This document shows, one piece after another, positions 1-62,539 of a stretch of DNA of 62,539 nucleotides. Source of the stretch: an uncultured Oscillospiraceae bacterium (GTDB taxonomy: Bacteria; Bacillota; Clostridia; Oscillospirales; Oscillospiraceae); NCBI GenBank assembly GCA_944385445.1, contig CALWXF010000012.1, positions 1 through 62,539 on the forward strand, given 5' to 3'. The position numbers and the translations under genes were made by a program. A model generated the notes under the pieces. The model searched no databases and was not told where the DNA came from. It worked only from the letters and a program-made list of their open reading frames with translations. How positions within the stretch are numbered: position 1 is the stretch's first letter; each line of letters opens with the position of its first letter.

Positions 1-13
1 CCTCTTCCGATCT
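1..13. other. probable Illumina adapter remnant at contig end
   Basis: Bases 2-13 read CTCTTCCGATCT, the 3' end of the standard Illumina adapter. The next bases, 14-26, are the last 13 bases of the CRISPR repeat, so the junction falls inside a repeat. This suggests the assembly stopped in the repetitive array and kept untrimmed adapter. The bases are probably not biological. Confidence 0.8.
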
Positions 14-1042
14 CGTGGATTGAAATGAGTATGTGGCGGACCTCATCGACAGAACCGAGTCGCACCCCACACGGGGTGCGTGGATTGAAATCGCACCCTG
101 GGCGGCTACACCCCGGTATACACCAGCGTCGCACCCCACACGGGGTGCGTGGATTGAAATCTCAACCTGTCCGCTGAGATGGAGCTGGTCTTTGTCGCAC
201 CCCACACGGGGTGCGTGGATTGAAATGGCATCAACATCCCGTACATGGGCAAGATTCCCTGTCGCACCCCACACGGGGTGCGTGGATTGAAATACTCGTT
301 TAATAAGCGGAACAACAGCACCAAAATCGTCGCACCCCACACGGGGTGCGTGGATTGAAATTGGATGCTCGAAGATCGTCCGTTACTGGACAACGGGGTC
401 GCACCCCACACGGGGTGCGTGGATTGAAATGATTTTGCCAGTTCGACCTGATATCCAATAGCGTGTCGCACCCCACACGGGGTGCGTGGATTGAAATAGC
501 ACCCGGGCCAGGATGATGGAATTATATAACGTCGCACCCCACACGGGGTGCGTGGATTGAAATGTCCTTCGTCCCGCCGCAGCGGTGCCAGGCTGTCAGG
601 GTCGCACCCCACACGGGGTGCGTGGATTGAAATCCGGATCCTGTCCGTGGTCCTGGCTGCGCATTGAACGTCGCACCCCACACGGGGTGCGTGGATTGAA
701 ATCTGGAGGACGCCGACAACGCCAGGCTGTCAGGGCCGTCGCACCCCACACGGGGTGCGTGGATTGAAATCTGTGGCGCATCTTACAAGCCCACGGCGGG
801 AGGGCGTCGCACCCCACACGGGGTGCGTGGATTGAAATCCTCCGGGTGACCGGGGGATTCCCCGGGCCGACCCGTCGCACCCCACACGGGGTGCGTGGAT
901 TGAAATGGTTGTGGCGTTGTCGGCAGTATGGTGGTGGTGGGTCGCACCCCACACGGGGTGCGTGGATTGAAATTTGAGGGTCACAGCCTTGCCAGCGGAT
1001 GAGATGGCAGTCGCACCCCACACGGGGTGCGTGAGTTGAAAC
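14..1042 (+). CRISPR. CRISPR array, type I-C-like repeat, 15 complete spacers
   Basis: A 33-bp repeat begins GTCGCACCCC, has stem arms CGCACCCC/GGGGTGCG around ACAC, and ends GTGGATTGAAAT. Repeats start at 59, 128, 194, 261, 329, 398, 465, 531, 601, 670, 738, 806, 874, 941 and 1010; bases 14-26 are the end of one more, cut by the contig end. Spacers are 32-37 bp. The first 14 full repeats are identical and the last one (1010) is degenerate, so the right end is the trailer and the leader lies to the left. The repeat resembles subtype I-C repeats, such as those of Bacillus halodurans. No cas gene is present here; they would be expected beyond the left edge. Three spacers (564-600, 703-737, 907-940) share sequence. 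Confidence 0.97.
1010..1042 (+). repeat. degenerate terminal CRISPR repeat
   Basis: The last repeat ends GTGAGTTGAAAC where the others end GTGGATTGAAAT, three substitutions all in the 3' part. The hairpin arms are intact. A decayed last repeat is typical of the trailer end and fixes the array's direction. Confidence 0.9.
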
Positions 1043-1115
1043 ATCGTTACCTATGGGCGGATGATTGAACTATATCTTCTCTTTCCATTCTCTGAACTCG
1101 TCTCTTCTTTTCCCC

Positions 1116-1144
1116 GTATAAAATATCCATCGAACCTCATCGAA
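1116..1144 (+). promoter_or_regulatory. possible sigma-F/sigma-G promoter of sigG
   Basis: GTATA at 1116-1120 resembles the forespore sigma -35 (GHATR), followed after 17 bp by CATCGAA at 1138-1144, one base from the sigma-G -10 (CATnnTA). In Bacillus subtilis sigG is transcribed by sigma-F and then sigma-G. The match is imperfect and I see no better candidate between the array and sigG. Confidence 0.3.
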
Positions 1145-1173
1145 GAATAAAAAATATCCCCCCTCCCTGTGCT

Positions 1174-1238
1174 GCATGAAAGCCACCTGCTTGGAGATAC
1201 TTACATACAGTATCTTCCAAACGAGGTGGCTTTTGTGC
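1174..1238 (+). promoter_or_regulatory. sigG leader hairpin covering ribosome site and start codon
   Basis: AAAGCCACCT (1179-1188) pairs perfectly with AGGTGGCTTT (1224-1233). TTGGAGATACT (1191-1201) pairs with AGTATCTTCCAA (1209-1220) with one bulged base, leaving a 7-nt loop. TGCA at 1173-1176 can also pair with TGCA at 1236-1239, over the GTG start. The ribosome site GAGGTGG (1223-1229) is almost entirely inside the stem. This should hold back translation of sigG. A comparable translation-damping leader hairpin plus GTG start has been described for B. subtilis sigG. Confidence 0.8.
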
Positions 1239-2005
1239 AAGGTAAGGTGGACTTATGCGGCGTGAACACGTCGAAACTTAAGGTTCTGAAAAGTGAGGAG
1301 AGCATTGCCCTGCTCCGCCGGGCCCGTCAGGGAGACCAGGCAGCCCGGGAGGAGCTGATTGCCGGGAATCTCCGCCTGGTGCTGTCGGTGATTCAAAAGT
1401 TTGCAGGCCGGGGCGAACACATGGACGACCTGTTCCAGGTGGGGTGCATCGGTCTCATCAAAGCCATTGACAACTTCAATGTGGATTTGGACGTGAAGTT
1501 CTCCACCTATGGGGTGCCCATGATCATCGGGGAAATCCGCCGCTTTCTCCGGGACAATAGCACCATTCGGGTCTCCCGCTCCCTGCGGGACACCGCCTAC
1601 AAGGTGCTCCAGGCCAAGGAGGCCTTTCAAAATGAGCACCAGCGGGAGCCCACGCTGGACGAGTTGGCCGGTATTCTGGATCTGCGCCGGGAGGACATTG
1701 TCACTGCCATGGATGCCGTCATCGAGCCCATCTCCCTCTTTGAGCCCGTATACTCTGACTCCGGGGATGCGGTGTGCGTCATGGACCAGGTACGGGACGG
1801 GAAAAACACCGACGAGTCGTGGCTGGACCACATCGCCCTCAGCGACGCCATTTCCAAGCTGGGCCAGCGGGAACAGGAGATTTTGGAGCTGCGTTTTTTC
1901 CAGGGCAAAACCCAGATGGAGGTGTCCGCCGAGATCGGCATCTCCCAGGCCCAGGTGTCAAGGCTGGAGAAACACGCCTTGAAGCAAATCCGAAAAGAAT
2001 TCTAA
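1235..2005 (+). CDS. sigG: RNA polymerase sporulation sigma factor SigG
   Basis: Late forespore sigma factor, 256 residues (B. subtilis SigG is 260). The N terminus VDLCGVNTSKLKVLK matches the SigG-specific VEICGVDTSKLPVLK signature. Region 2 is seen in NLRLVLSVIQKF, DDLFQVGCIGLIKAID and FSTYGVPMIIGEIRRFLRD. The C-terminal helix-turn-helix is MEVSAEIGISQAQVSRLEK. I chose GTG at 1235 because GAGGTGG lies 5 nt upstream and the protein then begins like its family; an in-frame ATG at 1169 lies upstream of the leader hairpin and has no homologous N terminus. It is convergent with sigE, unlike the tandem spoIIGA-sigE-sigG order of Bacillus. Regulation likely combines a forespore promoter and the leader hairpin. 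Confidence 0.96.
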   Translation: MQGKVDLCGVNTSKLKVLKSEESIALLRRARQGDQAAREELIAGNLRLVLSVIQKFAGRGEHMDDLFQVGCIGLIKAIDNFNVDLDVKFSTYGVPMIIGEIRRFLRDNSTIRVSRSLRDTAYKVLQAKEAFQNEHQREPTLDELAGILDLRREDIVTAMDAVIEPISLFEPVYSDSGDAVCVMDQVRDGKNTDESWLDHIALSDAISKLGQREQEILELRFFQGKTQMEVSAEIGISQAQVSRLEKHALKQIRKEF

Positions 2006-2007
2006 AC

Positions 2008-2036
2008 AAAGCCGTGGGCGCTGTGCCCACGGCTTT
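2008..2036. terminator. hairpin between convergent sigG and sigE
   Basis: AAAGCCGTGGGC pairs perfectly with GCCCACGGCTTT around a 5-nt loop, 2 nt after the sigG stop and 3 nt before the end of sigE. The arms supply short A and T runs on both strands, so it may serve both genes, although the U tract is short. Confidence 0.6.
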
Positions 2037-2039
2037 GCT

Positions 2040-2765
2040 CTACATCAGCTTTAAAATCTCCTGCTTCAGCCGTCCGATGATTCGCTTTTCCAGTCGGGAT
2101 ATGTAGGACTGGGAAATGCCCAACAGGGAAGCTACCTCCTTCTGGGTGCGTTCCGCCTTCCCGTCCAGGCCAAAGCGCATGGTGATGATGGACCGCTCCC
2201 GGGGGTTTAATTTACTCACCGCCTGGAATAGAAGATCCCGCTCCACATCCTCCTCCATGGGCTTTTCAATGATATCGCTGTCTGTGCCCAGCACGTCAGA
2301 GAGGAGCAGCTCATTGCCGTCCCAATCGGTATTCAGCGGCTCCTCCAGAGACACCTCCCCCTTCCGGTTGGCGTTTTTCCGCAGATACATGAGAATCTCA
2401 TTTTCAATGCACCGGGAGGCGTAGGTGGCCAGCTTGATGTTTTTTCCCGGGTTATAGGTCTCCACCGCCTTGATCAGGCCAATGGTGCCGATGGAGATGA
2501 GGTCCTCAATGCCCACACCGCTGTTTTCAAACCGGCGGGCGATGTACACCACCAATCGGAGGTTGTGCTCGATGAGCTTGGAGCGAATGGTCGGACTGGG
2601 CCCGTCCCGTTCCCAGGTAGCCAAAACCTCCCGCTCCTCCTCCTTGGACAGAGGCGGCGGCAGAGTGTCGCTGCCCCCGATGTAAAAGATGGTCCCCGGC
2701 AGGTGGAGCCCTAGCCGAGACAGGAACCCACACAGCTTGATGTACCACAGCCCTCTCATCTTCAT
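2040..2765 (-). CDS. sigE: RNA polymerase sporulation sigma factor SigE (pro-sigma-E)
   Basis: Mother-cell sigma factor, 241 residues (239 in B. subtilis). The N terminus is a pro-sequence ending at [13 protein letters not shown], close to the B. subtilis processing site YIGGSEALPPPLS, so the protein should be made inactive and trimmed by SpoIIGA. Core regions include [27 protein letters not shown] and [16 protein letters not shown]; the C-terminal helix-turn-helix is [17 protein letters not shown]. Its ATG overlaps the end of spoIIGA by 4 bp, so the two are co-translated. It probably drives the yabP and spoIVFA-like promoters seen later in the window. Confidence 0.97.
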
Positions 2766-3598
2766 ATCCCTCCAAACAGTCCTTGATAGGCTCCCCCGTC
2801 GCTGACCGGTGTGGGGGACAGGGCCAGCAGCAAGCTGCCCATGTCCCGCCCGTTCACCCGTACCTGCTGGGTGGGAAAGGCCAGCAGCATCCCCGACTCC
2901 ACCCCCACCGCCCGGTAGGGCACCAGCCGCACCCCGTGGATGCCCCGGTCATGGCAGAGCCGGGCGCACTCGATGGGGCGGGCCACATCCGCCCCCGCTG
3001 GCAGCAGCCAGGCCATATCTCTCCAGTAGGCCACCACCACCGGGCGATTGGTCACTGGATCGGCCAAACTCAGCCCCGTATCGTGGAGAGCGGTCATGGA
3101 CACCACCCGCTGGGGAAAGGTCAGCTCCATATGTACCAGCTCTGCCCCCGTGTGGGCACCCAGCCGCCGCAGCAGCAGAGAGAACACAAAATAACACGCC
3201 AGAAAGACCACCAGCAACAGTCTCAGGTCCATCTGCGTGTACAGCACTCCAGATTGCAGGGTCAAGGTGGTATTCCCCAGCCATTCAAACCCCAGCACCG
3301 CCCCGGCCAGCGCCGCAGAGGCGGCGAAGAACAGGCCCAGCACCCGCCACAGCCGCACCTCTCCCCCGTAGGCACACAGCACCATCACCACTGCCACCGC
3401 CAACTTACAGGGCAGCGTGGACAGCCACCCCAGACCGGGGAGAAAGAGGGCCACCGCATACAATGCCCCCAAGGCTGCCCCCAGAGCGATACGCCATCGG
3501 CGCAGGCCCGCCCCGGCCAATCGCCCCGCCCCCAGCAGCAGCAGGTGGTTGGCCACAAAGTTGAGCAGCCACAACAAGTCCACATACACCACAGTCAT
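2762..3598 (-). CDS. spoIIGA: sigma-E processing peptidase SpoIIGA
   Basis: Membrane aspartic protease that removes the pro-sequence of sigma-E at the sporulation septum; 278 residues. The N terminus starts [14 protein letters not shown] and contains about five hydrophobic helices within residues 1-145. The C-terminal protease domain carries [10 protein letters not shown] with catalytic Asp near residue 173, matching the SpoIIGA DTG motif. I chose ATG 3598 because GGAGG is 7-8 nt upstream; the ATG two codons earlier is almost touching the ribosome site. Directly upstream of sigE with a 4-bp overlap. Confidence 0.94.
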
Positions 3599-3691
3599 TG
3601 CCATCCCTCCCCTGGGGCTCTGGACAAATCGGCTGTCTCTGATTATAGGGGAAGGCCGCTCCAAAAAAGGTCAAAGGCTGTTTCAACGCAA

Positions 3692-3735
3692 AAATGCCCG
3701 TGAGGCGGGGATTCTCCCCCATTTCACGGGCATTT
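3692..3735 (-). terminator. terminator after hisC
   Basis: AAATGCCCGTGA (3692-3703) pairs with TCACGGGCATTT (3724-3735), with an inner GGGG/CCCC pair. Read on the minus strand it is followed by TTTTTG. It lies 9 nt past the hisC stop and upstream of spoIIGA. Confidence 0.8.
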
Positions 3736-3744
3736 GACCCATCT

Positions 3745-4797
3745 TTACAGTTCTTGCAGAGCAGACAGCAGGGTGTCCATCTCGGCATCGGTGCCGATGG
3801 AAATACGCAGCCAGTTGGAAATAGCCGGGTTGGACCACCACCGCACCAGCACCCCACGCTCCCGCAGGCCGTCCAACAGGGCCTTCCCGGACTTGTCCGG
3901 GTGGGAGACAAAGAGGAAGTTGGCCTGGGAAGGCAGGACCGTGTACCCCATCTCCCGCAGCCGTTGGGCGGTGCGCTCCCGGGTGGCCATCACCTTTTGA
4001 CAGGTCCTGGTAAAGTAGTCCTCGTCCTCTACGGCAGCCGCCGCCCCCGCCTGAGCCAGTCGGTCCACGGTGTAGGAGTTGATGGAGTCTCGGACACAGC
4101 ACAGGCCCTGAATGAGATTCTGATTGCCCATAGCCCAGCCCACCCGCAGCCCGGCCAGAGCCCGGGACTTGGAGGCAGTCTGGATGACCAGCAGGTTGGG
4201 ATAGCGGTCAATGAGCCCCACCGAGCTCTCCCCGCCGAAGTCCACGTAGGCCTCGTCCACGATGACCACCACGTCCGGGTTGGCACGCAGCAGCTTCTCC
4301 ACCACGTCCCGGGACACCCCCTGTCCGGTAGGGGCGTTGGGGTTGCACAGCACCACGCCGCCGTTTTTCCCCATCAGCTCCTCCACCGGGGTGGAGAAAT
4401 CCGGGTTCATGGGCACTTGGTGGCAGGTGAGGCCGAAGTAGTTGGTATACACGGGATAAAAGCTGTAGGTAATCTGGGGAAAGACGATCTCTTTGTCCGA
4501 ATCAAAAAAGGCCTGGAAGGCAAAGGCCAGCACCTCATCCGAGCCGTTGGAGCAGAACACCTGGTCCGGGCTCAGCCCCTCCCGCCGGGCAATGGCAGTC
4601 CGCAGCTCCAGGCACTCCGGGTCCGGGTAGAGGCGCAGCGTCTCATTGGCCGCCCGGGTGATGGCCTCCACCACCTTGGGGGAGGGCGGGTAGGGACACT
4701 CATTGGTGTTGAGCTTCACAAAGGTCTGGCCCTTGGGCTGCTCCCCTGGTACATAGGGCACCGCTCTCACAATGCGGCGGCTCCAAAACTCTTTCAT
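3745..4797 (-). CDS. hisC: histidinol-phosphate aminotransferase
   Basis: PLP enzyme converting histidinol phosphate and 2-oxoglutarate to imidazole-acetol phosphate and glutamate, cytosolic; 350 residues, normal length. The fold-type I signature is clear: KLNTNECPYPPSP near the start, SNGSDE, NPNAPTG, VDEAYVDF and the PLP-lysine motif SKSRALAGLRVGW. The start overlaps the DUF951 gene by 4 bp (ATGA), indicating coupled translation. No other his-operon gene is adjacent; a PHP-type histidinol phosphatase lies far away at 57827. Related aromatic aminotransferases are an alternative, but the sequence fits HisC best. Confidence 0.92.
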   Translation of the reverse strand: MKEFWSRRIVRAVPYVPGEQPKGQTFVKLNTNECPYPPSPKVVEAITRAANETLRLYPDPECLELRTAIARREGLSPDQVFCSNGSDEVLAFAFQAFFDSDKEIVFPQITYSFYPVYTNYFGLTCHQVPMNPDFSTPVEELMGKNGGVVLCNPNAPTGQGVSRDVVEKLLRANPDVVVIVDEAYVDFGGESSVGLIDRYPNLLVIQTASKSRALAGLRVGWAMGNQNLIQGLCCVRDSINSYTVDRLAQAGAAAAVEDEDYFTRTCQKVMATRERTAQRLREMGYTVLPSQANFLFVSHPDKSGKALLDGLRERGVLVRWWSNPAISNWLRISIGTDAEMDTLLSALQEL

Positions 4798-4991
4798 GCC
4801 TGTCCCTCCTCTCGTTTCACCCGCTTGATGGCCTTCTCTGCCTTGGCTCGGGGAATCATCATCTCCCGCTGACAGCCCAGGCAGCGCAGCTTAAAGTCCA
4901 TTCCCACCCGCAGCACCTGCCAGTCCTTGCAGCCACAGGGGTGTTGCTTCTTCATCTCCAGCACGTCGCCGACCTGTATATCCATGGGCAT
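4794..4991 (-). CDS. DUF951 domain-containing protein
   Basis: Small 65-residue protein of the DUF951 family, common in Firmicutes and of unknown function. Recognisable signatures are QVGDVLEMKKQHPCG, WQVLRVGMDFKLRCLGC and the basic tail KAEKAIKRVKREE. The three cysteines in HPCGC and CLGC could bind a metal. In Bacillus the homologue sits near the chromosome origin genes. Here it lies between rarA and hisC and overlaps hisC by 4 bp. A GGAGG lies about 8 nt before the start codon. Confidence 0.85.
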   Translation of the reverse strand: MPMDIQVGDVLEMKKQHPCGCKDWQVLRVGMDFKLRCLGCQREMMIPRAKAEKAIKRVKREEGQA

Positions 4992-5006
4992 GGGATGCCC
5001 CTCCTC

Positions 5007-6269
5007 TCATTGGTGTTTGATCTTGTCCCAATAGGCCTTGGCGGCCTGCTCGGTCTTGTTGGGGCCGTACTCGTAGTATACCCGCCCCACCAGGGCGTCG
5101 GGCAGATACTGCTGCTTCACCCAGTGGTTGGGGAAGTCGTGGGGGTAGAGATACCCCTGCTCCCGCTCAAAGCCCGTGCCGTCGGCGTGGACATTTTGCA
5201 GGTGGCGGGGGAAGTCCCCGGTCTTTCCCGCCCGCACATCCGCCATGGCAGCATTGATGGCATCATGGCCCGAGTTGGACTTGGGGGCGGTGGCCATGAG
5301 AATGGCGGCATCTGCCAGAGCCAGCCGGGCCTCAGGCAGACCCAGCATGGTGGCCGCATCCACGCAGGCCTTGACAATGGGGATGACCTGGGGATAGGCC
5401 AGTCCCACATCCTCGCAGGCGATGACCATCAGCCGCCGACAGGCGGACAGCAGGTCCCCCGCCTCCAGCAGCCGGGCTAGGTAGTGCACCGCCGCATCCG
5501 GGTCGGAGCCCCGGATGGACTTTTGCAGGGCGGACAGAATGTCGTAGTGCTGGTCTCCATCCCGGTCATAGCGCATGGAGGAGCGCTGGGCCACCAGTTT
5601 GGCATCTGCCATGGTGATGGTCCGCACCCCGTCGAGGGTAGCGGCGGCGTTCATGAGCACCTCCACTCCGTTGAGGGCCTTGCGCACATCCCCCCCGCTG
5701 GCCTGGGCCAGGTATTCCTTCACCCCGTCTTCAAAATAGCTCTCTCCACCCAACTCCTCATCCATCAGCTTCACCGCCCGCTCCACCGCCGGGAGCAGGT
5801 CCTCCGGGGTGAGGGCCTTGAACTCAAAGACGGTGGACCGGGACAGGATGGCGTTGAAGATGGTGAAATAGGGGTTTTCCGTGGTGGATGCAATGAGGGT
5901 GATCTTTCCCGTCTCGATGTAGTCCAGAAGGGTCTGCTGCTGCTTTTTATTGAAGTACTGAATCTCGTCCAAATAGAGCAGCACCCCGTTGGGGGCCAAC
6001 AGCGTCCCCACCTGGTCCATCACCTCCCGCACGTCGGCCAGGGAGGCGGTGGTGGCGTTGAGGCGGCGCAGGGTGCGCCCGGACCGCTTGGCGATGATGT
6101 CCGCCACGGTGGTTTTCCCCGTCCCAGAGGGACCGTAGAACACCATGTTGGGGATATTGCCGCTGTCCACAATCCGGCGCAGCAGGCCATTCTCCCCCAA
6201 GATATGTCGCTGTCCCACCACATGCTCCAGGGTCTGTGGCCGAATGCGATCTGCCAAGGGCTGATACAT
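5007..6269 (-). CDS. rarA: replication-associated recombination ATPase RarA (MgsA)
   Basis: AAA+ clamp-loader-like ATPase acting at stalled replication forks with SSB; 420 residues, standard length. It starts MYQPLADRIRPQTLEHVVGQ, the canonical beginning of the family. Walker A is GPSGTGKTT, Walker B LLYLDEIQYFNKKQQ, sensor 1 ASTTENPYF, and the C-terminal tetramerisation region contains SNSGHDAINAAM. The reading frame is open 44 codons further upstream, but that extension has no family homology and the chosen ATG has AGGGGG upstream. First gene of a likely rarA-DUF951-hisC operon. Confidence 0.94.
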   Translation of the reverse strand: MYQPLADRIRPQTLEHVVGQRHILGENGLLRRIVDSGNIPNMVFYGPSGTGKTTVADIIAKRSGRTLRRLNATTASLADVREVMDQVGTLLAPNGVLLYLDEIQYFNKKQQQTLLDYIETGKITLIASTTENPYFTIFNAILSRSTVFEFKALTPEDLLPAVERAVKLMDEELGGESYFEDGVKEYLAQASGGDVRKALNGVEVLMNAAATLDGVRTITMADAKLVAQRSSMRYDRDGDQHYDILSALQKSIRGSDPDAAVHYLARLLEAGDLLSACRRLMVIACEDVGLAYPQVIPIVKACVDAATMLGLPEARLALADAAILMATAPKSNSGHDAINAAMADVRAGKTGDFPRHLQNVHADGTGFEREQGYLYPHDFPNHWVKQQYLPDALVGRVYYEYGPNKTEQAAKAYWDKIKHQ

Positions 6270-6357
6270 ACCCCCTGCACCGTCCTTTCCTAGGTCAATT
6301 CTCTTGTGACATTTTAGCACACAAAAGCGAATCCCGCAAGGGCGAAGGGGGAACCCC

Positions 6358-7497
6358 TCACACGCCCTTGGCCCGACACCGGGCCAGATGGGCAATGGCA
6401 CAGGCGGCCCGGCGCACCTGCTGGGATGTGTTGAACGCCGAGCAGCTCAGGCGCACGGTCCCGGTGTCCAGGGTGCCCGCTGTCTTATGGGCCAGTGGGG
6501 CACAGTGGAGTCCCGCCCGCACAGCGATGCCCCGACAGGCCAGCCAGCTTCCCACCTCTTCGCAGTCCATCCCCTCCACGGTGATGGAGCACACCCCGGT
6601 CTGGGTTCCCCTGGGACCTCGGAACACTTGCACCCCGGGCACTTGCTCCAAATGGTCCATCATCTGGTTGCACAGGCATTCCTCATAGGCGCCGATGCGG
6701 TCCACCCCCTTGCGACAGACAAAGCGCAGCCCAGCCAGCAATCCCGCCGCCCCAGAGACATTCTGGGTGCCTGCCTCCAGGCGGTCGGGTAGAACCTCCG
6801 GCATGGCCTGGTTTTTGGACTCGCTGCCCGTACCCCCGTACAGCAGCGGGGCGGGTTGCTCCTCTCCGCACAGCAGCAGCCCGGTGCCCTGAGGCCCGTA
6901 CAGGCCCTTGTGCCCCGGCATGGCCACATAGGCCGCTCCCCACCCCGCCAAGCGTACAGGCAGGCACCCAGCGGACTGGGAGACGTCCACAACGAGGGGC
7001 ACTCCCCGCTCCCGGCACATCCGGGCCAACTCGCCCACCGGCAAAATGAATCCAAAGACATTGGAGACGTGGGTGCAGATCACCACATCCACCCCCCGCC
7101 GCAGCTCCGCCTCAAAGGCAGCCAGCATCCCTGCCTGGTCGAACACCGGGGCCTGGGCCACCCGGATGGTGAGGTCCCCCCGGGCGCACAGAGGACGGGT
7201 GACGGCGTTGTGCTCATAGCCGGAGATGAGCACTGTGGAGCCAGGGCGCACCAGGGCGTGGATGGCCAGATTGAGGGCGTGGGTAGCGTTGTAGGTGAGC
7301 ACCACCTGCTCCGGACTGGGCACATCGAAGAGCTGGGCCGCCGTCTCCCGCAGCGCATAGAGGGTGTCCGCTGCCCGCATCCCCGCCCCATGTCCGCCCC
7401 GGCCCGGGCTGGCCATATGGGTCATGGCCCAGGCGGTGGCAGAGGGCACCGAGGCGGGCTTTTCCATGGTGGTGGCTGCGCTATCCAAGTAGATCAT
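6358..7497 (-). CDS. class V aminotransferase, cysteine desulfurase family
   Basis: PLP enzyme of the NifS/CsdA-like superfamily, 379 residues; members release sulfur or selenium from cysteine or selenocysteine. Motifs are YLDSAATT at the N terminus, NATHALN, GYEHNAVTRPL, HVSNVFGF, VDVSQSAGC and the PLP-lysine site AMPGHKGLYGPQGTG. The short loop GLHCAPLAHK carries a cysteine where the catalytic cysteine is expected. The spacing resembles the subgroup found beside DUF3343 proteins rather than IscS/SufS. It overlaps the DUF3343 gene by 4 bp, so the two probably work together. Exact substrate is not visible. Confidence 0.85.
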   Translation of the reverse strand: MIYLDSAATTMEKPASVPSATAWAMTHMASPGRGGHGAGMRAADTLYALRETAAQLFDVPSPEQVVLTYNATHALNLAIHALVRPGSTVLISGYEHNAVTRPLCARGDLTIRVAQAPVFDQAGMLAAFEAELRRGVDVVICTHVSNVFGFILPVGELARMCRERGVPLVVDVSQSAGCLPVRLAGWGAAYVAMPGHKGLYGPQGTGLLLCGEEQPAPLLYGGTGSESKNQAMPEVLPDRLEAGTQNVSGAAGLLAGLRFVCRKGVDRIGAYEECLCNQMMDHLEQVPGVQVFRGPRGTQTGVCSITVEGMDCEEVGSWLACRGIAVRAGLHCAPLAHKTAGTLDTGTVRLSCSAFNTSQQVRRAACAIAHLARCRAKGV

Positions 7498-7748
7498 ACC
7501 GATACCTCCTCATAGCTCCCGTCCTCCAGGGGTTGATAGACGCCACGGGGCATGATTCCCGCCTCCCGCAGCAACGCCATGGACCGCTCCAGCCACCGCT
7601 GGGACACTTTGATGCAGTAGGCACACCCGGCCTGGGCAATGAGCCGGGGCGCACGCACCAGGTAGGCAGAAACACCGGCCCGCTCCAACAGCCGCACCCC
7701 ACGCTGGGCATAGGTCAGGGAGCGACATACTATCAGATCATATACCAT
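7494..7748 (-). CDS. DUF3343 protein, putative sulfur/selenium carrier
   Basis: 84-residue protein of the DUF3343 family, proposed to carry sulfur or selenium. It begins VYDLIVCRSLTYAQRG and contains a CAYC pair (AGCAYCIKVS) suited to carrying a persulfide or perselenide. It is translationally coupled to the class V desulfurase downstream. No selD, selA or yedF is in the window, so a selenium role is inferred. A perfect palindrome covers the start codon. The ribosome site (AGGGAAGGGAAA) is weak and about 11 nt away. Confidence 0.8.
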   Translation of the reverse strand: MVYDLIVCRSLTYAQRGVRLLERAGVSAYLVRAPRLIAQAGCAYCIKVSQRWLERSMALLREAGIMPRGVYQPLEDGSYEEVSV

Positions 7749-7755
7749 ATGGTAT
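7742..7755. promoter_or_regulatory. 14-bp palindrome over the DUF3343 start codon
   Basis: ATACCATATGGTAT is a perfect palindrome; its central bases contain the ATG of the DUF3343 gene. It could be an operator or a small RNA hairpin that limits translation initiation. Function is inferred from position only. Confidence 0.4.
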
Positions 7756-7787
7756 CATTTCCCTTCCCTTTGGATGGTCCGCTCCCT

Positions 7788-7837
7788 CAAAAAAGATACG
7801 GACGCTCTTGCACATCCTATGCACAAGAGCGTCCGTA
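7788..7837 (-). terminator. terminator after ispF
   Basis: TACGGACGCTCTTG (7797-7810) pairs with CAAGAGCGTCCGTA (7824-7837). On the minus strand the stem is followed by TCTTTTTT. It separates the carD-ispD-ispF group from the DUF3343 pair. Confidence 0.85.
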
Positions 7838-7848
7838 GGTGTTTGCAC

Positions 7849-8322
7849 TTATCGAACTAGAAGAGCCACAGCGTGGGCGGCCATTCCCTCCCCGGAGCCG
7901 GTAAAGCCCAGCCCCTCCTCAGTGGTGGCCTTGACGTTGATGCAGTCCTCCTCCACCCCCAGCACCTGGGCGATGTTTCGCCGCATCTGGGGGATGTGTC
8001 CAGCCAGTTTAGGCCGCTGGGCCAGAATGGTGGCGTCCACATTGCCCACCGCATACCCCTTTTCGGTGAGCATATCCCGCACCCGAGCCAGCAGCAGCAT
8101 ACTGTCGATGCCCGCATAGGCGGGGTCGTTGTCCGGGAAGGCGTGGCCGATGTCCCACAGCCCGGCGGCACCCAGCAGGGCGTCCATCACCGCATGTACC
8201 AGCACATCCGCATCCGAGTGGCCCAGCAGGCCCTTCTCCCAGGGGATTTCCACGCCCCCTAAGATAAGCTTGCGCCCCTCCACCAGGCGGTGCACGTCAT
8301 ATCCATGTCCCACTCGCATCAT
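7849..8322 (-). CDS. ispF: 2-C-methyl-D-erythritol 2,4-cyclodiphosphate synthase
   Basis: Fifth step of the non-mevalonate isoprenoid pathway; a zinc-dependent trimeric enzyme, 157 residues. The metal site DVHRL and later HSDAD are present, as are the C-terminal [15 protein letters not shown] substrate motif and AFPDNDP. I start it at ATG 8322, which overlaps the ispD stop by 4 bp and has GGAGG about 10 nt upstream; an ATG three codons earlier touches the ribosome site. Operon with ispD. Confidence 0.95.
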
Positions 8323-9038
8323 TGGTTCCATCCCTCCAAAATCACTCGGGCCACCGCCAGGTCTGCCGGGGTGGTCAATTTGATGTTGCTCCGGTCCCCT
8401 TCCACCAGGGACACCGGCATGCCCAGCCGCTCCACCGCCGAGCAGTCGTCGGTGAGGGGGGCATTGTCCTGCATGGCCTTGGTCAGAGCGCCCCGAATCA
8501 GATCACCATCAAAAATCTGGGGGGTCTGCACGGCAAAGAGGGTGGCTCGGTCTGGGGTGTGGTCCACCACGCCGTTCACCGCCACCTTGATGGTGTCCTG
8601 CACGGGTATGGCAGGGGCAGCAGCCCCAGTCTGGGCGGCCTTGTCCACCACCCGCTCCATCACCTGCTGGCTCACAAAGGGCCGGGCTCCGTCGTGGATA
8701 CCAATGAGCTTGGCCTGAGGGGACACCTCGGCCACCCCCAACTGGGCTGACTCCACCCGGGTGGCGCCGCCCCGCACCACCTTCGTTACCTTCGTCAGGG
8801 CCATCTCCCGGGCCAGGGCCGCCACAGGCCCCACCAGATCCTCCCGGGTGACCACCACGATCTCCTCCACCCGATCGCTGGCCTCCAGAGCAGCCAGGGT
8901 GTGTGCCAGCACCGGCCGACCGTCCAGCTCCAGGAACATCTTATCCTGTCCCATGCGCTGGGAAGAGCCCGCCGCCACCACAATTATCGCACAGCCGGGG
9001 GCCTTGACCTCCTTACGTTTCCGTCCAAACAATGACAT
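8319..9038 (-). CDS. ispD: 2-C-methyl-D-erythritol 4-phosphate cytidylyltransferase
   Basis: Makes CDP-methylerythritol in the MEP pathway; 239 residues. The nucleotide-binding N terminus is [21 protein letters not shown], with the usual G-S-x-R-M-G and a later lysine. [22 protein letters not shown] and TDDCSAVE are all present. A basic patch [12 protein letters not shown] precedes the domain. ATG 9038 has GGAGG 7 nt upstream. A strong hairpin with U tract sits only 19 bp upstream, between carD and ispD, so expression depends on read-through or on a promoter within carD. Confidence 0.95.
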
Positions 9039-9056
9039 ATGTCTTCCTCCACTGAG

Positions 9057-9084
9057 AAAAAAGGAGCCGTGCGGCTCCTTTTTT
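9057..9084. terminator. terminator after carD, immediately upstream of ispD
   Basis: GGAGCC/GGCTCC stem flanked by six A and six T bases, so it reads as an intrinsic terminator on both strands. On the minus strand it follows the carD stop by 3 nt and leaves only 18 nt before the ispD start, most of it ribosome site. Confidence 0.8.
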
Positions 9085-9087
9085 GTT

Positions 9088-9567
9088 TTATTGGTGCAGA
9101 ACCTTGTTGACCCGCTCCTCCACGGCCTCATAGGGCATGCTCTGGGCCAACACCAGCTCAGAAATCAAAATCTGCTTGGCTGAGTGGAGCATCTTCCGCT
9201 CCCCGGTGGACAGCCCCTTCTGGGTCTCCCGGTACATCAGCCCCTTGACCACCTTGGCCACCTCCAGCAAATTTCCGCTTTTGATGCGCAGCATATTCTC
9301 CCGGTATCGCTGGTTCCAGTTGGACGTCATGTCCACCTGAATGTCCTCCATCTCCGAGAGAATATGGGTGGCCTCCTGACCGGACACCACGGGGCGGACG
9401 CCGATCTCGTCGCTGTGTTCTGTGGGAATCATGACCATCATGCTTCCCGTCGATAGTTTGAGCAAATAGTAGTCCTGAACCTTCCCAGCTACCTTCTTGC
9501 GCACAATGGAGTCAATGACTCCCGCCCCATGCATAGGATGTACCACCTTATCACCAATCTGATACAC
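9088..9567 (-). CDS. carD: CarD family transcriptional regulator
   Basis: CarD/CdnL-like protein that binds RNA polymerase beta and stabilises open promoter complexes; 159 residues. The N-terminal Tudor-like RNAP-interaction domain reads YQIGDKVVHPMHGAGVID, YYLLKLSTGSMMVMIP, and the rest is the helical DNA-binding domain with NWNQRYRENMLRIKSG and LSTGERKMLHSAKQIL. I use GTG 9567 because GGAGGTG is 5-6 nt upstream; an upstream in-frame TTG is embedded in the ribosome site. It lies next to ispD-ispF, a neighbourhood also seen in actinobacteria. Confidence 0.9.
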   Translation of the reverse strand: MYQIGDKVVHPMHGAGVIDSIVRKKVAGKVQDYYLLKLSTGSMMVMIPTEHSDEIGVRPVVSGQEATHILSEMEDIQVDMTSNWNQRYRENMLRIKSGNLLEVAKVVKGLMYRETQKGLSTGERKMLHSAKQILISELVLAQSMPYEAVEERVNKVLHQ

Positions 9568-9676
9568 GATTCCACCTCCCAAATGTGTATAATCTCACAA
9601 AGTTAGTATACCCCTTTTCCCAATGCAATGCAAGCGGGAGGAAAATAATTTCCAAGAAAAATACGCTCTGTTTACA

Positions 9677-9715
9677 AAAAGAGGCGCTGCAAGCCTGTGG
9701 CTCACAGCGTCTCTT
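9677..9715 (-). terminator. terminator after the FAH-family gene
   Basis: Minus-strand stem AAGAGACGCTGTG...CAGCGCCTCTT with an apical GAGCC/GGCTT pair is followed by TTTTTG. It lies 5 nt after the stop of the fumarylacetoacetase-family gene and closes the lon-engB-FAH run. Confidence 0.75.
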
Positions 9716-9719
9716 GGGG

Positions 9720-10472
9720 TTATTTTACCGTATTGCGCAGAACACCGATGTGGGAGATGTCCACCTCCACCACATCCCCGGACTGCATGGGGCCAATGCC
9801 AGCGGGGGTGCCGGTGGCCACCACGTCACCCGGCTCCAGAGTCATGGAGGCGGTGATAAACTCCAGCAGCTTGGGCACGGTGGTGATAAAGTCCCGGGTG
9901 TTCCCCTGCTGGACCACGCTGCCGTTGAGGCGGGTGGTGACCTCCAGGCGGTCGGGGTCCACCCCGTCCACCACCCAGGGGCCCACGGGGCAGAATCCAT
10001 CCATGGACTTTCCACGGGTCCACTGCCCGTCGTGCTGCTGCACGTCCCGGGCGGTGACATCGTTGAGGCAGGTGTACCCCAGCACATACCCTGCATAGTC
10101 CTCTGCCCGGATTTTGGAGGCCCGGCGGCGGATGACCACCGCCAGCTCCCCCTCGTAGTCCAGGCGCTGGACAAACTCCGGCGGGTCAATCTCTCCGCCG
10201 GGGGTGTTGAGGGCATTGAGCCCTTTCATAAAGAGAACGGGGAATCCCGGGGGCTCAGCCCCCATCTCCCGGGCGTGCTCGGCGTAGTTTTTGCCCACGC
10301 ACACAATCTTTGTGGGGGTACAGGGGGCCAACAGAGAGCAGTCTGCCAGATTGACGCTGCCACCGTCGTACTCCATGCCCTCATAGGGGGCGCAAGTGAG
10401 GGTCTTCACCTGCTCTCCCTCCACCACGCCCCACTGAGGGCCGTTGGCGCTGAGAAACCGCACATACTTCAT
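9720..10472 (-). CDS. fumarylacetoacetate hydrolase family protein
   Basis: FAH-superfamily enzyme of 250 residues, the size of single-domain bacterial members that hydrolyse or decarboxylate beta-keto acids such as acylpyruvates or oxaloacetate. Seen are KIVCVGKNYAEHAREMG, LFMKGLNAL, the metal-binding stretch LDYEGELAVVI, NDVTARD and KSMDGFCPVGPW, and C-terminal GDVVATGTPAGIGPM. The substrate cannot be read from sequence. It follows engB by 3 bp, so it is probably co-transcribed with lon and engB, an unexpected partner for proteolysis and ribosome assembly genes. Confidence 0.88.
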   Translation of the reverse strand: MKYVRFLSANGPQWGVVEGEQVKTLTCAPYEGMEYDGGSVNLADCSLLAPCTPTKIVCVGKNYAEHAREMGAEPPGFPVLFMKGLNALNTPGGEIDPPEFVQRLDYEGELAVVIRRRASKIRAEDYAGYVLGYTCLNDVTARDVQQHDGQWTRGKSMDGFCPVGPWVVDGVDPDRLEVTTRLNGSVVQQGNTRDFITTVPKLLEFITASMTLEPGDVVATGTPAGIGPMQSGDVVEVDISHIGVLRNTVK

Positions 10473-10475
10473 CTC

Positions 10476-11069
10476 TCAGCCCTCCATATGATTGAAGATC
10501 AACTCCAACAGGGCCTGCTTGCCGTCCCCCTTTTCCGCAGAGAAGGGAATGACGGGCACGGCCTCGGGCAGCTCCAGGGTGTCCCGCACCCGCTGGAGGT
10601 TCCCCTCCACCTCGCTCTTTTTCAGCTTGTCCAGCTTGTTGGCCACCACCACATAGGGCTTGTCAGTGGTGAGGAAGAAGTCGCTCATCACCTTGTCGTC
10701 TGCTGTGGGCTTGTGGCGGGCATCCACAATGAGGATGCCCAGAGTCATGAGAGAGGTGTCGGCAAACCAGCCCTCAATGAGCTTGGCCCACCGGGCCCGC
10801 TCGGCCATGGACACCTTGGCGTAGCCGTAGCCGGGCAGGTCCACCAGATAGAGCTGCTTGTCAATGAGGAAGTAGTTGATGTGGGTGGTCTTGCCAGGGG
10901 CGGAGCCAACCCGGGCAAAGTTCTTGCGGCCCAGCAGGCGGTTGATCACCGAGGACTTGCCCACGTTGGACCGCCCGGCAAACACCACCTGGGGCAGAGC
11001 GTCCCGGGGAAAGTCGGCAGGCTTGGCCGCCGAACGGACGAACTCCGCCTGATTCAAATTCACCTTCAT
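10476..11069 (-). CDS. engB: ribosome biogenesis GTP-binding protein YsxC/EngB
   Basis: Essential GTPase for late 50S assembly; 197 residues. G1 is GRSNVGKSS, G3 DLPGYGYAKV, G4 NKLDKLKKSE, and G5 falls at FSAEKGDG. I start at ATG 11069 because GAGG lies 8 nt upstream; the in-frame GTG three codons earlier lies in that ribosome site. It follows lon after 10 bp, the same lon-ysxC neighbourhood as in Bacillus. Confidence 0.95.
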   Translation of the reverse strand: MKVNLNQAEFVRSAAKPADFPRDALPQVVFAGRSNVGKSSVINRLLGRKNFARVGSAPGKTTHINYFLIDKQLYLVDLPGYGYAKVSMAERARWAKLIEGWFADTSLMTLGILIVDARHKPTADDKVMSDFFLTTDKPYVVVANKLDKLKKSEVEGNLQRVRDTLELPEAVPVIPFSAEKGDGKQALLELIFNHMEG

Positions 11070-11079
11070 ATCGCTCACC

Positions 11080-13494
11080 TCACTGGCACAGATTCACTGC
11101 CGTCCCAGGGGTCTTTGCCTCCGGGGGCAGAACGGCATCGGGAGTCTTGGGGGGCTGGCCGTCCGCGACCAGCGCACAGGCCAGCACCTGGTCGGCCTGG
11201 GACACGGGGATAAACTTCAAGCTCTCCCGCACCAAGGGGTCAATCTCCTCCAGGTCCTTCACATTGTCCTCAGGGAGGATGACGGTACTCATGCCATTGC
11301 GCAGAGCGGCCATGGTCTTCTCTTTCAAACCGCCGATGGCCAGCACCCGGCCCCGGAGGGTGATCTCCCCGGTCATGGCCACGTCACCCCGCACCGGGGT
11401 TCCGGTGAGGGCGGACACCATGGCGGTGGTGATGGCAATACCGGCTGAGGGGCCGTCCTTGGGCACAGCGCCCTCGGGGAAGTGGACGTGGATGTCCTTG
11501 TCCTTGTAGAAGGTACCGGACAGGCCCAGCTGGCTGGCCCGGCTGCGGATGAAGGACAGGGCAGCCCGGGCGGACTCCTTCATCACGTCTCCCAGGTTGC
11601 CGGTGAGCTCCACCTTTCCGGTGCCCTTCACCACGTTGACCTCCACCTCCAGAATTTCGCCGCCCACTGAGGTCCAGGCCAGGCCGTTGACCACCCCCAC
11701 CTGGGGCTGGCCCGCCGCCTTATCCTTGGCGTAGCGCCGGGTGCCCAGGAAGTCGGCCAGGTTGTCCGGGGTGATGTGCACACTCTTGCACTCCTCCCGC
11801 ACCAGCTTCATGGCGGACTTCCGGCACAGCTTGTCCAGCAGCCGTTCCAGGCGGCGCACGCCGGACTCCCGGGTGTAGCCGGAGATGATCTGGTGCAGGG
11901 CCTGGTCGTTGAGCTTCACCTGGGTACGGGTGAGGCCGTGGGCCTTCAGCTCCTTGGGCCACAGGTGGCGCTTGGCGATCTGCACCTTCTCCTCGTCGGT
12001 GTAGCTGCCCAGTTCAATGATCTCCATCCGGTCCAGCAGGGGCCGGGGGATGGTATCGGTGGTATTGGCGGTGGCGATAAACAGCACCTCGGACAGGTCA
12101 AAGGGCATTTCCAGGTAGTGGTCCCGGAAGGTGGCGTTCTGGTGCACGTCCAGCACCTCCAGCAGCGCGGCGCTGGGGTCGCCCCGGTGGTCGCTGCCCA
12201 CCTTGTCCAGCTCGTCCAGCACCAGCACCGGGTTGACGCTCCCCGCCTGGCGGATGCCGGCGATGATGCGGCCGGGCATGGCTCCCACATAGGTCTTGCG
12301 GTGGCCTCGAATCTCCGCCTCATCGTGGACGCCGCCCAGGGAGATGCGGGCCAGCTTCCGGTTCATGGCCCGGGCCACGCTCATGGCAATGGAGGTCTTA
12401 CCCACACCGGGCGGGCCCACCAGGCACAGTACCTGGCCTTTCAGATTGGGGGACAGCTGTCGGACAGCCACAAACTCCAAAATGCGCTCCTTCACCTTTT
12501 CCAGGCCGTAGTGGTCCGCCTCCAGCACCTTGGACACGGCGGCCACGTTGGCCCGTTCCTTGGTGCGCACCGTCCAGGGCAGCTCCAGGCAGGTGTCCAG
12601 GTAGCCCCGGAGCACCGAGGCCTCGGCGGAGCCGTAGGGCTGCTTCTCCAGGTGTTTGATTTCCTTGAGCAGCTTTTCCCGCACTTCGTCGGGCAGCTTG
12701 GCCTTGGCCACACGCTCCCGGTACTCGGCGATCTCGTCGCCGTCGCCTCGGTCGCCCAGCTCCCGCTGGAGCACCTTCAGCTGCTCTCGCATGTAGTAGT
12801 CCCGCTGGTTTTCCGCCATCTGCTCCTGGACCTTGCCCTCCAGCTCACTCTCCACCTGGCGGATCTCCACTTCCCGGGCCAGGATGCGCACCAGCTTCTC
12901 CAGCCGCTTGGCGGGGCGCAGCTCCTCCAAAATGAGCTGCTTGTCCTCAAAGCGCAGGGGCAGGTTCTGGGCGGTATAGTCCGCTATGTACACCGGGTCG
13001 TCGCTGGCCAGCAGCTTCAAATACAGCTCCGGGGACACCCGGTCGGACAGCTCGGTGTATCCCTCCACCATGGAGTAGATCTGGCGAATCAGGGCCTCGG
13101 TACGGGGCGTGTTCTCCCGGGCGGCGGGCTCCTCCTCCAGTAGCTCCAGCTCGGCAGTGAGGTAGGGCTCAGTGGTGAGCAGCTGCAGCATTTTGCCCCG
13201 CTGCTTGCCCTCCACCATCACCCGCACATTGTTGTCGGGCAGACGGAGAATCTGCTTGATGGTGGCCACGGTACCCACCTGATACAGGTGCTCCTGGGCC
13301 GGATTCTCGGCCGCCAGGTCCTTCTGGGTGACCAGGAAAATCTCCCGGTTCCCGGTCATGGCCTGTTCCAGGGCCCGGATGGAGAACTCCCGACCCACAT
13401 CGAAATGGAGCAGCAGATGGGGAAATACCGTAATGGCCCGCAGGGCCAGGGCAGGCATGGCCACAATTTCCCGCTCATGTATGGTCTCACTCAT
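11080..13494 (-). CDS. lon: ATP-dependent protease La (Lon)
   Basis: Cytosolic AAA+ serine protease that degrades misfolded and regulatory proteins; 804 residues, full length. The N-terminal substrate domain starts PALALRAITVFPHLLLHFDVGR. Walker A GPPGVGKTS is near residue 360 and Walker B VLVLDELDKVG follows. The protease domain has the catalytic serine in PKDGPSAG near residue 681 and the lysine in GGLKEKTMAAL. ATG 13494 has GGAGG 9 nt upstream. Part of the clpP-clpX-lon-engB order conserved in Firmicutes. A weak GC-rich hairpin (13541-13565) lies between clpX and lon. Confidence 0.97.
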   Translation of the reverse strand: MSETIHEREIVAMPALALRAITVFPHLLLHFDVGREFSIRALEQAMTGNREIFLVTQKDLAAENPAQEHLYQVGTVATIKQILRLPDNNVRVMVEGKQRGKMLQLLTTEPYLTAELELLEEEPAARENTPRTEALIRQIYSMVEGYTELSDRVSPELYLKLLASDDPVYIADYTAQNLPLRFEDKQLILEELRPAKRLEKLVRILAREVEIRQVESELEGKVQEQMAENQRDYYMREQLKVLQRELGDRGDGDEIAEYRERVAKAKLPDEVREKLLKEIKHLEKQPYGSAEASVLRGYLDTCLELPWTVRTKERANVAAVSKVLEADHYGLEKVKERILEFVAVRQLSPNLKGQVLCLVGPPGVGKTSIAMSVARAMNRKLARISLGGVHDEAEIRGHRKTYVGAMPGRIIAGIRQAGSVNPVLVLDELDKVGSDHRGDPSAALLEVLDVHQNATFRDHYLEMPFDLSEVLFIATANTTDTIPRPLLDRMEIIELGSYTDEEKVQIAKRHLWPKELKAHGLTRTQVKLNDQALHQIISGYTRESGVRRLERLLDKLCRKSAMKLVREECKSVHITPDNLADFLGTRRYAKDKAAGQPQVGVVNGLAWTSVGGEILEVEVNVVKGTGKVELTGNLGDVMKESARAALSFIRSRASQLGLSGTFYKDKDIHVHFPEGAVPKDGPSAGIAITTAMVSALTGTPVRGDVAMTGEITLRGRVLAIGGLKEKTMAALRNGMSTVILPEDNVKDLEEIDPLVRESLKFIPVSQADQVLACALVADGQPPKTPDAVLPPEAKTPGTAVNLCQ

Positions 13495-13540
13495 GGTTGT
13501 ATTCCTCCTTTCCACCTCCCAAGAGAGGTGATATAAGCAA

Positions 13541-13565
13541 AGGGGCGAGCACGAGGCCCGCCCCT
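13541..13565 (-). terminator. weak hairpin between clpX and lon
   Basis: AGGGGCG pairs with CGCCCCT around an 11-nt loop. On the minus strand it is followed by TTTGCTTATAT, a poor U tract, so it may only attenuate transcription from clpX into lon. Confidence 0.4.
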
Positions 13566-13577
13566 ATCAAAATTTGG

Positions 13578-14891
13578 TTAGGATGCGTTTCCCTTTCGGG
13601 CCGCCTGTCCGCCCGGCTCCGCCCGCAGAGATGCAGCGCCCAGTCTGGGTCTGGCGGGACGGCCTTCCTCCCGCACCACCTCAGGGGGCTGCTCTCCCCG
13701 GATGGCTTCGGGGGTGATGATGACCTTGGCAATGGAGTCGTCCGAGGGCACATCGTACATGATGGGAGTCATCACTTCCTCCAGCACCGCCCGCAGGCCA
13801 CGGGCGCCGATCTTCCGCTCCACCGCCTTCTGGGCCGCTGCCTCCAGGGCCTCGGGGGTGAACTCCAGCTCCACGTTGTCGTACTCCAGCAGCTTCTTGT
13901 ACTGCTTGACCAGAGCGTTCTTGGGCTCGGTGAGGATCTGCACCAGCTGCTTGCCATCCAGGGCCTTCAGGCCAGTGATAACAGGCAGACGGCCCACCAG
14001 CTCGGGGATGATGCCGAACTTCAGCAGGTCATGGGGCTGCACGTTGCGGAAGATGTCCTCCTGGCTGCGCTCGGCAGCAGTGCGCACCTGGGCGCCGAAG
14101 CCCATGGTCTTCTGGTCCATGCGCTGCTCGATGATCTTCTCCAGACCATCAAAGGCGCCGCCGCAGATGAACAGGATGTTCTTGGTGTCGATCTGCAAGA
14201 ACTCCTGGTGAGGGTGCTTGCGGCCGCCCTGGGGCGGGACGTTGGCCACAGTACCCTCCAAAATCTTCAGCAGAGCCTGCTGCACGCCCTCGCCGGACAC
14301 ATCCCGGGTGATGGAGGTGTTCTCGCTCTTCCGGGCGATCTTGTCGATCTCATCCACATAGATGATGCCCCGCTGGGCCAGCTCAATATCGTAATCTGCC
14401 GCCTGCACCAGCCGCAGCAGAATGTTCTCTACGTCGTCACCCACATAACCGGCCTCGGTGAGGGTGGTGGCATCGGCAATGGCAAAGGGCACCTTCAGCA
14501 CCCGGGCCAGGGTCTGGGCAAAGAGGGTCTTGCCGCAGCCGGTGGGGCCCACCAGGAGGATGTTGCTCTTTTGCAGCTCCACCGAGTCCCCGCCACCAAA
14601 ATAAATCCGCTTATAGTGGTTGTAAACAGCCACGGACAGGGCGATTTTCGCCTGCTCCTGGCCGATGATATATTCATCCAGCACATCCCGAATTTCCCGG
14701 GGCGTGGGAATCACGTCGGGCATCTCGGGACTGCCCAGCTCCGGCCGCTCTTCCTCGTCCAGAATGCTCAGACAGAGGTGGACACACTCATTGCAGATGT
14801 ATGCCCCGGGGCCGGCAATGATACGCTCTACCTGCTCCTGGTGCTTGCCGCAAAAGGAACAGCGAACGGTTTTGTACTCATCTCGAGCCAT
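13578..14891 (-). CDS. clpX: ATP-dependent Clp protease ATP-binding subunit ClpX
   Basis: Hexameric unfoldase that feeds substrates to ClpP; 437 residues. The N-terminal zinc-binding domain has CSFC near residue 11 and CNECVHLC about 20 residues later. Walker A is GPTGCGKT, Walker [12 protein letters not shown]; the pore loop GYVGDD and the ClpP-docking loop region near IGFGA-type motif (TMGFGAQ) are present. The C-terminal tail after [10 protein letters not shown] is Ala/Arg-rich and a little longer than usual. Follows clpP by 66 bp. Confidence 0.97.
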
Positions 14892-14957
14892 GAATTACCT
14901 TCCTTTCGTCAGACGTGCCAAAGAGCGAAGACACCACGGTCTCCGCCCTTTGCACCA

Positions 14958-15539
14958 TCAACGATTATAAATGACCTTATCAATGAGGCCATAGGCCGCT
15001 GCTTCTTCGGCGGTCATGAAATTGTCACGCTCACAGTCGGCGGTGACCTGCTCCACACTCTTGCCGCAGTTGTCGGCCAGGATCTGGTTCATCCGCTTCT
15101 TGATGACCTCCAGACGCTTGAGGTGGATGGCCATATCGGTGATCTGTCCCTGGGTACCGGCAGAGGGCTGGTGGATCATAATCTCCGCATTGGGCAGAGC
15201 CAGACGCTTGCCCTTGGTACCGGCAGAGAGCAAAAATGCGCCCATGGAGGCGGCCATACCCACGCAGATGGTGGACACGTCACACTTGATATACTGCATG
15301 GTGTCATAGATGGCCATGCCATCGGTGACGGAGCCGCCGGGGCTGTTGATGTAGAACTGAATGTCTTTGTCCGGGTCCTGAGCCTCCAGGTACAGAAGCT
15401 GGGCCACTACCAGGGCAGATGTGGTGGCGTTCACCTCTTCCCCCAGGAAAATAATACGGTCGTTGAGCAGACGGGAAAAGATGTCGTAGGAACGCTCTCC
15501 CCGGCTGGTCTGCTCCACAACATAGGGAACTAAACTCAT
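14958..15539 (-). CDS. clpP: ATP-dependent Clp protease proteolytic subunit ClpP
   Basis: Serine peptidase forming the 14-subunit chamber; 193 residues. It starts [20 protein letters not shown]. Catalytic Ser98 lies in GMAASMGAF and His123 in IMIHQPSAG, with the Asp further on in the DCERD region. The frame is open 17 codons upstream, but the N terminus chosen is that of the family and has an AGGAGAGG-like ribosome site just ahead. Lies between tig and clpX, the widespread bacterial order. Confidence 0.97.
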
Positions 15540-15584
15540 GGAAACCTCTCCTTCGTTACTGGAAATCAGTCCCAGTATACCCAG

Positions 15585-15614
15585 CAGCAAGGGAGGAATA
15601 TTCCTCCCTTGCTG
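15585..15614. promoter_or_regulatory. 30-bp perfect palindrome between tig and clpP
   Basis: CAGCAAGGGAGGAAT pairs perfectly with its reverse complement with no loop. On the plus strand it is followed by GGTTTTTG and looks like a terminator, but no plus-strand gene precedes it. On the minus strand, the direction of tig to clpP, there is no U tract. It may be a processing site, attenuator or operator for clpP. Confidence 0.5.
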
Positions 15615-15631
15615 GTTTTTGTTGGATGAAA

Positions 15632-16951
15632 TTACTCGGCCTGAGCCTCGGTCTCGCCCTGAGCCTCTTCCTTCTTCTTGGCGGGCTTCTTGGCGGAGGA
15701 CTTCACCAGCTCCAGAGCCTTCTTGGAGCCCAGGTCCTGCTTCATGTCGCTCTCGTTGGTGACCTCACGGACCTCCTCCTCGGTGACATGGAACTGCTCG
15801 GCCAGGCGCTTGACCTCGGCATCCAGCTCCTCCTGGGTGACCTCGATGCCCTCGGCCTTGGCCACGGCATCCAGAGCCAGAGCAGTGCGGACCGCACGGT
15901 CAGCAGCGGTCTTAGCCTGGGCACGCACGTCGTCCATGGACAGGCCCATGTACTTCAGGTAGTCCTGGAAGTTCAGGCCGTTCTGCTGCATGCGCATGGC
16001 CTGCTCCTCCACCATCTTGTCGGCACGGTACTCCACCATGGCCTCGGGCACGTCGCACACCAGGTTCTCCAGCAGAGTGTCGATGACAGCGGCCTCGTAG
16101 TCCCGCTCAGCCTGCTGCTGACGGCGGGCCTTCAGCTTCTCCTTCAGGTCCTTCTTGAACTCGTCCAGGGTGTCAAACTCGGACACGTCCTTGGCGAACT
16201 CGTCGTCCAGGGCGGGCTCCTGACGCTCCTTGACCTCGTTGACCTTCACCTTGAAGACCACGGCGGCGCCAGCCAGATCGGCGGTGTAGTTCTCGGGGAA
16301 GGTGATGTCCAGGTCCTTCTCCTCGCCGGCCTTCATGCCGATGACCTGCTCCTCGAAGCCGGGGACGAAGGTGCCGGAGCCCAGCTCCAGGGAGTAGTTC
16401 TCACCCTTGCCGCCCTCGAAGGCCACGCCGTCCTTGAAGCCCTCGAAGTCGATCACAGCCACGTCGCCCTTCTTGGCCTTGCGGTCCACGCTCACCAGGC
16501 GGGAGGCACGGTCGATGTAGGGCTTCATCTCAGCCTTGACGTCGGCAGCGGTGACCTTCACCTCGGGCTTGGCAACCACCAGGCCCTTATACTCCTTCAC
16601 GGAAGCCTCGGGCTGCACGGTGACCAGAGCCTTGAAGGTGAAGCCGTCCTTGCTGACCTCCACGATCTCCAGCTTGGGGTAGGCCACGGGCACAATGCCA
16701 GCCTCCTTCAGAGCGGCATCATAGGCAGCGGGATAGGCCTCCTCCACAGCGTCCTCAAAGAACACCTGCTCGCCGTACATCTTCTCCACCATCTTGCGGG
16801 GCACCTTGCCCTTGCGGAAGCCGGGGACCATGATGTTCTTCTTCTGCTTGTTGTACACCTTGTTGATGGCGGCGTCAAACTCAGCAGCGCTGACCTCGAT
16901 GACCAGCTCGATGGCGCTGTTTTCTTTCTTCTCGTTGCTCTTGATGTTCAT
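15632..16951 (-). CDS. tig: trigger factor, ribosome-associated chaperone
   Basis: Peptidyl-prolyl isomerase and chaperone that binds the ribosome exit tunnel; 439 residues. The ribosome-binding loop is [16 protein letters not shown], the exact family signature near residue 42. The central FKBP-type domain contains [20 protein letters not shown] and [21 protein letters not shown]. The acidic/lysine tail [14 protein letters not shown] is an add-on. I chose ATG 16951; a frame-open extension of 20 codons lacks homology. A GC-rich hairpin lies about 20 nt upstream of the start. Confidence 0.97.
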
Positions 16952-16970
16952 GTATACGTTCCTCCAACTT

Positions 16971-16992
16971 AGCCCCGCCTGAGGCTGGGGCT
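16971..16992. promoter_or_regulatory. leader hairpin upstream of tig
   Basis: AGCCCCGCCT pairs with AGGCTGGGGCT with one bulge. It sits just upstream of the tig ribosome site GGAGG in the minus-strand leader. On the plus strand it is followed by TTTCTTTCT. It may stabilise the mRNA 5' end; no clear terminator role. Confidence 0.4.
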
Positions 16993-17055
16993 TTCTTTCT
17001 GATAAATCCAATCCATTCTATCAGATTGTCCAGAAGATTTCCACTGTTTTTTTTG

Positions 17056-17745
17056 TCAATCCAAAATTTTTTTCGGACGGAAACCGATGTAGTCGGCGGC
17101 CACCAGCTGATAGGCCACGCTTCCCTGCACTCCCTCCACCGCCAGACGGTGGCTGGGACCGTGGAGATGGCCATAGCAGCACAGCTTCACCTGGTACTGC
17201 TCCAGCAGCTGCAAAATCTCCGGGCACTGGTACCCCTTGTACAGGGGCGGATAGTGGAGGAAGCAGTATTTCTCCGCCTCCCCTGCCGCCTTCAGCGAGG
17301 TCTCCAGGCGCATCACCTCTCGGCGAAACACCTTCCCCGAGGGGGCATTCTGCTGCTCCTCATAAAACCAGCCCCGGGTGCCGCACAGGGCTACATCCCC
17401 GTAAAAGGCACAGTTGTTGTGGAGAATGTGCAGGCGTTCCAAGCCATTTGCCTGGAAAAAGGCATTCATCTTGGAGGCGGTGTTCCACCAGTAGTCGTGG
17501 TTTCCCTTTAAAATCCACTTCTCCCCCGGCAGCCGGGAGTTGAGAAACTCCAGGTCCTTTTTTGCCTCCTCCAGGCTCATACCCCAGGACAGGTCCCCGC
17601 ACAGCACCACCGTGTCATCGTCCGATACGCAGGAAAAGCCTTCCTCCAGCTTCTCCACATAGCCTTCCCAGCTGCCCCCGAACACCTCCATAGACTTGTC
17701 GGCGCCCAGAGACAGATGGGTGTCTCCGATGGCATAAAGGGCCAT
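17056..17745 (-). CDS. calcineurin-like metallophosphoesterase
   Basis: Dinuclear-metal phosphoesterase of 229 residues. The five blocks of the family are visible: AIGDTHLS at the N terminus, CGDLSWG, LKGNHDYWW, FLHYPP and YGHLHG. Substrate is not predictable; small members act on nucleotides, cyclic nucleotides or phosphoproteins. It starts 21 bp after thrC with a strong AAGGAGG and is the last gene of the run from rbgA. Confidence 0.88.
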   Translation of the reverse strand: MALYAIGDTHLSLGADKSMEVFGGSWEGYVEKLEEGFSCVSDDDTVVLCGDLSWGMSLEEAKKDLEFLNSRLPGEKWILKGNHDYWWNTASKMNAFFQANGLERLHILHNNCAFYGDVALCGTRGWFYEEQQNAPSGKVFRREVMRLETSLKAAGEAEKYCFLHYPPLYKGYQCPEILQLLEQYQVKLCCYGHLHGPSHRLAVEGVQGSVAYQLVAADYIGFRPKKILD

Positions 17746-17766
17746 TTCTTCCCTCCTTGTCCCCGG

Positions 17767-19254
17767 TTAACGCAAGTGCTCCAGCACCTGATCCACCATG
17801 TGCTCCTTCTCGGTAACGGTGTCAAACCGGGGCTGCTTGTTTTTCAGTCGGGCCAGAGGCTGGGGCACTTCCACCCCAGTGAGCTGGGACAGCTGGTCCA
17901 AAATCTCGGTGCCAGCGGCGTGCTCCTGCACCCCCAGGGCATCCAGCACGCTGGAGCAGAACTTGAAGGGGCTGGCGGTGGACACCACCACCGTGGGAGT
18001 CTCGTCCCCGCTCTCCTTGCGGTACTGATCCAGGACGTCAAAGGCCACAGCGGTATGGGGGTCAATGAGGTAGTGCTGCTCCTCCCACATGCGGCGGATG
18101 GTCTTTTTGGTCTGGGCGTCATCACAGTACCCGGCGGCAAAGGTCTGATGCAGCTTGGTCTTGATGGGCACGCTCACCTCATAGCTGCCCTTCTCCGCCA
18201 ACTGCTCCATGTACTCGGTCACCTGCTTGTCATCCCGGCCGGACAGCTCAAAGAGCAGGCGCTCCAGGTTGCTGGAGATGAGGATGTCCATGGAGGGAGA
18301 CAGGGTATTGTGGAAGGGACGGTTGCGGTCATACACACCCGTGCGGAGGAAATCCGTGAGCACGTTGTTCTCGTTGGATGCGCAGATGAGGGTCTTGATG
18401 GGCACCCCCATCATTTTGGCATAGTAGGCAGCGAGAATGTTGCCGAAATTTCCCGTAGGTACACAGACATTGATCTCCTGTCCCTTCTCAATGGCGCCCT
18501 CCCGGCGCAGATCGCTGTAGGCGGAGATGTAGTAGACGATCTGAGGCAGCACACGGCCCCAGTTGATGGAGTTGGCGGAGGACAGGAAATAGCCGCGCTC
18601 GGCTAGCTGCTGGGCCAGCTCCTCGTCGGCAAACAGCTTTTTGACTCCGGTCTGGGCATCGTCGAAGTTGCCCACCACGGCGCACACGCCCACGTTGCCG
18701 CCCTCCTGGGTGACCATTTGCAGCTGCTGGATGTCGGACACGCCGTCCTTGGGATAGAACACCAGGATCTGAGTTTTACTCACATCCTTGAAGCCCTCCA
18801 GGGCAGCCTTGCCGGTGTCGCCAGAGGTGGCCACCAGAATGCACACCGTCTTCTTCTCATCGTTCTTCCGCAGAGAGGCCGAGAGAAGATGGGGCAGCAT
18901 TTGCAGGGCCATATCCTTGAAGGCACATGTGGGGCCGTGCCACAGCTCCAGGCAATAGGTGTTGTCGTCCAGGCGGCGCACCGGGGCCACCTCGGGGTCG
19001 GAGAACTTTCCACCGCCATAGGCCGCCCGGGCATATCCCGTCAGCTCAGAGCTGGAGAAGCCCTCCAAAAAGCCGTTCAGCACATACACCGCCCGCTGCT
19101 GATAGGACATATCCTTCAGGGACTCCAGCGCATTCCCTGCCAGGCGGGGCAGCACCTGGGGAGTCATCAGACCTCCGTCCGGAGCCAGTCCCTTGGCAAT
19201 GGCCTGAGCCGCAGTCATACGCAAATTGTTGTTTCTCGTGCTCAGATAATTCAT
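17767..19254 (-). CDS. thrC: threonine synthase
   Basis: PLP enzyme converting O-phosphohomoserine to threonine; 495 residues, the long form found in many anaerobic Firmicutes. It starts MNYLSTRNNNLRMTAAQAI, with an APDGGLMTP motif. The PLP lysine is in CAFKDMALQ, preceded by ELWHGPT, and the phosphate-binding ATSGDTGKAALEGF and the later VPTGNFGNILAAYYAK are clear. Its start overlaps the dipeptidase gene by 4 bp. No T-box or other amino-acid riboswitch is visible upstream. Confidence 0.96.
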   Translation of the reverse strand: MNYLSTRNNNLRMTAAQAIAKGLAPDGGLMTPQVLPRLAGNALESLKDMSYQQRAVYVLNGFLEGFSSSELTGYARAAYGGGKFSDPEVAPVRRLDDNTYCLELWHGPTCAFKDMALQMLPHLLSASLRKNDEKKTVCILVATSGDTGKAALEGFKDVSKTQILVFYPKDGVSDIQQLQMVTQEGGNVGVCAVVGNFDDAQTGVKKLFADEELAQQLAERGYFLSSANSINWGRVLPQIVYYISAYSDLRREGAIEKGQEINVCVPTGNFGNILAAYYAKMMGVPIKTLICASNENNVLTDFLRTGVYDRNRPFHNTLSPSMDILISSNLERLLFELSGRDDKQVTEYMEQLAEKGSYEVSVPIKTKLHQTFAAGYCDDAQTKKTIRRMWEEQHYLIDPHTAVAFDVLDQYRKESGDETPTVVVSTASPFKFCSSVLDALGVQEHAAGTEILDQLSQLTGVEVPQPLARLKNKQPRFDTVTEKEHMVDQVLEHLR

Positions 19255-20186
19255 GATTGTCTCACTACCCTCATTAAGTTATTGTAAAACACATCGTGCA
19301 GCAGCTCTTCCCCATATCCATAACTCAGTAGATACGAATAGAGCCCGGAAAGCCGGGTGATGTGGGACAGGGGTTCCACGAGCTCCGCCCCGTCCCAGTC
19401 GCCCCCCAGGGCCACACATTTGGCCCCACCCAGGGCCAGGATGTGGTCCAGGTGGCGGCGCACCGCCTCCAGGTCCCGGCTGCCGCCTACAAAGTTCTCA
19501 TAGAAATTTAGTCCAATGACACCTTGATGCTCTATTATGGCAGTTATCTGCTCATCCGTCAAGTTTCTTGTGTGGTCACACACCGCCCGGGCGTTGGAGT
19601 GGCTGGCAATCACGCCCCCTTGGCACAGGTCCATCACGTCCCAGAACCCCGCCTCGGACAGGTGGGACACGTCCACCAGCACCTCCAGCTCCCCCATCCG
19701 CCGCACAAATTCCCGGCCCAGTGGGGTGAGACCCTGGTGAGGCTGGTCGCTGTGGGAGCCGCTGAGGGCATTCTGGTGATTCCAGGTCAGGTTGATGGCG
19801 CACACCCCCTGCCGGGCGGCCCACTCCAAGCCCTCCAGGCTGCACCCCAGCAGCTCTGCCCCCTCCACCGAGAGAAAGGCAGCACACTTTCCTTCTCCGT
19901 TGGCCTGACGGGCCTCACAGGCGGTGGTGCAATGGGTCACCAGATGGGAGTAGCAGTCCATCTGATGGCGAAAGTAGCTCAGCTGGCTTTTGCAGGCCGC
20001 TTCCGGGCATCCGCCCCCCACATAGCCCGGAGCCGTCCACAGGGCAAACACCTGGGCATAGGCCCCGAAGGTGTCCAGCGCAGCGCACAGCTCCAGGGCC
20101 CCGGTGTTGTAGGGCAGTTCCTCCCCCATGGACCAGCAGCGGTACACCGTGTCACAGTGTCCATCCATCACAGAAATTCGGTTCAT
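19251..20186 (-). CDS. membrane dipeptidase family (peptidase M19)
   Basis: Zinc dipeptidase of the renal dipeptidase family, 311 residues. The metal ligands show in VMDGHCDTV near the N terminus, FLSVEGAELLG, LVDVSHLSEAGFWDV, VIASHSNARAVCDHTRNLTD and LGGDWDGAE. No signal peptide is seen, so it is likely cytosolic, acting on dipeptides possibly including D-amino acids. ATG 20186 is preferred because GAGGTG is 7 nt upstream; an in-frame GTG two codons earlier abuts that site. Coupled to thrC. Confidence 0.9.
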   Translation of the reverse strand: MNRISVMDGHCDTVYRCWSMGEELPYNTGALELCAALDTFGAYAQVFALWTAPGYVGGGCPEAACKSQLSYFRHQMDCYSHLVTHCTTACEARQANGEGKCAAFLSVEGAELLGCSLEGLEWAARQGVCAINLTWNHQNALSGSHSDQPHQGLTPLGREFVRRMGELEVLVDVSHLSEAGFWDVMDLCQGGVIASHSNARAVCDHTRNLTDEQITAIIEHQGVIGLNFYENFVGGSRDLEAVRRHLDHILALGGAKCVALGGDWDGAELVEPLSHITRLSGLYSYLLSYGYGEELLHDVFYNNLMRVVRQS

Positions 20187-20197
20187 TCCCACTCACC

Positions 20198-20569
20198 TCA
20201 AAAAGCGTTTTCCAGATAGTTTATGTGGGGATGACGGGTGGCAGTCCCCTGAGGCGCATAGATTTCTGCCACATCGAACCGGGGCTGAAGCTGGGTGGGA
20301 TGGGCTTGCAGGTAGAGCAGCGCCGCCGCCCGCAGTTTGCGCTGCTTGGAGCGGGTGACCGACTCCCGGGCGGTCATGATATCGTCATTGCGCCGCAGCT
20401 TCACCTCTACAAAAGCCAGGTACTTGCGGTTTGTGGCCACCAGGTCCAGCTCTCCCAGACGACAGCGGTAGTTGACGTCCACGATGTTGTACCCCTGTTT
20501 GCGCAGATAGTTGGCCACCTGCATTTCTCCCCACTTGCCCAGCAGGCGGGCCTCCGCTCCGCCCCTCAT
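20198..20569 (-). CDS. YraN family protein (UPF0102), nuclease-like fold
   Basis: 123-residue protein with the restriction-endonuclease-like core LGKWGEMQVANYLRKQGY, CRLGELDLVA and YLAFVEVKLRR. The E/D/ExK constellation resembles Holliday-junction and Mrr-like nucleases, but the family's activity is unproven. Its ATG overlaps the end of rnhB by 4 bp; the rnhB-yraN pairing is widespread in bacteria. Confidence 0.9.
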   Translation of the reverse strand: MRGGAEARLLGKWGEMQVANYLRKQGYNIVDVNYRCRLGELDLVATNRKYLAFVEVKLRRNDDIMTARESVTRSKQRKLRAAALLYLQAHPTQLQPRFDVAEIYAPQGTATRHPHINYLENAF

Positions 20570-21195
20570 AGCTTTTTCAAAAAACTGCGGCGATGGATGG
20601 GACAGGGCCCATACTCCCGCAGCAACTCATAGTGCAGCTTGGTGGGGTACCCCTTGTGCTTGTCAAAGGCGTACTGGGGATAGGCGCTGGCCATCTCCTC
20701 CATGTATCGGTCCCGGCTGACCTTGGCCAGGATGGAGGCGGCGGCAATGGAAGCGGAGTGGGCGTCCCCCTTCACCACCAACTGGTGGGGAGCGGTGATA
20801 GCGCAGCGGCTGCCGTGATCCCGGTTGCCATCCACCAGCACCAGCTGGGGGGCGGGCTCCAGCCCATCAATGGCCCGCTGCATGGCCAGCATCCGGCAGT
20901 TGAGAATGTCCAGCTGGTCAATCTCCTCCGCCTCTGCCCAGGCCACGCTGTAGCTTACCGCCTGCTCCCGAATGAGGCCAAAGAGCAAGTCCCGCCGCCG
21001 GGGTGTCACCTTCTTGGAGTCGTTGAGATAGGGCAGTTCCGCCCCCTGGGGGAGAATCACCGCTGCGGCATACACCCGCCCGGCCAGAGGCCCGGCTCCC
21101 GCCTCGTCCACCCCAGCCAGGTACTCAATCCCCGCTTGGGAGCGAATTTGGGCGTCCCACTGGTAAAGGTCGATTCGTTCCACGTCGTTATTCAT
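20566..21195 (-). CDS. rnhB: ribonuclease HII with altered GRG motif
   Basis: Endonuclease removing ribonucleotides from DNA; 209 residues. Catalytic D30 and E31 lie in GVDEAGAGPLAG, a third Asp in LVDGNRDH, and the fourth in the AASILAKVSRDRYM region. The motif after the acidic pair is normally G-R-G; here residues 33-35 are G-A-G, so the Arg that helps read the DNA-RNA junction is replaced by Ala34. Codons are GGA GCC GGG, so this is a clear substitution. ATG 21195 overlaps the end of rbgA. Confidence 0.93.
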   Translation of the reverse strand: MNNDVERIDLYQWDAQIRSQAGIEYLAGVDEAGAGPLAGRVYAAAVILPQGAELPYLNDSKKVTPRRRDLLFGLIREQAVSYSVAWAEAEEIDQLDILNCRMLAMQRAIDGLEPAPQLVLVDGNRDHGSRCAITAPHQLVVKGDAHSASIAAASILAKVSRDRYMEEMASAYPQYAFDKHKGYPTKLHYELLREYGPCPIHRRSFLKKL

Positions 21196-22048
21196 GGATG
21201 TCCTCCGGCCGTTCCAGTGTAAAGCGTCCAAGCTTGCCACCTCGGAACTCGTCCAGCAGCACTCGGGACATCCGCTCGGTGTCCACCTCGCCGCCGGAAA
21301 TCAGCATGCCACGCTTGCGGGCGGCCATCTCCAACAGCTCCCAACCGGCCTTCCCTTCCAGGTCTTTGAGCTTGTACCGCTCCTCCAACACGCCGGGATA
21401 GTGGGCGCTCAAAAGGGCCATCAGGCCACAGGCCAGCTCCTCCCCGTCCAGAATCTCGTCTCGCACAGCGCCTGTAAAGGCCAAATACATGCCAGTGGTC
21501 TCATCCTCGAATTTGGGCCAGAGAATGCCGGGGGTGTCCAGCAGGTCCAAGCCCTGGTCGATGTTCACCCACTGCTTGCCACGGGTGACGCCGGGGCGGT
21601 CCCCCGCCTTGGCGGACTTGCGGCGGGCCACCTTGTTGATGAAGGTGGATTTGCCCACGTTGGGCACCCCCACCACCATCACCCGCACAGGACGGCCCAC
21701 CTGGCCCTTGGCTCTCCAGGCCTCGATTTTCTCCCGCAGGGCCTGCTTGACCACATTGGAAAACTGGTTGACGCCCTTGCCGCTCTTGGCGTCGGTCTCC
21801 AGCACCGCATAGCCCTTCTCACGGAACCAGGCCATCCACTGGGCGGTGACCTTGGGGTCTGCCTGATCGGCCCGGTTGAAGATGATCATGCGGGGGCGGT
21901 CCCCCACCATGGAGTCAATGTCCGGGTTACGGCTGGAGATGGGAATGCGGGCATCCACCACCTCCGCCACCATGTCCACGAACTTCACGTCCTCCTCCAT
22001 TTGGCGGCGGGTCTTGGTCATATGTCCGGGATACCATTGGATGTTCAT
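21188..22048 (-). CDS. rbgA: ribosome biogenesis GTPase YlqF/RbgA
   Basis: Circularly permuted GTPase for 50S maturation (uL16 incorporation); 286 residues. It starts MNIQWYPGHMTKTRRQMEE, the family signature. The permuted order is G4 NRADQAD, then G1 GVPNVGKSTFINK, G2 PGVTRG and G3 DTPGILWPKF. It lies just downstream of rplS, as in Bacillus, but with its own promoter-like sequence, and heads an operon rbgA-rnhB-yraN-dipeptidase-thrC-phosphoesterase joined by overlaps or short gaps. Confidence 0.96.
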   Translation of the reverse strand: MNIQWYPGHMTKTRRQMEEDVKFVDMVAEVVDARIPISSRNPDIDSMVGDRPRMIIFNRADQADPKVTAQWMAWFREKGYAVLETDAKSGKGVNQFSNVVKQALREKIEAWRAKGQVGRPVRVMVVGVPNVGKSTFINKVARRKSAKAGDRPGVTRGKQWVNIDQGLDLLDTPGILWPKFEDETTGMYLAFTGAVRDEILDGEELACGLMALLSAHYPGVLEERYKLKDLEGKAGWELLEMAARKRGMLISGGEVDTERMSRVLLDEFRGGKLGRFTLERPEDIHE

Positions 22049-22063
22049 CGTGCTCCCCTTTCT

Positions 22064-22106
22064 CTGGGAGCGTTTCTCCCAGTGTGCGTTTTATCTGTTT
22101 ATTATA
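22064..22106 (-). promoter_or_regulatory. rbgA promoter -10 and leader hairpin
   Basis: TATAAT on the minus strand at 22101-22106 lies between the rplS terminator and rbgA, with a poor -35. Downstream in the leader CTGGGAG/CTCCCAG (22064-22082) forms a hairpin just upstream of the GGGGAG ribosome site. Confidence 0.45.
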
Positions 22107-22140
22107 CTAAATCTCTTCCATTTAGAAAAGTGGAAAACAC

Positions 22141-22170
22141 AAAAAAAGGAGCGGAAATTCCGCTCCTTTT
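22141..22170 (-). terminator. terminator after rplS
   Basis: GGAGCGGAA pairs with TTCCGCTCC; read on the minus strand it is followed by seven T bases. It lies about 20 nt past the rplS stop. Confidence 0.9.
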
Positions 22171-22189
22171 CTCGTGCAAACTGGTGCAA

Positions 22190-22531
22190 TTACAGATCTT
22201 CCTTGACCTTAGCAGCCTTACCGACGCGGTTGCGCAGGTAGTACAGCTTGGCGCGGCGAACCTTACCGTGACGGACGGTCTCCACCTTCTCGATGGTGGG
22301 AGCGTGCAGGGGGAACACCTTCTCCACGCCTACGCCGTAAGACACACGACGCACGGTGAAGGTCTCCTCGATGCCGCCGTGCTTCTTGGCGATGACGGTA
22401 CCCTCAAACACCTGGATACGCTCACGGTTGCCTTCCTTAACACGGATGTGCACACGGACGGTGTCACCCACGTTGGCCACGGGGGCCTCGGCCTTCAGAT
22501 ACTTCTGGCTAAATTGCTTCAGCTGTTCCAT
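22190..22531 (-). CDS. rplS: 50S ribosomal protein L19
   Basis: bL19, at the 30S-50S interface; 113 residues, normal length. It contains the invariant [43 protein letters not shown] and [21 protein letters not shown] strong AGGAGGAAATATC precedes the ATG. Transcribed alone from its own promoter to its own terminator. Confidence 0.98.
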
Positions 22532-22610
22532 TGATATTTCCTCCTAGTATTCAGGCGTTCGTGCGTCAACGTGTCATGCGCAGAGGACCACCCTTATTTA
22601 AGACCGAGTT

Positions 22611-22639
22611 ATTTTACCACAGAGGCAGAGAGAAAGCAA
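22611..22639 (-). promoter_or_regulatory. rplS promoter with extended -10
   Basis: On the minus strand, TTGCTT (22634-22639), a 17-bp spacer, then TAAAAT (22611-22616) preceded by TG at the extended -10 position. It sits between the M50 gene stop and rplS and gives a leader of roughly 75 nt. Confidence 0.55.
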
Positions 22640-22643
22640 GTCT

Positions 22644-23261
22644 TTATTTCCCTTTTTTTCTTCTTTTACTCTGCCACCACCCCAGGGTCTCCCGGCGCAC
22701 CACTCCCCAGAACAGCCAGGTGGAGGTGAGCAGTAGGGTGAGGTTGGCATAGGTGCCCATGACGATGGCCCCCACACCCACCAGCCCCCCCACCAGCAGC
22801 GCAGACAGGCCGGTCTCCCACCGGTCTGCCCGCTCCGGCCCCAACAGAGGTGAGAGGTAATTGCGCAGGATGCGAGCGCCGTCCAGGGGGCGAATGGGCA
22901 GGAGATTGAACGCCCCCACACCCACACTGAGAGCGGCCAGCACATAGAGCTGCCCTGCCCATGCCACCCCACCCAACACCAGATTGGCCGCCGGGCCTGC
23001 CAGGGCCACCACCGTGTCCTCCCCATAGGACAGGGTGCGGGAATACCCTATGGTCATCTCTGCCCCCACCGCTGTGAGGCTCGCCTGCTCCAGATGTCCG
23101 CCCAGGCATTTGGCCGCCCCCAAATGCCCCAGCTCATGGACCAGGCAGGCCAGCAATCCCCAGGGCAGCAGCCCCACTCCCTCGTCCAGGTAGAACAGCA
23201 CCCCCAGCACCAGCCAGAACCCGGCGCTCACCCGCCACTTGGCCTCAGGACGGGTCCACAT
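22644..23261 (-). CDS. site-2 protease family M50 peptidase, probable SpoIVFB
   Basis: Membrane zinc protease of 205 residues. The metal motif HELGH lies near residue 43 in a hydrophobic helix (LLACLVHELGHLGAAKCLGG), and the third ligand is in FNLLPIRPLDGARIL. Four to five further hydrophobic segments follow. Size and topology match SpoIVFB, which cleaves pro-sigma-K in the outer forespore membrane. It overlaps the M23-domain gene by 17 bp, echoing spoIVFA-spoIVFB, and shares its sigma-E-like promoter. SpoIVFB identity is inferred from neighbours; no sigK is in the window. Confidence 0.75.
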   Translation of the reverse strand: MWTRPEAKWRVSAGFWLVLGVLFYLDEGVGLLPWGLLACLVHELGHLGAAKCLGGHLEQASLTAVGAEMTIGYSRTLSYGEDTVVALAGPAANLVLGGVAWAGQLYVLAALSVGVGAFNLLPIRPLDGARILRNYLSPLLGPERADRWETGLSALLVGGLVGVGAIVMGTYANLTLLLTSTWLFWGVVRRETLGWWQSKRRKKGK

Positions 23262-24201
23262 AATAGGCCGGGTCCAGGCGGATCTTATCCTTTTCTATGG
23301 TAAGGTGCAGGTGTGGTCCGGTGGCCATCCCCGTCTCCCCCACCAGGGCCACGGTCTGCCCACAGGTCACGGTATCCCCCTTTTGAATGAGCAGCTTGCT
23401 GCAATGGGCATAAAAGGAACTCACCCCGTTTTTGTGGGTGATCTTGAAATACAGTCCGAAGTCATCGCTGCGTCCAATGTACTCCACCACTCCGTCGGCA
23501 AAGGCTTTGATCTCCGTGCCCTCGTCGGCGGCGATGTCCAGGGCCAGATGAAACTCGTTTTTCTGGGTGATGGGGTTGGTGCGATAACCAAAGGTGGAGC
23601 TCACCGGCCCGGTCACCGGGCACACCGTCTTCTCCAGCCCCAGCTCATAGTACTCATAGCTGACATTGGAGGGCAGCGCCACCCCATCGGGGCTATACTC
23701 CTGGGCCACCGCCGTCACCACCTTCGGCGTAGGGGCGGGCGTGGGAGCCGGGGTAGGTTGAGTGGTAGGCGCTGGAGTGGGAGTCGGTGCAGGGGTCGCC
23801 GTTGCCTCTGGTTCCTCCTCGGTGGCCGCACCGTGGCCGCTTATGTAGGACTGCCCCAGATCCTGCTGCTGGCCCAGAAGGGTCACCTTTTGGCCAGCTG
23901 CGCTCCCGCTTCCCTGGCCCGTTCCCCCCGCCAGCTCCTCCAGCCACGCCATTCCAGGCACCTTCTCCCCTGCCCAGGCCGCCGCCTGCTGCATCCAGCT
24001 TCCCGGATTCCAATCCGCTTGCAGCAGCTGGCGTACCGCCTCCGCCTGGCCGGGAAACACCCCTCGCCCAATAAACACCAACAAAAACAGCATACCGCTG
24101 ACCACCAGCTGTATCCCCCAGCGGACAGCTCCCGGCGCAGCCGCTGGCTTTCCCCGCCGTGCCCCCGCTGGAGTGGAACGCCGTCTCACCCCTGTGTTCA
24201 T
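23245..24201 (-). CDS. membrane-anchored M23 (LytM) protein, probable SpoIVFA
   Basis: 318 residues: a basic cytosolic N terminus, one transmembrane helix (about residues 28-46), a low-complexity Pro/Thr linker near 130-160, then a C-terminal M23 domain. The domain has GPVSSTFGYR, HLALD and GPHLHLTIEKD, so the zinc ligands of LytM peptidases look intact. B. subtilis SpoIVFA has the same layout and tethers and inhibits SpoIVFB; the adjacent M50 gene supports that role. Alternatively it is a peptidoglycan hydrolase of the spore-engulfment type. Confidence 0.78.
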   Translation of the reverse strand: MNTGVRRRSTPAGARRGKPAAAPGAVRWGIQLVVSGMLFLLVFIGRGVFPGQAEAVRQLLQADWNPGSWMQQAAAWAGEKVPGMAWLEELAGGTGQGSGSAAGQKVTLLGQQQDLGQSYISGHGAATEEEPEATATPAPTPTPAPTTQPTPAPTPAPTPKVVTAVAQEYSPDGVALPSNVSYEYYELGLEKTVCPVTGPVSSTFGYRTNPITQKNEFHLALDIAADEGTEIKAFADGVVEYIGRSDDFGLYFKITHKNGVSSFYAHCSKLLIQKGDTVTCGQTVALVGETGMATGPHLHLTIEKDKIRLDPAYYVDPS

Positions 24202-24235
24202 ACGCTCCCTCCCTTGTCCAAATCATCCTATATGC

Positions 24236-24264
24236 ACCCTATGCACCATTGTGTTGGGATATTC
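24236..24264 (-). promoter_or_regulatory. sigma-E-like promoter of the M23/M50 pair
   Basis: On the minus strand GAATATC (24258-24264) matches six of seven bases of the sigma-E -35 KMATATT. After 14 bp, CATAGGGT (24236-24243) keeps the CATA...T of the -10. It lies about 35 bp before the M23 gene start, consistent with mother-cell expression. Confidence 0.45.
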
Positions 24265-24305
24265 CCCGATCTTTTTGTCCGTTTTGTGAACTTTTTGAAA
24301 AGCCA

Positions 24306-24334
24306 TTGACAACCTGGGATGCTGTGCTTATAAT
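24306..24334 (+). promoter_or_regulatory. consensus sigma-A promoter of the marR-ABC operon
   Basis: TTGACA (24306-24311), a 17-bp spacer and TATAAT (24329-24334): a perfect match to the vegetative consensus, as expected for a promoter normally held by a repressor. Confidence 0.9.
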
Positions 24335-24361
24335 TCCTTATGTTTCTTAATTATGTTACTT

Positions 24362-24377
24362 AACCTTTTGATAGGTT
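24362..24377. promoter_or_regulatory. candidate MarR operator
   Basis: AACCT, six bases, AGGTT: a short perfect inverted repeat about 28 bp downstream of the -10 and upstream of the marR ribosome site, a suitable place for autorepression. Short arms make this tentative. Confidence 0.4.
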
Positions 24378-24402
24378 GGTATCAAGATGGGAGGTTATAA
24401 CA

Positions 24403-24903
24403 TTGAAGGATCAGCAACACCCTCGTGCGCTGGAACTGCTGCGGGAGATGGATCTGCTGCGCCGCACCTGGAAGCTGGCCATCCCCAACACCGGAATCAA
24501 CAAATCGGAGTTTTTCACCCTGTACACCCTGCGCTGTCCCAACGGCCAGGCTCTGTCCTGGGGCGAGGACTGCCCCAAAGAGCCTGCCCCCATGACCCTG
24601 TCCACTCTGGCCAAGGCCATGAAACAGAGTATGCCGGCGGTGAGTCAGCGTATCACCAAGCTGGAGGAACTGGGCTACGTCCGGCGGGAGCCGGACCAGC
24701 GGGACCGCCGAACCGTGTGGATCTACCTGACGGAGGCGGGCAGCGAACTGCTCCACACCACCGGCTCTGAGATGTTGGGTAAGCTGGAGCGGGTGCTCCA
24801 CCGCCTGGACACCCAGGACGGGGTCAACGCCCAGCTGCTCATCCAAGCCTTCCACTGCCTGGCCCTGGCAGTGCAAGAGGAGTTTTCCCAGGGCAAACCG
24901 TAA
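24403..24903 (+). CDS. MarR family transcriptional regulator
   Basis: Winged-helix regulator, 166 residues. The DNA-binding region MTLSTLAKAMKQSMPAVSQR, the following KLEELGYVRREP and the wing DQRDRRTVWIYLTEAG are typical MarR. I chose TTG 24403 because GGGAGG ends 8 nt upstream; no ATG gives a better site. It precedes two ABC exporter genes by 23 bp and very likely represses them, releasing on binding a drug or metabolite. Confidence 0.88.
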   Translation: MKDQQHPRALELLREMDLLRRTWKLAIPNTGINKSEFFTLYTLRCPNGQALSWGEDCPKEPAPMTLSTLAKAMKQSMPAVSQRITKLEELGYVRREPDQRDRRTVWIYLTEAGSELLHTTGSEMLGKLERVLHRLDTQDGVNAQLLIQAFHCLALAVQEEFSQGKP

Positions 24904-24926
24904 CTTCTAGGAGGGAACCAGATTTT

Positions 24927-27119
24927 ATGCTGAAACTCAAGCGCTATTTGAAACCCTATGCCGTTCTGTTGCTAATGGGCATCGTGTTCCTCTTTGGCCA
25001 GGCCATGCTGGAGCTGTCCCTGCCCAACTACATGAGCGACATCGTCAATGTAGGCCTGCAACAGGGAGGCATCACCTCCCCCGCCCCCCAGGTGATCTCC
25101 GCCGATGCCTTTGGCCTTATGGAGCAGTTCATGTCCCAGGAGGACCGGGATGTGGTGGAGGAGGCCTATGTAGCCCTGGCAGAGCACCCGGACTATGAGG
25201 ACCTGTCCGCCACCTTCCCCCAGGCCGCAGACACCGACCTGGCTCTGAACACCCAGGACACCCAGGCCGTGGAGACCGCCTTTGGCCGGGCCAGCTACGC
25301 CTTGACCCAGGTCATGAGCCAGGCCTCTGGCTCCAGCGATGGCGACCAGGCTTCCATGGCTGAGGGATTCCAGGCCCTGGGGCAGATGTTGGCCCAGCCC
25401 CAGGCCCAGGCGCTCATCCAGCAGGCCATTGATGTGGCGGCCCAGACCCCGGATACCATGCTGGAGCAGACGGGTGTGGCCATGGTTAAGGCCTTCTATC
25501 AGCAGCTGGGCGCTGACACCGACGCCATTCAGACCCGCTATATTCTCACCACTGGCGGACGTATGGCAGTGCTGGCGGTGCTGCTCACCCTGTGTGCTGT
25601 GGCCGCCGGCTACTGCATGGCCCGCATGGGCGCCGGTGTGGCCCGAGACCTGCGCCGGGATGTGTTCACCAAAGTCACCTACTTCAACAACGATGAGATG
25701 GACCGCTTCTCCGGGGCCACCCTCATCACCCGCTCCACCAACGACATCACCCAGGTGCAGAACTTCCTGAGTATGGGCCTGCGGCTGCTGTGCTTTGCCC
25801 CCATCATGGGCATTGGCGGCCTCATCATGGGTCTGTCCACCTGCGTCAATCTGGCCTGGGTGCTGGCCCTGGCCCTTATCGTCATGCTGGGCCTGCTGCT
25901 GGTGCTCTTTGCTGTGGCCATGCCCCGCTTTAAGAAGATGCAGACCCTGGTGGACCGGCTCAATCTGGTCAGCCGGGAGGAGATTGGCGGCCTGATGGTG
26001 GTTCGTGCCTTCTCCAATCAGAAGTTCATGCAGGACCGGTTTGAGAAAGCCAACGGCGATCTGACCTCCAACACCCTCTTCGTCAACCGGGCCATGGCCA
26101 CCATGATGCCCGCCATGACCCTGGTAATGAACGGCCTGTCCCTGCTCATTGTGTGGTTCGGCGGCAAGCAGATCGCCGCCAGCAACCTGCAAGTGGGCGA
26201 CATGATGGCCTTTATCCAGTACGCCATGCACGTCATCATGAGCTTCTTGTTCATCAGCATGATGTTTATCATGGTACCCCGGGCCTCCGTGTCCGCTGAG
26301 CGTATCAACGAGATCCTTCAGACCGAGGTCCAGGTCAAGGACAGCGACCACCCCACCCACCTGAGCCAGCCTGTGAAGGGCGTGGTGGAGTTCCGGGACG
26401 TGTCCTTCCGCTACCCCGGCGCCGACGCCGATGTGCTGGAGCATGTGAGCTTTGTCGCCCGGCCTGGCCAAACCACCGCCTTCATCGGCTCCACCGGTTC
26501 GGGAAAATCCACCCTCATCAACCTCATCCCCCGCTTCCACGATGTCAGCGAGGGCCGTATCACCCTGGACGGGGTGGACATCCGAGATCTGCCCCAGCAG
26601 GAACTGCGGGACGCCATCGGCTACGTGCCCCAGAAGGGCCTGCTGCTCCGTGGCACCGTGGAAAGCAACCTGCGGTACGGCAATCCCGATGCCTCCCAGG
26701 ACACCATCGACACCAGCGCCCGCATCGCCCAGGCCTCCGAGTTCATCTCTCACCTGGACCAGGGGATGCAGACCCCCATCAGCCAGGGCGGCACCAACGT
26801 CTCCGGCGGACAGCGGCAGCGTCTGTCCATTGCCCGGGCTCTGGCCAAGGAGGCCCCGGTGTATATCTTCGACGACACCTTCTCCGCCCTGGACTTTAAG
26901 ACCGATGCCCAGCTCCGGGCCGCCCTAAAAGAGTACACCACCCAGGCCACCGTCCTCATCGTGGCCCAGCGGGTATCCACCATTCTGGACGCCGACCAGA
27001 TTCTGGTTCTGGACCAGGGCAAAGTGGTGGGCTGCGGCACCCATCAGGAGCTGATGCGCACCTGTAAGACCTATCAGGAGATCGCCCAAAGTCAGCTTTC
27101 AAAGGAGGAATTGGCATAA
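24927..27119 (+). CDS. ABC exporter half-transporter, degenerate ATP site
   Basis: 730 residues: six-helix membrane domain then ATPase. A large extracytoplasmic insert of about 140 residues separates TM1 from TM2. Walker A GSTGSGKST lies near residue 525, the signature is VSGGQRQRLSIARA, but Walker B ends IFDDTFSALD, with Asp where the catalytic Glu should be. That is the usual sign of the degenerate half of a heterodimeric exporter (BmrC/BmrD or TM287/288 type). Its stop overlaps the next gene by one base. Confidence 0.93.
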   Translation: MLKLKRYLKPYAVLLLMGIVFLFGQAMLELSLPNYMSDIVNVGLQQGGITSPAPQVISADAFGLMEQFMSQEDRDVVEEAYVALAEHPDYEDLSATFPQAADTDLALNTQDTQAVETAFGRASYALTQVMSQASGSSDGDQASMAEGFQALGQMLAQPQAQALIQQAIDVAAQTPDTMLEQTGVAMVKAFYQQLGADTDAIQTRYILTTGGRMAVLAVLLTLCAVAAGYCMARMGAGVARDLRRDVFTKVTYFNNDEMDRFSGATLITRSTNDITQVQNFLSMGLRLLCFAPIMGIGGLIMGLSTCVNLAWVLALALIVMLGLLLVLFAVAMPRFKKMQTLVDRLNLVSREEIGGLMVVRAFSNQKFMQDRFEKANGDLTSNTLFVNRAMATMMPAMTLVMNGLSLLIVWFGGKQIAASNLQVGDMMAFIQYAMHVIMSFLFISMMFIMVPRASVSAERINEILQTEVQVKDSDHPTHLSQPVKGVVEFRDVSFRYPGADADVLEHVSFVARPGQTTAFIGSTGSGKSTLINLIPRFHDVSEGRITLDGVDIRDLPQQELRDAIGYVPQKGLLLRGTVESNLRYGNPDASQDTIDTSARIAQASEFISHLDQGMQTPISQGGTNVSGGQRQRLSIARALAKEAPVYIFDDTFSALDFKTDAQLRAALKEYTTQATVLIVAQRVSTILDADQILVLDQGKVVGCGTHQELMRTCKTYQEIAQSQLSKEELA

Positions 27120-28939
27120 TGGCAGGACCTATGAGACATGGCCCCATGGGCCGCAACCCAATGGGAGAAAAGGCAGCCGATTTCAAGGGCACCATGATCA
27201 AGCTGCTGGGCTATATCAAGCGCTATCTCCCCATGCTCATCATCGCTTTGGTGTGCGCCATTGCGGGCACCACATTTTCCATCCTCGGCCCCAAGATTCT
27301 AGGCAAAGCCACCACCAAGCTGTTTGAGGGCCTCATGGCCATGATCGCTGGCACAGGCTCCATTGACTTTGACGCTCTGGCTCAAATCTTACTCTTTCTG
27401 GGCGGCCTGTATCTGTTCAGCGCTCTGCTCAACTACGTCCAGGGCTGGCTCATGTCGGGTATCGCCACCCGTGTCAGCTACACCATGCGCACCGACATCA
27501 GCCAGAAGATCGACCGTTTGCCCATGTCCTACTTTGACAAAGTGTCCCACGGCGAGGTACTCAGCCGTATCACCAACGACGTGGACTCGGTGACCCAGAC
27601 CCTGAACCAGAGCCTGTCCCAGGTGGTCACCCAGGTGACTCTGCTGCTGGGCGTGCTCATCATGATGCTGTCCATCAGCCCCTGGATGACCCTGGTTGCC
27701 CTGTGCATCCTCCCGGTGTGCCTGATCATCGTCACCAGCGTCATCCGCCACAGCCAGAAGTTCTTCCGCAGCCAGCAGGAGTATCTGGGCCACGTCAACG
27801 GCCATGTGGAGGAGATGTACGGCGCCCATGTAGTGGTCACCGCCTTCAACGGCCAGGAGAACTCCATCCGAGACTTCAACGAGATGAACGAGAAGCTCTA
27901 CCACAGCGCCTGGAAGAGCCAATTCCTCAGCGGTCTGATGATGCCTCTGATGAACTTTGCCAGCAACCTGGGCTATGTGGCCATCTGTGTGCTGGGCGGC
28001 TTCCTGGCTCTGAACCAGACCATCACCGTGGGTGACATTCAGGCTTTCATCCAGTATGTGCGCCAGTTCACCCAGCCCATCAACCAGCTGGCCAACATCT
28101 CCAACCAGCTCCAGCTCACCGCTGCCGCTGCTGAACGGGTATTCCTCTTCCTGGAGGAGCCGGAGGAGGAGGCCGACCCGGTGCCCGCCATCGATCCCGA
28201 GTCCATCGACGGCTCGGTGCAGTTTGCCCATGTGAACTTCGGCTATCTGCCGGATAAGACCATCATCCACGACTTCTCCGCCTCCATCCAGCCCGGCACC
28301 AAGGTGGCCATCGTAGGCCCCACCGGAGCCGGTAAGACCACCATCGTCAAGCTGCTCATGCGCTTCTATGACGTCAACCAGGGAGCCATCCTCCTCAGCA
28401 GCTACGATGTGCGCCAGTTCGCCCGGGGCGAGATGCGGGACGCCTTCGGCATGGTGCTCCAGGACACCTGGCTGTACAACGACACCATCATGGAGAACAT
28501 CCGCTTCGGCCGTCTGTCCGCCACCGATGAAGAGGTGCTCCAGGCCGCCAAAGCCGCCCAGGTGGACCACTTTGTGCGCACCCTCCCCCACGGCTATGAC
28601 ACGGTGCTCAACGAGGACGCCAGCAACATCAGCCAGGGCCAGAAGCAGCTGCTCACCATCGCCCGCACCATCCTCTCGGACCCCAAAATCCTCATTCTGG
28701 ACGAGGCCACGTCCAGCGTGGACACCCGCACCGAGGTAGCCATCCAGACCGCCATGGACCGCCTTACCCAGGGCCGCACCAGCTTCATCATCGCCCACCG
28801 GCTGTCCACCATCCGCAACGCCGACGTCATCCTGGTGATGAAGGACGGTGACATCGTGGAGACTGGTACCCACCAGCAGCTGCTGGAGCAGAACGGCTTC
28901 TACGCCAATCTGTACAACAGCCAGTTTGCCACCACCTAA
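27119..28939 (+). CDS. ABC exporter half-transporter, canonical ATPase
   Basis: 606 residues with six membrane helices and a C-terminal ATPase. Walker A GPTGAGKTT is near residue 400, the Q-loop VLQDTWLYNDTI, and Walker B ILILDEATSSVD with the catalytic Glu. The signature reads NISQGQKQLLTIAR, a slightly altered LSGGQ that will pair with the degenerate site of the partner. The N terminus has a short Met/Pro/Gly-rich extension. Together with the previous gene it should form a heterodimeric drug or lipid exporter under MarR control. Confidence 0.93.
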   Translation: MAGPMRHGPMGRNPMGEKAADFKGTMIKLLGYIKRYLPMLIIALVCAIAGTTFSILGPKILGKATTKLFEGLMAMIAGTGSIDFDALAQILLFLGGLYLFSALLNYVQGWLMSGIATRVSYTMRTDISQKIDRLPMSYFDKVSHGEVLSRITNDVDSVTQTLNQSLSQVVTQVTLLLGVLIMMLSISPWMTLVALCILPVCLIIVTSVIRHSQKFFRSQQEYLGHVNGHVEEMYGAHVVVTAFNGQENSIRDFNEMNEKLYHSAWKSQFLSGLMMPLMNFASNLGYVAICVLGGFLALNQTITVGDIQAFIQYVRQFTQPINQLANISNQLQLTAAAAERVFLFLEEPEEEADPVPAIDPESIDGSVQFAHVNFGYLPDKTIIHDFSASIQPGTKVAIVGPTGAGKTTIVKLLMRFYDVNQGAILLSSYDVRQFARGEMRDAFGMVLQDTWLYNDTIMENIRFGRLSATDEEVLQAAKAAQVDHFVRTLPHGYDTVLNEDASNISQGQKQLLTIARTILSDPKILILDEATSSVDTRTEVAIQTAMDRLTQGRTSFIIAHRLSTIRNADVILVMKDGDIVETGTHQQLLEQNGFYANLYNSQFATT

Positions 28940-28953
28940 CCACAATCAAAAAA

Positions 28954-29064
28954 GGGCCTGTTGCAAAAAAGTTAGCGAGAACCTTCAAGAAGACGGTTCT
29001 CGCTAACTTTTTTAATGCGCAAATTTTCCACTCGGGTCTGAAAACTGCATTTTGCAACAGCCCC
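28954..29064. mobile_element. 111-bp MITE-like palindromic element
   Basis: Terminal inverted repeats GGGCCTGTTGCAAAA (28954-28968) and TTTTGCAACAGCCCC (29050-29064) match at 14 of 15 positions. Inside is a long perfect stem, AAAAAAGTTAGCGAGAACC/GGTTCTCGCTAACTTTTTT (28965-29013). The ends resemble those of some insertion sequences (TGTTGCAAA is common there). No target duplication or coding capacity is visible. It could also be simply a complex terminator. Confidence 0.55.
28965..29013. terminator. strong hairpin serving as terminator of the ABC operon
   Basis: A 19-bp perfect stem with an 11-nt loop, A6 before and T6 after, 25 nt downstream of the second exporter gene. It lies inside the MITE-like element and should terminate on both strands. 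Confidence 0.8.
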
Positions 29065-29314
29065 TTCGTTTCAGACTGTCAAAAACCTCATATCAATGCA
29101 AGGAGGATCATTTTTCTTGCATCGTCAAAAGCCCTCGGCAGAGTTTTCCCATCCGCAGATGGGAAAATAAATTGAAATCCGTTTTTTCGGGGACATGCGC
29201 ATCGAAAAAACACCTCTCAGCCCGCCAGTGTGGAATCGGGTCGCCCTTTGACCCGATTATGCATGCAGCGGGCTGCATCCCATCTCAAAAATGCAAGCAT
29301 TTTTGAGAAATATG
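29065..29314. other. gene-free block with a run of hairpins
   Basis: No plausible gene. Successive inverted repeats: ATGCAAG/CTTGCAT (29096-29122), TTTTCCCATC/GATGGGAAAA (29144-29167), TTTTTTCG/CGAAAAAA (29182-29210), AGCCCGC/GCGGGCT (29219-29273) enclosing AATCGGGTC/GACCCGATT (29234-29258), ATGCAG/CTGCAT (29263-29278), and CTCAAAAATGC/GCATTTTTGAG (29284-29307). The last can terminate the LUD gene. The rest may be decayed MITEs or a structured RNA. Confidence 0.6.
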
Positions 29315-29956
29315 TTAATATCCCAGTTCCTCGCCCACCAAGATCACCTTGATGCGGCCGGGCACCCGCTGCTGGCGGTGAATCACCGTGGTACAGCAGA
29401 TGCGGTCCGGGCTGTGGCAGTCCTCACAGCGTCCGGTGACGGTGCAGGGGGTCTTCCTGTGCAGCCGCACGGCGTTGGCCGGAGCGGCCACCTGCTCCAC
29501 CCGGGCCACTGCCGCCTCCAGATCGGGTACAATCTTGTTGTACCCCACCACACAGATGACGCTCTTGGGGCCATAAGTCATAGCGGCCACCCGGTTGGCG
29601 TTGCCGTCCACATTGTACAGTTCCCCCTGCTCGGTCACTGCGTTACAGCTGGTGAGGTAGCAATCGGCAAAAAAGGCCTTGCGCAGAACCAGGTCCACCT
29701 CTTCCTGGGGCACGGCCTCCCGGTCATAGAACTCATAGTCGCCGCTGCGCAGAAGGTCCATGATCCCCGCCTCACTCAACGTCATGCTGCCTCCACAGGC
29801 AACCGTGCATCCCTTGGGCAACAGCTCCTGCACCAGCTTCCGGGCGTCCTCCAACGTGGGCGCATAGTAGGCGGTCATATGGTTCTCTTCCAGCTTCTTG
29901 GCCGTGCGCTCAATGAGCTTCTCCCGCACCAGAGCCATGGGTTGGTGATTGGTCAT
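29315..29956 (-). CDS. LUD-domain protein, lactate utilization LutC/YkgG-like
   Basis: 213-residue single-domain member of the LUD (DUF162) family. Seen are EENHMTAYYAPTLEDARKLV, the conserved CTVACGGSMTLSEAGI, FFADCYLTSCNAVTEQGELYNVDGNANRVAA and VVGYNKIVPDLEAAVARV. A cysteine cluster GRCEDCHSPDRICC near residue 175-190 could bind a metal or Fe-S cluster. LutC is part of the LutABC lactate oxidase, but lutA and lutB are absent here, so it is a stand-alone LUD protein of unknown reaction. Confidence 0.85.
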   Translation of the reverse strand: MTNHQPMALVREKLIERTAKKLEENHMTAYYAPTLEDARKLVQELLPKGCTVACGGSMTLSEAGIMDLLRSGDYEFYDREAVPQEEVDLVLRKAFFADCYLTSCNAVTEQGELYNVDGNANRVAAMTYGPKSVICVVGYNKIVPDLEAAVARVEQVAAPANAVRLHRKTPCTVTGRCEDCHSPDRICCTTVIHRQQRVPGRIKVILVGEELGY

Positions 29957-30140
29957 GGCATCCTCTCTCCTTTTTCATTTGATGACCCCATTGTACTCCA
30001 TTTTCCCCGAGGTGTACAGGGCCTTTTCTTCTCCGCTCGTCTTCCAAAATTCTTAATAAAACCTTGATGATATCCTCAACCCCCTATGATATACTCAGGG
30101 AGAATTTGAAAATAGTACGCTCTTTTTGGAGGTGGCCTCA

Positions 30141-30929
30141 ATGCCCGATTCCTTCACCTTTTCCCTCTCCCCCCTGGACACCGAAGCCCTGCTCCCCCAG
30201 CTCTCCGCAGCACTGGAAAAAAGAGTGGAGCTTCACTCCCGTCAGCGACTCCCCGGTCTGTGGCGGGTCACTGACAAGCTCTCCAAGTCCGAGCGTGTCT
30301 CACAGCCTGTGGCAAACCATCGCAAACGGCTGCGCCAGGTTTTAGGGCTCCTACTCTGGGTGCTGGGCCTTCTAATGCTGGCCCCGGGGCTCATCGACCC
30401 CCAAGAGTTGTTTGTCCCGCTGCTGGCGGGGGCCTGCGCCTTCTTCTTGGGCCAGCTGACCCTCTGGCTCTACCAACGCACCCTGCTGGCCATCCTGGAC
30501 TTAGTCTGCGGGCTCTTCCTGTGTATGTCTGCCCTGGGCGCTCCCAATCAGATGTTGGGCCTGCTGTGGGCGGCGGTCCCCTGTCTGCTGGTGAGTGTCG
30601 CCGTTCTGCCCGCTCGGCGGTGTCAACGCACCACCTCCTTCGAGAAGGAGGCACGGAACATTCTTGCCAAGTACCAGAACCTCAAGCCCCACACTGTCCA
30701 AGCCGTGTTTGACCACCAGGGCCTCACCGTGTCCCAGCCAGATGGAGATCCCTGCGTATACCCCTATTCCACTGTGTCTTTCTTTGTGGAGACCCCCGAT
30801 CTGCTTCTCCCCTTTTTCCAGGATACGGTGCTTTTCCTGCCCAAGTACGATCTGACCACCGGGACCATGGAGCAGCTGCGCACCATGCTGGCCCAGCAGG
30901 CCCCCTATGAAATTCTGGAATCAGCCTGA
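30141..30929 (+). CDS. membrane protein, possible YcxB-like C-terminal domain
   Basis: 262 residues. A charged N terminus of about 65 residues is followed by four hydrophobic helices in two hairpins (about 68-85, 91-110, 113-130, 137-155), then a soluble C-terminal part with YPYSTVSFFVETPDLLLPF, LFLPKYDLTTGTMEQLRTML. That pattern resembles YcxB-like proteins of Firmicutes, whose role is unknown. ATG 30141 has GGAGG 8 nt upstream. It precedes a tyrosine phosphatase on the same strand, about 100 bp away. Confidence 0.65.
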   Translation: MPDSFTFSLSPLDTEALLPQLSAALEKRVELHSRQRLPGLWRVTDKLSKSERVSQPVANHRKRLRQVLGLLLWVLGLLMLAPGLIDPQELFVPLLAGACAFFLGQLTLWLYQRTLLAILDLVCGLFLCMSALGAPNQMLGLLWAAVPCLLVSVAVLPARRCQRTTSFEKEARNILAKYQNLKPHTVQAVFDHQGLTVSQPDGDPCVYPYSTVSFFVETPDLLLPFFQDTVLFLPKYDLTTGTMEQLRTMLAQQAPYEILESA

Positions 30930-31027
30930 ACCCTGTGTTCCATGGAGTTTTTCTCCTTTTCCCCCTCCACAGATTAGGAAACTGTGGTACAATACCTATA
31001 TCGTGGAACAGAAGGGAACTCAGCGCA

Positions 31028-31483
31028 ATGACAAAGATATTATTTGTATGTCACGGCAACATCTGCCGAAGCCCCATGGCAGAGTTCGTAATGAAATACC
31101 TGGTAAAAGAGGCCGGGGTGGCGGACCAGTTCTCCATTGCCTCCGCTGCCACCAGCACCGAAGAGATTGGCAACCCCGTCTATCCCCCCGCCGCCCGCAC
31201 TTTGGCCGCCCACGGTGTCCCCTGCTCCGGTCACGCTGCACGCCAGCTGCGCAAAGCCGACTATGATACCTATGATCTGCTCATTGGTATGGACAACGCC
31301 AACATCCGAAACATGCAGCGCATGTGCGGCGGCGACCCCCAGGGAAAAATCCACCGGCTTCTGGACTACACAGACCGTCCGGGAGAGGTGGCCGATCCCT
31401 GGTACACCGGCAACTTCGAGGCCACCTGGCGGGATGTATGGGAGGGCTGCAGCAGTCTTCTGGCACAGCTGCGCCAGCACTAA
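31028..31483 (+). CDS. low-molecular-weight protein-tyrosine phosphatase
   Basis: 151 residues, the usual size. The catalytic P-loop is VCHGNICRSPMAEF with nucleophile Cys8 and Arg14 (C-x5-R). The general acid lies in VADPWYTGNF. Such enzymes dephosphorylate tyrosine kinases or arginine-phosphorylated proteins (YwlE type). The third residue of the loop, Gly-Asn-Ile, is compatible with either; YwlE-type arginine phosphatases usually have a Thr in this loop, so tyrosine is favoured. Weak AAGGGA site ahead of ATG 31028. Confidence 0.92.
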   Translation: MTKILFVCHGNICRSPMAEFVMKYLVKEAGVADQFSIASAATSTEEIGNPVYPPAARTLAAHGVPCSGHAARQLRKADYDTYDLLIGMDNANIRNMQRMCGGDPQGKIHRLLDYTDRPGEVADPWYTGNFEATWRDVWEGCSSLLAQLRQH

Positions 31484-31506
31484 TCTCACCAAGACAACAT
31501 AAAACT

Positions 31507-31530
31507 GGCTGCGGAGAGTTCTCCGCAGCC
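31507..31530. terminator. shared terminator between phosphatase gene and hpf
   Basis: GGCTGCGGAGA pairs perfectly with TCTCCGCAGCC with a 2-nt core, so the true loop is about 4-6 nt. On the minus strand it is followed by AGTTTTAT. It lies between convergent genes. Confidence 0.7.
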
Positions 31531-31556
31531 GGTTAAGTTCATCTTATGGGAGTTGT

Positions 31557-32102
31557 TTAGCCCTCGTCCTCAATGAGGCCGTATCCACCGTCGTTGCGCT
31601 GATACACCACGGAGAAAGCACCCGTGTCGTCATTCTTGAAGGCGAAGAAGGTGTGGCCCAGCAGATCCATCTGCAAAATGGCCTCGTCCACCGTCATGGG
31701 CTTGATGGGGAACTTCTTGGTGCGAACCACCTCGAACTTGCTCTCCTCCACCACGTCGGGGACAAAGGTGGACTGCTCCTCCTGAGGAATCACACGGGTG
31801 AAGGCATCCTGACGCAGACGCTTCTCCAGACGGGTCTTATGCTTGCGCAGCTGACGCTCCATGGACGTAACGGCGGCATCCACCGATGCAAACATATCGG
31901 AGGTACTCTCCGCCACACGCAGAATCGTGGCCCCGGAGCGGATGGTCAGCTCTACCTTGTTCCGGTCCTTCTCCACAGAGAAGACCAGATTGGCCTCGCT
32001 GTCCGTCTTGAAGTAACGCTCCAGCTTTCCCACCTTTTTCTCTGCATAGTTGTGCAGAGCCTTGGGCAAATGGACCTTCTTTTCTGTAAAGGTAAACTTC
32101 AT
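31557..32102 (-). CDS. hpf: long-form ribosome hibernation promoting factor
   Basis: 181 residues. The N-terminal domain binds the decoding centre (KFTFTEKKVHLPKALHNYAEKKVGKLERYF); the C-terminal domain (IKPMTVDEAILQMDLLGHTFFAFKN) dimerises ribosomes into 100S particles. ATG 32102 is the family start; an open extension upstream overlaps its own leader. In most Firmicutes hpf lies near secA; here it sits between the fumarase gene and the phosphatase. No promoter for stationary phase could be recognised. Confidence 0.95.
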   Translation of the reverse strand: MKFTFTEKKVHLPKALHNYAEKKVGKLERYFKTDSEANLVFSVEKDRNKVELTIRSGATILRVAESTSDMFASVDAAVTSMERQLRKHKTRLEKRLRQDAFTRVIPQEEQSTFVPDVVEESKFEVVRTKKFPIKPMTVDEAILQMDLLGHTFFAFKNDDTGAFSVVYQRNDGGYGLIEDEG

Positions 32103-32232
32103 GTGCTTCAGCTCCTTTCGCCCCCCACCAGGAGGGCGTATCATTGGGAGGTTCTCTCCTTGTAGAACATTATAGCACATCCCTTTTCAGGACGCCATAC
32201 CTTTATGAAAATTTCACAATTTCTTTTTCACG

Positions 32233-33078
32233 TTACAGTGTCCCACAGGCATGTCGGGTGACATGACAGCCCAGGTTCACCACGCAGGGCAGACCGGCAA
32301 TGTGGGTGCCGAAGGGCTCGATGGCCACGGTGAGAGCGGTGGTCGTGCCGCCCATACCCTGGGGGCCAATACCCAGACGGTTGATGCGCTCCAGAAGACG
32401 CTGCTCCATCTCCCGGTAGAAGGGGTCGGTGTTCCACTCCCCCGCCGGGCGCAGCAGCGCCCGCTTGGCCAGGATGGCGGCCTTCTCCGAGGTGCCGCCC
32501 AGGCCCACGCCCACCACCACAGGGGGGCAGGGGTTGGACCCGGCCTGAGACACTGACTCCACGATGAAGTCCTCCACCTGCTCCTGGGTCACCGAGGGGT
32601 TGAACATCTTCATTTTTGTCATGTTCTCACTGCCGAAGCCCTTGGGTGCCACGGTGACCTCCACCTGGTCCCCGGGCACCATCTGCACATGGAGGATGGC
32701 AGGGGTGTTGTTTTGGGTATTCACCCGGCGCAGGGGATCGCCCACCACGGACAGGCGCAGATGGCCCTGGACGTAGCCCTCCGCCACGCCCTGGTTCACC
32801 GCATCTTCCAGGCTTCCACCCGTGAGGTGGCAGTCCTGGCCCCAGTTGACAAACACCACAGCCATGCCAGTGTCCTGGCAGATGGGCAGCCCCTTCTCCT
32901 GGGCAAACTCGTAGTTCTCCCGCAGGTCGCCCAGAATGGCCTGTCCCACCGGAGAGGCCTCCGCCTGACACGCCTCACAGATGGCATTGCGCAAATCCTG
33001 AGGCAAAATGGTATTGGCCTGAATGCACAGCTCCCGCACCAACTGGGAGACCTGCTGGCTTGTAATTTCTTTCATCAT
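32233..33078 (-). CDS. fumarate hydratase class I, alpha subunit
   Basis: 281 residues, the alpha half of a two-subunit Fe-S hydro-lyase (fumarase or L-tartrate dehydratase). The first Fe-S cysteine is in LPICQDTGMAVVF, then PKGFGSENMTKMKMFNP, GVGLGGTSEKA and GMGGTTTAL; two more cysteines lie in LGCHVTRHAC. A beta subunit would be expected just downstream, but the next gene is hpf. Its ATG overlaps the amidohydrolase gene by 4 bp. The beta partner must be elsewhere or lost. Confidence 0.88.
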   Translation of the reverse strand: MMKEITSQQVSQLVRELCIQANTILPQDLRNAICEACQAEASPVGQAILGDLRENYEFAQEKGLPICQDTGMAVVFVNWGQDCHLTGGSLEDAVNQGVAEGYVQGHLRLSVVGDPLRRVNTQNNTPAILHVQMVPGDQVEVTVAPKGFGSENMTKMKMFNPSVTQEQVEDFIVESVSQAGSNPCPPVVVGVGLGGTSEKAAILAKRALLRPAGEWNTDPFYREMEQRLLERINRLGIGPQGMGGTTTALTVAIEPFGTHIAGLPCVVNLGCHVTRHACGTL

Positions 33079-34214
33079 CTCTCCACCTCTCGTCCGTCAA
33101 TGAATACATGGGTCACCTGGCTGCGCCAGTCCAGCGGATGGCCGTCCAGCACCACCAAATCCGCATCCTTGCCCTGGGTGATAGACCCCATGCGGTGGTC
33201 CACCCCAGCAATGCAGGCGGCGTTAATGGTGATGGCTGCCAGGGCCTCCTCTTCCTCCATCCCATACCGGGCGGCCATGGCCGCACACAGCAGCAGTTGG
33301 GGGGCTGTGGTCTCCGGGTGGTCGGTACAGATGGCCACCCGCACCCCAGCACGGGTCAGCAGCGCTGCATTTTCCAGGGTCATCTGGCGCAACTCCCCCT
33401 TGGAGCGGTCGGTGAGGATGGGACCAGTAATCACAGGAACCTCTTCCTGAGCCAGGTAATCGGCAATGAGATACCCCTCTGTGCCGTGGACGATGGCGTA
33501 GTCCAGCCCGAACTCCTTGGCGATGCGCACCGCCGTGGCAATGTCGTCGGCCCGGTGCACATGGAAGTGGGCAGGCACCTCCCCCGCCATCACGGGGCGC
33601 AGAGCGTCCAGGCAGGGGTCAAAGTCAGGCATCTCTCCTTCGGCATCTGCCTGTGCAGAATCCCACTTCAGCTGATACTCAGACGCCCGGGCCAGAAGCT
33701 GGCGAATCACTGCCGCCGTGCCCATACGGGTGGCTGGCCATCCGTCTCGCCCCTTGGGGTTTTCCCCTAGGGAGAACTTCATAGCCGCCGGGGCCCGTAC
33801 CACCATCTGGTCTACAATACGTCCCGCCGTCTTCATCAGCAGTGCCTGCCCTGCAACGGGGTTGGTGGAACCGGGATGGACCATCACGCAGGTCACCCCC
33901 GCCTCTCTGGCCTCTTTTACATAGGGGTCCATGGGGTTGACCCCATCCAGCACCCGGATGTTGGGGGTACATACCTGGGAAGTCTCATTGAGGTCCTCTC
34001 CGTCGCACCCGCACAGCCCCAGGTGGCAGTGGATGTCCATCAGCCCCGGCAGAATATGCCCACCACGGGCATCCACGGTGTCTCCCAGCTCTACTCCGTC
34101 AGGCAGTTGGTCCATACGTCCCACCTGTTGGATTTTGCCGTTCTCCACCCGGATGTAGCCGCTGTCTATGGTCTTGCCCTCCATGGTATGGATGACTCCG
34201 TTGAGAATCATCAC
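33075..34214 (-). CDS. amidohydrolase family protein
   Basis: 379 residues of the metal-dependent amidohydrolase superfamily. The N-terminal beta-sandwich begins MILNGVIHTMEGKTID; the metal motif is LPGLMDIHCHLGLCG; later ligands are in AHFHVHRADD, AIVHGTEGY and the Asp in VAICTDHPET. The C terminus NAACIAGVDHRMGSITQGKDADLVVLDG is typical of imidazolonepropionase- or adenine deaminase-like relatives. Substrate unknown. GTG 34214 (8 nt from GGAGG) is used; ATG 34211 is equally possible. Coupled to the fumarase gene. Confidence 0.85.
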   Translation of the reverse strand: MMILNGVIHTMEGKTIDSGYIRVENGKIQQVGRMDQLPDGVELGDTVDARGGHILPGLMDIHCHLGLCGCDGEDLNETSQVCTPNIRVLDGVNPMDPYVKEAREAGVTCVMVHPGSTNPVAGQALLMKTAGRIVDQMVVRAPAAMKFSLGENPKGRDGWPATRMGTAAVIRQLLARASEYQLKWDSAQADAEGEMPDFDPCLDALRPVMAGEVPAHFHVHRADDIATAVRIAKEFGLDYAIVHGTEGYLIADYLAQEEVPVITGPILTDRSKGELRQMTLENAALLTRAGVRVAICTDHPETTAPQLLLCAAMAARYGMEEEEALAAITINAACIAGVDHRMGSITQGKDADLVVLDGHPLDWRSQVTHVFIDGREVER

Positions 34215-34334
34215 AGCGCATCCCTCCTCTCGACCGATTTTTTCCTCTCAGTTTGCTATACTCTCTTGTGCGGTATCACCGCAGCATGGGAACCCCCATG
34301 CAGTCATTCCATTCTCCCGCGCAACAAAACCTCT

Positions 34335-34365
34335 GGGCTTCCCTTTCGGGGGAAGCCACTTTTTA
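34335..34365 (+). other. isolated terminator-like hairpin
   Basis: GGCTTCCC/GGGAAGCC followed by ACTTTTT on the plus strand, in the 200-bp gap between the amidohydrolase and the S1-domain gene. No plus-strand gene lies upstream of it, so its purpose is unclear; nothing else is seen in that gap apart from the yabR terminator. Confidence 0.45.
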
Positions 34366-34374
34366 TGCAAAAAA

Positions 34375-34403
34375 ACAGGGCGGGCTTTGGCGCCCGCCCC
34401 TGT
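34375..34403 (-). terminator. terminator of the yabP-yabQ-divIC-yabR operon
   Basis: ACAGGGCGGGC pairs with GCCCGCCCCTGT with one bulge; on the minus strand it is followed by seven T bases, 12 nt after the S1-domain gene stop. Confidence 0.88.
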
Positions 34404-34415
34404 GAGAGCACGGAA

Positions 34416-34889
34416 TCAGCGGCGGCCTCGGCGGCTGCTGCGCTTTTCATTCATATGCAGCTCAGACAGCTTGCTGTCCGAACTGGCCATAAACTGTTTG
34501 AGCTGATCCTCAAAGCTCACGGGCCCCTTGGGCTGAGGCGGTGCTGCCTGGAAGCTGCTCACGCCAGGTCGGCGGCCGGGACGGCGCTCCCCACCGTTCT
34601 CATTCCGATAACCCGCAGGACGGGCATTGGGACGGCGCTCCGGACGGGCCGGAGGAGGAAGCACTTGCTTCATCGACAGGTTGATACGATTGTTTTCGTC
34701 AATGCCGATGACCTTCACCGTCACAGCCTGCCCCTCACTGAGATGCTCGTGAATGTCGTTGACATAGGTGTAAGCAATCTCAGAAATGTGGACGAGGCCG
34801 GAACGGTTCTCCGGCAGCGAAACAAATGCGCCAAACTTGGTGATCCCAGTCACCTTTCCTTCCAGAATGGATCCAACTTCAAACCCCAT
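34416..34889 (-). CDS. yabR: S1 RNA-binding domain protein, YabR-like
   Basis: 157 residues. The S1 domain fills residues 1-75 (GSILEGKVTGITKFGAFVSL, SGLVHISEIAYTYVNDIHEHL, VTVKVIGIDENNRINLSMKQ). The rest is an Arg/Pro-rich disordered tail ending RRGRR, longer than in B. subtilis YabR (128 residues). The yabP-yabQ-divIC-yabR order is conserved. The ATG is preceded by GAGAGG at a long spacing of about 14 nt, suggesting weak initiation. Confidence 0.88.
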   Translation of the reverse strand: MGFEVGSILEGKVTGITKFGAFVSLPENRSGLVHISEIAYTYVNDIHEHLSEGQAVTVKVIGIDENNRINLSMKQVLPPPARPERRPNARPAGYRNENGGERRPGRRPGVSSFQAAPPQPKGPVSFEDQLKQFMASSDSKLSELHMNEKRSSRRGRR

Positions 34890-34944
34890 AAACTTTTCTA
34901 TTCCCTCTCCCTGTGATTTCAGGACGCAGGTTTGCGCCCCGTTT

Positions 34945-35223
34945 TTATTTGGACGTGTCCACAAAGCAGATCTCGCCCGGTTCCATCAGCCCCAACATGG
35001 CTCTGGCAATGTCCGCCAAGTAATTGGGGTCACTGCTGTGCTGAATGTCGTCGGCCAGTGCGGCGTTTTCCTCTTTCTGCTGCTGAACCTGCTGCGTCAG
35101 CTCGTCTTTTTTTGCCTGAGCTGCCATCAGCTGGCTTCTCATGGACAGCAGAGCGATGGCGCCAGCGACCAGGAGCACCAGCACCAACAGTTTTGTACCA
35201 ATGCCTGCTCGTTTGACTTTCAC
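34945..35223 (-). CDS. divIC: septum formation initiator DivIC/FtsB-like
   Basis: 92-residue bitopic membrane protein of the divisome: basic cytosolic start VKVKRAGIG, one transmembrane helix (about residues 10-27), then an extracytoplasmic coiled coil (QAKKDELTQQVQQQKEENAAL) and a C-terminal LGLMEPGEICF motif. I start at GTG 35223, with AAGGAGG 9 nt upstream; upstream ATGs in frame lack a ribosome site. Its first two thirds are overlapped by the 3' end of yabQ in another frame. Confidence 0.88.
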   Translation of the reverse strand: MKVKRAGIGTKLLVLVLLVAGAIALLSMRSQLMAAQAKKDELTQQVQQQKEENAALADDIQHSSDPNYLADIARAMLGLMEPGEICFVDTSK

Positions 35224-35695
35224 TATGGTCGGCCTCCTTTTCTGCCTGTGCATCAACGTCATATACGATGTTTATTTTATACCATTTCAACCATTTTTGA
35301 AAGCCCTTTTTTTGATTTTTCAAAACTTTTTTTGTTTTCCCAGCCGCACACACGGCAGGTGTCAAAAAAAATCGAACAATCCCGCAAATCCACCGGAAAC
35401 TTTGAACAAAAATGGGGAGCAACATGCGGCTGGCCGTGGTCAAATACAGGATACCGCCCAGCAAAAACGCCCCGCCGTGGTAGATGCGCACCACTCCGTT
35501 GCCCAATACCAGGGCATGGACAAACACCGTCACCGCCGTCCCCACCCAGAATATGACATCCAACAGAAACCACAGCCACCGCCACGAGCAGCACCGACGC
35601 ACCCCCCGCATGGCGTCATATAACACACCCAGGCCCAGGCCCAGCAAGAAACCTTGTCCGAGCACCTGGGCCTGGGTCATGACATTGATCCCCAT
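35030..35695 (-). CDS. yabQ: spore cortex biosynthesis protein YabQ
   Basis: 221 residues as read. The N-terminal half is a membrane region with four helices (QVLGQGFLLGLGLGVLYD, LWFLLDVIFWVGTAVTVF, RIYHGGAFLLGGILYLTT, FRWICGIVRFFLTP), matching YabQ, which is needed for spore cortex formation in the outer forespore membrane. After about residue 157 the frame continues for some 64 codons inside divIC; that Arg/Ser-rich tail has no recognisable homology. Follows yabP by 3 bp. The start could be residue 1 or Met6. Confidence 0.82.
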   Translation of the reverse strand: MGINVMTQAQVLGQGFLLGLGLGVLYDAMRGVRRCCSWRWLWFLLDVIFWVGTAVTVFVHALVLGNGVVRIYHGGAFLLGGILYLTTASRMLLPIFVQSFRWICGIVRFFLTPAVCAAGKTKKVLKNQKKGFQKWLKWYKINIVYDVDAQAEKEADHSESQTSRHWYKTVGAGAPGRWRHRSAVHEKPADGSSGKKRRADAAGSAAERGKRRTGRRHSAQQ

Positions 35696-35698
35696 ACC

Positions 35699-35980
35699 TT
35701 ATCGAAGCAGCCGTGAGAAAAAGCCTCCTACATTTCGTTCCGGCCCCTCCTCGTAGCTCAAGGCGTCGATCTTCCCTTCCACCTTCAGATCGCCGCCGTC
35801 CAGGGACAGCTTTTCAATGTGCAGCCCCTCTCCGCTGACCACCAGCATGCCTTGGGTGGTGGAGAGCACGATGTTGGTGTCGTCGAACCGCTCCACATCC
35901 TCCACCCCGGACACTGTAAGGCCTCTGCGGTCCTCCATCGTCACATGATGGCGGGCCGCTGCCGCTACCTCATATCCCAT
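35699..35980 (-). CDS. yabP: sporulation protein YabP
   Basis: 93 residues, typical size. Matches YabP/YqfC family features: RHHVTMEDRRGLTVSGVEDVERFDD, IVLSTTQGMLVVSGEGLHIEKLSLDGGDLKVEGKIDALSYEE. Required for cortex formation in Bacillus and made in the mother cell. GAGGAGTG lies upstream of the ATG. Sits behind a sigma-E-like promoter and heads the yabPQ-divIC-yabR run. Confidence 0.92.
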   Translation of the reverse strand: MGYEVAAAARHHVTMEDRRGLTVSGVEDVERFDDTNIVLSTTQGMLVVSGEGLHIEKLSLDGGDLKVEGKIDALSYEEGPERNVGGFFSRLLR

Positions 35981-36010
35981 GCAACCACTCCTCTTTCCTT
36001 GGATGGTACA

Positions 36011-36039
36011 TATATATGGGGTTTGTCCCGGGATTATGC
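36011..36039 (-). promoter_or_regulatory. sigma-E-like promoter of yabP
   Basis: Minus-strand GCATAAT (36033-36039) matches six of seven bases of the sigma-E -35; after 14 bp, CATATATA (36011-36018) resembles the -10 CATACAMT. The -35 contains the stop codon of the upstream AI-2E-family gene. yabP is sigma-E dependent in B. subtilis. Confidence 0.5.
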
Positions 36040-37197
36040 ATCTTCGGTTTCCTGGGGTTCCTCCGGCTCCTGGGCCTCTTTCCCTGGCAGACGCTGGCGC
36101 AGGTCGTACTTTAAAATCGTGTACACCACCGCTGTGAGGGGAACGCTGATGACCAGGCCGATAAAGCCCAGCAGGCTGCTGCCCACCGTCACCGCTGCCA
36201 GCACCCAGATGCCGGGCAGGCCAAGAGAGGTGCCCACCACCCGGGGGTAGATGAGGTTGCCCTCCAGCTGCTGGAGCACCGCCAAAAACACCAAAAACCA
36301 GAACGCCTTGATGGGGCTGATCATGGCCAGCAGCAGCGCCGCCAGAATGGCCCCGATGTAGGCGCCAGCCACGGGAATCAAAGCGGAGACTCCAATGATC
36401 ACAGAAATCAGGGGAGCGTAGTCAAACCGGAACACCACCATCCCGATAAAACACAGGCTGCCCAGAATGCACGCCTCAATAAGCTGCCCGGAGACGTACT
36501 TGGTAAAGGTATCTGCGGTGAGACGCACCACAGACAACACATGTTGGGCAATGGATTCCGGCAGGTATACCACCACCAGGCGGCGGCACTGGGCGGTGAG
36601 TTTTGGGCCCCCGGAGAGCATATACACAGAGAACACAAAGGAGATCACTGTGGTCACCACTGCCGACACCAGAGAGCTGGTGGCAGAAATCAGGTGCGGT
36701 ACGGTGCCCGTCAGGGTATCCAGCACCTGGTTGAGGGCATCGCCCAGAATATCATTGATCTTATCCGGCAGGTTCAGCTTGGCCAGATTCTCCAGAGAGA
36801 GCCGCTGGGTGATGAAATCTACGACCTGCTGTAAATTCTCAGCATAGATATTCATGTTGCCCACAAAGCGCTGGATGCTGCGGGTCAACTCCGGCACCAC
36901 CAGAGAGATGAGCACACCGATAACCGCAAACAGCATCACATAGGCAGTGGCCACCGCCAACGGCCGGGCCAGCTTCTCTCCCCGCTTGCCCAAACCTTTG
37001 GTATAGAGACGGGCAAAGAAATTACAGGGACGGCTGAGGATAAAGGCAATGGCAAAGCCGATGAAAATGGGGCGGAAGGCCAGCAGCACACTGGAACACC
37101 AGTCCAGCACCACGTCGATCTTAACGATCACCACCACCAATGCGACCACATAGGTGATGAGCAGCAACAATTTACGAAACGCACCGTTGTCCAACAT
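36034..37197 (-). CDS. AI-2E family transporter (UPF0118)
   Basis: 387-residue membrane protein with about eight helices, e.g. LLLLITYVVALVVVIVKIDVV, AFRPIFIGFAIAFILSRP and SVIIGVSALIPVAGAYIGAI, and the family motif near PRVVGTSLGLPGIWVLAAVTVGSSL. Family members export signals, ions or are Na+/H+ antiporters; relatives named YtvI are sporulation-linked in Bacillus. The acidic tail EAQEPEEPQETED is unusual. ATG 37197 has AAAGGAG 7 nt upstream. Confidence 0.88.
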   Translation of the reverse strand: MLDNGAFRKLLLLITYVVALVVVIVKIDVVLDWCSSVLLAFRPIFIGFAIAFILSRPCNFFARLYTKGLGKRGEKLARPLAVATAYVMLFAVIGVLISLVVPELTRSIQRFVGNMNIYAENLQQVVDFITQRLSLENLAKLNLPDKINDILGDALNQVLDTLTGTVPHLISATSSLVSAVVTTVISFVFSVYMLSGGPKLTAQCRRLVVVYLPESIAQHVLSVVRLTADTFTKYVSGQLIEACILGSLCFIGMVVFRFDYAPLISVIIGVSALIPVAGAYIGAILAALLLAMISPIKAFWFLVFLAVLQQLEGNLIYPRVVGTSLGLPGIWVLAAVTVGSSLLGFIGLVISVPLTAVVYTILKYDLRQRLPGKEAQEPEEPQETEDA

Positions 37198-37284
37198 CAG
37201 CACTCCTTTGCTTTCCTTGTTCTCCCTCAGTGTACCATTATACCTCTCCTGCGTCAACGAATACCAGGAGATGCTAATTTTTCC

Positions 37285-38163
37285 TTAAAACGTGTTGTGT
37301 ACATCGTCACCACGAGCCTGTTCCAGGTTCATCAGCTTCTTCCGGGCCGCCGAGTGGGTGAGCATGGCAGCCAGAAGCTCGTTGTCCTGGGTCTCAATGG
37401 CCCGGCGATAGGCCGCCAGACGGCCCTCCAGCCGCTTCACCGTCCGGCTCAAAGCCTCCCGATTCAGAGAAAACAGCTGGGTCCACAGCCCCACATCCAA
37501 GGCCGCCACCCGGGTACAGTCACGGAAGGAGCCGCCCTCAAAGCCCCGGCAGGAGAACAGCTCCTCGTCGTCACACACCGACAGAGCAATGATATGCATC
37601 AGCTGGCTGGTGTAGGCGATCATCTCGTCATGGCGCTCCGGGGTGGTGCGGATGACATCCCGAAACTGGCAGAACCGGGCCATGCGCTCCACCAGGTCCA
37701 CATGCTCCTCCCCTACTCCCTCCGGCGGTGTCATAATAAAGTGGGTGTTGCGGAACAACCCCGCCTCGGCATTGTCAATGCCCGAGACCTCTTTGCCCGC
37801 CATGGGGTGACAGCCGATGAAGTCCACATCATCGGGCAGGCATCGGGCTCCATCCACAATGGCCCGCTTCACGCCGCACACATCTACGATCACACTACCC
37901 GGTTTAAAGTGGCTGCGGTGCTCCTCCAAAAAGGATACAATGCCCTGGGGATCCTGGGCCAGAATCACCACGTCCGCCCCGGGGAGCTCTTCTGCTGCAT
38001 TGTAGGTCACCCGGTCCGCTGCGTGCCGCTCCACCGCCTTCTGGTATGTGGAGGTGGAGCGCACCACGCCCACCACCTCATAGTCTTCAAATCCCTGTAA
38101 CGCCATGGCCATGGACCCGCCAATCAGGCCCAATCCCACCACCACGATCCGTTTGTCTGCCAT
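37285..38163 (-). CDS. tyrA: prephenate dehydrogenase
   Basis: NAD-dependent oxidative decarboxylation of prephenate to 4-hydroxyphenylpyruvate for tyrosine; 292 residues, the single-domain form without ACT regulation. The Rossmann motif is VVVGLGLIGGSMAMAL; the catalytic His lies in FIGCHPMAGKEVSGIDNA; EGGSFRDCTRVAALD and the helical C terminus are typical. ATG 38163 has GGAAGG upstream. It stands alone, apart from any aro operon. Confidence 0.93.
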   Translation of the reverse strand: MADKRIVVVGLGLIGGSMAMALQGFEDYEVVGVVRSTSTYQKAVERHAADRVTYNAAEELPGADVVILAQDPQGIVSFLEEHRSHFKPGSVIVDVCGVKRAIVDGARCLPDDVDFIGCHPMAGKEVSGIDNAEAGLFRNTHFIMTPPEGVGEEHVDLVERMARFCQFRDVIRTTPERHDEMIAYTSQLMHIIALSVCDDEELFSCRGFEGGSFRDCTRVAALDVGLWTQLFSLNREALSRTVKRLEGRLAAYRRAIETQDNELLAAMLTHSAARKKLMNLEQARGDDVHNTF

Positions 38164-38337
38164 CGGTACTTCCTTCCCTTCTGATGCGTCCTCCCCATGG
38201 TCCCACCACGGGTATTTGCTTTCTATGCAGTTTAGCACTTTCAATCGTAAAAGTCAACCAACAATCTCACTTGCACCCGCCCACTCCCTATGCTACTATA
38301 TTGATACACGAACTCAAGAGAAAAAGGAGCGTCTTTC

Positions 38338-38796
38338 ATGGCTTTTCACATCACCACACCGGAATTTACTCAAACCATCCAGCATGCCCTGGATACCCTG
38401 CACCCCAACTGTGATCCTGAAAAGCCCAATTTACACCTGTGTCCCCGCCTCGTTTCCTGCGACGGCCCCTCCCTCTCGGTGGAGCTGGAGTACGACACCA
38501 AGGCCTGGACCTCCAATCCCATGGGAATCGTCCACGGCGGTGTGCTGGCCCTCATGCTGGACAATGCCATGGGCCTGACCTGCTACTGTATCTACGGCCA
38601 CTTCACCCCCACCATCTCCATGAATCTCACCTATGCCCGGCCTGTGGCCCTCAACGAGACGGTCCGGCTGCGGGTCACCACCACGCTGGCCGGCGGCACC
38701 ACCGCACAGCTCCAGGCCCAGATTTATCGTCCCGGACAAGAGGAGCGAGTTCTGGTCTCTGCCACGGGGGTATACTGCTCCCGGACTCGGTCCTGA
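38338..38796 (+). CDS. PaaI family hotdog-fold thioesterase
   Basis: 152 residues. The hotdog helix motif NPMGIVHGGVLALMLDNAMG with the HGG active-site loop identifies the PaaI/YdiI group, which hydrolyses acyl- or aryl-CoA thioesters. TISMNLTYARPVALNETVRLRV is the expected beta-strand region. Substrate unknown. The gene is monocistronic, divergent from tyrA and convergent with the exonuclease gene. Confidence 0.87.
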   Translation: MAFHITTPEFTQTIQHALDTLHPNCDPEKPNLHLCPRLVSCDGPSLSVELEYDTKAWTSNPMGIVHGGVLALMLDNAMGLTCYCIYGHFTPTISMNLTYARPVALNETVRLRVTTTLAGGTTAQLQAQIYRPGQEERVLVSATGVYCSRTRS

Positions 38797-38821
38797 CCCA
38801 CTGGCATAACCTCACAACATT

Positions 38822-38859
38822 GCACCCCGCACCCGGGCCTGGGCCCAGGTGCGGGGTGC
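38822..38859. terminator. bidirectional hairpin between thioesterase and exonuclease genes
   Basis: GCACCCCGCACC pairs with GGTGCGGGGTGC, with an inner GGGCCtGGGCCC stem. Lies between convergent genes; U tracts are poor on both sides, but the stem is very stable. Confidence 0.65.
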
Positions 38860-38869
38860 TGTTCTTCCA

Positions 38870-39433
38870 TTATCGTCTTTTTTCCGTTCGGATGCGCTCC
38901 ACATCATAGGTGCGCACAAACCCCGACACGTCCGCCCCAGTCTCCACACAGCGGAAGAAAATTTCCCCGCAGGCTCTGCTGTCGCTTCCGGCGTGGTGGT
39001 GGTCCAGCTCCAGGCCGAAGTAGTCGCACAGGGTATTGAGCTTGTGGTTGTGGGACTGGGGAATGAGGCGACGGCTCATCTGGCAGGTGCAGGCGTAGGG
39101 CACCCGCTTGTGCCAGCTCAGGCCATAGTCCCGTAGACACTTGGCCAGCACCGACATGTCAAAGGGTGCATTGTGGGCCACCAAAATCCCCTGCTCCAAA
39201 ATGGGACGTATGGTCTCCCACAGCTGGGGAAAGGTGGGCTCATGGGCCACCATCTCCGGGGTAATCCCGGTGAGCTCCACGTTGAAGGGCTCAAACTCCT
39301 CCTCTGGATTGACCAGGGAATAGAACTCCTCCACCACCTGCCCCCGCTCCATCACAGTGATACCAACAGCGCTCATACGGTCATTGAGGGAGTTGGGGGT
39401 CTCTACATCAAAGGCAACAACTCTCTGGGACAT
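38870..39433 (-). CDS. 3'-5' exonuclease, DnaQ-like DEDDh family
   Basis: 187 residues. The exonuclease motifs are VAFDVETPN (I), LVAHNAPFDMSVL (II) and HHAGSDSRACGEIF (III) with the His typical of DEDDh enzymes. Resembles the proofreading epsilon domain but is free-standing. Possible roles are repair or RNA trimming. A GAGGCC precedes the ATG. Confidence 0.88.
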   Translation of the reverse strand: MSQRVVAFDVETPNSLNDRMSAVGITVMERGQVVEEFYSLVNPEEEFEPFNVELTGITPEMVAHEPTFPQLWETIRPILEQGILVAHNAPFDMSVLAKCLRDYGLSWHKRVPYACTCQMSRRLIPQSHNHKLNTLCDYFGLELDHHHAGSDSRACGEIFFRCVETGADVSGFVRTYDVERIRTEKRR

Positions 39434-39503
39434 CTCTCACAGGCCTCTCTTTATGTTTTTTCACTGTCGGCCATTCTACCACAGATTTCCCGTCCCGTCT
39501 ACC

Positions 39504-39857
39504 TCACAGGCGCTCCTGCCACTGGGCCTCCCGGAACCCCACCAGCACAAAGTCGTCCCCGATCACCAGGGGGCGCTTGACCAGCATACCGTCGCTGGCC
39601 AGCAGCTGGTACTGCTCCTGCTCAGACATGGTGGGCAGGCGGTCTTTCAGCCCCAGGGCCTTGTAGGCCAGGCCGGAGGTATTGAAAAACTTCTTCAAGG
39701 GTAGGCCGCTCTTCTCATGCCACGCCTTCAGCTCCTCCACCGTGGGATTTTCTTCCTTGATGTGGCGGGCCTGATAGTCCACGCCCCGCTCATTCAGCCA
39801 GGCCTTAGCCTTCTTGCAGGTGGTACAGGGGGGATATTGCAAAAACAATACGCTCAT
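39504..39857 (-). CDS. ArsC/Spx family thioredoxin-fold protein
   Basis: 117 residues. The redox motif CTTC lies near residue 11 (YPPCTTCKKAKAWL) and the family segment ENPTVEELKAWHEKSGLPLKKFFNTSG, KRPLVIGDDFVLVGF is clear. This matches YffB/Spx/MgsR-like proteins with a CxxC, not true arsenate reductases with a single catalytic Cys. No ars genes are nearby. Function uncertain; a thiol-redox role is likely. Confidence 0.87.
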   Translation of the reverse strand: MSVLFLQYPPCTTCKKAKAWLNERGVDYQARHIKEENPTVEELKAWHEKSGLPLKKFFNTSGLAYKALGLKDRLPTMSEQEQYQLLASDGMLVKRPLVIGDDFVLVGFREAQWQERL

Positions 39858-39872
39858 CCGTCATTCTCCTTT

Positions 39873-40640
39873 TTACTGGCTCTCCCGTCCCTGATAGGGG
39901 GGGCAGAGATATCGCTGTTTGTTCCGGGTGGCCGTTCCGTACTCAATGGCCTCCACCGGGCACTTGGAGATACAGGCCATACAGTGGGTACACTGTTTTC
40001 CCCACACGGGCTTTCCATTCTCCAGATGAATGTTGTTGAGGGGGCACACATGCTGACACTTGCCGCAAGAGATACAGGTGTCCTTGGCATAAAACTTCCT
40101 GGCCTTGACATAGAAGCGGTAAAACGCCTGATTGACCATCCCGGATTTCAAGCGGTCCCACTTCCCAACGGGAATCGTCGGGAAAGACTTGCCCGCCTCC
40201 ATCCACTGTTCTCCCTGCTGCAGCGTGGCCACCGCCTTTTGCCGCATGGTCTCAGCTTGGGCTGGGTCAGGAGGCGTGAACATCACCAGATAGTTATCCG
40301 GCATCACCACCTGCAAGGTCCCCCGGTACGTCAGGGCCTTTCGCCGGCACAGCTCCTGAAGCTTGGGCTCAGCATTGCCCACCTCGCCGCCGCAGGTCAT
40401 GACGAAGTAGGCGTCCCGACTGCCGCTGAAGTGGCCGCTGATGATAAAATCCTCCACAATCCTGGGAATCTGCCAGCAGTAGGTGGGCATGACAAACACC
40501 CAGGGCTTTTCCGATTGCAGCTCGGCCGCCACACCGTGGCGAATATAGTAGAAGGTGTCCAGCAGATCATCCTTGCGGTGGTCTGCCAGCCACTCCGCAC
40601 AAAATTGGCTGTTTCCTGTCGCCGAAAAATAAACAATCAT
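39873..40640 (-). CDS. EFR1 family flavodoxin-ferredoxin fusion
   Basis: 255 residues. The N-terminal flavodoxin-like domain starts IVYFSATGNSQFCAEWLA (FMN loop SATGNS) and includes FVMTCGGEVGN. The C-terminal part has two 4Fe-4S motifs, CISCGKCQHVCPLNNI and CTHCMACISKCPVEAI. These EFR1-type proteins are common in gut Clostridia and are thought to pass low-potential electrons; partners are unknown. It precedes the ArsC-like gene by 15 bp, so the two may be one operon. Confidence 0.9.
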   Translation of the reverse strand: MIVYFSATGNSQFCAEWLADHRKDDLLDTFYYIRHGVAAELQSEKPWVFVMPTYCWQIPRIVEDFIISGHFSGSRDAYFVMTCGGEVGNAEPKLQELCRRKALTYRGTLQVVMPDNYLVMFTPPDPAQAETMRQKAVATLQQGEQWMEAGKSFPTIPVGKWDRLKSGMVNQAFYRFYVKARKFYAKDTCISCGKCQHVCPLNNIHLENGKPVWGKQCTHCMACISKCPVEAIEYGTATRNKQRYLCPPYQGRESQ

Positions 40641-40786
40641 ATTCTTTCCTCCAAGGGATGCTTCCCTCTCTCCTTACGCACACAGTACTCGAATTTGAGC
40701 CCGGTGTCAATGTTTCAAAGAGAAAAAACTACACATAAAACTCCTGTGAAACCATGTGAAATCTGTGCGTATCGGGAGGAATATCT

Positions 40787-41665
40787 TTAATTTGTTTGCA
40801 GCTCATCCTGTATATGGATTTGCAGCACCCCTGCCACCGCCGCCAAGGTGTCGTCGGGCAGCATTCCATATTCCCCATACCGGGCAGCGGCAGCGTCTCC
40901 CGCCGCCCCGTGGAGGTAAACCGCCCAGGCCACCAGCTCTCCGGGACAGGAAACACACCCCGTCAACTGTTTTTGGCCCAGCAGCGAGGCAATCATCCCC
41001 GCCAGAATGTCCCCACTGCCGCCCTTGGCCATGCCGGGATTCCCGGTGGTGTTGCGCCACACTCTGCCCCGGGGGTCCACCGTGAGGCTCTCATGGCCCT
41101 TGAGCACCACCACACAGCCCGTGTCCTGGGCCAGCTCAGCCGCCTGCTCCACCCGGTGGGCGATGGGAAGCGGACACCCCGTCAGGCGGGCAAACTCTCC
41201 ATCGTGGGGGGTGAGAACCGTGAGCCCCCTGCGAGCCTTGAGCCGTTGGACCTGTCCTTCCAGGGCATTGAGGCCGTCCGCATCCAGCACCAGCGGCCCC
41301 TCCACCTCTTCCATCAGGTGGAACATGAGCTGCTGGGCCTGTGGGCTGCGCCCCATACCCGGACCCACTAGAACGACATCGCAGCTGCGGGCTCGCTCCA
41401 CCAACTGCTCCGGATCATCGGACAGTGGGAAGGGCATGGCGCTGGAACACCGGGCAGCCACAATGGGATATACCTCCCGGGGCACACCCAGATACACCAG
41501 GCCCGCTCCGCTGCGCAGCGCTCCCTGGGCGGCAAACACCGGAGCGCCGGTGTACCCTTCACTGCCCGCCACGATCAGGAGCTTTCCATAGTCCCCCTTG
41601 TGGCTGTCCCGCTCCCGCCGGGGCAGTCGGACCATCTCATTTGTCACCAACCGTTCTTCTCTCAC
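40787..41665 (-). CDS. nnrD: ADP-dependent NAD(P)H-hydrate dehydratase
   Basis: Repairs hydrated NAD(P)H; 292 residues, ribokinase-like fold. Motifs are HKGDYGKLLIVAGSEGYTGA, GPGMGRS, VLDADGLNAL, LTPHDGEFARLTG and NTTGNPGMAKGGSGDILAGMIASL. The epimerase domain (NnrE) often fused at the N terminus is absent. I start at GTG 41665, overlapping the upstream gene by 4 bp (GTGA) with GGGGGAG 7 nt upstream. The frame is open for 52 codons more, into the upstream gene. Confidence 0.92.
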   Translation of the reverse strand: MREERLVTNEMVRLPRRERDSHKGDYGKLLIVAGSEGYTGAPVFAAQGALRSGAGLVYLGVPREVYPIVAARCSSAMPFPLSDDPEQLVERARSCDVVLVGPGMGRSPQAQQLMFHLMEEVEGPLVLDADGLNALEGQVQRLKARRGLTVLTPHDGEFARLTGCPLPIAHRVEQAAELAQDTGCVVVLKGHESLTVDPRGRVWRNTTGNPGMAKGGSGDILAGMIASLLGQKQLTGCVSCPGELVAWAVYLHGAAGDAAAARYGEYGMLPDDTLAAVAGVLQIHIQDELQTN

Positions 41666-41928
41666 GGCTTCTCTCCCCCTTCCATCAGCTTGCCCACAAT
41701 ATAGGAATAGTTCTCCCGTCGGTGTGGGAGAAGGCAGGCGCTGCAATCCTTTACACCTCCCGGGGTATAGGTGAAGTTCCCACCGCACTTCTCCCCCATG
41801 AGATACAGGGGACAGTAGCAAAACAGGCAGTTGAATTCCTCCGGGTTCTGGGTGGGATGGCAGGGAAAGAACTCACAGCTGGTATGCGAGAAAAACTCAT
41901 AGTTATGTCCAGGCTTATTATTACTCAT
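41662..41928 (-). CDS. cysteine-rich small domain protein (PF04071-like)
   Basis: 88 residues, with Cys in SCEFFPCHP, FNCLFCYCPLY, EKCGGNF and KDCSACLLPHRREN. The pattern matches the cysteine-rich small domain family, presumed metal-binding, sometimes found with cobalamin genes. Here it sits between the DUF2812 gene (4-bp overlap) and nnrD (4-bp overlap), so all are translated together. Function not known. Confidence 0.85.
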   Translation of the reverse strand: MSNNKPGHNYEFFSHTSCEFFPCHPTQNPEEFNCLFCYCPLYLMGEKCGGNFTYTPGGVKDCSACLLPHRRENYSYIVGKLMEGGEKP

Positions 41929-43262
41929 TGTAGTCCTCCAAATGTCTCGCCCACCAGCTGCATCTGGTCCTGGGTGGGCTCCCAGCCGAAGGAAATCTGC
42001 ACCAGGCAAGTGTCATAGCACAGCAGATAGGTCCTCAGACGGCCATGGTCAGTCTCTCGGTACACCTCCCGGGCCAGCCAGGGCGATGGGTCCACCTGCT
42101 CATGGTCTGCCCACAGAATCTCATCCCGGCACAGGTCGTAGAACAGCGGCACCTTCACCAACGTGACCGTATACATCACCGTGTCCATGTCCTCCTCCGG
42201 CCCGGTCTCTTCCTCCGTAATCTGCCACCCCTGATACTGTCCCAGGACCAAAGATTCCTCCCCGTCCCGGTGGACCCAGAATTCCTGGTCCCCCACATCT
42301 CCCCGCAGCCGCTCCACCGTCAGGGGCAGTCCATCGGGGTACTGTTTCCACCAGCTGTCGGAGGCCGTGGGGGAAAATCCGTTCCAGCGGGTGCATACCG
42401 CAGCCAGCACACTGATAAACGCCATGACCAGGAAGAAGGATACCGCTGCCGTGACCACCTCATTGAGACCCCGGCGCACCTTTCGCCTTCTCAGTAAGTC
42501 CCGCAGCAGCACCACAAGCCACATGCCCGCCACGAATGCAAGACCAGAGACCAGGAAGAACAGGTTGGCACGTCTCACCCACTGGTTCCCCATCAGAGGA
42601 AGGGCCATGGCAATCACCCAAAGGACAAGGTAGCCCCAGAGCACCAGGCGGCTGGCCCAACCCCAGGGGCGGGTATCCAACCACTCCCCCTGAGCCGCCC
42701 GCTTTCTGGCTCTGTTCCGCCACAGACGATACGCCCCCAGCTCCGTCCCCAGGGCAACCACAAACAGCACATCCACCAGGAAGTAATTCACTTCCCTGGA
42801 TAAAAATTGCAACGGCGCCTCCCACCAATACCAGAGCTGTACCAACAGGGCCGCCAACGCAAGGCCAAATCCCCCACGATATACCCCCAGCACACTCCGT
42901 TTCAGAGCCCGGTGCATCCCTTCCACATGGGCCACCGGATCGGTCTCCATGGGCAGCGGGTCCGTCTCCCAGTTATAAAACACCTGCATGGTGGGGGTAT
43001 CCACCGTCAGCTTCCACCCCGTGTGCTCCCCCAGATCTGCCAGGTTCTCCAGCTGTTGGCTGGGCTGAGGGTCGTACACATCCTGCTGAAGGTAGGACAC
43101 CCATACCTGGGCCGGGCGAGGCTCTGCCCGCCGGAAGGTCCACCAAATCCCCAAAACATGCTCCAGCACCCAGCCTTCCCGGGCCTTCTTCTCCAGATAC
43201 CGTTTCACCTCGGAGAAATCAAAAAAAGCTACATATTTCCAAGTGTGTTTCCTTGTCTTCAT
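41925..43262 (-). CDS. DUF2812 domain membrane protein
   Basis: 445 residues. The N terminus KYVAFFDFSEVKRYLEKKAREGWVLEH is the DUF2812 signature. The middle has six hydrophobic helices (about residues 130-300), and the C-terminal part is soluble. PadR-linked DUF2812 proteins are common in Firmicutes but of unknown function, possibly envelope-stress related. It overlaps padR by 4 bp and is therefore under PadR control. Confidence 0.82.
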   Translation of the reverse strand: MKTRKHTWKYVAFFDFSEVKRYLEKKAREGWVLEHVLGIWWTFRRAEPRPAQVWVSYLQQDVYDPQPSQQLENLADLGEHTGWKLTVDTPTMQVFYNWETDPLPMETDPVAHVEGMHRALKRSVLGVYRGGFGLALAALLVQLWYWWEAPLQFLSREVNYFLVDVLFVVALGTELGAYRLWRNRARKRAAQGEWLDTRPWGWASRLVLWGYLVLWVIAMALPLMGNQWVRRANLFFLVSGLAFVAGMWLVVLLRDLLRRRKVRRGLNEVVTAAVSFFLVMAFISVLAAVCTRWNGFSPTASDSWWKQYPDGLPLTVERLRGDVGDQEFWVHRDGEESLVLGQYQGWQITEEETGPEEDMDTVMYTVTLVKVPLFYDLCRDEILWADHEQVDPSPWLAREVYRETDHGRLRTYLLCYDTCLVQISFGWEPTQDQMQLVGETFGGLQ

Positions 43263-43582
43263 GCCTGCCCCTCCTTTCCCATCAGGCGCAGATAGTCCTG
43301 CGCTTGGGCGCTGATGCGCTGAAACTCCTGCTCCAACATCTCCTGCCCCTTGGGGGTGATGAGATAGCTGCGCCGCCTCCCCTCCACCCGGGTCTCCACA
43401 ATGCATTCCGCCTCCAAAAATTGCTCCAACAGATTGTACAGCGTCCCGGACCCCACATGGACCCGCCCCTGGGTCATGGCGGGCACCTGATCCAAAATGT
43501 CGATGCCGCACCGCTCTTCCCTCAGGCACAGCAGCACATAGAACATCTGCTCGGACAGGGTCTGAAACTTGGCCCGTGCCAT
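43259..43582 (-). CDS. PadR family transcriptional regulator
   Basis: 107-residue winged-helix regulator: LSEQMFYVLLCLREERCGIDI, GSGTLYNLLEQFLEAECIVE and the wing RVEGRRRSYLITPKGQEML, followed by a short dimerisation helix. It represses itself by analogy with other PadR genes; two identical 15-bp palindromes in its promoter region support this. Heads the padR-DUF2812-Cys-rich-nnrD run. Confidence 0.93.
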   Translation of the reverse strand: MARAKFQTLSEQMFYVLLCLREERCGIDILDQVPAMTQGRVHVGSGTLYNLLEQFLEAECIVETRVEGRRRSYLITPKGQEMLEQEFQRISAQAQDYLRLMGKEGQA

Positions 43583-43597
43583 CCTCTCACCTCCTTA

Positions 43598-43612
43598 TCT
43601 CGAACATCGAGA
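43598..43612. promoter_or_regulatory. PadR operator 2 (downstream)
   Basis: TCTCGAACATCGAGA: arms TCTCGA/TCGAGA with a 3-bp centre. It lies just ahead of the padR ribosome site, inside the start of the transcript, 34 bp from operator 1, of which it is the exact reverse complement. Confidence 0.75.
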
Positions 43613-43624
43613 TTCCTCACCTTC

Positions 43625-43653
43625 ATTGTATTCTCGATGTTCGAGATTGTCAA
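43625..43653 (-). promoter_or_regulatory. padR promoter with operator 1 filling the spacer
   Basis: Minus strand: TTGACA (43648-43653), 17-bp spacer, TACAAT (43625-43630). The spacer contains the palindrome TCTCGATGTTCGAGA (43632-43646), leaving one base on each side. A protein bound there would block RNA polymerase directly. Confidence 0.85.
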
Positions 43654-43665
43654 GAAAAATTCCTC

Positions 43666-43694
43666 TTGACAGCAAACCGTACTACTCATATAAT
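43666..43694 (+). promoter_or_regulatory. consensus promoter of the GntR-ABC operon
   Basis: TTGACA (43666-43671), 17 bp, TATAAT (43689-43694): perfect consensus. It is divergent from padR; the two -35 boxes are 12 bp apart, so the two repressors may affect each other. Confidence 0.92.
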
Positions 43695-43703
43695 ACAGTT
43701 AGA

Positions 43704-43729
43704 AAGTGTACTACACTATTAATACACTT
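43704..43729. promoter_or_regulatory. YtrA-type operator
   Basis: AAGTGTA (43704-43710) and TACACTT (43723-43729) form an inverted repeat with a 12-bp gap. An extra TACACT at 43712 makes a compact AGTGTA-C-TACACT palindrome. YtrA of B. subtilis binds AGTGTA-N13-TACACT. Located just downstream of the -10, ideal for repression. Confidence 0.75.
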
Positions 43730-43748
43730 AGGAAGGAAGTGATACACC

Positions 43749-44132
43749 ATGGTGCGCTTTGATGACCTGCGCCTCCGGGATGGGACCCCCATCTACCTAC
43801 AGATCATGGAGCATCTGAAGGCGGGCATTGCCGCCGGAGCGGTTCAGGATGGGGACGAGCTGCCCTCCCGGCGCACCCTCTCCGCCCTGCTGGGGGTCAA
43901 CCCCAACACCATTCAGAAGGCCTTTCGGCTGCTGGAGGAGGAGGGGCTCATCTCTTCCCGAACGGGAAGCAAGAGCTGTGTGTGTCTCTCTGACCAACAG
44001 ACCCAGGCCATGCAGCAGCAGCTGCCCAGCACCCAGACCTTAGAGTATATTGAAAAAATGCGGGCCATGGGCCTCACCCGCAGCCAGACCGTCGCCCTCA
44101 TTGAGACCCTGTGGAAGGAGGATGCCCCATGA
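43749..44132 (+). CDS. GntR family regulator, YtrA subfamily
   Basis: 127 residues: an N-terminal winged helix (GTPIYLQIMEHLKAGIAAGAV, GDELPSRRTLSALLGVNPNTIQKAFRLLEEEGLI) and a short C-terminal dimerisation helix, the size of YtrA members. These repress ABC operons and respond to cell-wall antibiotics in Bacillus. It heads four ABC-related genes linked by overlaps. The AGTGTA-type operator ahead of it fits autorepression. Confidence 0.92.
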   Translation: MVRFDDLRLRDGTPIYLQIMEHLKAGIAAGAVQDGDELPSRRTLSALLGVNPNTIQKAFRLLEEEGLISSRTGSKSCVCLSDQQTQAMQQQLPSTQTLEYIEKMRAMGLTRSQTVALIETLWKEDAP

Positions 44133-44851
44133 GAAAAACTTGTTCCCTTCTCTATCTCACCGTTGCCGCCTCATTTGGCCGGGTGTTGATCATTCTGGCG
44201 GGAATGGCCGTGGTCCAGCTGGGGGTGGCTGCGGCGATGCCCCGATTTCTGCCCCAAATCTACGGCGCACCCTATGTGTTTTCCCACTGGGCGTTCCGCC
44301 TCCCTGCTGCGGCAGCCTTGATCCTGGTGATGTACACCTTGATGCGCTCCCACGGCAGCCGCCCAGCACAGACAGGTTACACCATGCTGCGCCTTCCCGT
44401 TGCTCCTGGCCAAGTGTTCCTCAGCTACTTGGTATACGCCGTGGCCGTCTTGTTGTTATGCTGGTTTGCCCAGCTGGCGGTAGTGGTGGCAGCCGCCCGA
44501 CTGCTGGCCGCCCTATACCCCGCTTTTGACTGGGGAGAACAGCTGCTCTTCCTCACCAGTGTTCAGAGTGGCTATGTTCACGCCCTGCTCCCTCTGCTGG
44601 ATGGGTGGAGCTGGGCCAACACCACCATTATCTATGTGGGTCTCGGGTTCATCACTGCGGTGGGTATGGTGCGGAGCTGGCAGGGCAAGCTGCTGGTATG
44701 GCCTTTTCTCTTTCCCTTGGCCCTATCCATTACTCCTCTGGAGCTGAGAAGTCATTCCTGGTCCACCGTGATGGCAGCGCTGCTCGTTGTGGGCTGCTGT
44801 GTGGAAGGAGGCCTTCTGGTTTCGAATCTGCGGAAAGGGGTGGGAGAATGA
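44129..44851 (+). CDS. ABC transporter membrane protein (YtrC/D-like)
   Basis: 240 residues with about six hydrophobic helices (e.g. RVLIILAGMAVVQLGVAAAM, LPAAAALILVMYTLM, LVYAVAVLLLCWFAQLAVVV). The ATG overlaps the gntR stop by 4 bp. No specific family signature is recognised; its place in a YtrA-type operon marks it as a permease subunit. Confidence 0.72.
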   Translation: MRKTCSLLYLTVAASFGRVLIILAGMAVVQLGVAAAMPRFLPQIYGAPYVFSHWAFRLPAAAALILVMYTLMRSHGSRPAQTGYTMLRLPVAPGQVFLSYLVYAVAVLLLCWFAQLAVVVAAARLLAALYPAFDWGEQLLFLTSVQSGYVHALLPLLDGWSWANTTIIYVGLGFITAVGMVRSWQGKLLVWPFLFPLALSITPLELRSHSWSTVMAALLVVGCCVEGGLLVSNLRKGVGE

Positions 44852-45321
44852 AATGGAATCGCTATCTCCCTGTGGAGGCCAATCCCACCGCCCTTCGCCG
44901 GGGCTTTGTGGCTCTAACTGCATTCTCTCTGGTGTGCAGCCTGTCCTTTTTCAACGCTTACGCCCGCGCCCTTCCAGGCATCGAGCAGATCGCCGCCTCG
45001 TTCCCCGATGTCCAAATGCCCCCCTTCTCCCTGCTGCTGGGGCCCAGCCTCTACGGCTTCTGGGTCTCCGCCCTGGCCATGGCGCCCCTGGCCGGGTACT
45101 TCTGGGCTCTGCACACCCGTCTGAGCCACAGCGTCTATCTCATGCGGCGGCTCCCAAACCGCTGGGAGCTGGCCCGCCGCTGCCTCACCGTCCCTGTGTT
45201 GGCGGCGCTGTTCTTCCTGGGACTGTCCCTGGCGCTGTGGCTGCTGGACTTCGCCATCTACTGGAATGTTACCCCGGACCGTTTTCTCCCCTCCTCCCTC
45301 TGGGAGGCCTTGTGGAGCTAA
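44848..45321 (+). CDS. small ABC-associated membrane protein
   Basis: 157 residues. Helices at about residues 20-37 (FVALTAFSLVCSLSFFNAYA), 57-85 and 112-135. The segment HSVYLMRRLPNRWELARRCL looks like the cytosolic coupling region of ABC-2-type permeases, where PLPR-like motifs occur. Starts with a 4-bp overlap to the previous permease. Probably the second membrane subunit. Confidence 0.68.
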   Translation: MKWNRYLPVEANPTALRRGFVALTAFSLVCSLSFFNAYARALPGIEQIAASFPDVQMPPFSLLLGPSLYGFWVSALAMAPLAGYFWALHTRLSHSVYLMRRLPNRWELARRCLTVPVLAALFFLGLSLALWLLDFAIYWNVTPDRFLPSSLWEALWS

Positions 45322-45334
45322 GGAGGTTATCGTC

Positions 45335-46090
45335 ATGCTGCAACTGAACCATGTGAGTAAGACCTATCATCTGACCACCCACGCCCTGCACCAGGTCAGC
45401 CTCTCCGTTGCCCCCGGTGAGATTGTAGGGCTGTTGGGAGAAAACGGAGCGGGAAAGACCACCCTGCTCAAGTGTATTCTGGGCCTGTTGTCCTATCAGG
45501 GCTCCATCACCCTGGATGGGGTACCCATTGGCCGGGACAACATCGCCCGTCTCAGCTTTGCCACCTGTGAGCACTCCTTTTTCCCCACTCTCACCCCCCA
45601 GGAACACCGGGTCTTCTACCGGGAGCACTTCCCCACCTGGCGGGATCAGAGGTTTGAGGCCCTCATGGACTTCTTCCGCCTGCCGGGCAACCGTCCTCTG
45701 CGTGCCATGTCGGTGGGCCAGCAAAACCAGGTGGAGGTGATTTTGGCCCTTTGCCAGGGGGCAGACTACATTCTCATGGATGAGCCCTTTGCCGGAAATG
45801 ATGTGTTCAACCGAGAGGACTTTTACAAGGTGCTGTTGGGGATTCTGGAGCCCACCGAGACGGTCATTCTCTCCACCCACCTGCTAACCGAAATCAACCA
45901 CTTTGTCAGCCGGGCGGTGCTGCTGTGGGATGGGCAGATCGTGGGAGACGTATCCACCGCCGACCTGGACGAACAGGGTCTAACCGTTCTGGACTATGTG
46001 AAAGAGAAGTACCACTATCAGCCCGACCGGGTGAGCAGCGCTCTTTCCCAGCTCAGCGGAGAGGAGGATGACCTATGCGGAAATCGTTAG
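45335..46090 (+). CDS. ABC transporter ATP-binding protein
   Basis: 251 residues. Walker A is GENGAGKTT near residue 39; Walker B is YILMDEPFAGND; the switch His is in ILSTHLLTE. The signature segment reads MSVGQQNQVEVILAL, so LSGGQ is altered to MSVGQ, typical of YtrB/YhcG-type ATPases. AGGAGG precedes ATG 45335. Works with the two upstream membrane proteins. Confidence 0.9.
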   Translation: MLQLNHVSKTYHLTTHALHQVSLSVAPGEIVGLLGENGAGKTTLLKCILGLLSYQGSITLDGVPIGRDNIARLSFATCEHSFFPTLTPQEHRVFYREHFPTWRDQRFEALMDFFRLPGNRPLRAMSVGQQNQVEVILALCQGADYILMDEPFAGNDVFNREDFYKVLLGILEPTETVILSTHLLTEINHFVSRAVLLWDGQIVGDVSTADLDEQGLTVLDYVKEKYHYQPDRVSSALSQLSGEEDDLCGNR

Positions 46091-47415
46091 CGGCTTTTGG
46101 CCTGGTATTTGCCCTGTTGGCTGGGTTCTTCGGCTACACGGTAGTGGAGGCCCTGGACGCCCAGGATGCTGTGTCCTTTACCGTGGAGCGGCAGCTGGGG
46201 GACCCCGCTGCCGCCCAGGGATTCCAGCTAAACATTCCGACCTTTCAAAACTATAACATGGCCTGGGACACCACGCTAACCTTGGGTTCTACCCCCACAT
46301 GGAGCACAGACTATCGCTATGACCCCGGAAATATCAGCTGGTATACGCCTCAAGATAGTTCTCCTATGCTGTCCGTTGCAGTGGGAGACACCTCCATGTT
46401 CTATATTTCCGGTGACGATTGGTCCACCGACGTCATCGGCCAGGCCTATCGTGAGATCATTGAAGACGTGTCCAGCCGGGCCCCTTCCAAGGGAAGCTAC
46501 TCTGAAACCGTAGTATTGAGCGACTACCTGGAATATTATCCGGTGATTTTGTCCGACATTCCTCTGCCCGACTCTTACAGCTCCGGCTGGGAGGCCTGGG
46601 ATTTGACAGAAGCCTTCCACATCCCTGTGGGCCAAGGAGATACCATACAAGTGGATTTAGAGCTAGACCGGGATTACGTTATCTCCTCCATTTACCTCTC
46701 CACGCCTCAGGCTCCCTCTCTATTCAGCGAAGCGATCCTATCCAACGGCTATTATTATGTGCTTTTTAACCCTGAACAACTGGATGGCACTCCAGTAGCG
46801 GGGGCCTCTCCCTGTGGGCTGTACCGCATCCCCGCCTCTGGCGGGCAGGCTTTGGCCGTTCAAAACTGCACTCTGTGCTACCAAACCAGCGGCCTGCCCC
46901 AACGCCTGGCTGTGGCAGACGGCGGATACCACCTTCTTCTCCTGGAAAACCTGGCGGAAAACAATTACAAGCTTCTTTCCCTGGACACCCTCAGCTATCA
47001 GCCCGTGCAGGAGATCCCCGTCCAACCCCCAGATGAAAACCATACCTTTATCATCCAAGATTCGTATCTGGGTGTCCTGTCCTTATCCGACGACTATCCC
47101 GTCCCGCTGGTGCAATCTCTGGAACTGTGGGCCAGAAATGACATTGGCCTGTATGTACCTGTGTTAAACTGCGACCTGACCCAGGCTCAACTTCCCCTGG
47201 GCAGATCGTTCAAAACCTACTACGATGGAGAGCGCCTGGTGATGGCCTCCTACATTCAGACCTCTCCCACAGGCTATATGGTCACTCCATCTGTGTCGGT
47301 GGCAGTATGTAACTCGGACGGCCTGGCGTATTCTGCCTGTTTTATCCACAGCCAGAGCATCACTGGCTCTGTTCTGGTCCCGGATGATCGCCTCACTCTG
47401 ACTCCGGTGTCCTGA
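46075..47415 (+). CDS. exported or membrane-anchored protein of unknown function
   Basis: 446 residues beginning MRKSLAAFGLVFALLAGFFGYTVVEA, a signal or anchor helix; the rest is soluble and rich in beta-strand-type sequence with periodic Tyr/Leu/Pro. Later repeats of the form YRIPASGGQALAVQNCTLC and YKLLSLDTLSYQPVQEI suggest beta-propeller-like blades, but I cannot name a family. Overlaps the ATPase gene by 16 bp. In the B. subtilis operon this position is held by YtrE/YtrF, which it does not resemble. Confidence 0.7.
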   Translation: MRKSLAAFGLVFALLAGFFGYTVVEALDAQDAVSFTVERQLGDPAAAQGFQLNIPTFQNYNMAWDTTLTLGSTPTWSTDYRYDPGNISWYTPQDSSPMLSVAVGDTSMFYISGDDWSTDVIGQAYREIIEDVSSRAPSKGSYSETVVLSDYLEYYPVILSDIPLPDSYSSGWEAWDLTEAFHIPVGQGDTIQVDLELDRDYVISSIYLSTPQAPSLFSEAILSNGYYYVLFNPEQLDGTPVAGASPCGLYRIPASGGQALAVQNCTLCYQTSGLPQRLAVADGGYHLLLLENLAENNYKLLSLDTLSYQPVQEIPVQPPDENHTFIIQDSYLGVLSLSDDYPVPLVQSLELWARNDIGLYVPVLNCDLTQAQLPLGRSFKTYYDGERLVMASYIQTSPTGYMVTPSVSVAVCNSDGLAYSACFIHSQSITGSVLVPDDRLTLTPVS

Positions 47416-47452
47416 AAAAATTTTTCTACACCGCTGTTTTTCTTCGGCAGGA

Positions 47453-47463
47453 CGTGGTATAAT
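47453..47463 (+). promoter_or_regulatory. extended -10 promoter of desulfoferrodoxin gene
   Basis: CGTGGTATAAT contains TG-n-TATAAT, an extended -10 (TATAAT 47458-47463); the -35 is weak. It lies 55 bp upstream of the start. Confidence 0.5.
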
Positions 47464-47517
47464 AACAGCAGTACCTAAACCACTGAATATAACCGAATCG
47501 GAACAGGAGGGTTTCCC

Positions 47518-47895
47518 ATGAACACTCGATTTCTGCGCTGCAAGCACTGCGGCAACATTGTGGGCGTCATCCACGACGCTGGTGTCCCCATTTTCTGCTG
47601 CGGACAGCCTATGGAAGAGCTGGTCCCCAACACCGTAGAGGCCAGCGGTGAGAAGCATGTCCCCGTAACCACGGTGGAAAACGGCATTCTCACCGTCCAG
47701 GTGGGTTCTGTGGAGCATCCCATGGTCCCTGAGCACTTCATCATGTGGGTCTATGTGAAAACCGAGAACGGCGGCCACCGCATCCAGCTTAAGCCCGGCG
47801 ACGCCCCCCGCGCTGTGTTCCATCTGGGTGACGAAAAGCCTGTGGCTGTGTACGCCTACTGCAACCTCCACGGCCTGTGGATGACCGAACTGTAA
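47518..47895 (+). CDS. dfx: desulfoferrodoxin (superoxide reductase)
   Basis: 125 residues, two iron sites. The N-terminal desulforedoxin centre has Cys8, Cys11, Cys27 and Cys28 (CKHCG...FCCGQ). The catalytic Fe(His)4Cys centre is formed by GEKHVPV, EHPMVPEHFI and CNLHGLW. It reduces superoxide to peroxide using rubredoxin-type donors, protecting an anaerobe from air. Own promoter and terminator. AGGAGGG before the ATG. Confidence 0.96.
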   Translation: MNTRFLRCKHCGNIVGVIHDAGVPIFCCGQPMEELVPNTVEASGEKHVPVTTVENGILTVQVGSVEHPMVPEHFIMWVYVKTENGGHRIQLKPGDAPRAVFHLGDEKPVAVYAYCNLHGLWMTEL

Positions 47896-47916
47896 CAGAT
47901 ACTCTCCCCCTTAGAT

Positions 47917-47960
47917 AAAAGGAGTGCGGACTGGTTGATTTCCCAGTCCGCACTCCTTTT
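47917..47960. terminator. bidirectional terminator, dfx and cyuA-like genes
   Basis: AAAAGGAGTGCGGACTGG pairs perfectly with CCAGTCCGCACTCCTTTT around 8 nt, with T tails on both strands, between convergent genes. Confidence 0.93.
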
Positions 47961-47962
47961 TA

Positions 47963-49237
47963 TTATTGTCCCGTCATAATGCGCAGGATTTCCCGGTCGG
48001 TCTCCCGCATGCCCAAGCGGCCCAGGCGGGCCACCATGTTCAGGGTATTCTCCACTCCTTTTTTCACAATGCCGTCCCCATCGTAAAATTCATGTCCGGC
48101 CTTGTACATCTCGTAGCCCATCAGGCCCGCCTCCAGAGCCAGAGAGATTTTGGCCGCACAGGAGGCCTTGGCCCCATCGCACACCATGCCGGACACCACA
48201 GCCAAGGAATTGACCAGAGTGTGTGCCACCCCGTCCAGACCCATACCGTCCAGGTAGGCAATGGCAGCGGCAGCGGCACAGGCCGCATTCACCGCCCCGC
48301 AAAAGGCGGACAGACGGCCCAGGTTGGTCTTTTGGTGGACGGTGAGCAGATTGGACACCACCATAGCCCGGTACATCCGCTCCTCCCCGATGCCCTTTAT
48401 GGCTGCATACTCCATCACAGGCAAGGAGGCGGTGAGGCCTTGGTTTCCACTGCCCGATACAATGACCACCGGCAGCTCGCAGCCGCTCATGCGGGCATCA
48501 GACCCGGCCGCCGCCCGGGCTCTCAGTCGGGCTTTCCAGTCGTTTCCCGCCTGGGCCATCAGCTCCTTCCCGATCATGGCCCCGTAACTGCCCTCCAGCC
48601 CCTCCTGGGAGATGGCCCAGTTCAGCTGGGCCTGCTGCTGGATGGGCTGGATGATGTCCTCCAGGTCCACGCTGTCAGCGAAGTCCAAAATGCCCTCCAC
48701 CGTGAGCAGCTGCTGCAAGGGGTTTTCCTGCATGGCCTGGGGCACTTCCCGCTCTTGCAGTACCTGGCCGTTGCGGCTGACATGAACCAGGTTGGTGTGC
48801 TGGTCCACCATCCGCACCCGGGCCACATCCTCTCCCGCTCGGACCTCCACCAGGATGTCAAAGGGGTGGGTGGTGTCCAGAGGCATGATCTTCACCCGTT
48901 CCTGGGCCAGATACTCCTCCACCGCCTCCATATCCCGGTCAGTCACATGGGAAATGCACTCCAGCTGGGCCTGGGCCCGGGCGGCCACGGTCCCCACCGC
49001 TGCCGCCACCTCCAAGCCACGCCGGCCCCCTGTGTTGGGCACCACCACACTCTTGACGTTTTTGATGATGTTGCCGCTGACATGGAGTGTCACCTGCTGG
49101 GGCAGCTGCCCCAGGGTCTGGCGGGCCACTGCACAGGCATAGGCCACTGCAATGGGCTCGGTACACCCCATGGCGGGCTTTAACTCCTCTCGGAGAATTT
49201 GCACATACGCTTGATATCTCTCATCGGTCCGTCGCAT
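47963..49237 (-). CDS. L-cysteine desulfidase-like protein (UPF0597/CyuA)
   Basis: 424 residues of the serine dehydratase-alpha-like UPF0597 family, which includes archaeal cysteine desulfidase and E. coli CyuA (YhaM). Conserved cysteines that may hold an Fe-S cluster are in KPAMGCTEPIA near residue 25, SAFCGAVNAAC and MVCDGAKASC. Expected reaction: L-cysteine to pyruvate, ammonia and sulfide. Monocistronic; no cyuR-like regulator adjacent. Confidence 0.9.
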   Translation of the reverse strand: MRRTDERYQAYVQILREELKPAMGCTEPIAVAYACAVARQTLGQLPQQVTLHVSGNIIKNVKSVVVPNTGGRRGLEVAAAVGTVAARAQAQLECISHVTDRDMEAVEEYLAQERVKIMPLDTTHPFDILVEVRAGEDVARVRMVDQHTNLVHVSRNGQVLQEREVPQAMQENPLQQLLTVEGILDFADSVDLEDIIQPIQQQAQLNWAISQEGLEGSYGAMIGKELMAQAGNDWKARLRARAAAGSDARMSGCELPVVIVSGSGNQGLTASLPVMEYAAIKGIGEERMYRAMVVSNLLTVHQKTNLGRLSAFCGAVNAACAAAAAIAYLDGMGLDGVAHTLVNSLAVVSGMVCDGAKASCAAKISLALEAGLMGYEMYKAGHEFYDGDGIVKKGVENTLNMVARLGRLGMRETDREILRIMTGQ

Positions 49238-49312
49238 GGAGCTTTCTCTCCTTATCTGATGTTTTCCCTATTTTACCACAGGACTCGCTCCACAGGAAGA
49301 GGTTTTTCCCGG

Positions 49313-50614
49313 TCACTTCCCAAGCAGTCCATACTTCTTGCGCATACGCCGAATTTTCTTCAGCATGGGCTTGGCACAGAGCAATAAAAACACCACAGTG
49401 GATATCCCGTGGGTGACATTCACGGGAACCCCCGCCACATAGCAGGCCAACGCCGACTGCCAGGTAAGCCCGTCCAACACAAATAGAGCTGTGGAAGTGT
49501 CCATCAACAGGCCGTAGATGACCACGGTGGCCAGAAACCCATATATGCACACCCCGATCAGAGGGATGTGCCCTCGCCGCATCCGCTTTTCAAAGAGCAG
49601 GCCCGCCAAGAATCCGATGATGCCAAAGGCGAACATCTGCCAGGGGGTCCAGGGCCCCTGCCCAAAGAAAAAGTTGGACACAAACCCGGTCATGGCTCCG
49701 GCGAGAAACCCCGCCTCTGCCCCCAGCCCGATGCCTGCCACGATCACCAGAGCGGTCACCGGCTTGAAGTGGGGGAGCATGAAAAACACCGCCCGCCCCG
49801 CCGTGGCGATGACCACTAGGGAGGAGATGAGCACCAGTTCCCTGGCCTGGGGACGGCGGTCCTCAAAGGCGGCAAAAAATGGGAGCATGGCCGCCACAAT
49901 AACGCAGATGGAGATGAAATAGTAGCTGCGCCCCTTCAAAAACACAATGCCAAAGGCGATGAGCAGCGGAATGAGCACCAAAATCACCCCGGCAGCCAAT
50001 CGGGTCCGCCGCCCCATGCCCCGAACGGTGGGCACCGAGGCCAGCTCCACCCGCTGGGTGTTCAGCAGCCGCCCAGCTCCCAAAAGAAGGGCCACCCCTG
50101 CCGCCCCTTGGCCGCAGGCAAACCCGGTCAGCTGCATGTGGCTGAACACCGTCAGGTCCCAAAATGTGTTGCTCTGGCCCAAAGCGGCGTTGAGCTTCCC
50201 ACTCAGGCGGACAAGCACCACCGCCGCCCCCACCACAGAGAGCAAGGCCAGAAGAGCGGACAGCCGCACCGCCGCCGTGGCGCATTTCTTGCGCCGCCAG
50301 GCCAGCCCGGCGGCCAGGAGCAGCGCAGGAATGGACAGCCCCGCTGCAAGCTGGGTGGCCCTCAGCCATACCAGCGTTCCCCCAGACAACTTCAGCAGCT
50401 GGGGCGCCTGCACCAGATACATCTGTTGGGCCAAGTCCACACTCTCCCCCACCCGCCACAGGGAAAACTGGTGGGTCAGGCCCTGATAGGCCAGCTCCGG
50501 GATGGAAAACCAGGGGGCAACGGCCGCATTGACCGCCATGGCTACACACAGCCACATCGCCGCCATCACCCAGCTGTCTGCCCCAGTGCCCGTTTTCACT
50601 TGTCTTGCGTACAT
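49313..50614 (-). CDS. ECF transporter S component with N-terminal membrane extension
   Basis: 433 residues. The C-terminal part (about 240-433) is a typical ECF-type substrate-binding membrane protein: YYFISICVIVAAMLPFFAAFE, SSLVVIATAGRAVFFMLP, GAEAGFLAGAMTGFVSNFFFGQGPWTPWQMF. The first 240 residues add four or five more helices and an outer loop, roughly doubling the normal S-protein size. It ends the riboswitch-controlled operon; ATG 50614 overlaps the ATPase gene by 19 bp. Substrate presumably a corrinoid or its precursor, inferred from the riboswitch. Confidence 0.85.
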   Translation of the reverse strand: MYARQVKTGTGADSWVMAAMWLCVAMAVNAAVAPWFSIPELAYQGLTHQFSLWRVGESVDLAQQMYLVQAPQLLKLSGGTLVWLRATQLAAGLSIPALLLAAGLAWRRKKCATAAVRLSALLALLSVVGAAVVLVRLSGKLNAALGQSNTFWDLTVFSHMQLTGFACGQGAAGVALLLGAGRLLNTQRVELASVPTVRGMGRRTRLAAGVILVLIPLLIAFGIVFLKGRSYYFISICVIVAAMLPFFAAFEDRRPQARELVLISSLVVIATAGRAVFFMLPHFKPVTALVIVAGIGLGAEAGFLAGAMTGFVSNFFFGQGPWTPWQMFAFGIIGFLAGLLFEKRMRRGHIPLIGVCIYGFLATVVIYGLLMDTSTALFVLDGLTWQSALACYVAGVPVNVTHGISTVVFLLLCAKPMLKKIRRMRKKYGLLGK

Positions 50615-52245
50615 GCCCACACCACATCCTCCACCGTCACCGCCTGGGGAAAGACCTCCCGTGCCATCTGATTGGCGGCGGTAGTGTAAAAATGATTGCC
50701 CAGGAAGAAATCCCGGGCGGGTTTCTGGCACACCAGCTGGCCCCGGAACAGCAGCCCGCAGGTATGGGCATAGGCGGCACAGAACTCCACGTCGTGGGAG
50801 ACCATGAACACCGTCTTGCCCTGCCCGGTGAGCGCTCTCAGCACCTGGGCCAGGGTCTGCTTATAGCATCCGTCCAGCCCCTTGGTGGGCTCGTCCAACA
50901 GGAGGATCTCCGGGTCCAGCAGCAGCACCTTGGCCAGAGCCGCCCGCTGCTGCTCTCCCCCAGACAAATCATAGGGGTGCTGACCCAGCAGGCCCTCCAG
51001 CTGGGTCACACGGATGGCCTGGGCCAGACGGTTCTCCCGTTCCGTTCTGGACAGGGGCAGCTCGTCCAGAAGCTCCTCCAGGTCTGCCCCCACCGTGTCC
51101 TGCACAAAGAGGCACTGGGGATTCTGGGGCAGCACCCCCAGCACGCCCCGCTCCAGAGACATGCCCCGCTTTCGCACCTGACCGCCAATGCGGATTTGGC
51201 CCCGATAGGGCCGATGTTCGCCAGAGAAGAGGGAGAGGGCCGTGGTCTTGCCCCCTCCGTTGCCGCCCATGAGGGCGTACAGCTGTCCTCTGGGCACCTG
51301 GAGGTTGAGCCCCTGGAGCACATCCGCCCCGTGGCGGTCATAGCGGAACCACACCTCTCTGGCCTCCAGGGCAAAGTCCCTGGGTGCGGGCTGGGCGTGG
51401 GGCTCCATGGGGGGCTGGGGCTTGTCCCGGTACTGCTCCAGCCAGGTCCGCCCCTCCTTCACTGTCATGGGGCAGGCCTCTCCCCCTTCCACCCGGCTGT
51501 AAATTTGCATGGGCACCGGGCAGCACACCCCCAAGGGATGGTGGGCCAGCGCCTGTCCCACTTGCCGGGGGGAGCCGTCACAGAGGACTTTGCCCTCCTC
51601 CAGCACCACCACCCGGTCGGCCATGGGGAACACCTGGTCCAGGCGGTGCTCCACCACCACCACGGTCAGCCCCAGCTGCTGGTTGAGCCGCTGGAGGGTG
51701 TGGAGAAAGTCGGTGGCCGCCATGGGGTCCAGCTGGGAGGTGGGCTCGTCCAGCACTAGCACCTGGGGGTGCATGGCCATCACCGAGGCCAGGTTGAGAA
51801 GCTGCTGTTCTCCCCCGGACAGCTCCTCCACCTTCCGGTCCAACCAGCCCTGGAGACCAAAATAGCTGGCCATCTCCGCCACCCTCAGCCGCATGTCCCC
51901 CAGCTCCAACCCCAGATTCTCCAGACCGAAGGCCATCTCATGCCACACTTTGTCGGTGACCAGCTGCTGCTGGGGATTTTGCATCACAAAGCCGATCTCC
52001 CCCGCCTGGGTTCGCAGGTCCACCTGGTGCAGCGGGGTCCCCTTGTAGAAAATCTCTCCGGTCCGGGTTCCATGTGGCGTGAGGGTGCTTTTGAACTGGC
52101 GGATGAGGGTGGATTTCCCGCACCCGGACCGCCCGCAGATCACCACGAATTCCCCCGGCTCAATGTGAAGGTTCACCTCTCGCAGCGCAGAGGCCGACGA
52201 GTCAGGATAGGAGAAGGTCAAATTTTGCACATCCAATAACGCCAT
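50596..52245 (-). CDS. ECF transporter fused double ATPase
   Basis: 549 residues with two complete ATPase domains in one chain, replacing separate EcfA1 and EcfA2. Domain 1: Walker A GRSGCGKST (residues 38-46), LSGGEQQLLNLAS, VLVLDEPTSQLDP. Domain 2: Walker A GGNGGGKTT near residue 320, LSGGEQQRAALAK, ILLLDEPTKGLD. The Q-loop FVMQNPQQQLV is ECF-like. Start ATG 52245 has GGAGG 7 nt upstream and overlaps the T-component gene by 28 bp. Confidence 0.94.
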   Translation of the reverse strand: MALLDVQNLTFSYPDSSASALREVNLHIEPGEFVVICGRSGCGKSTLIRQFKSTLTPHGTRTGEIFYKGTPLHQVDLRTQAGEIGFVMQNPQQQLVTDKVWHEMAFGLENLGLELGDMRLRVAEMASYFGLQGWLDRKVEELSGGEQQLLNLASVMAMHPQVLVLDEPTSQLDPMAATDFLHTLQRLNQQLGLTVVVVEHRLDQVFPMADRVVVLEEGKVLCDGSPRQVGQALAHHPLGVCCPVPMQIYSRVEGGEACPMTVKEGRTWLEQYRDKPQPPMEPHAQPAPRDFALEAREVWFRYDRHGADVLQGLNLQVPRGQLYALMGGNGGGKTTALSLFSGEHRPYRGQIRIGGQVRKRGMSLERGVLGVLPQNPQCLFVQDTVGADLEELLDELPLSRTERENRLAQAIRVTQLEGLLGQHPYDLSGGEQQRAALAKVLLLDPEILLLDEPTKGLDGCYKQTLAQVLRALTGQGKTVFMVSHDVEFCAAYAHTCGLLFRGQLVCQKPARDFFLGNHFYTTAANQMAREVFPQAVTVEDVVWACTQDK

Positions 52246-53108
52246 TTCAAATCCTCCACCAGATTGAGTATCAAAGGCAGGGCGCACAGCACCCCATAGA
52301 GGGCATAGCACACGCAGGCCGGGACAGTGGTCCCGTTCAGCTGCCACACCGGGAAATACAGCATGTTCAGCTGTCCCGTGACCACCCCCGCCGCCACACA
52401 TCCAAAGCACATGGCCATGCCCGATGCCAAGGCGGTGGAACGTCCGTCCCAACGGAAGGGGTGGTATAGGGTGCGCCCCCGCAGGCCATAGCCCCGGGCC
52501 CGCATGGAGTCGGCGGTGTCCACCGAGTGCTCCAGGGACCAAGTGACCAGGATGGACAGCACCCGAACGCCTTTCTTCAGCCGCTGCCATGGGGTGCCCT
52601 CCCCCACGTCCCGGCCCACACACCGCTGGGCTGCCATCACCCGCTTGGCCTGGGTCAAAAACAGGGGGAGAAAACGCAGCACCATGGAGAAGATGAGGGC
52701 CAGGGCGGGAAAGCCCTTGCCAAAGAGGTACACCACCTTGTCCTCCGTCATCACGTCCTGCCAGGTGGCACACCACAAGATCACCACTCCCATCATCCCC
52801 CCGGTGCACAACCCGTACACCACAGACTCCAGGGTCACCGGGTTCCCCGAGGGCAGGTACCCCAGGATGGTGAGGCCCTGGTGGGAAAAGAGGGGATTGA
52901 TCACCGCCGAAAGCACCACCACCGGGAGGGCCAGCAGGCATACCTGAACAAGCCCCTTCCCGCCCCGCAGGCGGAACAGATAGGCGGCGGCAGTGACTCC
53001 CGACAGTACCAACAGCACCGGGTGTATGTAAAAGAGGGTGACCCCCAACACCAGAAGGTAAAAGATGAAATTGATGCCCGGATGACAGCGGGAAAACTCG
53101 TCCTTCAC
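52218..53108 (-). CDS. ECF transporter transmembrane T component
   Basis: 296 residues with five or six helices. The N terminus HPGINFIFYLLVLGVTLFYIHP is typical of CbiQ/EcfT. Two coupling motifs with A-R-G are expected; DSMRARGYGLRGRTLYHPF supplies the second, and QRCVGRDVGEGT is in the place of the first. GTG start (53108) after GGAGGAGAGGG. A dedicated T component implies a group I ECF system for one substrate. Confidence 0.9.
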   Translation of the reverse strand: MKDEFSRCHPGINFIFYLLVLGVTLFYIHPVLLVLSGVTAAAYLFRLRGGKGLVQVCLLALPVVVLSAVINPLFSHQGLTILGYLPSGNPVTLESVVYGLCTGGMMGVVILWCATWQDVMTEDKVVYLFGKGFPALALIFSMVLRFLPLFLTQAKRVMAAQRCVGRDVGEGTPWQRLKKGVRVLSILVTWSLEHSVDTADSMRARGYGLRGRTLYHPFRWDGRSTALASGMAMCFGCVAAGVVTGQLNMLYFPVWQLNGTTVPACVCYALYGVLCALPLILNLVEDLKWRYWMCKI

Positions 53109-53126
53109 GCGCCCTCTCCTCCTCTC

Positions 53127-53849
53127 TTACAGGTCAAAGCCCAGATCGCAGGTATACTTAAACTCGATGACGTCCCCGTTCTTCACGGTGTACTTGCTCA
53201 CCCCGTAGTTGGGCTTCACTCCGTTGACATAGTACATCCAGCCGGACCCGGCTCCACAGTCGAACTCATAGAGGTTGTGGATGCCCTCAATGTAGTGGCT
53301 ACCGAAACCAGGGGTATACTCGTACTCCAAGTGAATGCCGTAGGTCCGGGTGGCTCGGAGGAGCACGTCAAACACCGACTCCCCCTCCTCAAAGGAGATG
53401 GCCTTGCGGGACAAAATCACCCCGTCTGAGGGCACCAAGCTCTCCTTCCCCGGCGTTAAATCCTCCATGCGGCCCAAAATGGTCTTGCAGTCAATGGAGA
53501 GATAGCAAGTGTTGACCTTGGGGGTGGTGGTCGGTTTGGGTGTGGGAGCGGGCGTGGCCTTCACCGTCGGCTTCTGGGTGGGTTTGGGCGTGGGCGCCGG
53601 CGTGGCCGCTGCTGGGGCCGACTCTCCCTGCTCCTGACTCAGGGCGGGCTGCTGGGTCGCCGCCGGGGCCTCACTGGCCTTTGGCTCCCCAGAGGGCTGC
53701 TGGCTGGGCGAAAAGGTCTCCTCCACCCCCACGGTTGGGGACACCGTGGGCGTGACCACAGCGCCCTGCTCCCCCGTGTTCCCACAGGCCGCCAAGGTCA
53801 GCAGCAGCAACAGGGAAAACAGGCATATCCATCGTTTCAAATGCTTCAT
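53127..53849 (-). CDS. DUF4430-domain lipoprotein
   Basis: 240 residues. Signal peptide with lipobox LTLAACGN (Cys22). Residues about 30-130 are a Pro/Thr/Lys-rich tether. The C-terminal DUF4430 domain shows ESVFDVLLRATRTYGIHLEYEY, GSHYIEGIHNLYEFDCGAGSGW and MYYVNGVKPNYGVSKYTVKNGD. DUF4430 is the fold of the beta domain of intrinsic factor and transcobalamin. Anchored to the outer face of the membrane next to the ECF transporter, it is likely its corrinoid-binding partner. Confidence 0.88.
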   Translation of the reverse strand: MKHLKRWICLFSLLLLLTLAACGNTGEQGAVVTPTVSPTVGVEETFSPSQQPSGEPKASEAPAATQQPALSQEQGESAPAAATPAPTPKPTQKPTVKATPAPTPKPTTTPKVNTCYLSIDCKTILGRMEDLTPGKESLVPSDGVILSRKAISFEEGESVFDVLLRATRTYGIHLEYEYTPGFGSHYIEGIHNLYEFDCGAGSGWMYYVNGVKPNYGVSKYTVKNGDVIEFKYTCDLGFDL

Positions 53850-53876
53850 AGGCTCTCCTCATACGCCGGAGGCTTT

Positions 53877-56800
53877 TCAGCCCCGTTTCTTTCTCTTACG
53901 GTCGGTCCAAACAGCGGCACACAGACCCGCTGCACTCATACCCAGAATTGCCAGAGCTTCCACCAGAGGGCTGGCATCTCCGGTCTGGGGCACCTGAGGG
54001 TCCTCCTCTCCGCTGTCCCCACCCTGACTGGGAGGTGCAGGAGTCCACTGGGTCAGGTCAAAGAGGGTGTTCTCCCCTGCCACAAAGCGGCGGTAGGCCT
54101 CCAGGGCGTAGCCGATCTGGGCGGTACCCATGCCGTCTGGCTGGTCACTGCTCATAAAGGTGGTGAAGCCAGACTCCCGCTTGAACTGGTCCAGCTTAGT
54201 GACCAAGTTGTAGTTTCCGTGGGTGAACCCGTTGTCCGGGTCCAGGGGGTCGATGCCCGCCACTGCCAAGGCGGTGAGCACCTGGGCGGCGGTACAGCCG
54301 TTGTCATCCCCCTCATTAATGTAGCCGCAGTCGCTGGTCATCTGGCTGCGCAGGTACTCCAGCGCCCGGTCAAAGGCCAGGCCCACCTGCTCCATGTCCC
54401 GGTAGGGGGCCAGGGCCTGGAGGGTCATGGCGGTGACGTCCACGCTCACGGTGTTTGGAGAGGACAGGCCAAAGCCGCCATTTTCATTTTGGAAGGTGAG
54501 GATTTTCTCAATGAGGGTCTCCCGGGTCCACAGGGCATCCTGGGGCACCTCATAGTCCTTGGTGTCCAGGGCCAACAGGGTGTAGCTCATCATGTTGGAG
54601 GTCATGCGGTCCAGATTGGGGTAGTTGTACAGGGTCTCAATGAGGTCCACCCCCGCCACATCGGTGGGGTCCTTCCCCATGGCCAGCAATGCCAACACCA
54701 CCCGGAAGTAGTCGGTGGGCAGCATTCTCCCGCCGCTTTCCAGCTGCTGGGTGACGCTGGCGTAGTAGTGGTCCAGATCGCTTTGGCTGAGGCTGGCCCC
54801 AGCCCGGAACAGGGTAAACAGGCTCCACTCGGCCCCATAGGTGTAGTTGCCCTCCAGCTGGCTGTCCAGGTAGGCCAGAGCGTGGCTGATGTTGTCCGTA
54901 ACATACCGGTCAAAATCCAGGTCCTCTACGGCGTCCGGCTGGGTCACCGTCACCGTGAACTGGATGGGCTTTGCCCCCTTGGTGTCGTCCAGGGGGGTGC
55001 CCGTCACCGTCACCGTGCCCTGCTCCAAGGCCGAGAGGGTGTGGGTGGTGGTGATGGTACCGGGGGTGCTGCTGACATAGTCGTTGACCTTCACAATGCC
55101 ATCCTGGCTATAGGTCCAGGTAAACCGCTGGTTGGTGGCGTTGGCAGGCGTAACCAGAAGATTCAGGTCCATAGACTCATATTGAGCCAGGGTGAAGGCG
55201 GTTTTCTCCAGCTCCACCTGCTCCAGAGGATGCTTATACTCAAAGCGAATGGTAATGTCCTGGGTCGCTGCGGGGTTGTCCACGCTGGTGACGGTAAACC
55301 GGGCCGAGCCCGCCTTCTTTGGAACAATGCCGTTGCCATAAGTGGCCTGGTATTCCGCCACATCCGGGTCGTGGGACACCCACACCACGTCCTTGATGGT
55401 GGCGTTATAGGGCTCAATGTTGATCTCATACCGCCGCTCCGGGTCGGTGTCATGGGAGGTAATGCCCACATACTGGCCTCCCAGGCCGTTCCACCCCTCA
55501 ATGTAGAACACCTCTGGATAGGTCACCGTCAGGCCGGTCACGTCAATGCGCTGGGCGGTGGCCTGGAAGCTCACCGCAACCTGGGGGTTGTCCGCCAGGG
55601 ACACGGTAAAGATGTGCATGGACTGGTCCTCAGCAAAGAACTCCAGTCCGTTCTCCTTGTCCTGGGTGTAGATGTAGGAGCCTTCGGTGGAGGTCATCTC
55701 CAGAGCCTGGTTGGGGATGGGGATATACACCCCATCCAGGCAGCCCTTCACCGTCAGCTGCTGGGGCTGGGTGCCGCTCAAATGGAGGGGCTCCTCTCCG
55801 GTGACAGGCCAGCCATTCTGGAACAACTTCAGGTCGGTGACCTGGGTGGGCACCACCTTCAACGTGAAGGTGGCCAACTCCTGGGCCTCATACCAATCGG
55901 GGTTCTTGTCGTAGACATGGGCCTGATACTCGCCCACAGAGGGATAAAACTTACCGCCGGAGGAGATGTAGATGGTGGAGGACTCCGAGCCTCCGTTTTG
56001 CTGGCTGCAGCTCCAATAGGTGCTCTGCCCCTCGGCTACGCCCTCCAGCACAAACCGCCCCTCATCCAGAGCAGAGAGGGTGAAGGTATGGGTGTCGTCC
56101 CAGGGGGTGATGCGCCCATCCGTATGGTAAAACACCACCGTGGGGGTGGTGGGCACTTCTCGGGGGGTGACGGTGACGGTGCACACGGCGCTGCAATCGC
56201 CAGCCGTCACCGTGATCTGGGCGCTGCCCGCCTGGTGGGCCACCACCAGGCCGCTGTCATCCACGCTGACACAGTCGGGGTTGCTGCTCTGCCACACCAC
56301 AGCGTCGGTGGAGTCGGCCGGAGTCACCGTGGCGGTAAGCCGCACCCCCTGCCCTGCCTCCAGGTCCAGCTGAGTCTCACTCAGGGTAACAGACTGGGCG
56401 GCAATGCCCGTCACGGTCACCATCACCGTGGCCTTCACCGCCTCGTTGGCCTGGGCGGTGATGACGGCGGTGCCCGCTCCCACAGCCCGCACCACGCCCT
56501 GATCGGTGACCTGGGCCACATGGGTGTCCTCACTGTACCACACCACGGTGTCGTTACTCTCCTCTGGGGTCACCGCAGCGGTGAGGGACTGCGTCTGTCC
56601 CACCATCAGGGTCACTTCCCCGGGGGTCACGGTGATGTTGGTGGCGGGGACCTTCTGGGCCAGCAGCTGGGAGATGATCCGGGTCTGCTCATTCACCTGC
56701 TCCTGGGTGGCTGTCCCGTCCACCGCCACCTGCAACGCCTGCTCATAGGCCTGGGCGTTGGCGTCAATCTGGGCCTGGGTGAGCTGGGCCAGACTGGACA

Positions 56801-57308
56801 CCAGTTTGTCCTTGTTGATCCCCAGAGCGCCCTGTCCGCCCTCTGCCGCAGGCGGGATGTAGTCGGGGGTGCCCTGGGCGCTGTCCTGAACGTAAATGAG
56901 GCGAATCACCTCACCTGCCTGAACCTGGTACTTGTTGCCCACTTTGACACTGTCCACAAAGGGCCACCAGGCTTTTTTGCCCCAGTTCACCTCGCCCACC
57001 GCTTCACCCTCGTTGGGGGTGACGGTAAAGCCGTACAGGGTGCTGTAGGTCACGCTGCCCCGTTCCTGATAGCCCCGTTGCAGCACGTCCACCAGGACCT
57101 CTCCCTCCTCCAGCTCCACTTGTGTGGGAGGCAGATAGTACATGGTATTCCCGTCCTCATCGGTGTACTCCATGGTCACCGTCACGGTCTGGGCTCCGCT
57201 CCGGCTGATATCCAGGGCCAATGCCCCAGATACCAGCGCCCACACCATGGCCAGGGTCAGCACCAGGCTGAGGAGCCGCCGCCCCCTTCTTCTCGATTCT
57301 GCTCTCAT
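53877..57308 (-). CDS. sortase-anchored transcobalamin-like surface protein
   Basis: 1143 residues. Signal peptide about 1-32; N-terminal DUF4430-like domain about 41-142 (EEGEVLVDVLQRGYQERG, WWPFVDSVKVGNKYQVQAGE); helical linker; two BIG2-type Ig-like domains about 221-390, then further Ig-like modules to about 790. Residues about 792-1083 form helical repeats of the alpha/alpha-barrel type (NISHALAYLDSQLEG, MMSYTLLALD, FQNENGGFGL, CTAAQVLTALAVAGIDP), as in the alpha domain of intrinsic factor. Sorting signal VPQTGD (1106-1111), hydrophobic helix and RKRKKRG tail. First gene after the cobalamin riboswitch, so probably a corrinoid-capturing wall protein. Confidence 0.87.
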   Translation of the reverse strand: MRAESRRRGRRLLSLVLTLAMVWALVSGALALDISRSGAQTVTVTMEYTDEDGNTMYYLPPTQVELEEGEVLVDVLQRGYQERGSVTYSTLYGFTVTPNEGEAVGEVNWGKKAWWPFVDSVKVGNKYQVQAGEVIRLIYVQDSAQGTPDYIPPAAEGGQGALGINKDKLVSSLAQLTQAQIDANAQAYEQALQVAVDGTATQEQVNEQTRIISQLLAQKVPATNITVTPGEVTLMVGQTQSLTAAVTPEESNDTVVWYSEDTHVAQVTDQGVVRAVGAGTAVITAQANEAVKATVMVTVTGIAAQSVTLSETQLDLEAGQGVRLTATVTPADSTDAVVWQSSNPDCVSVDDSGLVVAHQAGSAQITVTAGDCSAVCTVTVTPREVPTTPTVVFYHTDGRITPWDDTHTFTLSALDEGRFVLEGVAEGQSTYWSCSQQNGGSESSTIYISSGGKFYPSVGEYQAHVYDKNPDWYEAQELATFTLKVVPTQVTDLKLFQNGWPVTGEEPLHLSGTQPQQLTVKGCLDGVYIPIPNQALEMTSTEGSYIYTQDKENGLEFFAEDQSMHIFTVSLADNPQVAVSFQATAQRIDVTGLTVTYPEVFYIEGWNGLGGQYVGITSHDTDPERRYEINIEPYNATIKDVVWVSHDPDVAEYQATYGNGIVPKKAGSARFTVTSVDNPAATQDITIRFEYKHPLEQVELEKTAFTLAQYESMDLNLLVTPANATNQRFTWTYSQDGIVKVNDYVSSTPGTITTTHTLSALEQGTVTVTGTPLDDTKGAKPIQFTVTVTQPDAVEDLDFDRYVTDNISHALAYLDSQLEGNYTYGAEWSLFTLFRAGASLSQSDLDHYYASVTQQLESGGRMLPTDYFRVVLALLAMGKDPTDVAGVDLIETLYNYPNLDRMTSNMMSYTLLALDTKDYEVPQDALWTRETLIEKILTFQNENGGFGLSSPNTVSVDVTAMTLQALAPYRDMEQVGLAFDRALEYLRSQMTSDCGYINEGDDNGCTAAQVLTALAVAGIDPLDPDNGFTHGNYNLVTKLDQFKRESGFTTFMSSDQPDGMGTAQIGYALEAYRRFVAGENTLFDLTQWTPAPPSQGGDSGEEDPQVPQTGDASPLVEALAILGMSAAGLCAAVWTDRKRKKRG

Positions 57309-57340
57309 GTTCTCAAGTCCTTTCCTGGGAAATGAATATC

Positions 57341-57375
57341 AAAAAGCGGCTGCAACCAGTGGTTGCAGCCGCTTT
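57341..57375 (-). terminator. expression-platform terminator of the cobalamin riboswitch
   Basis: AAGCGGCTGCAACC pairs with GGTTGCAGCCGCTT around a 3-nt loop; on the minus strand the stem runs into TTTTTG. It lies 33 bp upstream of the surface-protein start, so the riboswitch works by premature termination. Confidence 0.92.
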
Positions 57376-57424
57376 CAGGCAACACAAAAGGAAGGCCCGC
57401 CCATCGCCTTGGGCGCACCTTGGT

Positions 57425-57600
57425 CCCATCATATGCAGGTCTTCTGGCTCTGGCCTCATCGCCCTGGCCGTCTTCCCAGAAACTTCTGTTTCCAGTGACA
57501 TATTGGCCAGCACTCTTCCATTACAGCGGCGGCTCCGCACAGGTTTTGCACCTGTTTCCCTTTTCAATCTGCCCGATCACAGATCACACATGTGGTTTAT
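57425..57600 (-). promoter_or_regulatory. cobalamin (B12) riboswitch
   Basis: Minus strand: the P3-P6 core region reads GGTGCAAAACCTGTGCGG, then AGCCGCCGCTGTAATGGAAG, later CACTGG and CTGGGAAGACGGC, ending in the B12 box GAGCCAGAAGACCTGC (57433-57451 region). These match the conserved blocks of cobalamin riboswitches in order and spacing. With the downstream terminator it should switch the whole operon (57308 to 49313) off when adenosyl- or methylcobalamin is plentiful. Confidence 0.95.
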
Positions 57601-57612
57601 GTAGTTGTCTCT

Positions 57613-57618
57613 ATTATA
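57613..57618 (-). promoter_or_regulatory. promoter -10 of the B12 uptake operon
   Basis: TATAAT on the minus strand, just upstream of the riboswitch aptamer. The -35 is poor (TTTTCG region). The gap from here to hisK contains nothing else recognisable apart from a TATACT -10 for hisK near 57774. Confidence 0.55.
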
Positions 57619-57826
57619 CATGGCCCGCAGGCAAACGAAAAGGGGAATTTTGCACCCAGGCCATTTCTAGTGATTTTATCCCCATCTCCCCCTTCTGTCT
57701 GGGCCAAACTGTTCTATTTCCACATAAAATATTTTTCCATGACATTCTCCTTTTTTCTTTTGCAAAATTCCGGTATACTGGTAGCAAGAACCATACATTC
57801 ACGAGCTACAGAAAGAAGGTCACTGT

Positions 57827-58642
57827 ATGCCATCTTATTTGGCTGACTACCATACCCACACCCACCTGTCCGGCGACTCCAAATCCTATCTGTGGGAGAA
57901 TCTCAACGCCGCCTGTCAGGCTGGGATTCCCGAGCTGTGCATGACCGAGCACTGGAACCTCTTAAATCAGAGGGGCGAACGCCTGCCCACCCACTACGAC
58001 TTTCAAGCCGTACTGGATCAGTGGGCAGCGATTAAAGACGACTGGTCCCACCGGGTGGAGGTGCGGGTGGGCATCGAGCTGGGCAACAGCACGGTGGACA
58101 CCGCCGCCGTCCAGGCCTGTCTGGACTTTCCCGAGCTGGACTTCGTCATTGGCTCCCTCCACTCGGTGAGCCTGGACCTGGGGGGCATCGGTATTTTCAC
58201 CTATGCCAAGTCCTGCACCGACCCCCAGCGGGCCAACGCCGTTTTGGAGGACTACATCCGGCAGATGGAGGAGTTGGTGGATGCCGGCACCTTTGACGTG
58301 CTGGGCCATATCATCTATCCCCTGCGCTACTTCTCCCCGGACCTTCACCTTACCCTGGACCCCTGGCAGGACCGGCTGGACGAGATTCTCCGGCGGGTCA
58401 TCCACAGCGGCAAGGGAATCGAGCTGAACACCACCCAGGGCTCCACCGTCCGCCAGTGGCTGCCGCTGCTCTCCCGCTACCGCCAGCTGGGGGGCGAAAT
58501 CCTCACTTTGGGCTCGGACGCCCACCGTCCCCAGTTCATCGGGGCCGGCTTCCAGGAAGCTGCCCAGATGCTCCAACACCTGGGCTACCGCTATGTGTGT
58601 ACCTATCGCCAGAGAAAGCCCCAATTCCACTCCATCCGCTGA
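57827..58642 (+). CDS. hisK: histidinol-phosphatase, PHP family
   Basis: 271 residues. The PHP metal site starts DYHTHTHLSGD (His9, His11), with TEHWNLL, GIELGN, DFVIGSLHSV, LGHIIYPLRY and GSDAHRP all present. Dephosphorylates histidinol phosphate in histidine synthesis (HisJ/HisK type), complementing hisC at 3745. PHP enzymes vary in substrate, so another phosphate ester is possible. Divergent from the B12 operon. Confidence 0.88.
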   Translation: MPSYLADYHTHTHLSGDSKSYLWENLNAACQAGIPELCMTEHWNLLNQRGERLPTHYDFQAVLDQWAAIKDDWSHRVEVRVGIELGNSTVDTAAVQACLDFPELDFVIGSLHSVSLDLGGIGIFTYAKSCTDPQRANAVLEDYIRQMEELVDAGTFDVLGHIIYPLRYFSPDLHLTLDPWQDRLDEILRRVIHSGKGIELNTTQGSTVRQWLPLLSRYRQLGGEILTLGSDAHRPQFIGAGFQEAAQMLQHLGYRYVCTYRQRKPQFHSIR

Positions 58643-58678
58643 CGGCACCCCTACCATCAGACAAAAGGAGGTATCTTC

Positions 58679-59032
58679 ATGGAACTCAAGGAAATCATGG
58701 CCCTGTCCCGCTTTGCCGTTTTGGGCGATACCCTCAACCCGGAAAAATACGCCTACAAAATCAAGCACGCCCTTCTGGAAAAGGGCTACACCGTCTATCC
58801 TGTGGGCAAGGAGCTGGCCTCCCTCAACGACATCCCGGACGACATTGATGTCATCGACCTGTGCATCCACCCCACCAAGGGCCTGAACCTGCTTCAGGAG
58901 TGCAAAAAGCCCTTCCGCTGCGTGCTCATCCAGCCTGGCGCCTCGGACGAAGCCCTGCTGGCCTACCTCCAGCAGCACCACATTCCCTACATGGACGGCT
59001 GCGTACTGGTGGGCCTTCGGCTATACACCTGA
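58679..59032 (+). CDS. CoA-binding domain protein
   Basis: 117 residues with a Rossmann-type CoA-binding domain: RFAVLGDTLNPEKYAYKIKH, LEKGYTVYPVGKELASLNDI, DVIDLCIHPTKGLNLLQEC and PGASDEALLAYLQQHHI. Belongs to the YccU/CoA_binding_2 type, function unknown. It follows hisK by 36 bp with a strong AAAGGAGG, and a good terminator follows. Confidence 0.87.
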   Translation: MELKEIMALSRFAVLGDTLNPEKYAYKIKHALLEKGYTVYPVGKELASLNDIPDDIDVIDLCIHPTKGLNLLQECKKPFRCVLIQPGASDEALLAYLQQHHIPYMDGCVLVGLRLYT

Positions 59033-59051
59033 AATCTCCGAAACTCCGAAA

Positions 59052-59085
59052 CATCCTGATGCCATGGCCGGCATCAGGATGTTTC
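59052..59085 (+). terminator. terminator after the CoA-binding gene
   Basis: CATCCTGATGCC pairs with GGCATCAGGATG around 6 nt, followed by TTTCTC. Confidence 0.85.
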
Positions 59086-59230
59086 TCTCATAGTGGAAGC
59101 AGCAGATTTCAGGCAAACTTTTCTTTCTTCTCTCATACCATGCTGTGACCGGACCTATGGCCGACGTGCCAGCTGAGAAATTTCGACAGTTTTACAGAAC
59201 AATTTGGAAGAAATTTGATGGAATAATTGC

Positions 59231-59259
59231 TTGCAAAAACCTTCTTTTTCTACTATCAT
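59231..59259 (+). promoter_or_regulatory. promoter of the acyltransferase-glmM-galE group
   Basis: TTGCAA (59231-59236), 17 bp, TATCAT (59254-59259). It lies 40 bp before the acyltransferase start in an otherwise empty AT-rich gap. Confidence 0.6.
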
Positions 59260-59298
59260 TATGTGTATTGAAATTCATTTTTATGGAGGCAATCTTGC

Positions 59299-59961
59299 AT
59301 GGACGTAAAAATCCAGGACCTTTTTGACCTGTCACATACCGTTGCCGCCGATTATCTGCGGCAGTTTGAATATCCCTGGGAAGCGCTGGAGGGAATTTCT
59401 CAGCTGATTCTCTCCCTGGGCAGCACGCTCTCCCCCGAAGAATACGACCAGCCTCAGCCCCAGGTGTGGGTGCACCGCACCGCCCATGTGATGCCCTCGG
59501 CCTATCTGGGCGCCCCCTGTATCATTGGCCCCAACACCGAGGTGCGCCACGGCGCTTTCATCCGTGGCTCCGCTCTGGTGGGCGAGGGCTGCGTGGTGGG
59601 CAACTCTGTGGAGCTGAAAAACGTCATTCTCTTTGACGGCGTTCAGGTCCCCCACTACAACTATGTGGGCGACTCCATTCTGGGCTACAAGAGTCACATG
59701 GGAGCCGGCTCCATCACCTCCAACGTGAAGTCCGACAAGACTCTGGTGGTCATCAAGGGAGACGAGCTGCTGGAGACTGGCCGGAAAAAGGTAGGCGCCA
59801 TGCTGGGCGACTATGTGGAAGTGGGCTGCAACTCCGTGCTCAATCCCGGCACCATTCTGGGCCGTCATACCAGCGTCTACCCCACCAGCTGCGTCCGGGG
59901 CGTTATCCCTGCGGGCAGCATCTATAAGGACAAGGACCACATCACCCAGCGCCAGGGTTGA
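59299..59961 (+). CDS. left-handed beta-helix acyltransferase, GlmU-C-like
   Basis: 220 residues. A helical N terminus of about 70 residues precedes hexapeptide repeats (VMPSAYLGAPCIIGPNTEVR, GSALVGEGCVVGNSVELKNV) and the GlmU-like NYVGDSILGYKSHMGAGSITSN with the catalytic-region His in VPHYNYVGDS. It lacks the uridylyltransferase half. Beside glmM it may acetylate glucosamine-1-phosphate, but another sugar acyltransfer is possible. Confidence 0.82.
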   Translation: MDVKIQDLFDLSHTVAADYLRQFEYPWEALEGISQLILSLGSTLSPEEYDQPQPQVWVHRTAHVMPSAYLGAPCIIGPNTEVRHGAFIRGSALVGEGCVVGNSVELKNVILFDGVQVPHYNYVGDSILGYKSHMGAGSITSNVKSDKTLVVIKGDELLETGRKKVGAMLGDYVEVGCNSVLNPGTILGRHTSVYPTSCVRGVIPAGSIYKDKDHITQRQG

Positions 59962-59993
59962 TGCATTCAGACAAAGAAAGTGAGGATATTCTC

Positions 59994-61358
59994 ATGGGAA
60001 GATATTTTGGAACCGACGGTTTCCGGGGTAAGGCCGGCGTAGGTCTTACCGCTGACCACGCCTATCAGATTGGCCGCTTCCTGGGCTATTACTTTGGCCG
60101 GGGCCACCGTGCCACCATCGTGGTGGGCAAGGACACCCGCCGCTCCAGCTATGTGCTGGAGTATGCCATCAGCGCCGGTATGGCCGCCTCTGGGGCGGAC
60201 GTCCACCTGCTGCACGTCACCACCACCCCCTCTGTGTCCTACATGGCTCGCAATGGTGGCTATGACTGCGGCGTGATGATCAGCGCCTCCCACAACCCCT
60301 TCTATGACAATGGCATCAAGCTCATCAACCGAGATGGTGAGAAGATGGATGAGGGCGTCATCTCCCTGGTGGAGGATTATCTGGACGGCAAGCTGATGCT
60401 GGATGGTGAGATTCTGGACCAGCTGCCCATGGCCAGCGGTGACGCAATTGGCTGCATCATTGACGATGTGGCTAGCCGAGAACACTACGCCCAGCACCTC
60501 ATCTCCCTGGCCAAGCACTCCTTCCAGGGCAAGCGTGTGGCGCTGGACTGCGCCAACGGCAGCGCCTGGAAACTGGGTCCCCAGATTTTTGAGGCCTTGG
60601 GCGCCGAGGTGCACACCATCCATGCCAGTCCCGATGGCTTGAACATCAACCTGGACGCTGGTTCCACCCACATCGGTGCGCTCCAGCGCTATGTGGTGGA
60701 GAACCACATGGACGTGGGCTTTGCCTTCGACGGTGACGCAGACCGCTGCCTGGCTGTGGACGAGAACGGCAACGTAGTCACCGGCGACCACATCATGTAC
60801 CTCTATGGCTGCTACCTCAAGAGCTTGGGACAGCTGGCCAATAACACGGTGGTCACCACTGTCATGTCCAATTTTGGCCTGTACAAGGCTTTGGACGAGG
60901 TGGGCATCTCCTATGAGAAGACCGCCGTAGGCGACAAGTACGTCTATGAGAATATGGTCAAGAACGGTCACTGTCTGGGCGGCGAGCAGTCCGGCCACAT
61001 CATCTTCAGCCAGCACGCCCGCACCGGTGACGGCATTCTCACCGCTCTGATGATTATGGAGGCCATGCTGGCCCAGGGCAAGACCCTGGCTCAGTTGACC
61101 GCCCCAGTCACCATCTACCCCCAGGTGCTCATCAACGTCCGGGTCCACGACAAGAAAACCGCCCAGGACGACGCCGACGTGCAGGCTGCGGTGGACGACG
61201 TGGCAAAGGCCCTGGGGGACACCGGCCGTATTCTGGTACGGGAATCCGGCACCGAGCCCCTCATCCGGGTGATGGTGGAGGCCCCGGAACACGATCAGTG
61301 CCAGGCTCTGGCCCAGCAAGTGGTGGATGTGGTCATTGCCAAGGGCCACGCAGTATAA
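59994..61358 (+). CDS. glmM: phosphoglucosamine mutase
   Basis: 454 residues. Starts MGRYFGTDGFRGKAG; phospho-serine loop MISASHNPFYDNGIK (Ser99); Mg loop FAFDGDADRCLAVDE; sugar loop GGEQSGHIIF; C-terminal phosphate loop RESGTEPLIRVMVE. Interconverts glucosamine 6- and 1-phosphate for UDP-GlcNAc and peptidoglycan. ATG 59994 has GAGGA 7 nt upstream and lies 32 bp after the acyltransferase. Confidence 0.96.
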   Translation: MGRYFGTDGFRGKAGVGLTADHAYQIGRFLGYYFGRGHRATIVVGKDTRRSSYVLEYAISAGMAASGADVHLLHVTTTPSVSYMARNGGYDCGVMISASHNPFYDNGIKLINRDGEKMDEGVISLVEDYLDGKLMLDGEILDQLPMASGDAIGCIIDDVASREHYAQHLISLAKHSFQGKRVALDCANGSAWKLGPQIFEALGAEVHTIHASPDGLNINLDAGSTHIGALQRYVVENHMDVGFAFDGDADRCLAVDENGNVVTGDHIMYLYGCYLKSLGQLANNTVVTTVMSNFGLYKALDEVGISYEKTAVGDKYVYENMVKNGHCLGGEQSGHIIFSQHARTGDGILTALMIMEAMLAQGKTLAQLTAPVTIYPQVLINVRVHDKKTAQDDADVQAAVDDVAKALGDTGRILVRESGTEPLIRVMVEAPEHDQCQALAQQVVDVVIAKGHAV

Positions 61359-61394
61359 ATTACGATTTACCAACATTCAAAGGAGGGCACAATC

Positions 61395-62414
61395 ATGTCA
61401 ATTCTAGTCAGCGGCGGCGCAGGGTACATCGGCAGCCATACCTGCGTGGAACTCATTCAGGCCGGTTACGACATTGTGGTCGTGGACAACTTCGTCAATT
61501 CCTGCCCCGAGGCCATTCACCGTGTGGAGCAGATCACCGGTACCACCATCCCCTTTGTGGAAGCAGACCTGTGTGACGCTGCCGCAGTGGAGCAGATTTT
61601 CAACCAGTACCCCGACATCGATTCGGTCATTCACTTCGCCGGACTCAAGGCCGTGGGTGAGAGCGTAGCCAAGCCCCTGGAGTACTACACCAACAACCTC
61701 ACCAGCACCCTGGTACTCCTCAACGCCATGCGAGCCCACAACGTGAAGAACTTTGTCTTCTCCTCCTCTGCCACGGTGTACGGCGATCCCGCCACCGTGC
61801 CCATCCGGGAGGACTTCCCCACCGGCGGCACCACCAACCCCTATGGCACCACCAAGCTGTTCATCGAGAAGATTCTCATGGACTACTGCAAGGCCGATCC
61901 CACCTTGAACGTGGCCCTGCTGCGCTACTTCAACCCCATCGGCGCCCATGAGAGTGGCCTCATCGGCGAAGACCCCAACGGCATCCCCAACAATCTGGTG
62001 CCCTACATCGCCCAGGTGGCTGTGGGCAAGCTGGAGAAGCTCCACGTCTTTGGCGGTGACTATCCCACTCCCGACGGCACCGGTGTCCGGGACTACATCC
62101 ATGTGGTGGACTTGGCCCGGGGCCATGTGGCCGCCATTGAGAAGGTGTCCCAGAACTGTGGCCTCTTTGTGTGCAACCTGGGCACCGGCAAGGGCTACAG
62201 CGTGCTGGACATTCTCCACGCCTACGAGAAGGCCTGCGGCAAGGAGCTGCCCTATGTCATGGACCCCCGCCGCCCCGGCGACATTGCCGCCTGCTACGCC
62301 GACCCTCAGAAAGCCTGGGAGGAAATGGGCTGGAAGGCCCAGTACGGCATCGAAGAGATGTGTGCTTCCTCCTGGAAGTGGCAGTCCCAGAACCCCAACG
62401 GATATAAGGCTTAA
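61395..62414 (+). CDS. galE: UDP-glucose 4-epimerase
   Basis: 339 residues, extended short-chain dehydrogenase. NAD motif GGAGYIGSH; active-site SSSATVYG and the catalytic pair in NPYGTTK; LLRYFNPIGAHESG, GTGVRDYIHVVDLA and the C-terminal RRPGDIAACYAD are diagnostic. Interconverts UDP-glucose and UDP-galactose and sometimes the N-acetyl forms, which would fit the glmM context. AAAGGAGG before the ATG. Confidence 0.96.
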   Translation: MSILVSGGAGYIGSHTCVELIQAGYDIVVVDNFVNSCPEAIHRVEQITGTTIPFVEADLCDAAAVEQIFNQYPDIDSVIHFAGLKAVGESVAKPLEYYTNNLTSTLVLLNAMRAHNVKNFVFSSSATVYGDPATVPIREDFPTGGTTNPYGTTKLFIEKILMDYCKADPTLNVALLRYFNPIGAHESGLIGEDPNGIPNNLVPYIAQVAVGKLEKLHVFGGDYPTPDGTGVRDYIHVVDLARGHVAAIEKVSQNCGLFVCNLGTGKGYSVLDILHAYEKACGKELPYVMDPRRPGDIAACYADPQKAWEEMGWKAQYGIEEMCASSWKWQSQNPNGYKA

Positions 62415-62438
62415 GCCCAAATATAAATTACAACCGGA

Positions 62439-62464
62439 GAGGCCAGCCCTAATGGGCTGGCCTC
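62439..62464 (+). terminator. terminator after galE
   Basis: GAGGCCAGCCC pairs perfectly with GGGCTGGCCTC around TAAT, 24 nt after the galE stop; no U tract directly after, but a second hairpin follows. Confidence 0.65.
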
Positions 62465-62471
62465 AGCCTGT

Positions 62472-62503
62472 CGAAAAAGTCCAGCGAAAGCTGGGCTTTT
62501 TCG
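62472..62503 (+). terminator. second hairpin after galE
   Basis: CGAAAAAG/CTTTTTCG stem with inner CCAGC/GCTGG and a GAAA tetraloop. Likely the effective terminator. A TATAAT at 62515-62520 suggests a promoter for a gene beyond the window. Confidence 0.75.
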
Positions 62504-62539
62504 CGTGTATAAGGTATAATGGAAGTGGTGGTGAGAAAG

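Follow-up and report, generated by a model that had tools for sequence, protein, structure and literature searches.

A cobalamin-riboswitch operon predicted to pair an ECF importer with surface relatives of transcobalamin domains

The window analysed here is a 62,539-nucleotide stretch of an uncultured Oscillospiraceae genome. Its minus strand carries five tightly packed genes 3' of a riboswitch and a 16-bp hairpin, in the order wall protein, DUF4430 lipoprotein, EcfT, fused double ATPase and S component. All five gene products named in a first-pass annotation are found at this locus, and the last genes overlap, by 28 bases between T component and ATPase and by 19 bases between ATPase and S component.

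49313-57618, minus strand: whole operon (contig CALWXF010000012.1)
57613-57618, minus strand: TATAAT, a -10-like hexamer just 5' of the riboswitch (direct reading)
57417-57606, minus strand: cobalamin riboswitch aptamer (Rfam match, RF00174)
57342-57376, minus strand: intrinsic-terminator-like hairpin in the gap between riboswitch and first gene (RNA fold)
53877-57308, minus strand: wall protein P0001, 1143 aa (ORF translation, domain searches)
56873-57191, minus strand: divergent DUF4430-like domain of P0001, residues ~50-143 (own HMM, BLASTP)
54042-54839, minus strand: C-terminal alpha/alpha toroid of P0001, residues 824-1088 (alignment A3, own HMM)
53127-53849, minus strand: DUF4430 lipoprotein P0002, 240 aa (PF14478, E 1.9e-20)
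52218-53108, minus strand: EcfT (T component) P0003, 296 aa, GTG start (CbiQ PF02361, E 3.3e-7, above cut-off)
50596-52245, minus strand: fused double ECF ATPase P0004, 549 aa (two ABC_tran stretches)
49313-50614, minus strand: S component P0005, 433 aa (PDB and profile matches)

The regulatory region contains the cobalamin riboswitch that had been proposed for it, along with a -10-like hexamer and a terminator-like hairpin. The RF00174 match scores 108.1 bits against a gathering score of 31.5 (E 3.9e-26), covers model positions 1-189 of 189, the full-length aptamer, and is the single match detected in the genome (2.15-Mb assembly, 91% complete). The hairpin, read from 57376 to 57342, has 16 bp, a 3-nt loop and a T-rich 3' end, and the 116-nt stretch 57335-57450 folds at -56.8 kcal/mol (z -5.0), with no shuffle equally good. 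The hexamer is absent from the promoter-scan output and the hairpin is unlisted by a simple terminator scan. The riboswitch match supports the predicted control of the operon by B12. Cobalamin riboswitches are usually OFF switches. On this usual behaviour, the riboswitch would be unliganded at low cobalamin and transcription would pass the terminator; at high cobalamin the operon would be shut off.

The three distal genes have their own T component, two ATPase domains and an S component in one operon, which is the arrangement of group I ECF transporters. P0004 scores 337 bits against TIGR04520 (cut-off 315). P0005 has an extra N-terminal membrane region (residues 1-~195) followed by the S domain (~200-431). 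As a single sequence it has 6fnp_A as its sole PDB match at E <= 1 (E 3.6e-8), and its family profile places CbrT (E 9.3e-19) about 14 orders of magnitude ahead of the next PDB match (RibU, 5.3e-5; 4hzu_S, 0.036). Among S components of solved structure, P0005 is closest to CbrT; a grouping with a non-corrinoid family, the outcome that the first-pass annotation had named as refuting its reading, was not observed. By sequence, P0003, P0004 and P0005 make up a predicted ECF importer of group I whose S component is CbrT-like. 6FNP is reported as ECF-CbrT, the cobalamin transporter of Lactobacillus delbrueckii, whose CbrT is described in an nrdJ-cbrS-cbrT-pduO cluster (PMC5997447). This best solved relative of P0005 likewise combines a T component, two ATPases and an S component, whereas the operon described here encodes T, a fused double ATPase and S together with two surface proteins, one bearing a toroid and one DUF4430, and is preceded by a B12 riboswitch.

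The wall protein P0001 consists of a signal peptide, a divergent DUF4430-like domain, Big_2 Ig-like stretches (four by Pfam), an alpha/alpha toroid and a C-terminal anchor. Its C terminus, with VPQTG, a hydrophobic segment (1115-1133) and a KRKKRG tail, marks it as a putative sortase substrate; the genome encodes three sortases, and the Pfam anchor model PF00746 is unlisted for P0001 at E <= 1. Regular-expression tallies of LPXTG and lipobox motifs were crude and have been set aside as counts. The wall protein of Latilactobacillus curvatus carries MucBP, and dockerin or SLH modules occur elsewhere. The claim of a DUF4430-like domain in P0001 stands in part: a domain is present, and it is divergent and weak, with 14.6 bits from our own HMM, a BLASTP E of 1.6e-4 to Latilactobacillus DUF4430 in a database of five proteins only, no Pfam match and no SGW...VNG motif.

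The toroid scores 297 bits with our own HMM. The profile of 53 such domains (alignment A3) matches squalene-hopene cyclase (E 2.7e-15), thioester-domain proteins and prenyltransferases in the PDB, and neither transcobalamin nor intrinsic factor at E <= 1; this fold placement compares sequence profiles with PDB sequences and is less informative than structure prediction. At E <= 1, 50 of the 53 members touch Pfam SQHop_cyclase_C and 44 touch Prenyltrans; one touches Cobalamin_bind, at E 0.17. As judged by these profiles, the toroid is a member of the fold superfamily of the transcobalamin alpha domain, at superfamily level only. The alpha/alpha domain of the first-pass annotation is upheld to this extent; a kinship specific to transcobalamin would go beyond what these profiles show.

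P0002 carries the lipobox LTLAAC (read from the translation) and a hydrophobic segment at residues 8-26, which fits a bacterial lipoprotein. NCBIfam holds no fitting model for its domain. A broad profile of 57 bacterial DUF4430 domains (A6) has transcobalamin-2 as its first PDB match (E 5.8e-4), with transcobalamin-1 at E 0.0073; a narrow profile of close P0002 orthologues (A4) gives no transcobalamin at E <= 10 and no relevant match. A joint toroid and DUF4430 profile finds mainly toroid-type matches as above, with transcobalamin-2 at a non-significant E of 1.8. We count P0002 as a member of the beta-domain family because of its PF14478 match and the A6 profile. At profile level, the broad search shows the P0002 domain family to be homologous to the transcobalamin/haptocorrin beta domain, in agreement with the earlier proposal. 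Three unannotated 'Bacteriophage sp.' records match P0002 at 45-48%.

In two related loci, L136 and L036, a toroid and a DUF4430 domain are fused in one short chain, 12-13 aa apart and in the transcobalamin order, alpha then beta. In the Oscillospiraceae operon the toroid and the P0002 DUF4430 domain lie on separate proteins, and the domain order inside P0001 is reversed.

The gene set recurs in many Gram-positive bacteria, bearing out an expectation of the first-pass annotation. Toroid, DUF4430, T and ATPase genes all lie within 9 kb of the S gene at 48 of 80 public loci; DUF4430, T and ATPases occur there without a toroid at 14 (some on short contigs), and T, ATPases and S without either toroid or DUF4430 at 12. 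No description of the gene set was found in the literature searched, outside which most subscription papers lie. Riboswitches in the 80 loci were located with our own model R1, which replaces an ambiguous placement by contig coordinates and was built from 20 of 23 aligned sequences (dropping L112, L044 and one of two in L080). Riboswitch matches lie on the strand of the S gene in 44 of 45 cases, in 24 of 25 without the R1-training loci, and in 20 of 21 in a set of 40 relatives from the same order. An R1 enrichment estimate was set aside; its background rate came from RF00174 hits, so that two yardsticks were mixed.

The 40 order relatives were chosen for having an S homologue, and RF00174 matches below the family cut-off were counted. 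Of their 86 DUF4430 matches, 48 have an RF00174 match on their own strand no more than 10 kb upstream, where uniform placement would predict about 0.4. Of their 79 riboswitch matches, 41 are followed by a DUF4430 gene. A same-strand riboswitch within 14 kb upstream is absent at 21 of the 40 S loci; some of these loci have a divergently oriented riboswitch gene (L049) or reach the end of their contig. RF00174 matches are absent from the whole genome in 4 of the 40 relatives and in 9 of the 80 genomes, including the host of the L136 fused protein, and the complete five-gene operon of L. curvatus has no riboswitch match in its 16-kb stretch.

The host genome encodes MetH, and neither CobS nor a FecCD/BtuC-type permease was detected in it (91% complete). 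A second PF02310 match was discarded because it sits in an IMP-dehydrogenase-like frame. On this gene content, and with an importer search that covered BtuC-type permeases, corrinoids probably enter this host mainly through the system that the operon encodes. This system would share ATP-driven corrinoid import and a binding protein with BtuCDF, from which it differs in that no FecCD permease was detected in this genome.

We consider it likely that the operon encodes a dedicated capture-and-import system for corrinoids (the B12 family), in which an ECF-CbrT-like importer works with surface relatives of transcobalamin domains. We infer corrinoid binding by the operon's parts, and the order of handover, as follows. 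The envelope-anchored toroid protein, placed like the transcobalamin alpha domain, would capture the corrinoid, or close on it, farther from the cell, and the membrane-anchored P0002 would hold it at the membrane. The loaded complex would then pass the corrinoid to the S component, with ATP hydrolysis driving entry.

The first-pass annotation pictured a relay in which the wall protein gives corrinoids to the lipoprotein, and the lipoprotein gives them to the S component. A split clasp fits equally well: the wall toroid (alpha-like) and the membrane DUF4430 protein (beta-like) would close on one corrinoid, and the composite site would open onto the S component. We regard this as a possible, still tentative reading. 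Isolated alpha and beta domains of transcobalamin can each bind, reportedly stepwise, with beta first and alpha closing in an association that needs cobalamin (PMC11107200). The L136 and L036 fusions and the proximity of both genes to S at most of the 80 loci point the same way. Against it stand the superfamily-level reach of the toroid profiles, the DUF4430-like domain within the wall protein itself, and the 14 loci lacking a nearby toroid, because of which the DUF4430 protein may do without one. As a further known comparison, zebrafish Tcnba and Tcnbb are vertebrate proteins with a transcobalamin beta domain alone; high-affinity cobalamin binding has been reported for them (PMC10778862).

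It is unlikely that the operon, while encoding a corrinoid transporter, carries along a wall protein that serves adhesion or glycan binding and has a toroid without corrinoid contact. The Big_2, MucBP, dockerin and SLH modules would suit such a role, as would the toroid, which in sequence is nearest to squalene cyclases and to thioester-domain proteins. Among the proteins scanned, however, the toroid is the constant part and the anchors vary (SLH, LPXTG, dockerin), and in L136 and L036 the toroid fuses directly to DUF4430. Least probable is that the operon imports cobalt, riboflavin or some further vitamin in place of corrinoids, and that its riboswitch is only a sign of how the cell answers a lack of B12: Pfam names the riboflavin S-component family first for the S domain of P0005, EcfT matches CbiQ, and riboswitches are missing from the L. 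curvatus operon and from some genomes with related loci, but the riboflavin name discriminates poorly since the CbrT segment also matches that family (below cut-off), CbrT outranks RibU, DUF4430 is related to transcobalamin, and cobalt would be of little use for B12 synthesis because no CobS was found.

The cell-surface parts of the corrinoid importer that we favour resemble the B12 carriers of human stomach and blood. Like transcobalamin, haptocorrin and intrinsic factor, they pair a beta-domain relative (DUF4430) with a toroid of the alpha-domain superfamily, in the same chain order in L136 and L036; unlike them, they are separate envelope-anchored proteins that would deliver to an ECF importer and not to an endocytic receptor. 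In Bacteroides, BtuG and BtuH are described as B12-binding surface proteins serving uptake (PMC6143338, PMC8941943), a likeness in another group of gut bacteria; these are Gram-negative, and the partners reported are BtuB outer-membrane transporters (PMC10404256). The opening parts of the abstracts on BtuG and BtuH mention neither DUF4430 nor a toroid.

We tentatively propose that Bacillota use a split, envelope-anchored transcobalamin: one corrinoid would be clamped between a toroid fixed to the wall or S-layer and a DUF4430 protein tethered to the membrane, and would then be passed to an ECF importer of the CbrT type. If so, the architecture of vertebrate intrinsic factor and transcobalamin would be matched in bacteria and might have arisen there. 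The operon connects domains of vertebrate B12 carriers with nutrient capture in bacteria and gives the Bacteroides surface proteins a testable Gram-positive counterpart. The operon also suggests a function for DUF4430, a domain seldom mentioned in the literature searched. It provides a concrete candidate in a phylum where 115 of 398 genomes contain homologues of its S component at E <= 1e-15, counting the S gene alone.

The window carries a five-gene operon whose parts and order recur in other genomes, with a linkage to B12 riboswitches. Read along the minus strand, a TATAAT hexamer, a riboswitch and a hairpin lead into the genes for wall protein P0001, DUF4430 lipoprotein P0002, EcfT component P0003, fused double ATPase P0004 and S component P0005, which are tightly spaced and overlap at the T–ATPase and ATPase–S junctions.

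Control elements ahead of the five genes
57618-57613, minus strand: TATAAT hexamer, found by reading
57606-57417, minus strand: full-length cobalamin riboswitch, 108.1 bits
57376-57342, minus strand: strong hairpin with a T-rich end (z -5.0 for a 116-nt stretch)

Family scans of the encoded proteins return a DUF4430 domain (PF14478, E 1.9e-20), a CbiQ-type EcfT, two ABC ATPase domains and an ECF S component, and the P0004 ATPase scores above the ECF ATPase cut-off (TIGR04520). Together with the RF00174 match and the fold z-score, these scans place the riboswitch, hairpin and five-gene set in the order that the first-pass annotation had given. At its C terminus P0001 has VPQTG followed by a hydrophobic stretch and a basic tail, and three sortases are encoded in the genome; P0002 is the sole lipoprotein matched by PF14478 in the genome. 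A gene resembling the serine dehydratase alpha chain (PF03313; 47963-49237, minus strand) begins 75 bases beyond S and is read in the same direction. L033 and L035/L073 (one genome) also have such a gene 3′ of S; L034 gave no match.

The transporter core belongs to a known kind; it is the transcobalamin-like surface parts that set the operon apart. P0005 has a single PDB match at E ≤ 1, the ECF-CbrT cobalamin transporter (6fnp_A, E 3.6e-8). A profile of 35 S domains likewise ranks 6fnp first (E 9.3e-19), well ahead of RibU (5.3e-5) and 4hzu_S (0.036), and not the grouping with a non-corrinoid family that would have counted against the first-pass annotation; by sequence comparison, P0005 is related to CbrT. 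Its Pfam riboflavin label is a poor discriminator, since CbrT's own segment also hits that family, just short of the cut-off. P0005 is further extended at its N terminus by about 195 residues (50614 to ~50030, minus strand) that include predicted membrane stretches and bear no family name; genus relatives that have the gene keep this extension, and L074 and L125 match it weakly.

Of 394 genomes in the order, 179 (window genome counted) have a P0005 homologue at E ≤ 0.001; across the phylum, 115 of 398 have an S homologue at E ≤ 1e-15. Forty relatives were picked out of the 179 mainly for strength and spread, and a second set comprises the best 80 of at least 583 confirmed public loci, with some genomes common to both. 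The public set takes in Pseudoflavonifractor, Blautia, Lutispora, a Bacillus, nine Paenibacillus and many uncultured Clostridia; the assembled-genome titles of five loci (L078, L089, L099, L101 and L142) name other phyla. Within 9 kb of S and on its strand, 48 of these best 80 loci encode an α/α toroid, DUF4430, T and ATPases, and 14 encode DUF4430, T and ATPases. The others have T and ATPases only (12), toroid, T and ATPases (2), ATPases only (1) or nothing (3). On a 592-kb Latilactobacillus curvatus replicon, all five genes stand in the window's order (L158, 5865-11507) under generic annotations (LPXTG protein, DUF4430 protein, EcfT, ABC ATPase, ECF S component); the 16-kb stretch contains no riboswitch match.

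RF00174 matches 36 of the 40 relatives (32 above cut-off) and DUF4430 all 40. In these relatives, a same-strand riboswitch stands no more than 3, 6 or 10 kb upstream of 22, 39 or 48 of the 86 DUF4430 matches, where uniform placement would give about 0.12, 0.25 or 0.41 matches. At least one such DUF4430 is present in 29 of the 40 genomes, 41 of 79 riboswitch matches are followed within 10 kb by a DUF4430 gene, and for 19 of 40 S genes a riboswitch lies on the same strand up to 14 kb upstream. A covariance model trained on 20 riboswitches gave 21 matches in the relatives, 20 of them on the S strand; the exception, in L049, precedes a divergent toroid–DUF4430 gene. In the best 80 of at least 583 loci, 44 of 45 matches are on the S strand, and non-training loci were counted separately (24 of 25) because 16 of the 80 had supplied training sequences. 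A match stands upstream of S in 33 of these 80, or in 27 of the 50 with more than 6.5 kb of upstream sequence; counting against the link, nine of the 80 genomes, including that of L136, lack an RF00174 match. On recurrence of the gene set, for which the first-pass annotation had proposed a survey of gut Clostridia, these counts support it. Elsewhere than at the genome's fetched S locus, DUF4430 also occurs a few hundred bases past a cobalamin riboswitch, for example at G008:C1:1207786-1208521, G366:C88:2733-3365, G306:C52:25917-26552, G300:C21:2511-3165 and G191:C13:121177-121853.

The substrate is probably a corrinoid, and B12 would switch the operon off through the riboswitch, the only cobalamin riboswitch found in the 2.15-Mb assembly. 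The host has a B12-type methionine synthase (B12-binding domain, E 1.0e-27; the remainder recognised by reading the frame). Searches of its genome found neither CobS (positive in 10 of 14 control genomes) nor the FecCD permease, the one importer family covered (13 of 14), which is not proof of absence because the assembly is 91% complete.

A broad profile built on 57 bacterial DUF4430 domains, two of them from the window and the other 55, most in surface proteins, from retrieved loci, places transcobalamin-2 first in the PDB (5no0, isolated β domain, E 5.8e-4), followed by 3u7z (0.003), transcobalamin-1 (0.0073) and full-length transcobalamin-2 (0.01), the match in full-length chains falling in the C-terminal part. 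A narrow profile of lipoprotein orthologues alone finds no transcobalamin at E ≤ 10, and the match of a toroid-plus-DUF4430 profile to transcobalamin-2 is no better than E 1.8. The broad-profile ranking indicates that the DUF4430 family is related to the transcobalamin β domain. InterPro names DUF4430 after transcobalamin. The neighbouring hit 3u7z is titled 'putative metal binding protein RUMGNA_00854', a locus name we take to denote Ruminococcus gnavus. The C terminus of vertebrate transcobalamins is recorded as DUF4430 in PMC4350170. Three unannotated 'Bacteriophage sp.' records (MT839226, MT837027, MT835727) hold DUF4430 domains 45–48% identical to P0002, as either bacterial DNA or phage-borne genes.

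The transcobalamin likeness claimed earlier holds for DUF4430 and, for the toroid, at superfamily level only. The toroid of P0001 (residues 824-1088) is one of a family of ~265-residue domains, which 50 of the 80 loci encode no more than 9 kb from S, and profile matches identify this C-terminal domain as an α/α toroid. At E ≤ 1, SQHop_cyclase_C matches 50 of 53 members, Prenyltrans 44 and Cobalamin_bind one (E 0.17); in the PDB the toroid profile picks up chiefly squalene-hopene cyclases and thioester-domain proteins, and neither transcobalamin nor intrinsic factor appears at E ≤ 1. The α-domain likeness therefore rests on superfamily, position and fusions rather than specific homology. Envelope attachment varies among ten toroid proteins picked and scanned (SLH, 6; dockerin, 1; LPXTG anchor, 1; none of these, 2). 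The PHROGs family phrog_38184, of unknown function, matches P0001 826-1107 (E 1.3e-17).

Toroid and DUF4430 share an open frame in 35 proteins across 120 loci (two pairs look like one genome twice), with the toroid first and a gap below 330 residues in 22 stretches. The two domains stand closest together in L036 (12 residues apart, 482-aa protein) and L136 (13 residues apart, 441-aa protein), both with EcfT directly 3′ and both sharing with transcobalamin the order of α/toroid before β/DUF4430. The toroid is, somewhat more tentatively than the corrinoid substrate, a predicted corrinoid contact. Handover may proceed by relay from wall protein to lipoprotein to S component, or toroid and DUF4430 may close on one corrinoid as a split clasp, which we regard as possible though less likely than not. 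In transcobalamin, binding of cobalamin to the β domain precedes closure by α, and the domains can also bind in isolation (PMC11107200); high-affinity cobalamin binding is reported for β-only proteins of zebrafish (PMC10778862). Among the matches listed by a literature search on the system and its domains (titles and abstract openings, subscription papers mostly outside coverage), no DUF4430 or toroid protein appears as a bacterial corrinoid binder, nor any such operon. Very large surface proteins with 2–3 toroids and 1–3 DUF4430 domains occur in Lutispora and Paenibacillus (L087, L133, L134, L128), that of L087 with SLH domains as well.
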